Assembly (NCBI RefSeq): GCF_008831285.2
Contig: NC_045143.1
Span: 16,466,464 to 16,530,463, forward strand
Direction of reading: 5' to 3'
Length of the DNA stretch: 64,000 nucleotides
DNA from: Nymphaea colorata
Lineage: Eukaryota; Streptophyta; Magnoliopsida; Nymphaeales; Nymphaeaceae
Below, in pieces: positions 1 to 64,000 of this stretch (positions are counted from its first letter, which is position 1; each line of letters opens with the position of its first letter). The notes below the pieces were generated by a model that ran no database searches, was not told the origin of the DNA, and worked only from the letters and a program-made list of their open reading frames with translations. The translations under genes and the position numbers were made by a program.

Positions 1-2
1 GG

Positions 3-479
3 CCTGACCTGGTGAAGGGTGAAGTAGGTTCGGTTCCTGCCGCGCTCTTGGAGGCAGCTCAAGAGAAGGGGTGCCTGGTTGAGTGGGTTCCGCAGGAGGA
101 GGTGCTCGCCCACCCATCGGTGGGAGGCTTCTTGACGCACAGCGGGTGGAATTCAACCCTTGAGAGCATCTTCTACGGGGTGCCGATGCTCTGCTGGCCC
201 TTCTTTGCGGACCAGCAGATCAACAGTAGGTTGGTGAGCCATGTTTGGAAGGTGGGGTTGGACATGAAGGACACCTGCTCGAGGGAGGTCATTGAGAGGT
301 TGGTGAAAGAGTTGATGGGTGAGAAGGGTGAGCAATTGAGGGGGAACGCGATGCGGATGAAGGAGCGTGCATGGAGAAGCATTGAAGAAGGGGGATCCTC
401 TTACACCAACTTTCAAAAATTAGTGCAGGATATTAAGACACAAAAACTCAAAGGCGGCATCAACAAAAACTGCCAGTGA
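3..479 (+). CDS. UDP-glycosyltransferase, C-terminal part (runs off the left edge)
   Basis: Family 1 UGTs move sugar from a UDP-sugar to small molecules in the cytosol. Only the C-terminal sugar-donor half is here; the frame is open to the left edge (an internal Val codon at 12 is not a start). The PSPG box spans 84-215, from WVPQEEVLAHPSVGGFLTHS through the HSGWNS core to ADQQ. The final Gln of the box is usual in glucose-using enzymes. The C-terminal helix (EEGGSSYTNFQKLVQDI) and a TGA stop follow. It closely resembles the pseudogene at 28751-30383, whose better-covered centre points to the UGT85/UGT709 group that includes 7-deoxyloganetic acid glucosyltransferases. This copy has an intact PSPG box and no visible break, so it may be functional. 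The acceptor substrate cannot be read from this half. Confidence 0.93.
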   Translation, partial: PDLVKGEVGSVPAALLEAAQEKGCLVEWVPQEEVLAHPSVGGFLTHSGWNSTLESIFYGVPMLCWPFFADQQINSRLVSHVWKVGLDMKDTCSREVIERLVKELMGEKGEQLRGNAMRMKERAWRSIEEGGSSYTNFQKLVQDIKTQKLKGGINKNCQ

Positions 480-552
480 ACTAATTGTTCTTGGCAAAAG
501 GCTGAATTGGGAGGAAGGGCCACCCTGAATATGCCAGCTGCTACTTTAAAGT

Positions 553-940
553 TAAACTCAATCGGCAGCTACGTACACTTGGCATCTCTCTCTCTCGTTC
601 TCTCGAGTCTCTTCTAGAATGAGATTCTAGCAGAGCAAGAGCATGGTATGTCGATTGTAGGTTGACCCACCAAGACAGTGAAAGGCTTCCTATCATAAAC
701 CAGAAGTATTGGGAGAAAATTCCAAAGCATATAATTTGTTAAATGCTTATTTATTGAGCACCATTTTACATTTTGTTCTGAATTTTTTCAAGTTTTATCC
801 ATAGGTTAACGAAAAAACTTGTTCCTTTTGGAAGAAGCGTCTATACCACTATTACTTTAACAAAATTTCTACCACAAGTAAGCTCGCAGAATGGATTCAA
901 TTCAGGTCGGCTTATAAACTCAACCGGCAGCTACGTACAC

Positions 941-985
<45 letters not shown>

Positions 986-1290
986 AGTCTCTGCTATAAT
1001 GAGATTCTAGCAGAGCATGGTCTGTCGATTGTAGGTTGACCCACCAAGACATTGAAAGGCTTCCTATCATAAAGCAGAAGTATTGGGAGAAAACTCCAAA
1101 GCATATAATTTGTTAAATGCTTATTTATTGAACACCATTTTACATTTTGTTCTGAATTTTTTGAAGTTTTATCCACAGGTTAACGAAAAAACTTGTTCCT
1201 TTGGAAGAAGCATCTATACCAGTATTACTTTAACAAAATTTCTACCTCAAGTAAGCTCGCAGAATGGATTCAATTCAGGTCGGCTTAAGA
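553..1290 (+). repeat. Tandem duplication of the UGT 3' flank, two units of about 362-375 bp
   Basis: Unit one (553-914) and unit two (915 to about 1290) run in parallel: both begin TAAACTCAA, then CGGCAGCTACGTACAC, a (CT)n tract, ATGAGATTCTAGCAGAGC, and finish with AGAATGGATTCAATTCAGG. They differ by scattered substitutions and by CT-tract length (long in unit two, 947-977). A single related copy lies after the UGT pseudogene (about 30415-30770), so the duplication happened after the two UGT loci split. Homology between the loci continues to about 1410 and 30890. Confidence 0.85.
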
Positions 1291-1874
1291 ACTACGCAGC
1301 AATTTGTAAGCCCACCCGCGTAGATGAAAAAAAATGTAGAGGACTGATGTACAATTATAATAATCACGAAGAACAGTCTACAAGCTTTTCAAGATCAGTA
1401 ACACCTAGCTAGCTACTTCATCTGTGGATCGATGACACACATAATCGACCACGCAAATAAGTTTTCCTATTCGTGAAATTGTTAAATTACCTTTTCTACA
1501 TTCTGCTGATAAAAGAATGACATTGGAAATTCTTGTTCTTTTGCTGATAAAACAGAAGTTCGATCTTCTCTTGCTTATGAAGCTCAGAAAACGCTTTCAA
1601 CGACCCTATTTTTCTCACATTGAAGGTTGAAGTGGGACTCAAAAATTCCTCGTGACCTGACACATAACAAACTTGACAACACGTTTACTCGGGATTTTTA
1701 TTTCATCAGGTAGGAGAAGACAGGGTAGGTTTATGAAGATTGATAGGAGAAGCAAGGGAGAAACTGCAGGCCTTCCGCGACTACGTTGATATATGTAAAG
1801 CCAGTAACATTCGGACCTTCGTTATAAGAAAGCTAAGGGCGCAGAAAGAATGCCCCTGCCCTTGTGTCTTCTGA
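1291..1874. other. Spacer between the UGT and the sHSP
   Basis: The first 120 bases are still similar to the flank of the UGT pseudogene (about 30770-30890). The rest is unremarkable AT-rich sequence that must include the 3' UTR of the minus-strand sHSP. No gene seen. Confidence 0.6.
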
Positions 1875-2354
1875 TCATCCGGAGATCTCAATGGACTTAA
1901 CCTCCGGCTTCTTTACCTCCACCTTGGGCACCGTCACAGTGAGCACCCCGTTCTCCATGCAAGCCTTCACCTCCTCCACTTTGGCATTCTCCGGCAGCCG
2001 GAACCTCCGGAGAAACCTGCCGCTGCTCCTCTCGACGCGGTGCCACTTCTCGCCCTGCTCTTCTTTCTCTCTGCTCCTCTCCCCAGTTATCTTCAGCACC
2101 CTCCCTTCCTCCAGCTCCACCTTCACCTCCTCCCTCTTGAGCCCCGGAAGGTCGGCCTCGAATACGTGGCCCTGAGGCGTCTCTTTCCAATCGATCCGAG
2201 TATTTGCCTCGGCACTGACATCACTGGCGAAGCCGAGATCCGATAGCCACCTCGATCGAAAGGGGCAGCCCTGATCGAAAGGGTCCCATGCGTCCAGAGA
2301 GAATGGGTCGAACATGTTGCTTCTTGGGGCAAAGAAACTAGGAACGATCGACAT
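1875..2354 (-). CDS. Class I cytosolic small heat-shock protein (HSP20 family)
   Basis: ATP-independent chaperone that holds unfolding proteins during heat stress, forming large oligomers in cytosol and nucleus. The 159-residue protein starts [18 protein letters not shown], the class I signature. An alpha-crystallin domain follows (about residues 50-145; [20 protein letters not shown] in the first half, [12 protein letters not shown] at its end). The tail SIEISG supplies the I-x-I motif that docks neighbouring subunits. The reading frame extends 24 codons upstream to another ATG at 2426. I chose the ATG at 2354 because it gives the normal class I N-terminus and length. There is no intron, as usual for class I genes. 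A TATA box lies about 105 bases upstream. No clear set of heat-shock elements was seen by eye. Confidence 0.95.
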
Positions 2355-2456
2355 TCTTGTTGTTGGTGACCTCAGATAAAGTTGATTGAAACTTTCTTTT
2401 GCAATGGGATCTAATTGCTTGCTCAATGATGAGGAGGTGGCGCCATGTCCGGGCCC

Positions 2457-2463
2457 ATTTATA
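2457..2463 (-). promoter_or_regulatory. TATA box of the sHSP gene
   Basis: Read on the minus strand this is TATAAAT, about 105 bases before the chosen ATG. That places transcription start near 2430 with a 5' leader of about 75 bases, normal for plant sHSP genes. Confidence 0.6.
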
Positions 2464-5400
2464 GAAGGGAGAGTTGCTTTATTGACTGGTCGGCTCTAGA
2501 GTTGTCGACATTTTACTTTTTCGTTTTTTTCTCTATCTGATGTCTTTTCAGAGGATTAAGGAGTAGGGTCGATCTAGATTTCTCCTCCTCTACATCCTTC
2601 CATCGGCTTTTTGCATCGACAGACAGTCGTCGTGACTGCTCCAGAAACAAAGCCACAGTAATCGGAAGATGCTGGAGCACTTCCATGCCTCTAGTCGTTT
2701 CTTCCAGTCCGATTTATCCAAATGTTGGTGATATTGAGAGAGATATATCTTCTTTCCTAAAAAAAGAAGTCTGTCCATCGACTTGTGTGGGACCATTTTG
2801 CGGGTCGCATTCTTCCCATGAGTACTAACATGTGGTGATATTGAAGGCGAGCCAGCCTTTGCCTCAATGTGAAGGAAGAGGGATCAAGTGATTTGTAATT
2901 GCATGGTCTTCTGGATGCAATGCATTTCTTTAAGTCAAATTTCATACTTTGTTTTAAATATTTTACAAGTAAGAATGTGATTTCAAGATGCATTGTATAG
3001 TATAAGAACAGGTGGTCGGATGTACAAAGCCCCTCTGATTCATGTGCATGCCACTTTCTTCAACTCAACCATTAAAGTTAACAATGAGAAACTCAGGTCT
3101 ACTATAACTCAGTCAGGTGGTCCAGAGGACCCCGAAAGCAAGGGAATGGAGAACCTTTCGGTTGAAGGATGAGATTTACATGATTAGTAACCTGCAAAAA
3201 AGATCATTTCCGAATCAGGTTTTTCTAATGTATGACAAGCATTTTGTAATACCAAGAGCGTTGGTGATCTTGAGCATCGGTAGGTTGTTCAATCTTGGCT
3301 CAGTATTGCGCGCAGCTTGGCTGAACTCAACTGAAGAGTGGCTTACAAAGGAACCCACTCCTATTCAGCTTACCCAGTGATGTAGACTGTTTGATCTTAT
3401 CCAATGTTTGCACCTAAACCCAAAGCTGCTAACTGATCTCGTTCGGGGCAGGTTTGAATTGTTAAATTGCGCAACAATCATTCCAACTACTTCTTCTAAA
3501 TTTGCAAATATTCGGCCTGCATTCGGGTGAAAAAAAAATGTTATCTAGTAAAGCAATTATTGAAGCAATTAAAGGTTAAAGGGATTAGTAAACATTGATT
3601 ATCTTTAGTTATAATTGAAAAATGAAATTTCAAGATTTCAAGTTTTCCCACTGATGAAGTGGCCCTCAACCGATGCAAGTTCATGGGGCCTCAACCCGTA
3701 TATATGAATTTGTTCTATTCCATTTAACAAGGAATTGGTCGACTCTTAGACAGAAAAAATCTCCATGTCTTTGCGTTTTATATATATATATATATATATG
3801 TACTTTTTTTGCATGCGCCATGGCCCATACTTAATTAAACTGTTGGACTGTTCCTTTCATTAAACAAATAATCATGAGAAGAGGGGCCGATTAGAATTAG
3901 GGAGGAACAACAGTGTTGAGCATCTGCGCTGTTGGTAGCTAGGAGTGGATTGTCCAGGGTGCCAAATTGAAGACCTTGAATCAAGTTGATCCCCGATCGA
4001 TGCTTTGCGACGTCATCAGCACACAGGTAGAAGAACTATGAACCTTTTCCCCGTTACTTTGGTATCGATCTTTAGCGTTTGAATCGATAGTAGGTTTTCC
4101 CCGGATCACATTGAATTAATCAAATAATAATGGGATTCAATTTCTGTTTGAATATGAGATGTTGGTCGTTAATTTGCTGAAGATCAAGCCTGTCTCTCCG
4201 GAGGCATCCTCCGAAAATAGCATCCGAATAACTTGACTGCATATGTCGTTTTCAATTTGATGATGATTACATAGAAACCAGCAACACAAGTTATGAACAG
4301 GCATCGCGAGGTAAAGTTCTATTCGTCCTAACTTATCCCTTGTTTCTTTTGTTCCAAGCGTTGAGCACCACGAGGAGGAGGAGGTTGGAAGTTCGACCGA
4401 TGCTTTAGCAGCAGATGGGCCGTGAACCACAAATTATTGAGAGCATCACCTTGATTGGAACTGAGAAAAACTTACCGCTAAACGGAAGGTACAGAGTGTT
4501 TCACTTATGATCGGAATGTTTAAAAATATTTGATGTTTTCTCATTTATAAATAAACAAAGGATGCGGTGAGATGGACGGTCTAAGCTCCTGCATTTAGAA
4601 ACAACATGGTGTCAAGGAGGAGGAATGGCAGCTGTTCACAGAGATTCTCTCGTTTTCAAGAATGAGTTAGGGCCAGGTAAAGCTCTATAATTATATTATC
4701 CTTTTTAGTTAAAAAGGTTTCTATGTCTTATCATTATTTCAATCTTTAGGGAAAAAAAAAAAAAGAAAAGGAAGGGAAAAATTATATTGTTGTTGTCGTC
4801 AATTGCGTTTTCAATAGGGGGATTCGAGCTCTCCATGTTGCAACAAATGTACTACAGTTTGGCTACCCTATCAAAGCCTCGTCAACAGCAAGTTGAGGAC
4901 CACGTACTATAAAATTTTTCTTTTTATTCTTTTGCCACATAAGACGTCGAGAACATGATAACTATTCTTAACTTGACAATGACCAAATATAGTCAGCGTT
5001 CATTTACAACAATTTTTCTTATTTTCTAATGGAAATATAAACAACAAAAAGCTGTTGTGTTTCTTGTTTAGTTACTAGAGATGGCCACTGGTGGTGATGA
5101 TGATTTGGTTGCCATGATATCTCTCGTATGGTATCTTTAGCCTCACATTTTGGCCATCTTATGGTTGGGTATAGCGATATCGTTGGGCTCCGAATTTGAC
5201 TAAAATATCGGTGTCAAGAGAGACCTTGCAAGTTACTTAAACTGGCATTAATAAGATCAACATTTATGAAGAAGCAACAGCAGCATCATATCAAATGAGG
5301 AAGGTTTGGTAGGAAGAAAAAGAAACCGAGGCAGGAATTATTTGTGCTGCTCGCGTCGCATGTCTTAATATTATAAGGGATGGATCGGTTGGGATTTGAC

Positions 5401-7592
5401 AGAAAGGAGGGCACTGCTATAAATAAGAAATTTAGTAGGAGAAAACGTGTGCGAACGAATTATACAGGGGAGCGGTGTGATAGAGAAGAAATCGTTGGCA
5501 CCAACCAAGTTAGGTCTAAGTGAGGCCTTTGCTTAGGAAGCAAGGCGGTTTGCCTTGCGGCGTCGGGATTTCTTTTTCCTGCTACACGCAGCCGAAAACG
5601 ATGCATAACATGAGGAGCGGGGAGTGAAAGAGGTTCAAATTTTAATTCTGAGAAATGGAAACCGCCGTTTCTTTTGGGTTGGGCGGGAAAGTGAGGAGTT
5701 TCAGCGCCAGACTGAACACTCCCTACACTCGCGTTGGGCCTCCCTCAACGTTCTGCTAAGGAGGAGAAGGGGCGGTGAAGAACATCATCTTTGGCCATTT
5801 TCGAATTTGATTCGAACGCAAGGGCGATGGGTTCAAGACTGGAGGTTTTGGGGTTTTATCCTTAATTAAGTGCAAGGTCGCTTTCCCGCCTTTTAAGCCG
5901 GGCGGTGGGGGGTGGCAAAAAGTAAAACTAAAAAAGAAAGAGCCGCACGCGTGCGATTTTAGGGGCTTGATCGAGCGCGACTGGCGCCTTGATTTTGTGG
6001 TCACCGCCCGTCGAGAGTCGAGAGTCGAGCGTCGAGGTTCGAGCTTTGTTTTTTTCCCTCCTCGGGAAAGGAGAGGAGCGCACTGCCCTCCGGTAAAACA
6101 ATGATGAGACGGAAACGGAAACGGAAGGATGACATTGAGTTGAAGCGATCGGGCTGAGAGTTCAAAATTTGAAGACGGAGCGAAGCCGCTGGTGGATAAT
6201 AAAAGGGAAGGGGAAGCTGTTGTACTCGCCACTGCAGGAGGTGGAGGTGGCCCTCCCGGGGGTTGATTGGATTCATGAAGGCTTAACAAAAGGAAAAAGG
6301 TCCACCGATCCAATCCCCTCTGACACAACCACATGCCTCCGTTAATTCTTCCCATCTTTTTTTTTTTTTTCTTCTTTCATTACATGCAATACTGTGCCAC
6401 TGTCCAAGCGGAGCGGCCGTTCCATGACTTCTCGTTAGTTAGGTTAGGTGCACTTCTACCTCTAGTAGTCTTCCAACTTTTTTCTTTATCGCCATTTCCT
6501 TCCTCTTCAACATCAAGCAATCAATTGCCGCCATTGATTTTAGTTAGCGCCTATCCCGTTCGTTTACTCAGCACGCTCCTCTATTTCATGTCACCAAGAT
6601 TGGTGGTGCCTCAACTCCGTCAGTTTGTAGACCGGCCACACGCCGGTACGGTACGGTACCTTCAACGGAGTTCCCCCCACCCCACTTTGGAAAACCGTGG
6701 CTCGTAATGCAAGCAGCTATCACCGCCACCTCCAGCGCACTTAACTTGTTAGATGGCTGCGCTGCGTGTTCATACAATCAAGAGAAGAAAAAAAGGCATT
6801 AATTGGGGGAGCGTTCGGGTCACCACAAAGCCGAAATGCAAGGGAAATCGTATATCTTGTTGCCTTAGTACCCAAGATATGCGCCTTCTGCTTCCCCGCC
6901 GTTGAAATTTGCAATGTAGGCTACCACAGATTTGCAAAGGCGGTGGCAAACGGAGCTAGCCACTTGTCAGTGGCCTCCACTTTCGAATCGTGTCGAGTCC
7001 CACTGCACTCCGACTTAGAAAGAAAAATGGTTCAAAAAAGACGCCAAAATATTATTGTAAGAGGAAAGGTCTGCTCCGCCCCTTAAACCCACAACGGAAA
7101 GGTGCAAGAGAATGTATATATACAATATTTTTTTGAAGGGTACGTACTCTCTAGAAAGAAAGTAGAAAGGAGAAGGGCCTTCTTTCGCCCGGAAAGACCA
7201 CGCACGGAAAGGGACGGAGGGTTTTTCAGGTTTCCGTTAGGGTTCGGAAGAGATGCTTTGCTTGCCCGGTTATTAATTATGTTGGGTGTCAAACGCACCC
7301 GCCTGCACATCTTCGGGAAAAGCCGCTCCTCTGTAGAAACGAAACACGATAAATGGAATAAAAAATCCCAACGAAAACCAAACAACAAACCCTAAATCCA
7401 ATTGCTATTAAATGCGCCTCTCTCTCTCTCTCCCGTTGGGTCCCGTTGCCTCCAGACTTACATATTCCAAATAAAATAATATTATTGTAACTTCTCCTCG
7501 CAGCAAACCCTCCGACTGTCCTTTGACTCTCCAGTCTCGCCGCGTGCTCTTTGCCTTGTCTCTATCCCTTCCTCCTCCTTTTTTATTCGAAA
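2464..7592. other. 5.1-kb spacer without a recognisable gene
   Basis: From 2464 to about 5500 it is AT-rich with short homopolymers, a TA microsatellite near 3779-3800 and a poly-A at 4750-4764. From 5500 to 7590 GC content rises and many short frames appear on both strands, including a 199-codon frame at 5756-6355 (minus) that looks compositional. The last few hundred bases should hold the promoter and leader of the next gene: there is a CT-rich tract at 7419-7432 and an AAACCCTAA telo-box at 7387-7395, an element often found in plant 5' regions. Confidence 0.5.
7387..7395 (+). promoter_or_regulatory. Telo-box (AAACCCTAA)
   Basis: A perfect telo-box about 200 bases before the ATG of the five-exon gene. 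Telo-boxes are common near transcription starts of plant housekeeping and growth genes. Position fits; function not shown. Confidence 0.35.
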
Positions 7593-9227
7593 ATGGCGGA
7601 AGATGTTGAGCAGGGAGCGTTACGGTTGCGGCCTCACGAAATGGGGGCGTTCCTGGAGAGCCAGCTCCCCTGCGAGTTTCCCTATGACCTCCACTCCGTG
7701 CTCAGCTCCACGGAGAGCGATGAAGACGAGTACATGGCGGGCCTTACCCGACGCATCGCTCACTGCACGCTCGAGGAGGATGACAGGCAGGCCGCTCGGA
7801 AGGTAACCCACCTTCCCCCTTTCCTCGATTTATTCCGGATGATTCCTCTTTGCTTTGGGTTTCTATTAGATTCATCTTTTTTTGGGATGTTGGAATTGGT
7901 TTTACTTTCTCTTTTTCCTTCTACTTTCTAAATTTTTTTTCTCGTTTTCGTGCTGAAGGTGGGCGCGGTGGTAGGTTCTCCGCAGTCGACGCTCTGCTCC
8001 CTGGGTAGCTGGTCTGCCCGGAGTCTGGACTCGAAAGGGAGCCACGGCAGCTCCAACGGCACGTCTCAGGTGTCGTCGCCAACATCGACGCAGCTTAACG
8101 AAGACGTCGATGGTTGGGATCTGCTTTGTGATGCGGCAGGACAGGTAGCGCGGATGAGGATGAGCGATGACGAGGAGAGCTGCCAGGCAAAAGGCCTTCT
8201 CGGCCTTCCCAGAAGACCGCCACCGGTCATGGTTCTGGGGAAACCTGGCGTCCAGTCGAAGACTACCAACGGTTCCGGAGTTCTCCTGCAGCGTTGCTGG
8301 GGTGGAAACCATAGAGACTACGCCGCACTTTCTATACAAGTAAGCACCACACGACGGCGTCTTCTCTTCTCTTTCTTTCCCTAGAAAATAATCCTTTGCG
8401 GTGACTGCCCTGCATAGGTAATGTGGATTTTCGAACACCAACTCTTTCTTTATTTGTTTTGCAGCTGGAGATGCTCAAGCAACATCGACAGCAGGAGCAG
8501 CAGCAACAACAGGGTTGGGGGAGACAAGAGAAGATTCCGCAGGTGCAGCAAGTGAACAGTCGGCTCAAGGGCGGAACTAACGGGCAACGGGGCCGGCCCC
8601 CTGTCTTCTCCTCCTCTGCGTGGCCTCCTCTCCAGGGCCAGTCGGCTAACACCGGCATGAGGGCGGTTTTCCTCAGCAGCAACTCTGGTTCTAAAAGGGG
8701 GTCTTCTGGGACGGGCGTCTTTCTCCCAAGAAGAACCGGTAATCCGGCGGATTTCAAGAAAAAAACTGGTAATAATTTTGTTTTTCTTTGGCAGCCCTCA
8801 AGCCGAACTTCTCGCGTTTCCTTTTTTTCCGGGGGTTAGGTTACTCATGACCGTGGTCGATTGTGTCTGCGATTGTTTAGGATGCTCGACCGTTCTGTTG
8901 CCGGCGAGAGTAGTTCAGGCGTTGAATCTCAACATTGATGGCATGGGCAGCGCACGGCCAAGCTTCTACCAGGGGAGTCTCGTGCATGACCCAGGTAAAC
9001 ACGTCCCCCTGTGTGCTACTATATCCGCATCTGCTCTGCCTTCACTGCCCGTTTGCATTTCATTTGACGTTGATTGAAAATAATAATGGACAGATGGTTC
9101 GATAATGCTCGACCCCAGAACGTTTTGCGGACGGAACGGGGTGGTTCCTCCCCAGAGGAGAACTGGCCGTCCTCACCAACCGGCCGTCAGCTGCGAGCTG
9201 CGTTTGCCTCAGGAGTGGACTTACTGA
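7593..9227 (+). CDS. Uncharacterised plant-specific protein with a GVFLPRR...LLPARVVQALNLN motif
   Basis: Five exons: 7593-7802, 7959-8339, 8465-8768, 8881-8994, 9094-9227. All introns are GT/AG and phases join without a break, giving 380 residues. The start MAEDVEQGALRLRPHEM follows an in-frame upstream stretch without good coding character. Exon 1 has an acidic segment (STESDEDEYMAGLTRR). Exon 3 is Gln-rich (QQEQQQQQGWGRQEK), then AVFLSSNSGSKRGSSGTGVF. The exon 3-4 join gives KKKTGCSTVLLPARVVQALN, the most conserved-looking part. I recognise the pattern from plant proteins of unknown function but know no tested role. No signal peptide, membrane helix or catalytic motif is visible; the basic and Gln-rich stretches would suit a nuclear or adaptor protein, but that is only a guess. 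Composition is much more GC-rich than the flanks. Confidence 0.85.
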
Positions 9228-12200
9228 CACCGATCTCTTCTCTCAGTTTCTACTACTAATACGTTCCCTATAGTTTTAGACGTCGTCGTCTTTTGGCTAT
9301 GAACTAGGTCAATAATAAATTAAAAGGTTTTTGTTTTTAGAGATAGGCTAAGGGAAAAATGTTTTTGCGGAGGGAGGAGGGGAAGCTGTTTCTGTAATAA
9401 ATAGTGCTTGCTGCTGTTGTATGGTGCCCTCATGGAAGGCCATCATGCGCAGAAATGGCCGAGGGTTGTGCGTGTGTGTCCTCGTCTGGTCTGCAAGTTT
9501 TTGGAATACCAGAGTGTGGGGTAGCCCTAGAAAACCACCTCCGAAAGATAATAAGCGGTGTCGGTGTATTGCTTTCTGTACTTTGCGGCAATGAAAAGTT
9601 AGTGAAGGAAAGGCGCGTTCGGTTCTGTTATTATATAAACGCATTGCTTCTTTCTTAAGGAATGCTGCTTTGTGTTGGCTTTTGCATGTTTCGAACCTGG
9701 CTGTGGATTTTGTTTAATTGAATGGTGAGTACGGGGGGTTATTGTTAGTTGGTGCGTCTTTTCTATGCATACGAGTTGTGTTATGTGGCCTCCCCCTTTT
9801 AAAATGATTTTATTTCCTCCATCGAACGAGTTGGGGAGATGTGCAAATTTCCGTTTAAATAGCGGAAGTCCTCTTTTGTTGCGAAGGCGTAGTTGCGTGG
9901 ATATTTGGCGAACCAACATTCATTGATGTGCCTTTTCCTTTATTTGGGGGGCGAAGATAAAGAGGAGGTCGTATAGTTTTAAGAGACAAGATTTGTGTAT
10001 TTAATGGCGTTTAATTTCTGTGATTGTGTTGTTGGAGATGAACATGGGATTTGGTTTGAGAAAGTAATGTCAAGCCGCTAAATGCAATTATTTATTTTAC
10101 GAGTTGGTCGGTCTCACCTGACACTTATTAGCTGGGTCGTACGAATCGGGCCCCTCGGTCGCTCTCTGTGTGTGTCTTTCTTCTTTTATTCTTCTGTGAG
10201 AGCGGAGATCACGTCTGAATTGATCTGCGACAAACAACTGGGGGTGATTATTGACCTTGACGCGTGCTTGCCCAACTTTGTGGGCGGGTAAGCTAAAGGG
10301 TTGACGAGGGTGAAACTGCCACGTTCTCTTTTGGTTTGGTCAAATGGGGAAGTGGGCTCGGCGCATCTAAGCCTACCTACCACAGATTGGTCGTCCCAAA
10401 AGTTGGTGAGGAAGGGGTCATGACAACCACAACTGTTGGCTGATTCAATTTCAACGCTGTGTTTTGTTGATCTTTGCTGCGTTTCTTCAATTCGTCTCAT
10501 GTTTTTGTATCCAACCTCGCGACAGGCCTTGCAATATATTGTTTTTCGATGCCCCACAACTCCTAACTTTTGATTATTTTGTTTTGTTTTAGTTAAACTT
10601 CCGCAGACAGTTTGGAACCTTGCCCATCCATGTGTGATATGTCAATTTAACTTCTAACAACTTCCAATTGTCTCGTTTAGTTTCTGCATAAAAACATAAG
10701 TTTCTCAGGAAGTCGAATTCCACGCATTATCGAGTCAACCGTTTAGATGATAGAGGAATGTGGCCGGTGTTGATCCGAAGAAAACGGAGACGGAAGTAAA
10801 TGGAGTTGCACCTCAGGTCAAGGTTTGTTGGGTCTGAATCCCCTCCTGTTCAAGAAGATATCGGGATGTGGAGTGGAACAATCTCTAGTCCAACTTCTCA
10901 ACCATGGCGTGCATGCAGGGGCAGACCGAAATGCGCTGGACAAGTGCCAAAGCTCCATCCCTTTCCCTTGTTCACCTGCTCCAGCTGGTTTTTATCGATG
11001 AGGAACTGCCGGAGCCTACCATTTGATGAAAAGGAAAATAATATTATCAATCGAACCAGCTGAAGAATGGGAACGGATTTAAATCTCCTTGGTCGAGAAA
11101 CAAAAAAAAAAGCTTGAGCAGCTTTGTCTCGAGGATTCCAAGTAGCACTATTGAGATTTGGCAATTCTTAAACCCAGTGTGCGACCCCTCCCCTCCTCCC
11201 CAACCGAAGCATCGAGAAAACTAATCGCTGCCAACGAAGGATTTGCCTACACTGACAGACAGAATAGATGTTTAACCTTCAGTAGCAAATCTGTTCCAGC
11301 CTTCCAACATCATGTCGGTAGATGATGCTGGAAACTCACCTTATTTTCCGCAGAGCGTGTCGTGTCACAAAAACTCGCTTTCCATGCAGATGTAACTAAC
11401 GCTAGAACCTTGCAGCAAATTCATTAGTTTTGGTTTCACAACCTTTTAATTGCATTAGTGCTTCCCTAATTAATTAGAAGCATTGAGGGCAGCAGATCTT
11501 TTAACAGCAGGAAGACCTTTCACGTGGAATCGATTCTTCCTTATGCTTAGGACACTGTCCATATAACAGCACCTGCTAACTAAATATCTGGTTTTAACAA
11601 ATGGCAACGACGAGGATCCACGCGAATCTCTTGCAATTATATATAGGTCGCCGTTGTTGTTTCCACGCGCTCAAGTGTGATACACTTCAACCAAATGTTC
11701 TAAACGAATTAAATATATTTTTTGCCTGAAAAATAACAGCAAAACGTAATCTCAAACTTTGAAGAATGAGAATAAAAGAAATACTTGTGTGCTCTGAGAA
11801 ATAAGAACCAATGGAAACCTTGTTTTCCTGATGCATGGAATTAATGAAAAATTACAGAATTCAACCGTTTCTACAATTTCGGTTATAAAATCTTATTGCT
11901 CCATCGCATAAGCATGATTTTTTTTTTTTTTAAATTTCAGTAATTCAAGATTTTGAAACATGAATTCTAGTTATTTACAACATGTTTACAAGAAAATCGT
12001 TCAAGCAAGCCGGATTATATTAAATAACACTATTCCTCTCTTTTTCTAAGCATTATAAAATACTATCATGGCAACGAACCATCTTTTAGCACTGCCTTTT
12101 GTTTATAAAATACTATTCTTTTGCTTCCTATGTTCAAAAGTGATGACACCACCATCTTCCTTTCTATGATTCAGAACTATGGTAAGATGTTTACCATAAA

Positions 12201-12600
12201 AATGGGGATGTGAAAATTATGTGAGATTATGTCTAAAAAGTGGTCCCTTAGACAAAAATTTCATTAAATATTTAATATGACCGTGCCTTGAACGTCACGA
12301 TGACGTAGGGACACTGGGGTTATGATTACGATGGTTCATGACATTGAACATTTTGATCCCGCATATCTATCGAATGTTAAGTGGTGACAAAAAAAAATTG
12401 TTTTACTGATTAACAAAATAAACAGGAGCTAGAAGAAAGTAAAATCCTCGACGGGGAATCACCCGCGAAGCGTCAACGTGACAGAAAGCAGTGAATTACC
12501 AAATAGAAACCGTCCGCTCTTCCATGAACTTGCACTAACTCGTGAAGTTAACTTCATAATTCCAGAATAACTTTTATTTTTTGCTCACAAGCCACTTTCT
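9228..12600. other. 3.4-kb spacer, including the 3' UTR of the preceding gene
   Basis: The first few hundred bases after the stop at 9227 are likely 3' UTR. The rest is AT-rich with homopolymers (for example T tract near 11919-11931). Short frames at 10082-10291, 10186-10557 and 10800-11063 have no recognisable domain, and I see no convincing splice pattern. Confidence 0.5.
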
Positions 12601-12959
12601 GTTTATGTCCTATGATCGTTGAGAAAAGATCACATGTAGATGTAGCTGAAACTGTTATCCAGTCTGTCGTGACAATATTGAAAATAAACCAGAAGAGGAC
12701 AGAAAGTAGACCAAGAGAAGCATCACTGATCTTACTCGATCGAAACCTGAGGAAAATAGGGAAAGGCGGCCATGGGCAGAAGGGGAGGGAGCCAGAGAGG
12801 CAGAGCAGGCCGAACCCAGTCAGCGGAAGAGGAAAGCGTCATTGTTATGGGCTCGTTCTCTACAGCAAATGGACGTCAGTCCCAAGGAAGAAGATTCTGC
12901 ACCAACGTCAGTTGCAGTGGGAGGAGCGAGAGGAGCAGCTGAGCCAGAAACGGTGCTTG

Positions 12960-15900
12960 AACTGAGTAAGTCTCAGGGTGTCTTTGGTTCCAGTGTAGGT
13001 CTCACCGAGCTAGTAGAGTCTAATCCAAGTGAGTCTGGTTTACAAGTCCCTTGAGGCTAGCCAAGACCAAAGTCTTAGGCAAATGGTTCGGTCAAACTTG
13101 ACCGAGCCCTTGCATCCAGCATACCGAAGTGAGGGCGGGTCCCCTTACGAGGTCCCCACCCTGGACTCAAAAGGCTTAGGGGTTTGAACCTTTTATTCAT
13201 GCGTTGGGCACTAGGCCCGAGTTTATTTTAAGCATTTTTAACTTAGCAAGTAGGTTGTTTTCAGCAGGTTTCGAAATAAGGACCTAGCCTTGCGGGTTTG
13301 TGCTTGGCGCCAATTGTAAATGAGATTTGGGTAGAGATCTAATCCGGATTGTGGATGGATCATTTAGGACTAGTATAAATTGTTTTGGATCTAGTTGTTT
13401 GTATCGATTTTGGAAGTTAAGGAAAGCATTTGCGAGTTTGCTCTTTTTCTCCTCCGCGTGAGGCTGTCTCTTTCTCCCTCGTTCTAGAGGTGAGTTCTCC
13501 ATCTTCTACGTCAATCACCGACTTCCCCTCGTGTGAAAGTGTGGTGCCTCTCATCCCCTCGCATCCCCTCAGCCTGTGACGCTTCTTCCTCCATTGAAGG
13601 CTTCGGGCATCAGAGATATTCCGATGAATACTCAAGCAAGAAGGTTTGCGGCGGATCCCCTCCAACCGGCGGTGGTCCCTCCCTCGTCCACGGCTTCTTC
13701 CCCATCCGAACAGCAATACAACAAGGTTGGTGCCTTCTTCTCGACCACGGTGAAGTTGAGAGACCGCCATTGCCAAAGGGAAGGTTGAATCTGCCTTAGG
13801 ATTCAACAACGACGGCTAACGAGGTTAGTTTGCTGATTTAAGTTCTCCGACGCAAGTAGTGTTGAAGTTGATCTAGGAAAGGGCTCGTCGGCATCCCTGC
13901 TCTGTCCTTGGCAGTCCCGAGGCTAGAGCCCGAGACCACGGCGTAGATCCCTTTTAGATCTCCCTTTTCACGTTGTGGAGGAGTCTTGAATTCGCTAGAC
14001 TTAATCTAGCCAACATTTTGTGTTTCTAACGGAGGTAAGAGCCCGACTTCAAGCTTGAAAGCTTCGGTCTCTTCCCCCAATTTCTCTCGGTCCAGCCAGT
14101 TAAATCTTAAGATTAGTGAAGATCTGTCCGTGAGAATTCTGCAATTGATAGCCCACTGAATTCGCCTTTTCAAGAGAATCGAAATGCTTAATTTCGGACG
14201 AAATCGGACGGCTGATTGGCAAGTTGTCTTCCCGCCAGATAAGTCTGCAATTCCGACCAAGTCTGCATTTTCCGGCGTCCTCCAAGGATTCCGGCGTCCT
14301 AGGACAGTCTTGCCCTCGTGTGTGTTGAAGCCCGCGTGGAATTGGAAAGGGCGAAATTGGTCTTCGGGGAATCATCACTCAAACTAGATCGGTTTTCCTC
14401 CTTGGTGCGAGCTCACTTGAAGATCGGCTCGGAGCAGGTAAGTCCAATCCTTACCATTGCTTTCGCTACGTGTCACCCATCTACCCGTCTTTCCCAGCTC
14501 GAGTTCCAACTGGCCCAACGTGTCCCACACCCAGAACCAGTTAGCACCACGTCCTCCTAGCTTTTAGGAACCTTGAAGCCACATCGCCCTCCTCTCTTGT
14601 TGGCTAAGTCTTCATCCTTAGTCGCAGCTCTCCCAAGCCGCACATCAGGCCACGAGGCAGCATCTCCCTGCTCACGACCAGGCCACCTTCCAGCTCGCCA
14701 TCCACCTTTTCCACTTGACCCTCGTAGCTTGCCACCTCACCCCTGCACGTTCCCCACTTTGCGCGCCACCTCCTTCCCTCGCGCGTCCCTTTTCCCCATT
14801 TTTAGCGCAACTCCCTTAGGACTCGCACATAGCTGACTCCACCTTTCCACTACCCCTAACCGCAGTCCATCGTGACCCTTGATTGCTCCATGTGTCCCCA
14901 TCCCCTTAATTACGAGACCACCCCAGCCACGTCGCTCCATTCCCTTCTCTCTCGCACTCTAGTCTTGAAGCCTACTCCCCTTAGTTTTAGGAAAGTGGAT
15001 TCTTCTTTTCATTGTCGCTAGGGACCCCCCTAGCGAGCTCAGCCCAGTCCTTAGATCTTGCCACGTGGCAAGAATCCAGACCCTCTTCTCTAACCCGACC
15101 AGCCCTACCTGACCCTAACCCAGTTAGACCTTGACCGAACCCCTCTTACCTAGTCAACCCTCACGTCGTTTGACCTAAGCCCCCTCGACTTAACTCACCC
15201 TTGCTCATTAGGAACTCGGTCGACCCGAGCCAAGCTAGGACCAACTTAGTTGACTCGAGCCTAGCTCGAGTGACTCAGCTAACCTACCTCACCCGAGCGT
15301 AACCCTTGACCAAGTCTAGCCCCTCTCGGTCACTTACAATTTCCCGACCGAGCCTCGCCTTAGCCTCACCATCTATTGCTCAGCCCTTCGACCAGACCCA
15401 CCTTCTAGTTAGGTTAACCCCTTCCGCATCTAAGCTAGCTTACCTCTCGGCCTCCCACAGCCCGAGCCATCTTAACCCGACTGGCCAACCCTTAGAGCCC
15501 CGCCAGTCCAAGCCAACCCCAGCCGTAGCTAGGGACCAGGTTCAGCCGGCGACGTTAGCGTTTCGCTAGCGGCCCTCGGCCAGCACCTCGGCCGCGCTCC
15601 CTCCGCCGTCGGATCCCAGCCGACGCCCGTGGCCGAGCCACTCGGAGAATAGGCAGGTCGGCACTGCCGCACTCGGCTTTCGCCCCCCTCGTCTTGTTCG
15701 CGGTTTCTCGTCCAGCCTAGCGGCGACAGGCGGTCGTCCTCTCTTCTCGGCTATTGGCAGCAGGTGGCTGCCCTGGTCGGCAATCCCTCGCCGACCCGTC
15801 TCCCGTCCGTAGGCGGCACCCAGGCAGCGCCCTCGGCGACATCCCGTCGCTATCCTCTCGGCGCTCGAGGCAACAGCAGGTCGCCTTCTTCTCAGCCAAT

Positions 15901-16606
15901 CGCCCCGCAGGTCCGCGCCCGACAGCCGGTCGCCTCCCTCTCGGCTACGCGCCCGCCCGTCTTCGTCCGATAGCAGGAGGCTGTCCAGGCCGCGTGCTTC
16001 ACGCCGACCCGTTGCTGCATTGCCCGGGGATCGGTCTTCACCCCGTGGCCACTTCGGCTCAGCCGAGGCTAGCCCTTGGCCGGTAACCCTCTAGACTCTC
16101 TTGTAGATCTGGGGAGGGTGTCATTGCTTTCTGTTTTTAGGAATTTATCTAGTTTTTTTTCTTATTGCTTTAGCCCAAGGCTTCGGCCTAGCTCCTCGCT
16201 GTGATACCTCGAGGGCCATCTTGCCCGAGACACGATCACAAGGAGTAGACTACCCATTTATTTTCCGTTGGGCGTGGTTTGTCTGTTAGCGTGGTGTGCA
16301 TGGATATATGGTTTGATTGTGAGTGAGTCGAGAGAATTCTTGTATCGCTTGCGTTTGTACAGCCGTGTATCCCCTTGTAGTTCTTTGTAGTAGGTCTGCC
16401 CGTAGCTAGGAATTGAGAACAAGGGTTTTTCGCACTTGTAATTCCAGTCCTAAGGGTTTTTGCGCCGGGGTTTGTTCGGCCGGGTAGAATCACTTTTATT
16501 AATTTGTCTTATGATTTTCGGTTTTTGGAAGTACTAAAGTGACCTGGGAATTTAGGTCGCTCTTGGTTAGGTTCTCTAGCCCTACCGAGAGTGGGCCTAA
16601 CAGTCT
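12960..16606. mobile_element. GC/CT-rich non-coding block, probably a non-autonomous or decayed LTR element
   Basis: Composition changes sharply from the AT-rich DNA before it. The top strand becomes C-rich with dense short motifs such as CCGAGCC, GACCGAGC and ACCCTTGACC from about 14600 to 16100. At 13305-13315 there is a TTGGCGCCAA motif, loosely like Gypsy primer-binding sites, followed by TGTAAATGAG. The block ends near CCTAACA at 16594-16600, just before the COPT stop. No gag, RT or integrase frame was found. I could not match left and right ends as LTRs or find a convincing target-site duplication (a GTCTC pair at 12967-12971 and 16601-16605 is too short to rely on). Being transposon-derived is an inference from composition and lack of genes. 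Confidence 0.35.
15715..16000 (+). repeat. Diverged GC-rich tandem repeat in the CT-rich block
   Basis: At least three related pieces recur about every 100-180 bases: CGACAGGCGGTCGTCC then TCTCGGCTATTGG (15723), CAACAGCAGGTCGCC then TCTCAGCCAATCG (15870), CGACAGCCGGTCGCC then TCTCGGCTACGCG (15928). This repetition explains the long overlapping frames here (for example 15754-16086), which I do not regard as genes. Confidence 0.5.
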
Positions 16607-17011
16607 CTAAGGATTTGTGGGCAGTCCGTTCTTATGTTTATCGCCTCTGTCTTTGTTTAGTCGACTAAAGACGCCGCTGCCGAACAAGAAGAAGCCCACT
16701 ACGTGGCCAGAGATGGCAACCAGAAGGATGCCGACGTTAAAGGTCATGATGGACAGCATCACCAGGTAGCCGACACCCATGCGCAGTCCGTGGAGGAGTG
16801 TCTGCAGAAGGCCTGAAGCTGCCCTCGGCGCGTCTGGCCGAGACAAGAACCTGCAGACGCTGAGCCACTCGTACAACAGGGAGAGAACAAATACCAGGAC
16901 CAGGGAGAGGAAGTACATGGCCAGCCTGCCCTCTGGCCACCCATTGAACCACACCTCCACATCCTTCCCCCAGAAGAAGGGCGTATGCATCGACTCCATC
17001 GTCCCTTGCAC
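16607..17011 (-). CDS. COPT: Copper transporter, Ctr/COPT family (first of three)
   Basis: COPT proteins form trimers that pass Cu(I) through plasma or internal membranes. This 134-residue protein has a Met/His-containing N-terminus (MQGTMESMHTPFFWGKD), three membrane spans (about residues 30-52, 73-93 and 94-113), the M-x3-M copper motif in span two (MLSIM, residues 85-89) and the G-x3-G packing motif in span three (GHVVG, residues 102-106). It is intron-less, as usual for the family. It differs from the other two copies throughout, has a shorter Met-poor N-terminus, and ends KNGLPTNP without the Cys-Cys tail they carry. The stop lies only a few bases from the right edge of the GC/CT-rich block, so its 3' end may have been replaced. 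Confidence 0.93.
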   Translation of the reverse strand: MQGTMESMHTPFFWGKDVEVWFNGWPEGRLAMYFLSLVLVFVLSLLYEWLSVCRFLSRPDAPRAASGLLQTLLHGLRMGVGYLVMLSIMTFNVGILLVAISGHVVGFFLFGSGVFSRLNKDRGDKHKNGLPTNP

Positions 17012-17873
17012 CTGTTTCTACAACATCTCTCTCTCGGAAAGGTTTCCTTTGTTCTTGTGCTGGTGTGTAATTGAAGAGCAGCTCTGCTTTTATTGAAGTG
17101 GGAGTTGAACGGTTGAGAATAGCTTTTGTAGTAGAGATCGTGGTGCTGCCGTGGAGGAGGGCGAACAACCGCAGCTTCTGCTGCCAAAAGAATCCTTCTG
17201 GTCTAGGTATGGAACGGCCATGGAACCACCAAGTTGAACCGATTTAAAATAGCTTGAGAGACCGAACGAGCTCTGACGAGGTGCCGCTCAATAGACTGTC
17301 AGATGAGGTTGACTAATATTTTTACCAGGCTTATTAACAGACGGGGAACTGCTGTTTCTTATCCACGCATCCTTCATTTAACTTGAATCATACTGAAAAC
17401 AGGTAGCCGTCTAAAGTAAACCATGAAGTTGTAATTTTGATCATCTTGAATTCCCTATGATCGATCGACACTTGCTTGAACTCTAAAACTTTAAAATTGG
17501 AAAACACTGTTTTTTTAGATTTATATAACATATACAAATGGATCAGATTCTAGTGATCTGGATGCTAATCAGTACCTGTCAGAGAGACGGTGTACGCGTT
17601 GCCAGGGTTAGGATTATTAATCTCATCCATAGATCATCTGTGTAAGTGAGGATCTGGGTTATAGATCTTAGATTGGACCTTTGAGGCATCATGAAATTCG
17701 GAATGAAGCCTCTACATCAGATTCTCGGATTCAAAGGGATTACCAGTTATTTAAGCAATTGGTATGAAGGATCTTAAGTTTGATGGTGCAGGTTAGAGAG
17801 GCCCTCCACCACATTAGCGTGACCTCATAAGGGCAGGGCATTTAATTAGTGCATGTTTAATAAAAAAGTATTT

Positions 17874-17909
<36 letters not shown>

Positions 17910-18634
17910 ATATACATATCTAATATATTTAAAATCAAGAAAAAAGAAATTTATTGGGCCCGCTCAGCCCTGACCCCAACCCATAGGTCAGCTCGGGCTC
18001 GGCCCGACATGGGTTGAGGGTCCAAAAGGGTGACAGGGCCTTGGCCTAGTGACCACTCTAACTGGCACCCGCGCCTTCCTCGAAGCTTCCACATCGTCTA
18101 TAAAAGGTTAAACAACACACTTTTGGACCTGACCACTACTATATTATTGATCACTGGAAACAACGCACCCGACTATATTCGATCTTGGCCTACTGGGTAG
18201 TACAAAGTTAAGTAGTCACATGGCCCACTGGTTGGATAGATACACTGGAATTGTTCGACATTGTGGATGGCAAGTGGACTTGATTCTCTTGACATGCCAT
18301 CTCTTTGAATTCTCCAAATCAATCCAAGCATGCCCCCGATGAAATAAATTCGTTGAATATTTGGCATATATATATATATACATATATCAGGCCATGTTTT
18401 TTATGTGCCAAGAATAGCTTTGCCTTGAGTGAGGTTGAAAGGGAGACACAAGCGTGCTGTCCAGACTCCGGAGTGGTACAACTCTTGGATAAGCCATTCC
18501 CAATGTTTTGGAATTCAAAGTTCAAACTTCCACTGTAAGGGCATTAGTTAAGGGCGAAGAAACGAAGCCCCTCTGTAAGAACAATCCGTTCAAGTGTGTA
18601 CCCATGATAAAATGACGTTGGAGATCAATTGCCT
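17012..18634. other. Spacer upstream of COPT, before the Copia LTR
   Basis: Contains the promoter side of the minus-strand COPT gene, a TA microsatellite at about 17874-17908 and a short GC-rich stretch at 17955-18035 (CTCGGGCTCGGCCCGACATG) that looks like a transposon remnant. No gene recognised. Confidence 0.5.
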
Positions 18635-18923
18635 TGTTGGAATATTGACTGCCTTATTCACCAATTAAATGAATAAGAAAGGTGCTAGGTTGGGCTTCTT
18701 TTGAACGTTGATCTAACGTTCATCTTATTTTAAGCAACTAATGTAACGTTCTTATTCCTGTTATATAAAAGAGAGAACGATTGTAATTGATTATGTCTTG
18801 AACCTTCAAGGAAAGATTGATCTCCCCGTTCGTGGATGTAGGCAACCTTTGCCGAACCACATAAAATGCCTTCTCTCACTCTCTCCTAGCTCTGTCCAAA
18901 CTCTCCATTATTTCAAATCTTCA
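18635..18923 (+). repeat. 5' LTR of the Copia element
   Basis: Begins TGTTGGAATATT and ends CTTCA directly before the PBS, giving the usual TG...CA ends and 289 bases. A TATA box (TATATAAA, 18762-18769) sits where an LTR promoter is expected. No second LTR occurs in the window, so insertion age cannot be estimated from LTR divergence. Confidence 0.85.
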
Positions 18924-18935
18924 TGGTATCAGAGC
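18924..18935 (+). other. Primer-binding site (initiator tRNA-Met type)
   Basis: TGGTATCAGAGC immediately after the LTR, the standard plant Copia PBS complementary to the 3' end of initiator tRNA-Met. Confidence 0.9.
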
Positions 18936-19357
18936 ACAGGGACTATCGCCATCGCTTCCAAAGCTGTGAAGGAGAAATAGGCGCAGTTCACCGTGACTCC
19001 AACTGAGAAGTTACAGACAAAGGAGGAAGGAATAGGCCCGATGAAGGCTGTCTGCCAGATTAAACAAAAAATCCGGTGAACAAGGGAGAAGCTCAGACTT
19101 CAAAATCCCCAATTTCTCAAAAACATTGGTACCAAATCTTTTGGCCGTATCCACCTAGATCTGCCTCCTTTCATCGGAACTCTGCCAGAAAAGCATAGGA
19201 GTGACGGGGAGAGAGCGTCTCCTCACCCTCTTCATCGACTTCGGGCTTCAACTTGTCTGATTCTTCCCTTCGTGATCATCGAAATCACCGGACTGCTGTT
19301 TCTTGTTGTACCTTGCCAAGCTGAGACAGAAATTCATCTCCAAGCAAGCAGCAACCC

Positions 19358-20629
19358 ATGGAGCAGGAAGGGGGAGCAAGACATGATAATGAACAACCGA
19401 CTATCTTACAAGGCAGTGATGGATCTTTGCATAGACTTATCGTGCAAGAGCAAGGTAATCCCAATCTCAAGATTACTAATACCTTGCTTGATGGTCTCAA
19501 TTTTTTACCTTGGTTTAAGGCTGTCACTCGATTTCTTAGTGGAAAATCTAAACTCGGATACATTGATGGTACTACAAAGAGACCACCACTCAATGATCCG
19601 AAATATAGTGAGTGGCGATCTATCAATGACACTGTTGCGTCTTGGCTCATCAATTCGATGGAGCCCAAGATAGCAGCATGTTTTAATTTTCTAGACACCG
19701 CAGAGGAGGTGTGGCAAGCCACCAAAGATCTTTATGGCGAGCAATATAATATTGCTCGCATGTACCAACTATGTCAAACAAAAGGAAGTCTAAAAAAGGG
19801 GACTGCCCCTATTAATGAATATATTGGCACCTTCAAAGGAATTTGGGATGAGATAGATGTCCATGCTCCTTTGACTACTGATCTCTCCATAGCCAAAAAG
19901 CAACGTGAACAAGAGCACATATTTGAAATTCTTGCTGGACTTCCAATTGACTACGAGAATCTTCGTAGTCAAATTCTCATGGCACATGAGCTACCTTCGC
20001 TAAGTTCAGTTTGTGCCCTTCTTATACGAGAAGAGTCAAGAAGAAAAGCTATGAGCACCTTGAACTGTAACGATCAAGAAGTGTCAAACGATGAAAAGGC
20101 GGCCTTCGCTGTGAACTCTTATAGCTCAGACAGTAGAAATTTCAGAGGAAAACGTGATGAAGGCAAAAAACTTAAATGCTCTCATTGTAAAAAGGTTGGC
20201 CATTCACGTGATACATGCTGGTTCATACATGGAAAACCTGACAGAGGTATAAATCATATTAAGTCCACGTCAAATGGGACATTTAAGGAGAACAATTTCA
20301 GTGGGAACATCAAGAAGGAGAACAATCAAACCAGTCTTATTACTTCCTCGTCAGACAACCCTATCACCTTGGAGACTCTTGCTGAAATGATAAAGGAACT
20401 TCAATTTGAAAAAACTCTGGTATCTCCATCAACAAATCGGATCACGCTAAAGGTATGGCCTACATCTCATGTCTTGATTCTAGCTCTCATTGGATTGTTG
20501 ACTCTGGCGCCACTAATCACATGGCTAAGCAGTTTACTCATCTTTATTCCCCTCACTCTATTGACGACATTGAACCAGTCGCTGCAGCCAATGGAGCACC
20601 CATTGCCGTCAAAGGAAAAGGAGGAATAG
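19358..20629 (+). CDS. Copia gag
   Basis: Structural protein of the retroelement particle. Residues about 40-80 hold the N-terminal gag signature (LLDGLNFLPWFKAVTRFLSG), residues about 95-225 the UBN2-type capsid region (AEEVWQATKDLYGEQYN), and residues about 274-288 a CCHC zinc knuckle (CSHCKKVGHSRDTCWFIHG). The last 60 or so codons run in the wrong frame: genuine pol sequence (DHAKGMAYISC) resumes two bases out of phase near 20440. Gag and pol are therefore split by a frameshift that is probably a small indel in this copy, since most plant Copia elements have one continuous frame. Confidence 0.88.
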   Translation: MEQEGGARHDNEQPTILQGSDGSLHRLIVQEQGNPNLKITNTLLDGLNFLPWFKAVTRFLSGKSKLGYIDGTTKRPPLNDPKYSEWRSINDTVASWLINSMEPKIAACFNFLDTAEEVWQATKDLYGEQYNIARMYQLCQTKGSLKKGTAPINEYIGTFKGIWDEIDVHAPLTTDLSIAKKQREQEHIFEILAGLPIDYENLRSQILMAHELPSLSSVCALLIREESRRKAMSTLNCNDQEVSNDEKAAFAVNSYSSDSRNFRGKRDEGKKLKCSHCKKVGHSRDTCWFIHGKPDRGINHIKSTSNGTFKENNFSGNIKKENNQTSLITSSSDNPITLETLAEMIKELQFEKTLVSPSTNRITLKVWPTSHVLILALIGLLTLAPLITWLSSLLIFIPLTLLTTLNQSLQPMEHPLPSKEKEE

Positions 20630-23076
20630 ATTTTTTTAACAAAAATTATACTAGTGAGATTCTTGTTATGCCGGAGCTTAAGTTTAATCTATTGTCTGTA
20701 GCAAAAATTACCAAAGAATTAGATTGCAATGTAGTTTTTTCTGCTACTAATGTTGTATTTCAGGATCGAAAGACTCCGACGATGATTGGTGAGGGGCACA
20801 TGGTGAACGGACTCTACCACATTAAAGCTCCTAATCAAGCTTTGAATATGACTTCTATGAATGAGGGAGAAATCTGGCATCAACGAATGGGTCATCCATC
20901 TGCTCAGACATTAAATTATCTTTTTCCCAAGCATTATTTTGATAATCATACATGTGATATTTGCAAGTTTGCTAAAATGACCAGACCAAAGTTCTCTTTA
21001 TCAGATTCTATTAGTGAACAACCGTTTGATCTTATATACTCTGATGTTTGGGGCCCTGCGCCTGTAGATTCTTTGGATGGATTTAGATATTATGTTACGT
21101 TTATTGATGATTTTTCCAGATCTACTTGGGTTTATTTCATGAAAAACAAATCTGAAGCTCTCTCTCATTTCCAAATTTTCTATAAGATGATTGAAGTTCA
21201 ATACAATTATAAAATAAAATGCTTCAGGTCTGACAATGGTACTGAGTTCAAAAATTCTGGTTTGAAAACCTTCTTAGATGAGCATGGCATACAACATCAA
21301 ACATCTTGTGTTGACACACCTCAACAAAATGGTGTGTCTGAAAGAAAAAATAGACATCTCTTAGAAGTTGCTAGAAGCATGTTATTCCAAATGAATGTGC
21401 CTAAAAATTATTGGAAATATGCTATTTCCACTGCTTGCTACGTGATCAATAGAACTCCTAGCAAACATCTCAATTACGTTAGTCCTATTGGTAAACTTAT
21501 GGGACATGTACCAAAACTTGATCATTTGCGTGTGTTTGGTTGTGTGGTTCATGTGTGGCTGCATTATGCAAAAAGAGACAAACTTAGTCATCGCTCAACC
21601 AAATGCATTTTTATTGGATACAACTCACAAAGCAAGGAGTATGTTTGTTTAGATCCTATTTCTAAAAAAACTTATATATCTCGTGATGTTCATTTCAATG
21701 AGAAACAACCCTACTTTGAAGTTAATAATCGTGATATAGGACAGGGGGAGTCTAAATCTCCTAACTTGCATGACTTTGATGATTTATTTTTTACCATAAG
21801 TGATGAGGAGGTCACTAGAGAAACTCCTCTAGAAGCTGGAAGTTGCATAGAAACTCAAGAACCAATTATTACTTCCAATGGTGATGAACTCTTCAATCAG
21901 GAGCTCAGAAGATCTGAGAGAACTCGAAGAATGCCCTCTCATCTAGCCGATTATGAGACATATTCTTGTTGCCATTATCCCATCAGCAATTTTGTTTCTT
22001 ATGATAAGGTTTCAGCTCAACACATCAATTTCATTAAGAGTCTTGACAAAATTGGTGAACCTCAAACTTTTCAAGAAGCTGAGAAGGACTCAAACTGGAG
22101 AAAGGCACTGGTGGAAGAATTAGAGGCTCTGAAACGCAAAAAGACTTGGGAGATTATGAAAAAACCAAAGCACGCAAGTGTTGTTGGCTGCAAATGGCAC
22201 TATAGAGTCAAATACAAGAGTGATGGCTCACTAGAAAGATACAAAGCTCGTCTAGTAGCCAAGGGATTCACTCAAACAAAGGGACTTGACTATGACGAAA
22301 CCTTTGCTCCTGTGGCAAAAATGAACACCTTGAGAATTATATTATCTTTGGCTTGTAACCTGAATTGGGGACTTCATCAACTAGACGTGAAGAATGCCTT
22401 CTTGCAAGGAGAAATCAATGAAGAAATTTACATGGCACTTCCTCTAGGACATCCAGATGAAGGAAAAAATTATGTATGCAAACTCAACAAAGCCATTTAT
22501 GGCCTGAAACAATCTCCTAGAGCATGGTACTTGAAGTTGAGCATGGCTATGAAAAACTTCGGATTTCGCAGATGTCACTCTGACAACACGCTCTTCATAA
22601 AGAAACACAAAAAACTCACCACAGTCGTGTTAATTTACGTGGATGATATAATAATGACAGGTGATGATGTTGAAGGCATATACAATCTCAAACATTACTT
22701 GAGAACCACATTCGATATAAAAGATCTGGGAAAACTCAAGTACTTTCTCGGAATTGAGATTGCCCAATCTCACAAAGGCATCTTTCTCTGTCAAAGGAAA
22801 TATGCACTTGACTTATTAAAGGAGACTGGAAAGATAGACGCGCGTCCTACCGACACTCCGATTGAAACAAATATCAAATTGGGGCCTTGTGAGGATGAGC
22901 CAGAGGTCAACAAGGAAGTATTTCAACGTCTAGTTGGTAAGCTTATTTACTTATCTGTTACTAGACCTGACATTTCATTCGCTGTGAATGTGATTAGCAG
23001 GTACATGCAAAGCCCAAGAGAGTCGCACATGAGGGCTGTAGATCGCGTTCTTCGATACATCAAAGGATCCTCATGA
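20455..23076 (+). CDS. Copia pol (protease, integrase, reverse transcriptase), truncated in RNase H
   Basis: In order: aspartic protease (WIVDSGATNHMA, D-S-G near residues 16-18); gag-pre-integrase zinc motif (WHQRMGHP...CDICKFAKM, about 142-180); DDE integrase core (SDVWGP, SDNGTEF, PQQNGVSERKN, about 195-300); reverse transcriptase (about 540-790) with the YVDDIIMTGDD catalytic motif near 730; then the RNase H connection (GKLIYLSVTRPDISFAVNVI). The frame ends RVLRYIKGSS followed by TGA. The T of that stop is Copia sequence and the GA belongs to the adjoining duplicated segment, so the stop was created by the junction. An intact element would continue with the RNase H acidic residues. The first Met is only the first in frame; in an intact copy pol would be fused to gag. 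Confidence 0.93.
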   Translation: MAYISCLDSSSHWIVDSGATNHMAKQFTHLYSPHSIDDIEPVAAANGAPIAVKGKGGIDFFNKNYTSEILVMPELKFNLLSVAKITKELDCNVVFSATNVVFQDRKTPTMIGEGHMVNGLYHIKAPNQALNMTSMNEGEIWHQRMGHPSAQTLNYLFPKHYFDNHTCDICKFAKMTRPKFSLSDSISEQPFDLIYSDVWGPAPVDSLDGFRYYVTFIDDFSRSTWVYFMKNKSEALSHFQIFYKMIEVQYNYKIKCFRSDNGTEFKNSGLKTFLDEHGIQHQTSCVDTPQQNGVSERKNRHLLEVARSMLFQMNVPKNYWKYAISTACYVINRTPSKHLNYVSPIGKLMGHVPKLDHLRVFGCVVHVWLHYAKRDKLSHRSTKCIFIGYNSQSKEYVCLDPISKKTYISRDVHFNEKQPYFEVNNRDIGQGESKSPNLHDFDDLFFTISDEEVTRETPLEAGSCIETQEPIITSNGDELFNQELRRSERTRRMPSHLADYETYSCCHYPISNFVSYDKVSAQHINFIKSLDKIGEPQTFQEAEKDSNWRKALVEELEALKRKKTWEIMKKPKHASVVGCKWHYRVKYKSDGSLERYKARLVAKGFTQTKGLDYDETFAPVAKMNTLRIILSLACNLNWGLHQLDVKNAFLQGEINEEIYMALPLGHPDEGKNYVCKLNKAIYGLKQSPRAWYLKLSMAMKNFGFRRCHSDNTLFIKKHKKLTTVVLIYVDDIIMTGDDVEGIYNLKHYLRTTFDIKDLGKLKYFLGIEIAQSHKGIFLCQRKYALDLLKETGKIDARPTDTPIETNIKLGPCEDEPEVNKEVFQRLVGKLIYLSVTRPDISFAVNVISRYMQSPRESHMRAVDRVLRYIKGSS

Positions 23077-24501
23077 GGGGCACAGCTCAAACAGGTAAGG
23101 TTGGGAAGTGTTAAGTAGGGTGTCTTCAAATTGACTCAAAGGGTTATTCTCATGCATCGAAATGAATCTTATGTGCAAAGTAAAGCATGGGGAGATGTCA
23201 TTGCTTGGTACCAATGCAATTCTGGACTCTAATAACAAAAAGAAAAAAGAAAGAAAGGAGAAGAGAACGAAGAATTGCTCGAGTGGTAAAATTAGTCATC
23301 CTGCTCAACAGGGGCGGAGGGTAACTTTCATTTCGTAAGCATGTCTTTTTTCCCGTTAATTTTGGCCAAGGCAAGAAAAAGTTGCCGTGGCCCGTGACAT
23401 CATGAAAAATTGCCACTTCACCTCCCATCGGCAACTCCGCTGGTCATTAGCATCAAACCTCCGAAGGCTAACAAAGGGGTATTGTACCGGAAGAGGGGCA
23501 ACTCGAAAGTTCTTTTGCAATATGGTTCCTCACAAGATGGTCTCTGTTTCTAAACGCCCCCCCGTATTTCACATACATCACTATTTTTTCACATTTCAAT
23601 ATAACTTAAAAACAATGTAAGGTTATTTGTTGTTTGCTATAGATTCAATTGTCCATATTTTTTTATAAATTTTACTGGAAAATTTGAACAAACCGCTACA
23701 TTTAGCTTAAGGTTTTTGCTTTCCTAACTCAAAGAAATAACATATAAAATAAATACGAGTTTTTAGGTTAACAACAATGTTATGCTCCTGGAAAGGTGAA
23801 AAAATTAATAGCATAAAGAAATCCTTTTCGTGTGCCTATTTGCACGAACCAGTTTCCGGAAAACATTAAAAAAAAAAAAAAGGTAGACCATGAAACAAAA
23901 GTTAGTCTTACATTAAAATAAATTTTTGTGATGGACATGTAGTGCAGCTTTCAAGCTGCATAACGCACACACACACACACTCTCTCTCTTTCATTGTTGA
24001 AAACACAATGTATTATATATACACACTAAGACCAGAAGACATGAAAAAAGAAAAAAGAAAAGCAACGGAAAAGGAAAAGGAAAAAAGGGTTAGGTTTAGA
24101 ATTTCACAGGTTGCGGGTTTAAAATTCAGGTTGTGCGTCTTCCCCAACAGGCAAAGAGAGGAAGAGAGAGATTTATGGGGCTGAAGGATCTACAGGATTT
24201 TCTTCTCTCAGCCCGTCACATTGCGACCTCCTTAAAATCCCTCTCCCTTAATTGAGTAAATCAAATGGAAGGTACTAGTATTTTAGTTCTGATCTGATGT
24301 AATAATAAAAAGCCAATGCTTCAAGCAAACTAAGCCCCATATATAATTAAGTACCACAAACCAATTGTATTCATATATATATCAAGACATAATTGCACAC
24401 ATAAAAGCGTGCAGAACAGAGAAAGAAGAATGAATTGAACATAAGAAATTGATACGTGTGTGTATATATACCTGCGAAGTCTTCTGCAAGGCCGTGACTG
24501 C

Positions 24502-24939
24502 TCAGCAGCACTGCCCACCATCCTTCAGGGTCGGTTCAACGGATTTCTTCTTGAAGGCCTGGGTTCCAAAGAGCCAGTAGCCCACTCCATGGCCAACGAC
24601 GGCCACGATCACCACCCCCAAATTGAACGACATGACCGCAAGCATCACGCAGTATGCAAAGAACACACGGAACCCGTAGACGACGGCTTGGAAGAAGCCA
24701 GTGGGGATGGGGTTGAGGCCAGGCTTCTGGTTGGTCTTCAGAAAGGCCAGCCACTCGACGATGACTGCCCCCAAGAAGACAATGATCAGGGAGAGTATGT
24801 ACTGGCCGAGGCTGGTGCCCGGCCAGTCAGCGAACAGAATCCACACGTCCTTCCCCCAGTACAAACTCATGTGCATGATCACCTTCTTGCTCGCCGCTGC
24901 CGGTGGTGCACCGCCGTGATCCATTCCTCCCATGTCCAT
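24502..24939 (-). CDS. COPT: Copper transporter, Ctr/COPT family (duplicate A)
   Basis: 145 residues, no intron. The N-terminus is Met/His-rich (MDMGGMDHGG, then IMHMSLYWGKDVWILF), giving copper-binding ligands outside the membrane. Three spans: about 44-67, 88-107 and 108-126. The M-x3-M motif is MLAVM (99-103) and the G-x3-G motif GHGVG (116-120). The C-terminus ends GGQCC, a Cys pair like those thought to hand copper to chaperones inside the cell. The protein is identical to that encoded at 39912-40349. A TATA-like TTATAA lies about 95 bases upstream of the ATG, and the leader contains a CT/GA-rich stretch (24975-24990). Confidence 0.96.
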   Translation of the reverse strand: MDMGGMDHGGAPPAAASKKVIMHMSLYWGKDVWILFADWPGTSLGQYILSLIIVFLGAVIVEWLAFLKTNQKPGLNPIPTGFFQAVVYGFRVFFAYCVMLAVMSFNLGVVIVAVVGHGVGYWLFGTQAFKKKSVEPTLKDGGQCC

Positions 24940-25030
24940 CTCCGAGGGTTTCCGATCTCCTCACCACCAACCCTCTCTCCCTCTCTCTCTGGCTGAGAAT
25001 GCAAGGCATTTGGAACGCTCAATGGCCTCC

Positions 25031-25036
25031 TTATAA
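25031..25036 (-). promoter_or_regulatory. TATA-like box of COPT duplicate A
   Basis: TTATAA (context ATTATAAGG on the minus strand), about 92 bases before the ATG, on a leader rich in GA. The same element is conserved in the other copy. Confidence 0.45.
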
Positions 25037-27324
25037 TTTGTCGAATTCGATGGAGAGTCAATCGCAGGACAAGTTGAAATAAAAATATTAGAGAGAGCGA
25101 AAGTACAAGGCTCGATCACAGGGGACCCAAATCCAAGCACCGCTTCATGTTTAAGTTAAACTTCGACGCAACGACCTGTAGTTACGTTTATATGATTCAA
25201 AATCCTCTTCAAATATAGATTAGTAGGAAATGCCCAGACAATTGGACGCCAAAAAAGCAGCTCATGCGTCGAGCACCAACAATAGTCACACAATGTTTAA
25301 AATAATATTTTGGGCAATATAGTTTGTCAACTTTTAGAATTCCGAAAGACATTTTTCATGTGGGATTAATTGGTTTATAATCTTCGTCACAATGGGAGGC
25401 CAGCAAGCAATTTGAATCATATGCAGTTTGACAACGTCCCTTCTTACGTTTTTTTTTATTACGCAGACATAGGAGGGTGGACGGCGGAGATAGTGTCGTA
25501 TCGTTGTACTACACTAATGAAGTACATTACATATAAAATTGTCCACCGCCACAAGGCAAATGGTACGAGCAAGTAATGGGCCTTCACTTATATATTCAGA
25601 AAGGTGAGCTTTGACTTTCAATGTGAAATATGCCTAACTTGACACGCATATTACGCACACACACTCTCTCGATCGATCTCTCTCCTGGATGTAAAGGATA
25701 GTGCGTTGAAAAGGATGATTACGAGCAGATGCTCTGCAATCAAATCTCTTATCAGTGGCAGTGTTCGTGACTTTGAATTATCTACCCATCATTGTACTTT
25801 CTTTCAAGAGAAACCGTTTTCCGAAACCTTCCGGTGAACTGTCATCAACGTTGGCCCTCCGAATTCCACATACTATTCGACAATTAGTAATCCCCAAAGA
25901 GGTTGGCTGAAGATCAGTGTTGAGCCCAAGGTTTTGAAATTCAAATCTCTCCATGAAAAGTAGACTTTCACCGTCAAAATCAGAGGACTGAGAAGGCCAA
26001 CGACAAACTCAACTTCCTTATAATGGTTTGATGGTGTTCACTATGTAAAAACTCCCAGCGCTGTTTATTTCATTATTTTTTTAGGGGAGTTCATATTCTC
26101 GTTTCCTGAATTTCGTGAGAAAAGGTGGCGATCAATGCCATCTATCATTTGAGGTCATGGTATGCAGATTGGTATAATTAGGGAAATTGAAATCCCCATG
26201 TTCTTCTTTCAGGTACTGCATGGTAGTTGCTTTCATTTTATACTCTTGGTGTGCCCTCAGCTTACTCTGGCTCCGGCCGTCGTCTCTGTAAAGCGCCATC
26301 CTTTTTCGGTTAATGCCGTTTTGTCCTTGCCTTGGGTTTGACTGCAGCATAGCTGGTTAGGACGGCCTTGTGTGGCTGTCATATAAGGCTATCCAGTTGA
26401 CTCCAACTATATAGTTTCTTTCTTGAAATTAAGGGTAGTTTCTGCTGGACTTTAGGTCCGATATTTAACTCAAACAAGGCTTTTCCATGGTTTCACTTGA
26501 TTAATTAATGGCATAGACAGATTCAAGGCTTCGTTCGATACCCAACAGTGTTAGTAAAACCTCAGTAGTATGATATTGCATTTCATATTCTTGATCAGTG
26601 TTATTCATGTGCAGATGATTGTTATGAGATGTTTCATGATCAACTGACCAGGATTAAATCTTGTTATGTTCGGAGAGTAGTGCTTCACGTACGTGAATAA
26701 GAAAAATTTATACTGGGCCAAAACAACGTGCGTTACAAAAGACAGTTCAGTTCCACAGGAACAACAAGGTTAGGCCTCCAATCAGATTTTTCAAAAAGAA
26801 CTAAGCGCTAGAATAATAGCTATATTATTGAGGAAAGAACTAAGAAGCCGAAGTAAGATGTCAGTGTCACGATGGGTCTCTTCTCCCATTAAACAAACAA
26901 TCTGAATGAAGATCCAGTGCTGAAAATACACATATGGCTCCCTCTCTCAGAACGTGGACGATGACCACCTGAACTCACCAAGAAATGGTCAAACCAGGAG
27001 CTCTTCTGCAGCTTCCCTTCTGAGAAAATCACAATTAGTCGTCGTGATCATAAAGAAACCATTTGCAAGTTGCACGGAAAGAGACTCCAACTAAATTTAT
27101 GTTAATGAAAAGTAAACATTTGCTAAGAAGGACATCTGTAACATTAGAAAGAGAATTTGATTGACTTCCATGAAGAATCAAAATTCCAGAATCACACGTT
27201 GAAGCAGATGCACATTCTGTATGTACCATCTAATGCAGAGACTAGAAAAAACAAAAGCGACAGACTCCGATAGTCGTACGTATAGAGCAGGAGTTGAAAC
27301 AGTTAACCATAATGATCTTACCTC

Positions 27325-28225
27325 TCACCACGCGGCCGTTGGCTCGACGGCTGTGGTAGCCGTGGAGGAGGCGGGAGCTTTTTCTGGGATGTAGTAGGCA
27401 GGGACCCAGTTGATGTCGACGATGTGGGACCCAGCTGCAGTCTGCTGGATTGCTTGTTCTGAGAGGGAGTAGGCAGGGACGAGAACGGCCCGGTTACTCA
27501 AAGGTTCCTCAAGAGTCAAGCCTTGGTTCAACACGGCACGCTCTGCACACACTCGCCCACTGCCCAAGAGTAGAGAGCAAGTCAATTAGAAAGTGAACAA
27601 CAAAAGAGATAGCTTAGATATAGAGAAAGAGTAGTACCAATCTTCTCGTGTGTAAAATAATATCACGGCTATGCTTCTTGACAAGATTTAGAATAATCTG
27701 TGACCGAGGCAACTCCCACCGAGGCATGTACAATATACTCATGAAGCAAAAAATAAAAATTAGAGAGTTAACCATAAACATCTTTACCTCTCAACACGTT
27801 CGAGGATGTCCAAAAGGATGGCCCGAACCGTGTCGCTAATCTGTGACTGAGGCAACTCCCACCTGTGTACAATATACTCGTGTATACTCATGAAGAAAAA
27901 ATAAAAATTAGAGCCAGAGGTAACCATAATCGTATTTACCTCTCCACAAATTGTATACAACGTTCAAGGACGTCGTCAAGGGTGGCCGGAACTGTGTAGC
28001 TAATCTGTGACTGAGGCAACTCCCACCTGTGTGCAATATACTCATGTAAACCCATGAAGCAAAAATAAAAAATTGGAGAGAGAGTTAACCATAATGATCT
28101 TACCTCTCAACCACTTGGACACAACGTTCAAGGGTGGCCATTAAGCTTGATACCCTGGAAGGCCTCCTTGCTCTTCGAGCAGCAAAAACTGGAGTAGCAA
28201 AAAAAGAAGTGAGAAGGGCAGCCAT
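27325..28225 (-). CDS. Unrecognised small protein gene with tandemly duplicated symmetric exons
   Basis: My model has four exons: 28104-28225, 27940-28026, 27788-27862, 27325-27559. All introns are GT/AG and phases agree, giving 172 residues. The start MAALLTSFFATPVFAARRAR looks like an organelle-targeting peptide. Exons two (87 bases) and three (75 bases) are duplicates: both begin WELPQSQIS and end in LER...VE, and the 3' half of exon one has the same motif (MATLERCVQVVER). Their introns are duplicates too, the first two both 77 bases. A fourth exon copy near 27717 has lost its acceptor AG. The last exon ends in a TGA next to another repeat-type donor (GAGAG then GTAAG at about 27320), so the stop may be a secondary one-base change and the gene once longer. 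I recognise no family. It could be a young or decaying gene, or a non-coding transcript; evidence for coding is the preserved phase. Confidence 0.5.
27692..28110 (-). repeat. Tandem array of exon-plus-intron units (about 150-165 bp)
   Basis: Units share GTGGGAGTTGCCTC at the exon start, GAGAGGTAA at the donor, and an intron with GTTAACCATAA, AAAAATAAAAATT and CATGAGTATATTG in minus-strand sense. Clear units lie at about 27940-28103, 27788-27939 and 27692-27787. The intron end and donor occur once more at 27300-27325 without a following exon. This is the array that generates the duplicated exons of the minus-strand gene. Confidence 0.8.
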
Positions 28226-28381
28226 CAATGCGAAGCGAAGGAAGAATTTCAATAATATTGGATGAAAACTAATACAACGTTTGTGCTAGTTATATAGCGC
28301 AGGGTCTTGATCAAAAAGATAACTTGCCGTTTCAACGATATTTGAAACTGATGCCACTAGGAAGTTGGAAAGCAGAACTAT
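28184..28381. repeat. Left arm of a perfect 198-bp inverted repeat
   Basis: Reverse complement of 28595-28792 with no mismatch by eye over 198 bases. It contains the TATA box, leader, ATG and first 14 codons of the minus-strand gene. The spacer (28382-28594) is 213 bases. Confidence 0.95.
28290..28296 (-). promoter_or_regulatory. TATA box, leftward promoter in the inverted repeat
   Basis: TATATAA on the minus strand, 65 bases before the ATG at 28225. Mirror image of the box at 28680-28686. Confidence 0.55.
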
Positions 28382-28430
28382 GCCACTAGGAAGTTGGACA
28401 GCAGAAGCCAGAAACTATGCCACTAAAACA
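28349..28430. repeat. Short direct repeats at the inner edge of the inverted repeat
   Basis: ATGCCACTAGGAAGTTGGA occurs at about 28350 and 28380, and CTATGCCACTA again at about 28415. Two lie at or beyond the left arm's inner end, marking local slippage or repair near the hairpin centre. Confidence 0.6.
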
Positions 28431-28594
28431 AAAATAGAAAAGCGAAAACCAACGCCACTCAGAAGAAAAAGTTGAACCGGATCCGATTTTGCGAAGACGT
28501 CAAACCAGAAACACGGTTCCAAAAAAAGCCGATAACTTCCGCCCAATATCCAGCCGCATCATATGAGATGAAAATATGAGGTCACCGTAGTTAT

Positions 28595-28792
28595 ATAGTT
28601 CTGCTTTCCAACTTCCTAGTGGCATCAGTTTCAAATATCGTTGAAACGGCAAGTTATCTTTTTGATCAAGACCCTGCGCTATATAACTAGCACAAACGTT
28701 GTATTAGTTTTCATCCAATATTATTGAAATTCTTCCTTCGCTTCGCATTGATGGCTGCCCTTCTCACTTCTTTTTTTGCTACTCCAGTTTTT
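28595..28792. repeat. Right arm of the perfect 198-bp inverted repeat
   Basis: Mirror of 28184-28381. Its outer end (28792) is exactly the point where UGT homology begins, so the arm supplies promoter, leader, ATG and 14 codons to the UGT pseudogene. Confidence 0.95.
28680..28686 (+). promoter_or_regulatory. TATA box, rightward promoter in the inverted repeat
   Basis: TATATAA, 65 bases before the ATG at 28751. Mirror of 28290-28296. It would drive the chimeric UGT pseudogene. Confidence 0.55.
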
Positions 28793-30383
28793 CCTCAGGG
28801 CCACATAAACTGCATGCTCAATCTCGCCGAGCTACTCTCCCTCGACGGCGACCTCTGCCTGACCTTCCTCAACTCTGAGCAGAACGACCTACGTCTCCGT
28901 CGGTGCACCGACCTCCACACCCGCCATAGTTCCCGTAAGAACTTACAATTCCGTGTGCAATCACCGACTGGCTGTCGGATGATCACCCCAGGTTGGCGGA
29001 CGATATCCTGGAGATACATGCTTCGCTGAGGACGACGACCAAGAACGTCTTCAGGCAGATGTTAATGGCAGCCCAGGAGGAGGGGGGGATAATATCGGGG
29101 AGAGGTGGCCACCTGTTCATGTCTGATTGTTGATGGGATCATGTCCTTTGCTGCGGATGTCGCTGAGGAACTTGGAATTCCATGCATCTCCTTCAGAACG
29201 ATTAGTGCAGCGAGTTTCTTGGCCTACTTCTGTATACCTTGGCTTGCGGAAGGTGGAGAGATTCCCTTCGGAGGTACCGCAATTTCAGATTGCATTCCCT
29301 CCGACCGTAGGAACTCCGGTTCTATCATTCTTTATTACTCTTTTTGTTTTTTTATTGAGAGTAACAAAGTGCCAAGTTGAGAGGGATTCGCATGATGATG
29401 TATTGGTTAGCAGCTGGTTTTTACGATTTGAAAGATCAAGTTCTTGTTTGGCTTGCAGAAACAACAGACATGGCCCGCATCACGAGATGCATTCTAGGAA
29501 TGGTGGGGGTGGTTCGTCTAAGAGATCTACCCAGCTTCTGCCGGATAAATGACCTGAACGACGACTTGCTTCGCCTCGTCCTGACCGAAACCCACCAGTC
29601 GATGAAGGCAACAGGAATCATCCTCAACACGTTCTACGATCTTGAGGCAGCTGTGCTCGATCGGATGTCCGCTCGTTTCCCCAAAATCTACACCATCGGC
29701 CGGCTCAACGCATTCTTGAAGTGGCGGAACCGGGACCGCCCGGCGACCTTGGGCTCGGCTAGCCTGTGGAAGGAAGACAAAGAGTGGATGGAGTGGCTGG
29801 GGAAGAGGGAAAAGAGGTCGGTGGTGTACATCAACTTTGGCAGCTTCACTCGGATCACTGCGGAGGACATGGTGGAGTTCCTCCATGGCCTGGTTGGTGC
29901 TGGGTTCCCTTTTCTATGGGCGATAAAGCCTGACCTTGTGAAGGGCGAAGTAGGTTCGGTTCCAGCCGTGCTCTTGGAGGCAGCTCAAGAGAAGGGGTGC
30001 CTGGTTGAGTGGGTTCCGCAGGAGGAGGTGCTGTGGGAGGCTTCTTGACGCACAGCAGGTGGAATTCAACCCTTGAGAGCATCCTCTACGGGGTGCCGAT
30101 GCTCTGCTGGCCCTTCTTTGCAGACCAGCAGATCAACAGTAAGTTCGCGAGCCATGTTTGGAGGGTGGGGCTGGACATGAAGGACACCTGCTCAAGGGTG
30201 GTCATTGATAGGTTGGTGAAAGAGTTGATGGGTGAGCAATTGAGGAGGAACGCGATGCGGATGAAGGAGTGTGCATGGAGAAGCATTGAAGAAGGGGGAT
30301 CCTCTAACACCAACTTTCAAAAATTAGTGCAGGATATCAAGATACAGAATCTCAAAGGCTGTATCGACAAAATGCTGAATTGA
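28751..30383 (+). pseudogene. UDP-glycosyltransferase pseudogene (UGT85/UGT709-like) with a foreign 5' end
   Basis: The first 14 codons (MAALLTSFFATPVF) come from the inverted repeat and join in frame to UGT sequence at PQGHINCMLNLAELLSL, where a normal UGT has its own N-terminus ending in FPxxQGHIN. Exon one runs to 29273. An intron (29274-29458, GT/AG) splits it from exon two, which starts TTDMARITRCILGMVG and contains RLRDLPSFCR, a UGT85/UGT709 feature. Breaks: a small indel near 28965, another near 29095-29125, and a 13-base loss at about 30032 inside the PSPG box that removes AHPS and shifts frame. In addition HSGWN has become HSRWN. After the last break the frame continues to a TGA at 30383, parallel to the UGT at the left edge. 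It cannot make a working enzyme. The unusual 5' fusion may be older or younger than the breaks. Confidence 0.9.
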
Positions 30384-32940
30384 GAGGAAGGGCCCAGCTG
30401 CTACTTTAAAGTTTAAACTCAATCGGCAGCTACGTACACTACACATGGCGTCTCTCTCTCTCGTCTCTGCTTCTAGCGGATGTCGATGGTAGTTTGACCC
30501 ACCAAGACAAGCGAAAGTCTTCCTATCATAAACCAGAAGTATTGGGAGAAAATTCCAAAGCATATAATTTGTTAAATTCTTATTTAGTTATTTATTGAGC
30601 ACCATTCTACATTTTGTTCTGAATTTTTTTAAGTTTTATCCACAAGATTAACGAAATAACTTGTTGCTTTGGAAGAAGCGTTCTATACCAGTATTACTTA
30701 TAACAAAATTTCTACCTCAAGTAAGGAAGCTCGCAGAATGGATTCAATTCCGGTCGGCCTAAGAAGTACGCAGAAATTTGTTTGTAAGCCCACGCGTGTA
30801 GATGAAAAAAATGAAGATGACTGATGTACAATTATAATAATCATGAAGAACAGTCGGCAAGCTTTTCAAGATCAGCAACACCTAGCTATGTGCCCAGGAG
30901 CCGAAGTTGATAAAGAAATTCCGAGGCATGGATTCTTGTGGGATCCACAGGACCACATGCGTGTAAGAAACGAGAAGGGTGAAGACTCGTGGGCTGCCAC
31001 TATTGGGTTGTATACACACAATGGATCTTCAACTATTGTATCCGTAGTTCTAAGCCCTGCCACCACCTATTCTATTCTAACCGTGGTAAGATTTGCACCG
31101 ACCTGCCGTTAAGAGCTTCGGTTGGGTGACCAACTGGATGGGACACGCAGCGCAGCTCTACAGTGGTACCCACAAATGTGAACGTGTTCTCTGAACTGCT
31201 GGGGTCCAGTTTACCATAATGCCCTCTTTCGGCGACCTGACTTAAACCGAAGATAACGTGCACTATAAAAATAAAATAAAACAACATAAAATGAAATAAT
31301 GCACATTTTCTATAACCGTGTCCTATGAGTATCTTACGGCCCCCCCCCCCCCCACAAAAAAAGCTCTCATTTATGCGCCTTAATATTTTACACTTTGCTT
31401 TCCAAAAATTTTGGAAGCTGTCTGGTCAATTACGTGGAAAATTAAAAAGGTGGCAAAGCACTACAGTTAAGTCACATCTACAAAGCGTGTTGTGACAGAA
31501 ATCTATGCACTTTATAGATTTTTTAAAAAAAAGTAAATGCTGATTCATGAATTATGAATAAAGCACGGGTGTCCACATCACAACCAATCGGGATTGCAAT
31601 ATGGATATACAAAGCACGGATCCGAAGCTCATGTCCCACAAGATTATTAGGTATCAGTCTGAGAGAAGATCGTACATCAAATTTCAATACAACTGCCTGT
31701 GAAGTCTTGCAATTATTTTTTAAGAAGAAAGCTGAATTATATTTCAAAATTTAGACAAAGAACATAATATCATTTCTTTTTTTTTTTCCCCCTTTATATT
31801 CATTATTAAGCAATTCTAAGAGCATAAACACACATCTTAATTGGAGTAAGAACTCAGAAGTACGTGGGTATCGACCCGAGGACCGTATCGCCAACAGCAG
31901 GATAAGGGTGATCAGCTAGGCCAAAGGACTCAACCAAGGATTAATGGACCATCAGCTGTCACACTAGTTCAATATAATATTTGTCAACTCATGACCAATG
32001 CCTCAGTTGGTCATATATATGTGACCAGCTGGCATGAAAAAAATTGCAATATTTGGTTAGCCACATACCTCCTGTTATTTGGATCTAATCATCCACGAAA
32101 AGTAAGAAGTTACGTTTACCTTCAATGTGAAAAATACACGTACTTGTACTTGACTGACGCCCAACCTAAAAAGAAAACCCAGCTCTTAGTCAGCTAAATG
32201 GCGGTTTCACGTTGTTTCTACTTCTTGCTACCAAGCCAATTTTGGAGCAGGTTTGTGAGAAAGACCAATGCTCCGATTGTAGTACAAATTATAAGTTAAT
32301 TATTTTTCTTTTATGCCTCTATATTAAAAAAAATTACCTCCAGCCGACATCCAATTGTTTTACATATTAAAAAAGAAAGAGTGTCGGCAGTGGAAATTAG
32401 TTCTACAAAATGGCACTTTTTTAAAAGTAAATGATTCTTTTGTTTTATATAAATAAGTTCTTTCTTCTTTAATTTGTCACTTTATTTATAAAAAAAATTG
32501 AATTGTGCTCTTTAAGTAGTGTTTAATAAAAAAACAACACTTTATTCTTGAAACATGTGTTTTAGTAATACCATGATCTTACTTGAAGAAATATAACTCG
32601 ACTAGGTCCACCATTTGATTGTTAGACTTGTAAATTATATTCATATTGCATATGTATATATATATATGTATTTCTAAAACATGTGTTTTAAAAGCGCAAG
32701 TTTTTCTTATTAAATACCCCCTTAAGTGCTCGCATGCATTTGTATGCAATGTTTAAAATACATTTTCTTTTACAATGTGAAGCATAAATAGATTTAGGGC
32801 AATTGTTTTTTGTGAAACATTATGCTTTCAATAATATTTTAAGAAATACAATGGTAAAATTATAACTCTTCAAGTTTCAATGGATTGTGATCTACTGATA
32901 TCTCAAATAGTGGGTTGTACACGTGAGTTCAATGTCTTTT
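30384..32940. other. Spacer after the UGT pseudogene
   Basis: 30384-30890 is homologous to the 3' flank of the UGT at the left edge, in single copy here. A 14-base poly-C lies at 31340-31353. The remainder is AT-rich with no recognisable gene; short frames such as 30843-31112 carry no domain. Confidence 0.55.
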
Positions 32941-33917
32941 CATTAAACATGCATAGTTTTCACCATGGAAGACCACCATGAGTCTTGGTTACAAAATGCA
33001 TAGAACAAGTTTAAATAGTTGAAGTTTCTATAATCTTGACAACGAAAAAACTAGGAAACCAAATCTGATTTTTGTGAAAAGATTTTCTTTTTCCTTTGTC
33101 ATTAATTTTGATTGATCATACTGGGATTATTTCCTTAAATTTCACGAGAACGGTTGTCTTTCAACCTTATCGTTAACATCATCCCTCAAACTAGACGATA
33201 AATCTAAAACTCCAAGTTTGTTGCTTTGTAAAAGGTGATCATGTCATCTCTTTGGCAGTGACTCGGTGAACCCAAATTTGCTTCATAAAGTTTTTTGTGA
33301 AGGTATATCGTGCTTTGGCAGCGATTTTGAAAACCCAAGTTTGATTCCTCAATATTTTCTTCACAGAATCAAGTCTTCACTTTGATGGAGAAGGCATCGA
33401 TGTATTTGGTCATTTGCAGGCCACTTATGAGCGTCATTCTTCTTAGCCAAGCATTATGCTCTGATATGAAGTTAAAAAATAAAGAAAAAGCAAAACAAAT
33501 AAAAACCAACAATGAAAAGATTATTTTAATTAAATGTGCATGGTTTTTCACCATGGAAGGATACCATGAGTCTTAGCTACACAACATATAGAATGAGTTT
33601 AAATAGTTGAAGTTTCTATAATTTGGGCAACGATAATCATGAAAAACTAAATCTAATTTTTGCGAAAAGATTTTCTTTTCCTTTATCATTAATTTTGATT
33701 GATCTTGCTGAGATTCTTTCCTTGAATTTCTCTAAAACAGTTGCCTTTCAACCTTATCGTTAATATTATAATCTTGACAATGATAAACATAGGAAACTAA
33801 TTCTAATTTTTTTTGGAAAGATTTTATTTTTTCTTTATCATTAATTTTAATTGATCTTGTTGGGATTCTTTCTTTAAATCTCTTTAACACGCATTGTCTG
33901 TCAACCTTATCGTTAAC
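32941..33917. repeat. AT-rich repeat in three copies
   Basis: Units at about 32941-33176, 33529-33767 and a shorter one at 33768-33917. Shared landmarks: TTCACCATGGAAG with ACCATGAGTCTT (first two only), TTTAAATAGTTGAAG then TCTATAAT (first two), then GAAAAGATTTT, TCATTAATTTTGATTGATC (TTTTAATTGATC in the third) and TCAACCTTATCGTTAA at the end of each. The third ends exactly at the terpene synthase fragment. Nature unknown; possibly duplicated intron sequence. Confidence 0.75.
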
Positions 33918-34152
33918 AAAATGAGGCAATGGTAGCGAAGGAGCAAGCACGACAGCACATAAGGAATTTGCGAAGGGATGCATGAGGAGGCTGAACAAGG
34001 AGCTGCTCTCGGCTGAACAGCAGCAACAGGCCGCCTTCTCTTGTTCTTTCATGAACGTGGCTCTCAACATTGCGAGGGTCTCTCAGTGCATGTACGACTA
34101 TGAAGATGGGGTCGATGTCTTGGATCATGAGTCCATGGACCGAGTCTACTGT
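33917..34152 (+). pseudogene. Terpene synthase, last-exon fragment (broken)
   Basis: Reads NEAMVAKEQARQHIRNL, then, after a one-base loss at about 33984 that turns a Trp codon into TGA, RRLNKELLSAEQQQQAAF, SCSFMNVALNIARVSQCMYD and YEDGVDVLDHESMDRV. This is the C-terminal alpha-helical end of plant terpene synthases: the KE(E/Q)A..I helix, the W(R/K)xxNKE helix and the LNxAR..xxxY..D.GD segment lining the active site. Terpene synthases make mono- and sesquiterpenes from prenyl diphosphates; the metal-binding DDxxD part lies in an earlier exon that I do not find. The frame is otherwise open for about 80 codons, so loss is recent or the exon was moved here alone. Confidence 0.8.
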
Positions 34153-36772
34153 TTCGTTGGTTTCGCGTTTTTTTCTTCTTTTTTTTTCATTTTCTTTCAG
34201 TTTTTTTAATGTCAAACAGTTTTTTTTTTTTTTCTTTGTTTCAAATGTACTTATCTTTTGATGTTTGTGTTATTAGTTTCTCACTTATTTTATTTTCTTC
34301 CCATTTTTAGTTTTTAAAAAAATTTTGTATTTTTTCCGTTCAAGCTCACCATATTATACATGAGAAAAACCTCGCTGTTTAAAACTCCGAGACATTATTT
34401 GTGACTATGGAGCCTTGTCCACAACAGCCCACATTTGTCTCTGCTACTGCTCAGGCCCTTGATAGATTATAGATTATGGTATTCTAGGATTCGGACTTTT
34501 GTACCTGCTTCATTATTAGATGCTTGAAGAAAGCACTAGCACCTTTAGGGCCCACCGCTTCTCTCTTTTTCTTTCAGAGAAAAATCTCCTTGAACTCATG
34601 CATGGCATGTACAGTATGCACCCATATGCCTGATGATTGTTTGTAACAATGAGCATTTTGGCTGTCCACCCATTATGTGGGTAGTGTGACTTCATGTAAT
34701 GAGTTTGAAGTTAGGCTGAGCCCATGCCGATGCCTTGTTTTTGTGATGGAGAGAATCTGTCAGCAGTAAGCCCTGTGGCTTTGCAACCATATACAGATTA
34801 GCACAAGTTTGGTGGACCAAGATAGATAGTGGAGAATTGTTGTAGGCCAACTATTGGTAATGCGAATCTAAGTTCAGCCATGACCAGTAATGCAGTTTAT
34901 TATGCCCGGATGCCTACCTCCTGCTTTGGCAGACTATCAGCTTCGCTTATGTGCTGTTGATCGCTATATAATTTTGGACTTCATAATTAAGTGGCTAATT
35001 TATTTAGAAATTGGTTCAGAAATGGGAAACTGGTAAATCTGAAACTAATAAAAAGATATGCTTGAACCAAGGTTATAGCAGTAGCAAGTGGGGCATTAAT
35101 ATTACAGGTGGTTGTGGGGTAATTTTATGAAGGCCTTTTGTGGGGTGGAGAGGGAGAGAGAGTCTTCTCAGCACTATGTAACGAAGGTACTACTAGTTTA
35201 AGAGATTGTATTGACTGTTGTGACAATAAAAGAAAAAAATTGAATAATGTTTTGGAACCCAAATTTTGTTCTTTGGTATGCTTTCTCATGGCATTTCATG
35301 GTGTAACTTATAATTTTTTCCTAATATATTGCGAAATTGATGGAAATATTTTCTTACAATTTTTTAAACTTCTTGAACATTTAACTACGGTCAAGTGGAG
35401 TCTGCAGCTTGGCTTTTTAGCTGCATGTGAAGTATACCAGTGCTTAGATCTAATTGGGGGACCCAGGTTAATCCAGGGTCCCCTAAGGATGTGAGACAAT
35501 TTGGGATTCTTTTGTTGTTATTGGCTGTCGCAGATTGTTAATTTGTAGATCATCATATTCTCAATTTCATATTATAGATTTATTTTTGAAACGTTTATGA
35601 GTCTTGATTAGTCCAACTATTCCGGACTAGGCTATTCAGCAAGGCCACATCATGGACTTGCACTGTTAAACTGTCCGGATGTTAAGATAGTGATATGTTC
35701 TTTTAAAAAGAGAAGGTAACAGGAGCGTATATTGTTATACAAAATTGTTCAAATTCTACATATGCCCGAGGGCTGTATTTTTGTTATGTTTAATAATGTA
35801 AACTGAAACATCAACATTACTGCGAGATGGCCACTTGTATTTTTATCCAATGTACATGTTAATTCATCTTATGCCTGGCGCAGGATCCTGAATTTATCTT
35901 GTTTCAACTGCCATGTTGGAGTTTTGTCCATTCCTTCTGTTTCCAGCTTGATCTATTCATTTCTTAAATGCTTCTACTGTCAGATGCTCGTTATGAAGGC
36001 TAGCCTTCAACACTTGTGATACAGAAAGAATGGAGGGAGAGGAGGGACGAATTCAAGAGGAAAGTAAGTCGCATTGTTAGGAAATCCCAAGAAATGTTCT
36101 GAACCTTGACCCCGCTGTTGCCTCTTGGATGATTGAACTTACTTGTGGTCATCCAACGGTATGATATCTATGGTTGTGGTTAAATGGAATAAAAAAGTTT
36201 CGAGTTTCAATTGAGATTCTCGTGCGACCTTCTATTTTGTAGCGTCCTGTGAAGCGAGTCTCAATCAACATGTAATCAATCTGAGGCTTTTCTTTGTACA
36301 CAACTGGATTTATTCCTGAATAGGATCTTTTAGGTTGTGTTTTAGGACTTCTTACTATTATCTTCTATTAAACTGATTTTTTTTTTTCTCTTATCTCAGT
36401 CGGACGCAGAGACTTCTTACTGTCATAGTTACCTAAATCTAGACTTCAAAAAATCTCAAGCCCGTTTACACATGACAATACGTAATAAATCAATAGCCAG
36501 AGGCTCGTATACTGCCTCATCCCAGTACCAACTAGCAACTAAAAGGGAGAACTAGCAACCAAAAAGGAACTGTTGTTGGCTTTGCAAATAGAAAGTTTTG
36601 AGGTGAACAGTGAAGTGTTACTGAGTGAATGGACCAAACTCAAATCTCAAGTGGAGGATAATTCACTGGAAATACGATTAGTCAAGCTCAAGCAGACCTG
36701 GGTAAGGAGCGAGACAGGGTCCGGAGGAGGTGAGTCTTAGTAGCATGTGCCAATTTGTAGTCACAGGCTTTC

Positions 36773-36862
36773 CTGCGGTTCCTATTGAATTATAATGTGG
36801 GTGTGTTTTTAAGCTACCTGCGGTTCTTATTGAATTATAATGTGGGTGTGTTTTTAAGCTAC
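36773..36862 (+). repeat. 45-bp direct tandem duplication
   Basis: 36773-36817 and 36818-36862, both starting CTGCGGTTC and ending TTTTTAAGCTAC, with one mismatch. Confidence 0.9.
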
Positions 36863-37803
36863 CGGCGAACTTAAATAAGGACCATGGATGCCATTCTTTT
36901 GCACTAGCCAGTGTCCCTCTTGGGGTTATGGAAAAAAAAAAAATGCTGAGAGGATCTTATTGTAGTCCGGCCTGCCCAGCAACAGGAATGGGTGAGTTAC
37001 CGGTGTTCCCCGTGCTTTTATCGGACACCTCGGGTTCAGGATTTCCATGAATCAGATGACCTTCATGAGCGAGTGAATCATGATTTTGGACGACTATAGA
37101 CAATAAAAAATGATTCACTCATTCGTGCAATCACGGCAAGCATTTACTACTATCGAATATCAGAAATATTTGGTTTAAGGGACATTAATAATAAAATTAT
37201 ATATTTTTATGGTGGATCAGCATATAAAAATGAAAACCCTAAAATACCAATATAAAAATAAATATTATTTGTGGATTTGTGTGGGCACTTGCCACACATG
37301 CTCACACTGCATTCCTCGAAATATTCTGAAGACACTAGACTGCTGTGGTAAACTGACTCAGAAGTCCCGAAAGAAATCAAAGTGAAACTGAATGCCTGCA
37401 AGTCCCAAAATCCCAAAACAAGAAAGAAGAGAAGTTCATCTCATCCACCTACCGGAGTGTCACAAGAAAAGTGAAACCACAAAAAATCCAGGAAAGAGAG
37501 ACCGAGGGCTGCATTCGTCGTGTTGGTACTGTAGTCTGAAACGTCAAGATTGCTTAAAAAATGGTCACTTGTATATTCATCCAATTTAAATAGACAAATT
37601 TGAATTTGTTGTCTTACAAGGTGGGAGCCATTAGGATTCGCAAGATCCTTTCCAATCGAATAGGAAATACCGATGAACAAAATATAAATTCCGAAGTAAC
37701 TGGGTAACATACGCTATGTCCATTTACATGAAAGAAAGAGAAGAATTATTTGAATTCCAAACTTGCAACGAACATTTAAGAAAAAAATGATGATATATAT
37801 ATG

Positions 37804-37922
<119 letters not shown>

Positions 37923-39849
37923 TTTCAGCTAGTCAGATTGATTCAGACCTTTAGTGATACTTAACTTCATCTTGACAAAAAAAATTGCATCGATTCTTAT
38001 GAACTAGTAGCCAGAAATATAGTAAAAAAACCTGCCCATTACAGACTGTAGCGTTGTAAAAGAAGTTTCTGAATCAAATCGGCAGGCCAATTCATTGAAT
38101 CGGCTCAAAAAAATAAATAAATAATAAAAAGTTTTTAAAATATTTAAAAAATTAAAAACTGAACAAGTTCCACACTTGAATCGGCCACCAGGCTGGAATT
38201 TGTTTGCCATTCTAACAACACTGTGACGCGCGACTGTGTTGTGATGGACTCTCGATTAGTAGAAAGCACACTCAGTTTTGACCCTTCAGGAGGAACTGCT
38301 GCCACTTATTTGCTTTCAAAGTAGTGATGTTTAATCAACATATGAACATAAAAAAAAAAATTAATTCAATCAATGCAACATATGAACATAAAAAAAAAAT
38401 TAATTCAATCAATGCTCATGAGTCATGACAGATATTCTTTTAGAACAAGAGATTTTGTATTGTAAAAAAGCTGCAATTAAGTTTAGGATTATGAGTTTGG
38501 AGGGGCACAGCTCAAACAGGTAAGGTTGGGAAGTGTTAAGTAGGGTGTCTTCAAATTGACTCAAAGGGTTATTCTCATGCATCGAAATGAATCTTATGTG
38601 CAAAGTAAAGCATGGGGAGATGTCATTGCTTGGTACCAATGCAATTCTGGACTCTAATAACAAAAAGAAAAAAGAAAGAAAGGAGAAGAGAACGAAGAAT
38701 TGCTCGAGTGGTAAAATTAGTCATCCTGCTCAACAGGGGCGGAGGGTAACTTTCATTTCGTAAGCATGTCTTTTTTCCCGTTAATTTTGGCCAAGGCAAG
38801 AAAAAGTTGCCGTGGCCCGTGACATCATGAAAAATTGCCACTTCACCTCCCATCGGCAACTCCGCTGGTCATTAGCATCAAACCTCCGAAGGCTAACAAA
38901 GGGGTATTGTACCGGAAGAGGGGCAACTCGAAAGTTCTTTTGCAATATGGTTCCTCACAAGATGGTCTCTGTTTCTAAACGCCCCCCCGTATTTCACATA
39001 CATCACTATTTTTTCACATTTCAATATAACTTAAAAACAATGTAAGGTTATTTGTTGTTTGCTATAGATTCAATTGTCCATATTTTTTTATAAATTTTAC
39101 TGGAGAATTTGAACAAACCGCTACATTTAGCTTAAGGTTTTTGCTTTCCAAACTCAAAGAAATAACATATAAAATAAATACGAGTTTTTAGGTTAACAAC
39201 AATGTTATGCTCCTGGAAAGGTGAAAATTTGCACGAACCAGTTTCCGGAAAACATTAAAAAAAAAAAAAAAGGTAGACCATGAAACAAAAGTTAGTCTTA
39301 CATTAAAATAAATTTTTGTGATGGACATGTAGTGCAGCTTTCAAGCTGCATAACGCACACACACACACACACACACTCTCTCTTTCATTGTTGAAAACAC
39401 AATGTATTATATATACACACTAAGACCAGAAGACATGAAAAAAGAAAAAAGAAAAGCAACGGAAAAGGAAAAGGAAAAAAGGGTTAGGTTTAGAATTTCA
39501 CAGGTTGCGGGTTTAAAATTCAGGTTGTGCGTCTTCCCCAACAGGCAAAGAGAGGAAGAGAGAGATTTATGGGGCTGAAGGATCTACAGGATTTTCTTCT
39601 CTCAGCCCGTCACATTGCGACCTCCTTAAAATCCCTCTCCCTTAATTGAGTAAATCAAATGGAAGGTACTAGTATTTTAGTTCTGATCTGATGTAATAAT
39701 AAAAAGCCAATGCTTCAAGCAAACTAAGCCCCATATATAATTAAGTACCACAAACCAATTGTATTCATATATATATCAAGACATAATTGCACACATAAAA
39801 GCGTGCAGAACAGAGAAAGAAGAATGAATTGAACATAAGAAATTGATAC

Positions 39850-39880
<31 letters not shown>

Positions 39881-39911
39881 CCTGCGAAGTCTTCTGCAAG
39901 GCCGTGACTGC

Positions 39912-40349
39912 TCAGCAGCACTGCCCACCATCCTTCAGGGTCGGTTCAACGGATTTCTTCTTGAAGGCCTGGGTTCCAAAGAGCCAGTAGCCCACTCCAT
40001 GGCCAACGACGGCCACGATCACCACCCCCAAATTGAACGACATGACCGCAAGCATCACGCAGTATGCAAAGAACACACGGAACCCGTAGACGACGGCTTG
40101 GAAGAAGCCAGTGGGGATGGGGTTGAGGCCAGGCTTCTGGTTGGTCTTCAGAAAGGCCAGCCACTCGACGATGACTGCCCCCAAGAAGACAATGATCAGG
40201 GAGAGTATGTACTGGCCGAGGCTGGTGCCCGGCCAGTCAGCGAACAGAATCCACACGTCCTTCCCCCAGTACAAACTCATGTGCATGATCACCTTCTTGC
40301 TCGCCGCTGCCGGTGGTGCACCGCCGTGATCCATTCCTCCCATGTCCAT
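39912..40349 (-). CDS. COPT: Copper transporter, Ctr/COPT family (duplicate B)
   Basis: Encodes exactly the same 145 residues as 24502-24939, with MDMGGMDHGG at the start, MLAVM in span two, GHGVG in span three and a GGQCC end. Leader and immediate promoter are also the same. The two loci therefore double the dosage of one product unless their outer flanks regulate them differently. Complete coding identity with a diverged outer part suggests recent duplication or gene conversion over the gene. Confidence 0.96.
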   Translation of the reverse strand: MDMGGMDHGGAPPAAASKKVIMHMSLYWGKDVWILFADWPGTSLGQYILSLIIVFLGAVIVEWLAFLKTNQKPGLNPIPTGFFQAVVYGFRVFFAYCVMLAVMSFNLGVVIVAVVGHGVGYWLFGTQAFKKKSVEPTLKDGGQCC

Positions 40350-40440
40350 CTCCGAGGGTTTCCGATCTCCTCACCACCAACCCTCTCTCCCTCTCTCTCT
40401 GGCTGAGAATGCAAGGCATTTGGAACGCTCAATGGCCTCC

Positions 40441-40446
40441 TTATAA
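40441..40446 (-). promoter_or_regulatory. TATA-like box of COPT duplicate B
   Basis: TTATAA in the same context and at the same distance (about 92 bases) from the ATG as in duplicate A. Confidence 0.45.
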
Positions 40447-42892
40447 TTTGTCGAATTCGATGGAGAGTCAATCGCAGGACAAGTTGAAATAAAAATATTA
40501 GAGAGAGCGAAAGTACAAGGCTCGATCACAGGGGACCCAAATCCAAGCACCGCTTCATGTTTAAGTTAAACTTCGACGCAACGACCTGTAGTTACGTTTA
40601 TATGATTCAAAATCCTCTTCAAATATAGATTAGTAGGAAATGCCCAGACAATTGGACGCCAAAAAAGCAGCTCATGCGTCGAGCACCAACAATAGTCACA
40701 CAATGTTTAAAATAATATTTTGGGCAATATAGTTTGTCAACTTTTAGAATTCCGAAAGACATTTTTCATGTGGGATTAATTGGTTTATAATCTTCGTCAC
40801 AATGGGAGGCCAGCAAGCAATTTGAATCATATGCAGTTTGACAACGTCCCTTCTTACGTTTTTTTTTATTACGCAGACATAGGAGGGTGGACGGCGGAGA
40901 TAGTGTCGTATCGTTGTACTACACTAATGAAGTACATTACATATAAAATTGTCCACCGCCACAAGGCAAATGGTACGAGCAAGTTGTGGGCCTTCACTTA
41001 TATATTCAGAAAGGTGAGCTTTGACTTTCAATGTGAAATATGCCTAACTTGACACGCATATTGCGCACACACACTCTCTCGATCGATCTCTCTCCTGGAT
41101 GTAAAGGATAGTGCGTTGAAAAGGATGATTACGAGCAGATGCTCTGCAATCAAATCTCTTATCAGTGGCAGTGTTCGTGACTTTGAATTATCTATCCATC
41201 ATTGTACTTTCTTTCACTAAAGAGAAACCGTTTTCCGAAACCTTCCGCTTCCGGTGAACTGTCATCAACGTTGGCCCTCCGAGTTCCACATACTATTCGA
41301 CAATTAGTAATCTCCAATGAGGTTAGCTGAAGATCAGTGTTCAGCCTAAGGTTTTGAAATTCAAATCTCTCCATGAAAAGAAGACTTTCACCGTCAAAAT
41401 CAGAGAATTGAGAAGGCCAACGATAAACTCAGCTTCCTTATAATGGTTTGATGGTGTTCACTATGTAAAAACTCCCAGCACTGTTTATTTCATTGTCTTT
41501 TAGGGGAGTTCATATTCTCGTTTCCTAAATTTCGTGAGAAAAAGTGGCGATCAATGCCATCTATCATTTGAGGCCATGGTATGCAGATTGGCATAATTAG
41601 GGAAAATTGAAATCCCCATGTTGTTCTTTCAGGTACTGCATGGTAGTTGCTTTCATTTTAGACTTTTTGTGTGGCCTCAGCTTACTCTGGCTCCGGCCGT
41701 CGTCTCTGCAAAACGCTATCTTTTTTCGGTTAATGCCGTTTTGTCCTTGCCTTTGGTTTGACTGCAGCATAGCTGGTTAGGACGGCCTTCTGTGGCTGTC
41801 ATATAAGGCTATCCAGTTGACTCCAACTATATAGTTTCTTTCTTGAAATTAAGGGTAGTTTCAGCTGGACTTTAGGTCCGATATTTAACTCAAACAAGGC
41901 TTTTCCATGGTTTCACTTGATTAATTAATGGCTTAGATAGATTCAAGGCTTCGTTCGATACTCAACAGTGCTAGTAAAACCTCAGTAGTATGATATTGCA
42001 TTTCATATTGTTTATCCGTGTTATTCATGTGCAGATGATTGTTATGACATGTTTCATGATCAACTGGCCAGGATTTAATCTTGTTATGCTCGGAGAATAG
42101 TGCTTCACGTATGTGAATAAGAAAAATTTATGCTGGGCCAAAACAACGTGCGTTACAAAAGACAGTTCAGTTCCACAGGAACAACAGGGTTAGGCCTCCA
42201 CATCTCGATACTGTAAACATTGTCGCCTAGCCATGACCTCACCTGCAAGGAATGCGTTGGTGGTCTCATCTGTTAGCTGGGCTCATTTTTCCAGTCTCAA
42301 ACTGACAGAGATTGCACTGAGTAATCAGATTTTGCAAAAAAGAACTAAGCACTAGAATAATAGTTATATTATTGAGGAAAGAACTAAGAAGCCGAAGTAA
42401 TATTTCAGTGTCACCAGAGACGGCATAAGAAGATGGGTCTGTTCTCTCATTAAACAACCTGAATAAAGATCCAGTGCTGAAAATACACATAAGCCTCCCT
42501 CTCCCAGAACGTGGACGATGACCACCTGAACTCACCAAGAAATGGTCAAACCAGGAGATCTTATCCTTCTGAAGCTGGTCTCTTTTTGAGAAAATCACAA
42601 TTAGTCGTCGTGATCATAAAGAAACCATTTGCAAGTTGCAAGGAGACAGATTCCAACTAAATTTATGTTATCGAAAAGTAAACATTTGCTATGAAGGGCA
42701 TCTGTAACATTAGAAATAAAATTTGATTGACTTCCATGAAGAAACAAAATTCCAGAATCACAGCCTAACAGTGTGAGTCCCTAACTGTCACGTTGAAGCA
42801 GATGCGCATTCTGTATGTGCCATCTAATGCGGAGACCAGAAAAAACAAGAGCGACATAATTCTGTCCTAGGATAGTCACACGTAGAGAGCAG

Positions 42893-44034
42893 GTGGTGAG
42901 CCAGTAGCCAAGAAAGACACTGAGATTAAGAGTCCTAAACTTACCACTTTAGTTCCCAAGTTCCCGTTTGGTGTTGCCCTTAAGGTATTTGTGGTCAAGG
43001 TTCAATCAGGTTTGTCAAATATTGAATAATGGTCTGCTCCTTCCTCATCAGAAGTAGAAAGAGATGGCTCGGGCTTCTCAAAGATGAGTTCACTTTGTCT
43101 CCAATAAATGCATGCAGCACCTCGACCAGAATAAATTGATGAAAGAGACCCCACTAATATTTGTGTGTTGCCTTTGAGAAGATCGAACCATGTAACTCGC
43201 TTTGCGTTGCCTTTGTGTGTGTTGGTCTCTCTCTCTTTTGAAATCTCTTACAGATGACAACAGAAAGAACTTAGCCTGACACTTTTAAGTCACCTCTCTT
43301 CTTGAGAGACGAAAAGGAACATCTGTGGAAGTTTCGCAATCAAATTCATTATCTCTTCAAACATATAATCAACATTTTTGTGGTCAACATTTCAATCAAT
43401 TGGATTTTCCCTAGTTATCTATAAATTATTGGGTTTTCCGAACAACATCAGTAACATGAAGAATTTTACGAACAATAACTCCTGAAGGAAGCCCAGCAGA
43501 AAAATTGATTCCACTGAATCAGATTGCACTCGCTGTTCTACTTTTGCTTGATAATACCAATATTACTGAAAAACTGGGAAAAGGAAACGATTATCGTTGT
43601 TTAGCACCTGTCCAATTTTCTTCCAGCCATGGGAAAGCAGAGAGACACAGTTACTCAACATTGCTAAGGCCACCAACAAGTCGTTGGGGGCAACAAAAAA
43701 AACAAGCGGCACAAACCCGCAGTAAGCAGCAAACCAAACAGAAAACGAAATTAAGAAGAAACCCTACTCTCCCTGCGGAGGAGTACCGCAACATCAAAAA
43801 GAATGAATGGGGGAGAGAGGGAGAGGGAGAAACGTTATGACACCAAATGGGATCTTTGATTTCAGTAAACTATGCGACATCAATTAGTAACTAATAACAG
43901 AGGAAGAAGAAATGTCTGGTTTTCTCCTCCCATTCTCGACTGCAGAACCCTGAGCCACATCCTTGAACTTTAGAAGGAAAAGGAAACGCGATAATGCTGT
44001 GGAAGGAGGAGGAAGAATGGGAATCGGAAAGGGG
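42893..44034. other. Spacer right of duplicated copy 2
   Basis: Includes the 3' UTR side of the minus-strand membrane-protein gene. A 111-codon frame at 43505-43840 is Lys/Gln/Arg-rich with no domain, and I do not accept it. Confidence 0.5.
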
Positions 44035-44604
44035 TCACCGCATGAAGGCGTGGATGACGACGCAGATGTAGATGATGATTGCAGCGGGGATGAGAATGAC
44101 GAGCGGCGCCACGGCGCTCATGGTCCAGAACCCGCGGCACGAAAGGGATCCGAGCTTGACCTGAACGAAGTCGATGAGGGCGAGCATGAGGAACATGCAT
44201 CCACTCACGGAACCGACCGCGCAGATGAGCATTCCTGCCCGAAGTACCGTCTTGTTGACGTGGGTGAGCATCCCGCCTGCCTCGTGGTGTCGGTGGTGGG
44301 GGGCGGCGCTGGCATGGTGGTTCTCGGAGAGGCGGATGGCCTGCTTGAGTCCCTGCGCCACCACGCTGGAGAAGAGGAATGAGGCGAAGGAGAAAACGTG
44401 GAAGGAAACGAGTCCCTCGGCGACGCTGCGGCTGGCGAGGCAATCGGGATCGTCGACGAGGGAGAAGGAGCGATCGGTGGGATTCCAGGCGAGGCCAACG
44501 AAGACGGCCAGAGTGAAAAGGGAGTTGACGTTTATGATCCCATCGAGCGCCGTCACATGGATGCTTGTTGCCGATCTGGGCACCTTCACCTCGTGCGTAC
44601 TCAT
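44035..44604 (-). CDS. Small plant membrane protein with four predicted helices (MEE60-like?)
   Basis: Single exon, 189 residues, starting MSTHEVKVPRSATSIHVTAL. Four hydrophobic stretches: about 23-41 (VNSLFTLAVFVGLAW), 65-86 (FHVFSFASFLFSSVVAQ), 118-142 (RAGMLICAVGSVSGCMFLML) and 160-187 (WTMSAVAPLVILIPAAIIIY). A His-rich loop (NHHASAAPHHRHHE) lies between helices two and three and could face the cytosol or bind metal. The order IHVTALDGIINVNSLF near the start matches a small plant-only family that, from memory, includes Arabidopsis MEE60; no biochemical role is known to me. The GC-rich coding region contrasts with both flanks. Confidence 0.75.
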   Translation of the reverse strand: MSTHEVKVPRSATSIHVTALDGIINVNSLFTLAVFVGLAWNPTDRSFSLVDDPDCLASRSVAEGLVSFHVFSFASFLFSSVVAQGLKQAIRLSENHHASAAPHHRHHEAGGMLTHVNKTVLRAGMLICAVGSVSGCMFLMLALIDFVQVKLGSLSCRGFWTMSAVAPLVILIPAAIIIYICVVIHAFMR

Positions 44605-47589
44605 CTTCTTCCCTCTGCTCCCTCTCCCCTTCTCTGAGTATTGAGGGGTAAGTGAGATCTGGTCTCCTGAAATACAGGGGAGGGAATTCTGTTTCCCTGA
44701 GAATTCCTACATTTGATACTGTTTTCGGTTCCCGGAGTTCTTGTTCTGGAGCTGAATTTCTTTACGCGTTCCGATTCTTTTTCTACCATCCGTAGATGGC
44801 CGGTAGTAAGGGCTTAAAAATTTCTGCTGCTCGAACTCTCCATGTATTTATTTGTCAATATGAATAAGAAGATACGATTTGTTTGGAAAACTGAATATAA
44901 AAAGTCATATAGCTTACAGAGTAGGGACTACCATGAAAATATGTCTATGATTGATTATTTTCAAATGGGGGTTAGATGTTGAGGCCATAATCGAAATCAA
45001 GCGACCAAAGTTGACAAGATTACGGTGCCGGACTCAACCCATTTGTAACCCCAGTTAGGATCACAAATGGGATAGATCCAATATTGAGGATTTTTTATCA
45101 ATTCTTTTTTCTCTTTCCGATTTCAGCCTGTTTCCAATTGCTATCCATCATTTTTTAACTAACAAAAGTAATTTTCACATCTAAAAACTTACCAAATGAC
45201 ATAAAAATTATTCTGCTGACGATCCATAGATGCCATGTGCCCGCGTATAATCTAGGGGAGTTTTTTTTTTATTGTTATGTAAAAATGAATTTAATAGATG
45301 TTAAAAAATACTTAATAAAGTAAAAAATAAGTATTTTTTATGACTTCTACATCAACAACGTATCAAGTAACGGGTCAACATATGTACATGAGTCAGAGGA
45401 CTCGTGCTCCTAACTTTTCAAAAAACCGCTATGCTTAAGTTTAGTGATCTGTCAACTCTGTTGTCAGCTAAAAGAAAAGTTTGAAACTACAGAAAGCAAT
45501 TCATACTTTTTTTAACCGGAGGAAGCAATCGCTTTTCTTTTTCTCTGATTGGGAATAGGGCGTCAGGTGGTTCACCTAACGTTTGATATATCAACGGATG
45601 CTTCCATCATATCAGAGACTTTGGCTTCTTGTACTTGGAACTCTCTCAGTTGAAGCCTTACCTGTCCATCCTTGAACTTGACCACTAAGCAACTTTTACA
45701 GTAAAAAATTTCCACTACAGAATTCGGTGCCCATATGACGTTATTGTTTATGCAACCAACTGAATTCATAAAAGAAAATTAACACTTCGGACCACTAGAA
45801 AGTGAATTTTTTATTTACCAAATTAGACTTCAGCCGAAGGAGGACTTGAAATGCAACTTTTGTTTTCACAGTTGCGTTGCATCCAATTCTTGTTTGATAT
45901 CCTGCAGAGGCAACGTATCCATACGCTGCAGGGCAATTGCAAAGGTCACTTCTGCGATGCAACGTTGCAGCTGCCTTTAACATGTGGTGTCATATGAGAA
46001 CACCTGCAAAAGTAGTGACTGTGGTGGAAGCTGCAGCTTTGCCTTTAACACAAGGTTCCCTTGCAATCCCTCGACAGAGCTAAAATTTTACAGTGAAGTC
46101 CTCATCACTTGTTCTAAAGCGAGAAAATATAAGGGGATGTGAATGGGTTGCAGACAAGTCGGATTGAAGCAATATGTAACTAAACATGAGAAAATAGGAA
46201 AATAGAGTCGACTTAGTTCTTCTGGGCCTCAAAGCATGACAATGGACAAGCTGAAAAGAAACCAACTTAAGCTTTTTTTCATGGTGTTCTTCTCATATAG
46301 CCTGGGTTTGGTAGCCGAGGCCCATATAGGACTTGCTTTTAAAGACGCTGGCATATTAAGTGGTGGGAGAGTCGCATCAATTTAAGATGAAGACTGCACG
46401 TAATTGAAAATTAGTCAGTATGGCAGTTCTTATTTTAGTGGTAAGGGTTCATGTCCCCCCCAGAACACTGCCAAGCTTTTTTCGTTTGGGAAAATAATGG
46501 AGCATGCACCTGTAGAATGGTAGGCAAACTCAACAACTCATGGCTGGCAAAAAGCTTGTGCGCGTCAATCAAAGTGAATAACTGTGAGCAATTTACCGGA
46601 GACTTTTCTTCCTTTTCATTTTCTGTGTTGTCAGAATAAGTCAATTGACTGCTCAGTCCAATAAGTTGTTCCGTATCATGTTTGGCCATGATTTTAGTGC
46701 CTGAAAACCAAGATTGATCATGTTTTGTCATCATTTTAATGACAAGATGCATAATATTAAGCATCTGCCTTTTTGTTAATGCAAAAGAAAACTGACATCA
46801 ACTGCAACCTTTATTATTATTAATGTTATTAATTTAGAAGCCTACCAGTTCACCAATGTAACTAGCTAGACAGTGGATTACATACTACCCGGCTCTACGA
46901 CGGCCTCCAATCTCAAGGTATAACCTTCCGGCAGCAGTCAATACATTTATATTGGGACTGAAGGAAATAGGAATTGAGTTCATGCTGTAAGGAGGGCCGT
47001 GCTACTTAGTGTTGGGGACTTAGAGTTCAGGTTTAACCAAGAATTCTCAATCGGGTAAATTCCCTTCCTTATCAAGGATCCATGATTCAAAGTTTGCAGC
47101 CTTCCTTACAGGAATATTTCTGCAGATGATGAATTCTTCGGCTTTTGTGGATCTTTTACAGTTTTAACATCGGAAGTTGGGAGAAAAGAAGAATGCAATC
47201 ATAAGAGCCAGGGAATGCTGATAAGAGGGGAGCTGTTCAACCAATGCCAATGGCTTCCTTGACAAAACCTGTGGCATCAGGGGGATGGTCCTACACCTTG
47301 ACCAATTGCACCAACATAGTCTATCAGAAATTCAGAATGTCCTTCAGGGGCTGGCGGTTCATATTGGTTTTTTTGCCATCTGCCCTCCAGAGTATAGGCA
47401 CCGACAAAAAGCTGGGTGCCGTTAAAACAGTCACAGATGGTGCAGAAGACAAACACAGTAGGTTACAACAGACCTTTCCCCATACGTGTTATAAAGGCGG
47501 GTTACAGACGAGAGATGAAGAAGCATGTTTCCGTGTATAGAGGATGTTATGGTTTGAGCAGAATGCTGACTGCTAGACTCTCAAATTGA

Positions 47590-47630
<41 letters not shown>

Positions 47631-48039
47631 GGTAGTTTTCCTTTCTTCGCCCATCAGTGCTAAGTGACAACTTGTCAGCCGCTTTCTTAATCCATTCTTC
47701 TTTCAGCCCATCATTCAATCCCTGAGTTTTAGAATTCAATGATCACTCTTTTAGCAACCTTTGACGCTTTCACTCTGGACATACAGAACAGAATGTTAGG
47801 AGGTCGGTCCAAACCTAATCAAGACTTCCAGATTCCCTAGCACATTGACAGGGTGATTATTGAAAAGCATAAAATCTGCCATATCGTACAAACTTTTAAT
47901 GCTTTCACTAAATTCGAACCTCCTCCAACGTGAAGAGTAGACATTAGACAACGAATTCATAAGCTTCTTACACAGTTCGCCATTAACAAACTTGACATCG
48001 TTAAAAAGAGGAAGCAAACATGAGGAACGGCATTGTTGG
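44605..48039. other. 3.4-kb spacer
   Basis: AT-rich, with a (CT)n tract at 47594-47626. Around 47250-47450 the minus strand has an open stretch (for example LFVGAYTLEGRWQKNQYEPP) that I cannot assign. The bases just below 48040 are the 3' UTR of the RopGEF gene. Confidence 0.45.
47594..47626. repeat. (TC)n microsatellite
   Basis: 33 bases of uninterrupted TC repeat in spacer DNA. Confidence 0.95.
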
Positions 48040-50690
48040 TCAGCCACGAGCTATGATATCAACTGTTTCCTTCCGACTCCTCATGCTTCCACTTTTGCCA
48101 CTGACAGAATTTACAATGTCACGGTCGTTCTTCCCCTTGGCATCACCACCAAGATAATCCGTCAGAACCTTCTTTACGCCAAACCCACGAGAAGAGGGCT
48201 TGCCGTTTACAAATGGGGATACTACCATTGCAGGGCTGACTAGTGGTGCTCTGGTGGCACTTGGAGTAGTGAAAGCAGATGAATGCGGTGTAGAAGATAC
48301 AGAAACAGAGTAGGGGAGGGAGACCTTCTTATGTGCTATGACACTGACCGCAGATACAGAGGAAAGCTGATCAGCATGTTTAGTCAAGTCATCCACATAG
48401 AGAAGATCATCAATCCGAGCTATGATGTTGAATGCTAAGCTCTCCAGAACTCTAGAATAGCTTTCGAGAATGGATTTCCCAACATCCTGCAAGTAATAAT
48501 TGGGAGCTATTAACAATCAATTCTGTATCGAAATTGATATCTGAATGCAAATAATGGTGATAGAGAAGATGGAAAACCTTATTGTATTGAATTTTGCTCA
48601 TATCCAAGGCAGTCTGTGGAAGACCAGGGAATCTCTGCTTCAAGCAAAGCAACAGGCTCTCGGCTCTTCCTGCAAGTAGTTCAGTTTTATCGGCGTCCAT
48701 CATCAGGTCCTTAACCATATCCCACGAGGATTTTGAACTAGAACGGCCTGAGGTGTTAATGGGTTTCGTATTGGATCTTCTTCTCCATATATGGATGGAT
48801 GCCTCAACACGGTTTGCAATTTCAAGAGCTTGGTGCTCCGAAGACAGCTCTAGGCAATCAAGAAGGCAATCGGGAGAAAATTGCTCTGAAATTATATACC
48901 TATATATCACATCCCCTAAGCTTGATCTCCCATTCTGAAAATAAGTAAAGCCAATGTTGCTATTTAAGAGGACGTTCAACATATTCCTGGAACAACTTAA
49001 TCTAAGGTAGTTTATACCTTTGGAAGAGACTCCAAGTAGCTTTCGGGAACCTCCATTTCCGCTAAAGCATTGTCATTTATTGCCATTGCAGCTTTAAGTA
49101 TTTGATTCGTGCATTCACGTTTGTGTTGCAATTGCTTTCTAGATTTCTCATGCAGACCACAGGGAGGAACCCTAGGGACAGGTAGCCACCATTTCTCCTC
49201 TTGGCGCCTGCCGGGCCTTCCAAAGTTGTCAGGGCCAGGTGCTACAATACCTTGATCAACATACCAGAACTCGGTGTCGCTAAAACTGTCCAAGATTTCC
49301 TGTTGTAATTGAAAATTTCAGAACATAAACTTTAAAAGCAGAGGCAAGAAAAGGAAAGGTAGATCGTTTTTTAGGATCTTACAAGCAGCATATTGTCAAG
49401 TTTCCGCAAAGCAGGAAGATTGATATAAAGATCTGAACGTGGTCTGCATGTCATTACCTACCAAAAGTGCACACAAATAAACCCGACGAATTAGAGTTTT
49501 TCGGTAAACAACGAAAAACGTATAAGCAGGGAATTTAACGGTATACAGAAGAATGTTCCTGCTCTTTCAAGTTGAAACAATGTAAGAGCAACATTGGAGA
49601 AATTTACCTCCAACTTAGTTCCATCCGGTAATGTTTGCCAGGAGGGGATTAGTTCAACAATGTGATCGCTAACACAGGTAAGACATTCCATTTCTTTTTG
49701 CCACATTGACATTTTTTCTGGAGGCAGGGGCTTTAATCTCCACAGTTGGCCAAAGACAGTGGCTGAAAGAAGGAAAATCCACTAGAATTCAAATCGAAAG
49801 AGGAAAAGAGCAAATCTAGCTCAGGGATCGCCATTAGAATTTTCAACAACAAGACAGGAAGAGAAAAGCTTACCACACAGATTGGTAATGGCATTTGATA
49901 TAGCTAGAGCGGTGGAGACACCCTTCCCACAACCTGACATGTCTTCCCCGAGCAACAACTTAGAGAGCCTTTCTTTCATCATCTCAATTTCTTCAAAAGA
50001 AAAGAAAGACCATCAGCAAGTAATCTCTTGAACCTTGAACTGTGCCTGGTCCTAACACAATAATTGGCCGAAAGCTAATGCTGAAATAGAATTTTTTTCT
50101 TTTTCATCGTTGAATTAAGCGTCGCATGCTATGCACCGAACCAGAGAATGCAAAAATGTGTAACGGCATTGTCTAAAAAACTACAAACAGAAGTCTAAAT
50201 GAAAAGAAGAAACTATGGAACCTGAAAACTTCTCATCTTTGTTCTCTTCTTGAAAATGGGTATCCTTTTCCTCACAAACGTTGCCACCAACGGAGCAGCT
50301 GCTTCCCTCTTTGTTCCCAGTCGGCCAGTCCGTAGAAGACGAATCCCCGGAGCTACCTCGTTCCTCAGTGCTTCCACAGCATGCTGAACTCTCCGAATCA
50401 CAACCACTCTCCCCGAGCTCCTCACCCCTATCAGCCCTAACCTCAGCCACCTTTTCCTCCATCACCTCTTTCTTCTCCTCAAACTCCTCCATTCTAGGAA
50501 TAGGGTACCTCCAGAAAACACTCGTGCCCACCTTCCGAAATTCAGTAAACGCGAACCTCTTGGCTCCAATATTGCTCCCTCTCGACAGGCAACCGCTCCG
50601 GCAAGCAAATACTCTAAGAAATCTCCCTACCCAGAAGCCGAAACTCGAAACAGTGAATGCCGAACCACCGTGGAAGAGACATCCATCCAT
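48040..50690 (-). CDS. ROPGEF: Rop guanine nucleotide exchange factor (PRONE domain), RopGEF7-like
   Basis: RopGEFs switch on plant Rho GTPases (ROPs) at the plasma membrane, often downstream of receptor-like kinases, in polar growth and root patterning. Seven exons: 50222-50690, 49874-49990, 49608-49762, 49383-49457, 49018-49299, 48578-48934, 48040-48486. All GT/AG and in phase, 633 residues. PRONE spans about 157-515: [108 protein letters not shown]. The variable tail has [20 protein letters not shown], typical of the RopGEF5/7 type. The N-terminus ([20 protein letters not shown]) is hydrophobic and Cys-containing and may contact membrane. A later Met ([10 protein letters not shown], at 50492) is an alternative start. 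A TATATAG box lies about 230 bases upstream of the chosen ATG. Confidence 0.95.
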
Positions 50691-50917
50691 TCGAGGGGCA
50701 CCATTTCTGATACTCTACAAGAAGGTGAATTTCTGGTACTTATATGCAGAACGGAGAAAGAAGGCAGTGAATGGTAGAGTGTCTGCAAGTGAATGGCATG
50801 ATCATCACAGAACAAATGAATGAAATAATGGAAGAGACCAACAGGAAGCGCTCCCCTGCGTGTATGTCTGTGTATATCCGATAATCCGAACACATGATTT
50901 GCAAGGGGCCAAGGCGC

Positions 50918-50924
50918 CTATATA
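50918..50924 (-). promoter_or_regulatory. Likely TATA box of the RopGEF gene
   Basis: TATATAG on the minus strand, giving a leader of about 200 bases to the ATG at 50690. Plausible position only. Confidence 0.4.
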
Positions 50925-52560
50925 GATAGATTCATGCGAGGCATAACTGCACGTGCCGCGCCCACACACACCTCCCAGGTTGCCTCTAGCCATGTCATAA
51001 AAGTGCCAAGATTTGACCGTTTGCCCCTCTTATGATGCCATTAGTATTTTTCTTTTCATTTTGAGTTAACACGATTACAATTTAAGAAGGATTCTGTTTT
51101 ATCAAATAAGCGTATATCTATGTCCATTCCTATTTAGTTTTAGCATGAAAATCGCAAGAAACAAGGCGGCCCTTTCTTTCTTCCTTCCTCTTGGTACCAG
51201 AGAAAAAAAAACGGAGATATCAGTGAAGATTTTCGGTGAAAAAAATAAGACAAACATAGAAATCTCAGTTCTATTTTCCTGGAAAAAGAAAATCTGTTCT
51301 ATACTTTCTTGAGTTCTGTCAACACACAGATTATTTCTTCAATCCTTTCCTTCAGAGTAAAACCCTGCTGCTTGCCTTATTGGCCATGGTAAACTACGTA
51401 TCCAATTCTGTGCTGGAGGTTCTTCATGACACATGATGGAGACTGACTTGTTGAGTCTCGTGAATAAATGAGCCAGGACATGCCTCTATTGTAAACGTTG
51501 CACAAAATTTCGACATTCATTAGACTTTTAATGAAAGAGAATTTTTATGGATGAATAATATGAAACCATTGACGGTTTGGGGCCCCGAGCTCGGCAGTGC
51601 GCATCCGAACAAATTATGGTGGAGTCTCAGAAGATCGCGTCTAGGTCGGATATCCAAAAAAATATTGATCCGGACGGTTCTATTTTTCACAAAACTGGTA
51701 CAATGGCTCTCAGATCCAATCGGTGTGCGCTTTATGCCTGCCCAGTGCCTCCCGAAATTGAACGGACATGAATCTTATGAAAAACCTATCCAAATTAATT
51801 TAATTTCGGGTGAACTTGAAAGAATATTTTACCATGGAACCATGCATGTATCTGTTTGTAGATCTGACCCAGATGTGGAACTTCTCTTTTCCATTTATTC
51901 TTAAATCTAAATCGAAATGCAAAAGTATATATTCAAACTCCAAAATCCATTCTTGTTGGTTTCAGTGATGCCTAGACCTGAGCTGAATCCACGACTAGCA
52001 TAGACTTGTTACGCAATCTCATCATATAAACTGTACAATATGCCTCGCGTCATACAGAGTTAATACACTTACACTAATTAATAGTCGTAGTGTTTCTATT
52101 TGCAAATAAATATGTTCAAAATTCCGATTCTAGTTGCTTCTAAATATATTTACGGAATGTATCATTTCATAAAAGAACTAGCTCAAGCTTGGTTCAACTA
52201 GATCAAAGTTTGTGACATATTACTACCATCTTGTAAATGTCCAACTTGAGCTCATAGTTTGGTCATTGAACTCGGTTTATTTCTGACTTTAATCTCTTTT
52301 TTGCTTCTTAAACAAACAAGCCATGCATATTCAAGGGCCTGGGCTTGTTTACCAAAGCTAATTGCAATCATAACTTATGCAAAAAGAGGGAACGAACAAT
52401 TGCAATTATAGATTATATAAAAAGGAAAGCATTGTCTCCATGTCAAATTCCTCCAAGAAGCATAACGTAGCTAATTGAACAGGTGGCATGGAAGTCATGC
52501 ATTGCTAATTCGATTCTCATGGACACTATGCTTCTGTGTCATATGAGATGAAAGGATTAT
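50925..52560. other. Spacer, RopGEF promoter side
   Basis: The first several hundred bases are the RopGEF upstream region. A frame at 51551-51904 (117 codons) has no recognisable domain. Otherwise AT-rich with nothing identified. Confidence 0.45.
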
Positions 52561-52571
52561 ACTAGCTGACA

Positions 52572-52690
52572 TACATTGGGTTCACACTAGGCACCAACGC
52601 AGCCCTGGACCCTGAGAGTCGAGGCTTTACTTATTTGCCTTTGTCGTCAGGGTCCAGGGCTGCGTCGATGCCTGGTGTGAGTCCAATGTA
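52572..52690. repeat. Imperfect inverted repeat (44-bp arms, 31-bp loop)
   Basis: 52572-52615 pairs with 52647-52690, with 5 mismatches in 44 positions. The central part (CGCAGCCCTGGACCCTGA) is perfect. An RNA from either strand would fold into a long hairpin of about the size of a plant microRNA precursor. Confidence 0.85.
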
Positions 52691-52737
52691 CTTCAACCAG
52701 TATAACACTCTCAACTCGAATAACACAAAGGCATAAC

Positions 52738-52808
52738 ACCCACAGGAATCGAACCAACGATGTAGGCTTTCATCGCTACCAGCACAACCAGCTAAGTGGT
52801 GCCTCTGA
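52738..52808 (-). other. tRNA-like segment (tRNA pseudogene or SINE head)
   Basis: Minus strand: an A-box-like TTAGCTGG (52789-52796) and a near-consensus B box GGTTCGATTCC (52745-52755), about 33 bases apart, as in pol III promoters of tRNAs. It starts GCACCACTTAGCTGG. I cannot fold a full cloverleaf with matched acceptor arms, so it is not called a working tRNA. The hairpin just downstream in the same transcription direction may be the body of a SINE. Confidence 0.45.
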
Positions 52809-53226
52809 ATTGAAAAAAACACCACCACATATTAAATTTGAGGGCCATTTGGTAGAAACGATAAAAAGTGATAACTGTTGAGCTCGTGACTATAAGCACG
52901 GCTCAGGGTGGTGCTGGGTGGGATCAGCCAAACTAGTCCCTGAGACAAATTTAAATTGTTATCGTCTTCTCTTCGAAGCCCGCGCCTTGACTCCTTCTGG
53001 TGAGCTTGCCATGGAAACAGCGAATGATTCTCGCCAGTTCACCAATCACCAGAGCTTGGCCTTGGCTATACAGACAGTCTAAAAAGTACACTATTGTTCC
53101 TAGCAGAGCTTTGAGGAATTTTTGTTGGTTTTAAGATTTTCAACTTAGGGCGAACCTTTTGACCGTGTTTATTTTATAAGAGGCTTTCGCATCATATTCA
53201 AACTTCTTCGTTATTTTTCTTCTTGT

Positions 53227-53264
<38 letters not shown>

Positions 53265-56200
53265 TTTTTTAATGTTTTTTCATGTTTTGGCTTCATTCTC
53301 AACCCAGATACTTGTTCGTTGTAGATCGCCGCCAGTGGGATTTGAATTTTGGTGATAGCCGTTAGTCGGGGAGCAGGTGCGGAAACCCCATCTCCTCATC
53401 CCATGCATTTCCAAAATGATTTCTTAGAAATTGTTCGAAACTTGAAAGTGACTTTGCACGAGTCCTGTTTCTAATAGAAGTCTGCAAATGCTTCTGTTTA
53501 ATTGGATTTTCAATCCAAATTCGTCCAGTCATAAATTCTTGCATTCGCATCATTTTATAAAATCTGAATATATGATCCGGATTGGATTCAGACTTCTAGA
53601 GGTCAGGTCTAGGAGATTAAAATTTCTTGAAAACAATTAATTCCCACAGATTTGAAAGGACATTCCCACAGTTTGAATGCAACCCTTTAAGATTTTCGAG
53701 CTTGAGGAGGCCGAGCGATCCATCTTTTACGAATTCTGACAGGGTGCCAACGAATCCCATTGCCCATAAATTAGAAAAGAGTGTGACGAAACTAGGCCGT
53801 TGACTAAGTTGCCGTTCGAACTCAGTTCCATATGATATCGATGGTAACCGTTGGCGTTGGATTCAAAAAAGCTAGCCGTTAGCGGTCTCCAAAGTGCACG
53901 AGCTTGCTTTCTTCATGACTTTTTCTCCGCAACGGCTAATCATAAAGTGTTTCACAAAAAGGGACCACCACCCTTATTAATACTTTACGACGCAGACTAA
54001 TTTAAAGAAAGTTTGAGCTGCAGACGGTCTTTTTTTTTTTTTTTTCACTTTCATTTTGTTCGTGAACAAACTTTTAGTCTACACTTCAAGCGTGCAGTCC
54101 GCCTTCGAGTTCAATGTGGTTGTTCAAATTTCATGTAATTATACACCCGAATTATTTTGTTTTTTAATCCGTCCTTCTTCTTTATAAAGTCCCATTCACA
54201 TATCCAAATAAAGTGAGCTCCAAGAGCCAGTTTCTGGTTTCTGGGCTCTGAACACGAAGATCATAGGAACGCGGTTAGATTACTCAACAACACCTTTGAA
54301 AATAAATTCTTTTGAACAACCAAATTTGGACCCTGGAACGCAGGATTCTTCTTTACCAGGAGATGTACGTTGCTTGACCACATTCTGGTTCTGAGGAACA
54401 TTCCGGGCGGTCCTCGGGTGGTTTGCCTACGTTGGACATCACAGTACACAATGCACCTTCCATGGAGCACCTATTTGTAGGACCCCGCTTGAGGCCGTGA
54501 AAAGGACGGACATCATCTTGATGTTCCGTTCTTGTGATGTGGTATTTTTTTTTTTCGCATTTTTCTGGCAGGTGATCTTCACCAACAATTCTTTTACCTC
54601 TGAAATGATAAAAAGGAAGCGAAGGTTGATCTCCTTCATCGTCTGGATTAATGGCAATGGTTGCTCTACGGAAGCATCAATTCCACAGGTTTATACGAAA
54701 AACCCGTCCTTTTAGATCATGACCAAGTTGCGAATGACGTCTGTTTACGTTAGGAAGGAGCGTCCCCATTTGAACCACGTAAATGTTTGGCATGCACCAA
54801 AAAAAGAATTAATAGCTTAATAAACTAATGCAGTAATCATGGGTTTCCCTCTTGGCATCGTAGGCCTTAAAAAATGAAGCGTAACGCTGATACATTTCAA
54901 CCCATATGGGCCCAAATCGACCGATTTTCTGACCTTTTTTAATTAAAAATTAATTAATTAAATATTTTAAATTTGTTAATAAAATAAAAACTTCTTCTTC
55001 AATCCTTATATCATCTAGTGTTTTGTTGCGTAATGTCCGGCCAGTACTGGCAGTAGACGGTTCAACAAACCTCAGTTTGCCATTAAAAAGAAAACAAGGG
55101 AATGAAAGAGGTCTGATAATGATGGACACCGTTTGGCCTCTCATTTAGAAGGGGCACATTCTCTCCAAGTTGGTTGACAAAATTCCGAACCTTTTTTACA
55201 TCGTCGCCGTGGATTCAAACACTGCTGCCTTGGCTATCAACGGCTAAATTTTGAAGTAAAGCAGCTGGCTGGCGGGAGGCAGTTCAAAATTGGAAAAGAA
55301 GAAAAAAAGGATATTTTCGATGCTGCATGATCTTTAAAATACAGGAAAAGCAATTGTAATGCTGGTGCCCGCCCGGTCGTCGGTGTGCTGGAGAAAAAAT
55401 TGAACTCTGGACGAGGGATTTCGTCATAAAAAGCAGCCGTACTGGAAAGGATCCGTCACATTGTACTGTTGGTTCTTCGTTTTATGGGTGTGTTAGTTTT
55501 AAATGCAATTTACAAAGGAAACCACTGAAAAAGTTTTCCGGTTGTTTGACGTTGCTCCATCAGTTTATATGACATAGAATGGCAGTCGTACAAGCGGGCA
55601 GAGATCAGGGCCTAATGACACATAAAAGCGTCAGGAACTACTGTTTACCGCCTTTCCCAGATGCATCATGTAGACTGTAGATTGGCATTAATTTATAGTT
55701 CTTGAAATTAATATACCTCTGATAATGCTCGACCATCAAGATTCTCCAAATGGTACACGAAAGAACAGTCAAGAACAGTCATATTTGCAGTCTCTGTATA
55801 AAAAAGAATTCGTATAAAGATTTGGAGAGGCGAGAACTGAAGCATATTGCCGTAACTTTGTCCTTGTTCTGCATGCAGCAACGAAGTACCTCATTCCGGC
55901 GTTGATTCTGGGGCTTCTCGTGAATCTCTCCACGACAAGGGCAATCACTTTGCACTGCCGGAGGGAAACCGAGGAAACGCTCCATTTTCACTGAATGTTT
56001 ACAGAGAGTACGGCCAACAAACGCATTTATATTTTCTTTTTTCTTCCCAAAGTTGAAAGATGTAATCCAATCCAGAACCTTCAGGAGTGAAGTGGTTTTT
56101 CCATGCTGGTCCTTTCTGACATGGAGGTAAACTCAGTTTTTCAGGATGAAACCGCATTGTGATTGTCAGTGACCGTGTTAATAGCACGGTACACTTGACC

Positions 56201-58150
56201 ATGTCAATCCCTTTCGAGTCGATGCAAATAGGTTTTTTTTGCACTGGAACAGAACGCTGCAGTTCCGTTTCATCAAAATAGATGAAAAAGTGAAATGTAA
56301 AGCGCATGAGACATATGTTCCACGAGGGATGGATTCAGCAATTTCCGGCATTCCATAGCAAAGTGAACGTTGGAGAACGAACGGGTAAAGTAACTCGAAA
56401 AAAGCTGCCGCTGTTCCTCAAGGTCCGTCTGCTATTCACTAGGAGGATGTCCTGCTCCGCAGAATAAAACGTCCGGTTCTGCCTGTTATAGGAACAGCTA
56501 ATCAAGCACGGTCTTTTTTTATCTTCTCTGATGCGTTAGGGAACGTCTTTTTTTATTATATGTAGATATGTAGGACCCAAACCGGTTTGAGATTGATGTT
56601 TCAAGTTCGACGCCTGCAGTATAATTGACCTCTTTTCTTGTAATTTTTTTCCAGCAAAGGCATGTCACAAAAATGGAAGCTTGTATTGCTATGTTTGATC
56701 AAGTTGCATGTGAGTCCGACGCACTATGTGATTAGTTGACGAGTCTACATGCTACCCTCACTTCTGCTAGTTCGATTCTGTTTATCCGACCTGAAACAAG
56801 CAGAAAATTTTGACAGAACCATCACAAGCTCATCGAGCATTCAGCATATCCATCTGCAAAATGGTGAGACTCGGCGCGATGTCTCCAACCAGTAACAAAC
56901 TCCGCTTAAGAAAATGAGCAATATACGATGCATAAACATATAGTTTCCATGCAGACAAACTAGCCTTTGGAAACAGGGAAACTGTCAAAATATTGCAAAA
57001 TGGGATCCAATGATACATTACTAAAGCTTGTACTGAACGAACTTAGAAGCGTGTAGGGCACCTTACATGGAGGAGTAACAAAAGGGCGGAGATGTAGCAG
57101 AAAGAGCCACAGGATTCAGTTTGGGCACATCAGAACAATATATATATATATTTTTAGAAAAAAAAAACGTCTTTTAGAGGAGCACCAGAGTATGAAAGAA
57201 AACCACAAAACAATACACAGAAACAGTCCACCACAGATCTCCATGCCAGACCACTGCTGCTGTAACAGCATCTGAGAAACACAAATTTAAAAGGAACACT
57301 TCCTTGCAAATCACAATATATCCTAAAATCCCTAAAGATAGAAAGCATTCACGCTTGAAAGTTCAATTTGTAATTTGTATATCAAAAGTATGGAGAATCA
57401 GCACCGGCAAACAAAATGAAGCACGCTTGACAGAGAAGGGCCAACACCAACAGTTGGAAAAGAAAAATAGGAAAGAAACAACAGTTCCACTTGCGAGTTG
57501 TGACGCTACCTCAATTACCCGTCTGGTCTTCCTGTTTATTACCTACGTTTGCTTCATATTTCAGAGGCTAAAGAAACAGAAATATTATTTAGAAAAGGAT
57601 TCTTCCATATAATAGGAAATAATTCGCGAGCAACTTAAGCCACAAATGCATGATCATGCACAAGGAATGTGCATTGACAAACTTGTCATATCTTCATGGC
57701 CACAAAACAAAAACAGCGTGGCTTCCCACAGCCACATGCAATCATCCATGTTCACAAACTTTGCATTCCACAGAATGGGCCATTCCTTTCAAAGCACTGG
57801 CTTTCCAATCTGAGCATGTTAACAAACTCTCAACACATTCACCGTTGAATCAAATTGGGACAACAATATGCAGCAGAACAAATCAAGCTGAAAAGCAAGT
57901 TGAGTCCAGAGATTTTGAAAGACAATCAAACCAATACTTAAGTAATCAAGTTCCAGTTATACAAGCCAGAAAATAAACCGAACCAACAGGCAAATGAAAT
58001 TCTAAAGTGTAACAAATATATTCATTCTTCCTCTTTCAAAAACCTATTCATTTTACTTCATAGCATCAAAAAATGTACCAGATACTTGACGGCTTATTGC
58101 ACTACAATGTAAAGTTCAAGTTTTGCTAAACACACTGGAGATATACTTCT
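52809..58150. other. 5.3-kb spacer
   Basis: AT-rich, with a (TC)n tract at 53233-53259, a T tract near 54031-54045 and a TA run at 57138-57150. Short frames (for example 54439-54657, 55999-56307, 57304-57612, 57650-57976) show no domain or splice pattern. The part next to 58151 includes the USP 3' UTR. Confidence 0.45.
53233..53259. repeat. (TC)n microsatellite
   Basis: 27 bases of TC repeat in spacer. Confidence 0.95.
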
Positions 58151-60339
58151 TCAATGCTTGGGCTTTAGATCTTTCACGATTGTCACAGGACAAGATGCAT
58201 TTGACAGAACATAATTGGAAACACTTCCAAGCAAGATCCTGCACATTAGAAAAAATTAGAGTGAAAAAAGGAGTGACTATTTGTTAATTAATTTTGAAGC
58301 ATCTGATAAAAAGAAAATCTTGGATAAAGATAACCAATTAGATTTTTAGACTAAAATTGCTATTGTCTGCAGCAAAAGATATTGCTTCTGTCAAAGATCC
58401 ATTTCAACAATAAAGTAGAAGTAACTACACCAAACAGCAGCACATCTATGCCATCGGTTGCAATTCATAGCTGTAGCAGTGAGAAGGAAAAAATCCACGT
58501 CTGTGTAGATTGTTTGTGTATCTTGCCTAAACATAGACTGCAAAGCTTGCTGATGTTACTGGCAAATACAAATGGCAAAATAGAAACCTACTGACACCAG
58601 ATGAGCTACCTTTCAACCCGTATGTGTTCTATCCATTATTTTCTTAAATTTCTTCACAACAGCTAATTCAACATCTCTTTGTTGGCATCATCGATAACTC
58701 AACATTTCAGTTTTCACAAGTCCCAATTCATCAGGATCACCAGAAAATGTGAAACCATTATCATCAGACCCTGAAGGTCAGCATATTTTTCCTGGGCACT
58801 AAGTATATACACACACAAACACACCCTTTGAAATCATCTACCTTACTCCTTTTGGTGTCAAACGGGTTGCAGGCATCCCATGAGATTTACCAACTGTTCT
58901 TCACAAATCTCGACATAATTTCAGCATGTCACAGACTAAGTGACAGTTGAACTCCAATGTGCCAATAGATGGGATAATGGCTGTATGACCATATAAGACA
59001 ATATAGAGGCACCTCCTCATTTCATCCTCATAGTTAATCACTTACTTTTTTTTATCCATGTGTTAACGGAAAACAATGACGACCATCATTAATAAAAAAA
59101 CCTGCTTCTATCAATGGATACCAATGGTGAATTTGCACCTTCAGGGATATAGGGGCGTACTGCGTACCACATCATTAGCACATTGAATTTTTGGGTCACA
59201 GACAACCGTACGATTTCTATTCGATCCAAATTGCCAACAAGAAGGTAATCCATCTCATGACATCTCTAAATGAATCAAGCCAAAGCAGACAATGCATGCC
59301 CTAACATGGGTCAGATGGCCCGAATCAGTTTATTCCATGTCTGACCATGACCCACGGATTAAATCTGGATCTTGCAATTGTACCTCACTCCATGTATAGA
59401 CTCAAGTCTACCGTCTTCTCTAAGATAGACCTGGTAACAGAGTTAATCTTGATCCACTTACCTGCCGAACCATCACAAATCAGACTCATGCCTAACCAAA
59501 TTCAGAGTCACAGGTTTTACAAATGGAGTCGAAGACTCTTGGAGTTTTTAAATTCCCTCATCCGTCCAAGAGATCTGGCTGAACGGAGTATTGGTCCCTA
59601 TCGTGCATTACACTCACATATAAGTAATCCTCTTGCCCTAGGTGAGCATGAATTTGAATGTGATCGCGTTCCAGAAAAGAGATTAACCGGAAATTTCCAG
59701 CGTACTAGCAATGAAATTTCAATCTTAGACATATCTCATGATGGTGCACCAGAAGAGGCAAACCCATGAAGTTTGATATTCTTTCACTGAGATCAATCAG
59801 ATGTCTACATGAAGGCACCCTACCAACAGATGATCAAAAGAAGGAATGGCAAATTTTCCACTTTACATTCAGAAAACTTACACAAAAAAAGAGAGAGAAA
59901 AAGGAGAGATTTCTCACCTTTGGATCTGTCCTAGACCTCGGCTGCCCATCACCAAGGAATCAAGCTTCAGATCGCCCACCGCATCACAGAGCTTCTCCCT
60001 CGGATCCCCCCAATATATTTTCGTCACGATCGTCACCTAACAATCCACCACCACCAATCAGCCACGAGTCCAAAGAACCCACAAGTGAAGAACAACACGA
60101 GAGGAAGAAAACCAATGAAAGATAAACCAAAGAAAACAGAGAGATAGAGAGAAGAGACACAAACTTCTTTCTGCCTCGCAGCCGTATCAAGCATGTCCAA
60201 GACCTCTGCGTCGATTGCGACATCGTACTGCTTCATCGAACTAGCATCTCTGAACTCCGTCAGAGGAATCAATGCTGTTCTCGGGAACAAATAGACCACC
60301 ATGACCAAAATCATCTTAAACTAGTCCGATCAAAACGAG

Positions 60340-60388
<49 letters not shown>

Positions 60389-60572
60389 CATGGGTGGCTT
60401 ACGGGATCCGCACTGCGCCCAGAGGACGTTGCGCACCTCGTCTCCCTTGCTGGGCTTCACGTGGATGAGCAGAAGCATATCTCCCTTCTGCATCAGGTTG
60501 TCAACCGCCCACTGCAGCGCCATCTTACTGCTCTTCGAGTAGTCCAGCGCCACCCCAACCTTCCGTTCACCC

Positions 60573-60577
<5 letters not shown>
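58151..60577 (-). CDS. Universal stress protein, plant single-domain USP (ATP-binding type)
   Basis: Four exons: 60403-60577, 60165-60274, 59918-60036, 58151-58238. GT/AG throughout and in phase, 163 residues, the usual size. One intron is long (58239-59917, about 1.7 kb). The protein starts [20 protein letters not shown] with the first beta strand and its nucleotide-contacting Asp. Then [68 protein letters not shown] and [16 protein letters not shown]. The ATP-binding signature G-x2-G-x9-G-S is complete across exons three and four (GSRG ... LLGS). The end is [14 protein letters not shown]. USPs of this type bind ATP as dimers and act in stress signalling (hypoxia, drought, oxidative stress); the target here is unknown. 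The ATG is directly preceded by a GA repeat in the leader. Confidence 0.95.
60347..60387. repeat. (GA)n tract in intron 1 of the USP gene
   Basis: About 41 bases on the plus strand, hence a CU tract in the transcript, starting about 15 bases after the exon 1 donor site. Confidence 0.95.

Positions 60578-60606
<29 letters not shown>
60577..60606. repeat. (TC)n tract in the USP leader, touching the start codon
   Basis: About 30 bases of TC on the plus strand, i.e. a GA repeat in the mRNA ending at the ATG. Confidence 0.95.
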
Positions 60607-60608
<2 letters not shown>

Positions 60609-63452
60609 GCTGAAATAAAGACGGCAGGAGATAAGAGCTATTTGCCTGATATTCTTCGAGACGCCTCCTTTGTTGCTGCCCTCCTCTTCCTTCTAGCAAT
60701 TTGCAATTCCGTTTGCCTAAAAAAGGAGATCCTTCGCTGACATTCTCGCATCGCACAACCGGAGACCTGGCCCCCCTCCGTTGCTTTCAAGTATTCTTTG
60801 CCGGCCTCTGCTGCTTGTTGACGACTTTATGAAGTGCCTCACATTTCTAATATTCCCACATTTCTAATATTCTTGATACACTTGTGCTACCGACTATCGA
60901 ATAAGAAAGCAATCATATCAATGTCATGTGACTTTAATTTAAATATCAGATAAAACTTAGAAATACTTTTCTAATTTAAAATATGCGTTTCAACCTGCCG
61001 TCATTTAACTTGTGGGACCTAAAGAAATTCAGTTTATCTTGAGATCCTTTCTTGCTAGTTGATAATAATTTTCAAGTGACGCCCAGCTGTTTTACCCCAC
61101 TAGCCGCGTCATTGCCCCAAGCGCAAAGGCGGTTTCTCGGTCCCATGCAGTCCGATTGTCCAAGGGTCTTCTATGCCGATCATCATACTTTTCAGAAAAA
61201 TTTTGGTCGATTATAAAAGCCATTGCGTAAAAAAATGATGAAGTGTTTAAACTGTCAGTATGCACTATAAAAACATGAGTAAGGCGTCCTTTGCCATTGT
61301 GAAAGCCAAATGCACATTAAAAACAAAGCATCATCATTAGTTTTACTTGAACTGATCACATTCAAATAATATTTTTTCCAGAAAAAGATGTGCTTTCTTT
61401 TATCTTGAACAAGTAGAGCCGTCTTTGCTTTCTTTTACCTTGAACAATTAGAGCCCTCTTTCTTTGACATTTAGGAGAAACCATAGACGCCAATTGGATT
61501 TCAACGGTTTGAATACTGACCTTGATTAAATGAAACGGAATGGATCAATTCAAACGTATGGTCCGACCATGTTGCAGCAACATACAGATGCGTGGAAGCC
61601 TTGTCACTATTGAAATATGACTATTTCTGCCATGGAAATATGACTATATGAGGCTTCTGGGCCATGGTGCTGTCTCTTTTTGAGTCTCCGTTCTTGGCTC
61701 TACGGCTCTACCTTCACCGTCCTTTCACAATTCACACCAAGGAAACGTACAAGTTTATGTGGCGGCGACGATGCAGCCGTTTCAAATTTGCCGTTCTAAT
61801 TCTGGAGATGTAAACCGGTCGGGCCTCAGCTGAACGTGGATATAATTACTAGCTTCGACTGCCGAGATGTCTTATATTATAAGCTCCGAGGTCCATATAG
61901 AATACGGCATCACAGTTTGTTACTCATCTCCTAAGCAAGCTAAAATTTGGATTCCCAATCACATGAATTTTCCCTGGCATGTGGTCCCTTCAAAGTGAGA
62001 TTTGCTCATTTCAATTCACGCTAACTTGTAATGCAGGTTACTATTCCTTCTCTTTTCGGGGGCTGGAAATGCAAGGAGATTTTCCAACCGGTACTTGTTT
62101 TATAACTGAGTTAGACTCGGTCGGTTGTGAACTGGGCTCTACTCTAGATAACATTCATACACGTCTGAAACAGGTTTACTAAAGACCAGACAAAGTTGGT
62201 GCCCAGCTTACCACCCTTAGGTGGATGGCCCTTTCACTGAAACACGAATCAAGTTGGGTCTTGCGGCATTGAGACTTTCATGAAGTAACCAAATATTTTC
62301 AATAAACAATATGAATAGAAAAATGAGAAACAAGAATCAACGAAGAACTGAGATGGGAATATTGTTAATGGTTATCCTTAGGCCATTATTTTAAACTACT
62401 TTATTTTGTTAGATCAAACTGAAGGATTTTTCAAGTATGACAGCCCTTAACAGAACGAGTGTGGATTTTGATTTCTATGGGCACTAGGCCTTCAAAGGGA
62501 AGGGGTAGCTATTCTTTCATTGTAGAGTTAAATTGCCCAAAGCCCCGAGTGGCCATGTGGACCGATGAAAGAAGACAATGCCAACTGCGAGCCAACCCAC
62601 ATGCCTTAATGTTTAAAAAACGAGGCCAAATATATAAGGACAAAGATGCCTTTTTTCCGCAATTATGAATGGTCAGATGACGGTCATTCTACTAGCTTCT
62701 TCTGCGAATAAATTAGCTCAGATTGTTGTCTTGGCCTAAAAGTGAGTGGCTCTAAATCATAAAACAGAGATTTATCAAGAATTGAGAAAAGAAAGTGACA
62801 AAAACAAAAAATCGGTCCTTCTTATTTCATGAAAAAGAAAAAGGCAAAAGATGCTTTTATCAACCAATGGGTGCTAATGAAGAAGCTCATGGACTTTCCG
62901 AAGTCTATTATACGGTATGCATGCCGATCGTGAGGGAACCAAATTCTTAACCTTTTCCGATGCTTGAGTCTAACACACGAACTAGATCAGAGCTTGCTTG
63001 CATAATGGCCCTATCTCTGCTTCGCGTCTACCAGTGTATATGAACACCTACTATTATCAATTCTTTAGTACCATTTCCTTATTTCCACAAATACACCAAC
63101 ACTAAGAACGAAGGTTAACTTGGTTCTGATAAGCAAAATGCAGGCGAGATACGACCTCAACCAGAATATGGACCTTAGTCGATTGCACCTTTCCCTCGTC
63201 TCCCTCCAAGCATCTTCGAGAATAACAGCTGGATCATGAAACGCTTGATAGAATACAACAACAAAGTTTTACAGGACAACCCTAGGACTTCACATCATTA
63301 GTAAGACAAATTTTACAATCCGAGAGACACAGATGGATTATGACTGAGTCATTCATAAAGCAGCCATCAGAACTGTTCCACCCTGAGATATCAGTACCCT
63401 GACACCGACACAATTATTGCACGGGAAAATCACAGATCACAGAACTAGAATG
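60607..63452. other. 2.8-kb spacer
   Basis: Begins with the USP promoter side. It is AT-rich and no gene is recognised; short frames at 61979-62182 and 62459-62668 have no domain. The region below 63453 should be the Elongin-C 3' UTR. Confidence 0.45.
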
Positions 63453-63531
63453 TCATGTATGGAGATAATTAGCCGCCATCATCAACTCCAAAGTTATCTC
63501 AGGCTCAATGTGAAACTCCGTCTCCTTCCCA
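63453..63531 (-). CDS. ELC: Elongin-C, last exon (upstream exons not in the window)
   Basis: After an acceptor (TTTGTAG) the exon reads, from one base of a split codon, GKETEFHIEPEITLELMMAA then NYLHT and TGA. This is the C-terminus of plant Elongin-C, a Skp1-like BTB-fold protein; in animals it links BC-box proteins to cullin ubiquitin ligases and it is a partner in the Elongin transcription-elongation complex. The exon carries the last helices of the fold (the PEI/LELMMAANYL segment). Earlier exons expected to end near YWSLQYA are not found up to 64000, so the intron exceeds about 470 bases or the exon is isolated. It is shorter than the 60-residue limit of most ORF searches. Confidence 0.78.
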
Positions 63532-64000
63532 CTACAAAGAAAAGGAGGAGATCAGAATAACACATAGACATGATCAATATCTACACAGTGAACGATAATA
63601 ACAAAATTTCACCCGAAGATCTTGAGCGTGCGACTCTCAGCCATAGCTATCCATGGCAAAAAGAAATCAGCAACATGGAACCAAAGAAAGGTTTACAGAA
63701 ACCTATGTCGAAAGTTGAGGCATAAGAGTGAACATGAGATGCAAATTAAACATGTTCAGGCACCTCTCGTGTCTTCAACATGAGCATCCCATATGTACAC
63801 AATGATGAAGTGCTCAATGCGCTTTTGTTTCCCTAGCTCCTAAAAGATGGCAACATCAGATCTTGAATACTGCAGTACCCACATGGCAAGCGGATGTGGA
63901 AACATATAAAATGAAAAAATTACTGTTATCGTTGTATTTCAAAGTCCAAGATTCTAGTTGGTATAACCGAGAAGTGAAATAGGGAAAGCACATCTTCTAT
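63532..64000. other. Probable intron of the Elongin-C gene, with an unexplained exon-like stretch
   Basis: At about 63766-63839 (minus) an acceptor (CATCTTTTAG) is followed by an open stretch reading ELGKQKRIEHFIIVYIWDAH and VEDTRG, ending at a donor (AG then GTGCCTG). Its phase does not fit the Elongin-C exon, and I recognise no family. It could be an exon of another transcript, an alternative exon or chance. Confidence 0.35.

Follow-up and report, generated by a model that had tools for sequence, protein, structure and literature searches.

The question raised by this locus is how two gene starts that are exact mirror images of each other came to point away from one another across a short spacer, and whether either of them serves a working gene. 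The window, that is, the whole stretch of DNA that was analysed, comprises 64 kb of the forward strand of Nymphaea colorata (C6:16466464-16530463). Genome-wide searches were made in the same plant genome (407.8 Mb, 783 contigs); the published genome is described as having 409 Mb and 14 pseudo-chromosomes (PMC7015852).

The perfect 198-bp inverted repeat claimed in the original prediction is real. The segment 28184-28381 is the reverse complement of 28595-28792 at 198/198 positions, and the ends are abrupt, with only background identity beyond them. Self-alignment recovers the inverted arms as 208 nt at 98% identity when mismatches are allowed (28181-28388 vs 28588-28795), or as 201 bp with one mismatch in a second self-comparison, and the chance expectation of the repeat is ca 1e-110 per 64 kb. 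A minus-strand self-BLAST of 244 kb (window plus flanks; E<=1e-3, with low-complexity filtering, a minimum alignment of 40 and spacers of at most 5 kb) lists six pairs, among which this repeat is the sole separated close pair. The remaining five are self-overlapping palindromes with identities of 69–90%.

The content claimed for the arms is also borne out by the sequence. In each of them TATATAA is followed by 64 bases, an ATG and 14 codons that translate to MAALLTSFFATPVF, and the two identical sets point outward over a spacer of 213 bp. The features of the arms are the following.

28184..28381, minus strand: left arm, read as the donor, with the upstream sequence, TATA box, leader, ATG and 14 codons of a terpene-synthase (TPS) relic (from arm identity and homology to C5)
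28296-28290, minus strand: TATATAA of the left arm (sequence inspection)
28225-28223, minus strand: ATG of the left arm (sequence inspection)
28595..28792, plus strand: right arm, read as the inverted copy, with TATA box, ATG and 14 codons, then UGT sequence directly (from arm identity and flanks without TPS homology)
28680-28686, plus strand: TATATAA of the right arm (sequence inspection)
28751-28753, plus strand: ATG of the right arm (sequence inspection)

Elsewhere in the window, the segment 52456-52806 is self-palindromic over ca 350 bp at 69% identity and resembles an old hairpin or a MITE.

The identity of the gene that starts in the left arm can be judged from its relatives.

27340..28225, minus strand: TPS relic, the duplicated-exon gene of the original prediction, with exon 1 beginning in the left arm

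The repeated exon units of this gene lie inside 27694-28133. A genome search with 27290-28183 gave at least 49 matches, the query included and some genes several times, and 40 of the 49 matches listed, counted by row, span a core near 27540-27596. One relative, on C15, has the Pfam domain Terpene_synth_C (E=9.8e-45) and isoprene synthase as its best PDB match (E=3.7e-34), and the window gene matches it with 28/74 identical positions (BLASTP E=5e-14, a single comparison). Since this relative carries the terpene-synthase domain and the window gene matches the relative, the left gene is, judged by homology, probably a truncated terpene-synthase relic. Its own conceptual protein, searched with the last exon in another frame than in the BLASTP comparison with the C15 relative, gave no terpene-synthase match in Pfam (best E 0.16, to unrelated families), and the best E of the conceptual protein against the PDB is 0.51. 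For the C5 version of the relic, no Pfam family was found at E<=5. When the last exon is read in the TPS frame, a stop is encountered shortly past the conserved core. Terpene synthases carry a substrate-binding aspartate motif; by inspection this stretch is missing from the relic, at a place where the C15 relative has EDIFG, and activity is therefore not expected. More than 80 TPS-b genes are described for Nymphaea colorata, the majority of them without the two typical catalytic motifs (PMC7015852).

The C5 relatives make it possible to tell the two arms apart. The arm search of the whole genome finds four places, namely the two window arms and two promoters on C5 with 73% identity. These promoters belong to relatives of the TPS relic, one of which has the same order of TATA box, leader and ATG as the arms, and a local BLAST on the C5 region gives one further partial arm match, of 62 bp at 79%. 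The C5 relative is itself doubled, with copies at C5:17580179-17583368 and 17511461-17514650 that lie ca 69 kb apart in opposite orientation and are 96.5% identical over 2.6 kb.

For the outer flank of the left arm, 0/300 shuffles reach the score of the homology to the C5 relative, at two flank lengths, these tests being narrow in that the best shuffle comes within 0.5–2 points of the real score. For its inner flank, 28382-28465, compared to the C5 upstream region, the count is again 0/300, and for a longer inner flank, 28382-28480, it is 1/300. The flanks of the right arm have no significant homology to the C5 TPS relative (126/300 and 22/300 shuffles reach the score), and its outer flank is UGT sequence. 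In addition, a 29-bp tandem repeat (28346-28417) spans the boundary of the left arm only. Since the C5 homology continues beyond both ends of the left arm and beyond neither end of the right one, the left arm is, on the evidence of the flanks, the original start of the TPS relic and the right arm is the inverted copy. The reverse assignment, with the right arm as the original, was considered and rejected, because its flanks lack significant homology to the C5 TPS relative. The mirror image proposed for the arms thus holds as far as the two outward gene starts are concerned, but the arms are not equals, one being donor and the other copy.

The same results bear on the possibility that a DNA transposon (a MITE, a foldback element or a MULE) with 198-bp terminal inverted repeats has inserted here. 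Perfect terminal inverted repeats flanking a short spacer are typical of such elements, and this is the shape of the present repeat. However, there is no target-site duplication, as no direct repeat of 2–11 bp abuts the ends, and apart from the two arms themselves the search for arm sequences yields only the two 73% promoters on C5 and the 62-bp partial match. Furthermore, the homology of the left arm to the C5 relative runs past both of its ends, and part of a host exon is found in the spacer, as described below. The transposon was thus rejected on the flanks, the copy number and the filler, and we consider it highly improbable.

The right arm leads into a different gene.

28793..30383, plus strand: UGT pseudogene, made up of exon 1, intron and exon 2, that lacks its native promoter and the first 16-17 codons

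An intact neighbouring UGT begins ca 1.2 kb before the window and has 1476 coding bases with no internal stop. Its 3' flank is tandemly duplicated (553-920 and 915-1293, 89% identity). The homology of the window copy to this neighbour begins at 28795, immediately past the right arm, and the match of a third copy, at C6:17082520, to the window copy begins at 28794. Both the intact and the third copy, which are the closest relatives of the window copy in the genome, retain the native start MADRGSVSHVLIFPFP plus one residue before QGHIN, while in the window copy it is MAALLTSFFATPVFP that precedes QGHIN instead. The right-arm copy is fused at codons 17/18 of the UGT pseudogene, whose promoter and start it has replaced. 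The fusion is in frame, and the reading frame is open for 92 codons before it meets a stop.

Compared to the intact copy, the window UGT has frame-shifting indels near 28953 (+2), 29085 (−1), 29116 (−1) and 30033 (−13), as well as a coding indel of −9 and a 31-base loss across the stop. The two copies differ by a dN of 0.045 and a dS of 0.084, and at 20/174 intron sites. Of the frame-shifting indels, three lie in the region that the window, intact and third copies have in common, and they occur in the window copy alone; in the third copy, two other losses shift the frame. A complete UGT frame with the native N-terminus is not present in the window copy, as the start is lost, four indels shift the frame and the stop region is lost. 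The C-terminal piece matches the Pfam family UDPGT (PF00201, E=1.5e-12, 47.6 bits vs a cut-off of 19.5). The middle piece reaches 12.8 bits for the same family, which is under the cut-off, and matches cyanohydrin beta-glucosyltransferase in the PDB (E=9.1e-37), while no UDPGT match was found in Pfam for the N-terminal fusion piece. We take the gene to be of the UGT85-like subfamily.

Between the arms, the spacer can be divided into parts of different origin.

28382..28465, minus strand: original upstream sequence of the TPS relic, with an approximate right end (from C5 homology)
28466..28557, no strand assigned: part with no source found (whole-genome search)
28558..28587, plus strand: 30-bp filler, copy of a PAP2_C exon (30/30 identity to C6:16448274-16448303)
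28588..28598, plus strand: 11-mer TAGTTATATAG, identical to 28287-28297 in the left arm

The first part includes the second unit of the 29-bp tandem repeat. For 28463-28557, a whole-genome search with 28463-28600 gave no match except the segment itself, and in the comparison with the C5 upstream region 109/300 and 207/300 shuffles reach its score. That the spacer is the UGT's own upstream region was also considered. This was rejected, because a BLAST against the 10 kb that hold the upstream region of the intact UGT gave no match to the spacer, and because for the whole spacer 248/300 shuffles reach the score on the plus strand. On the reverse strand the count is 8/300, which we read as a consequence of A/T-richness, since there is no BLAST match and 28466-28594 alone is unremarkable (189/300).

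The donor of the filler is a coding exon (minus strand, GDLIFSSHMI) of a PAP2_C gene 46.7 kb away. Three joined exon pieces of this gene match Pfam PAP2_C with E=1.5e-24, and the gene is presumably of the inositolphosphoceramide-synthase type. With up to three mismatches allowed, the 28-base core of the filler occurs at three places in 407.8 Mb (0 for the reversed control). Two of these, the filler itself and its donor, are the only exact ones found in the genome, and the third is a similar exon on C13 that differs by 1 mismatch. For comparison, when 40 Markov-shuffled spacers were matched to the same 244 kb, the longest exact matches had 11–16 bases.

The filler lies 7 bases from the inner junction of the right arm. 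The 11-mer follows it directly, and its ATAG is shared with the beginning of the inverted copy. In the 3.2 kb that were compared, shuffled spacers have on average 0.21 matches of at least 11 bp. Local matches of at least 9 bp are not in excess over the entire spacer (4 vs a shuffled mean of 2.9). It is possible that the 11-mer represents a second short template or a priming microhomology, and it may also be due to chance.

Template-switching repair leaves a signature in which sequence copied in inverted orientation from nearby is combined with an exact filler from a distant locus and joined abruptly to a third sequence. In our view it is very probable that the inverted repeat arose as the scar of such a repair, which is error-prone. 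In such a scenario, a break would have occurred upstream of the TPS relic, and the broken end would have been extended first on the PAP2_C exon and then perhaps, briefly, on the local TATA region. A fold-back at ATAG, an overlap of 4 bp, would then have allowed 198 bases to be copied from the start of the relic, and the end of the inverted copy would finally have been attached to the broken UGT with hardly any microhomology, if any. By inspection, the microhomology is 4 bp (ATAG) at the fold-back and 0–1 bp at the other junctions. There may have been one repair event or several, their number and the enzyme being a matter of inference, and the repair chain is incomplete, since the ca 92 bp at 28466-28557 have no found source. 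The event is mostly reconstructable because the arms have a polarity, two UGT relatives have kept their native starts and the 30-bp filler is nearly unique. Its product would be a pair of outward core promoters together with a 92-codon in-frame fusion peptide, most likely functionless.

Another option is that the mirror is an assembly artefact, caused by a long read that was chimeric or folded back on itself. With a missed adapter, the entire read would be mirrored. Here, however, the mirror is limited to 198 bp and is followed by a 213-bp spacer with the 30-bp exon fragment and then by a different gene, and there is no N in the 244 kb. An artefact is thus very unlikely.

Template-switch repair as the origin finds parallels in several known systems. 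The templated inverted insertions described in yeast (PMC11724301) have in common with this locus the inverted copies, the fragments from distant loci, the fold-back microhomology and the NHEJ-like capture of ends. The median lengths reported there are 50 bp in a rad27 mutant and 150 bp in an rtt105 mutant, with microhomologies of 2–11 bp between inverted pieces and 0–4 bp at captured ends. The present case differs from these in that it concerns a natural plant genome, with a 198-bp copy and a 213-bp spacer, and in that a core promoter with its ATG has been fused to another gene. In Arabidopsis, short fillers at break repairs are described as derived from the flanks or, in polymerase-theta end joining, from other donor molecules (PMC10923293). 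The breaks in that work are induced ones with T-DNA, whereas here a long inverted copy is combined with a filler whose source lies on the same contig at a distance of 46.7 kb. For template-switch perfect hairpins, a single event is described as yielding a perfect reverse-complement copy beside its source (PMC8794818); those are stems of RNA genes, whereas the arms here are promoters and a foreign filler is present. The large inverted duplications described in human (PMC3907307) have the fold-back origin in common with this repeat, but at a far larger scale. Among the paper titles listed by searches of the literature, none describes this locus, from which absence is not proven.

The locus does not show a new biological system. 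It would rather be an unusually readable natural example of template-switch repair by which a second gene acquires an entire promoter and an in-frame gene start. An event of this type is a raw step toward chimeric genes and inverted duplications, and possibly toward later small-RNA loci.

The age of the repeat can be estimated from the three UGT copies. Over 844 ungapped columns, there are 20 private substitutions in the window copy, 34 in the intact copy and 24 in the third copy. For a repeat of the same age as the private branch of the window UGT, 9.4 differences between the arms would be expected, and the probability of finding none would be 8e-5 (Poisson, equal rates assumed). At half that age the probability is ca 0.01, and at a quarter 0.10. 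Since the arms have no differences despite the private divergence of the UGT, the repeat is, by this estimate, much younger than that branch, or else the arms have been converted. The original prediction of a very recent event or continued gene conversion is thus supported. If the repeat is the younger of the two, the UGT was probably already decaying when it gained its new start.

The second of these options would imply an older inverted duplication, with arms kept identical by gene conversion and forming a twin promoter that is still live. It would account for the zero differences between arms that lie next to a UGT copy with 20 private substitutions in 844 columns, and template switching between the arms of inverted repeats is reported to homogenise them (PMC8604942). 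However, identity breaks off abruptly at the ends of the repeat instead of decaying toward them, and a recent origin accounts for the same facts in fewer steps. We therefore consider this scenario unlikely, and favour a recent repair event.

It had been proposed that one arm drives the repeated-exon gene to the left and the other the UGT remnant to the right, and that the two loci may be co-regulated. The position of the two genes stands, but driving and co-regulation presuppose working genes, and against this speak the four frame-shifting indels of the UGT and the truncation of the TPS relic. With a fusion that ends after 92 codons on one side and a truncated relic on the other, neither gene looks functional, and the repeat is probably a repair scar between two relics.

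The original prediction also suggested that a read-through transcript of the region could feed siRNA production. The two promoters by themselves give no reason to expect this. The transcript starting at either of them would hold the leader of one arm only, and both leaders have the same sense, so that the transcripts could not base-pair with one another, nor could either fold back along the repeat. For a double-stranded RNA or a hairpin, a further start would be required from which the spacer is transcribed. If such transcription passed through both arms, the locus might be a functional source of a hairpin or of small RNAs, with double-stranded RNA that silences TPS relatives. In favour of this reading, inverted duplication is reported as the origin of most miRNA genes related to pseudogenes in rice and Arabidopsis (PMC3237417), and soybean CHS repeats are reported to spawn siRNAs (PMC6710647). 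The plant miRNA genes resemble this locus in combining an inverted duplication with pseudogene sequence. The promoters predicted here, however, point outward, so that their own transcripts contain one arm apiece, and there is no Rfam match at the gathering threshold in the 64-kb window. Moreover, the other homologues found for the arm are just 73–79% identical and hence poor targets. A functional locus of this type is accordingly a very doubtful proposition.

There is, finally, a slight chance of a wider significance, namely that a single repair event can transplant a core promoter, leader, ATG and N-terminal codons in frame and thereby make both twin promoters and a hairpin-capable locus. The pair present here could in that case be active, co-expressing two specialised-metabolism relics, or could seed small RNAs against many TPS relatives.

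The neighbourhood of the repeat contains further duplicated sequence. A direct duplication of ca 4.2 kb (23075-27303 and 38500-42905), with 96.7% identity over 3.7 kb and then ca 81% with gaps, stops just short of the TPS relic. It holds two identical ORFs, 24502-24960 and 39912-40370, which we take to be copper-transporter-like. It begins where the retrotransposon ORFs at 19325-23076, presumably of the Copia type, end. At the far end of the TPS relic, about where the duplication stops, the segment 27301-27331 is a near-copy of 28083-28114 (97% over 32 positions), an intron-donor segment of the relic, and is possibly another short templated copy or a residual repeat unit.
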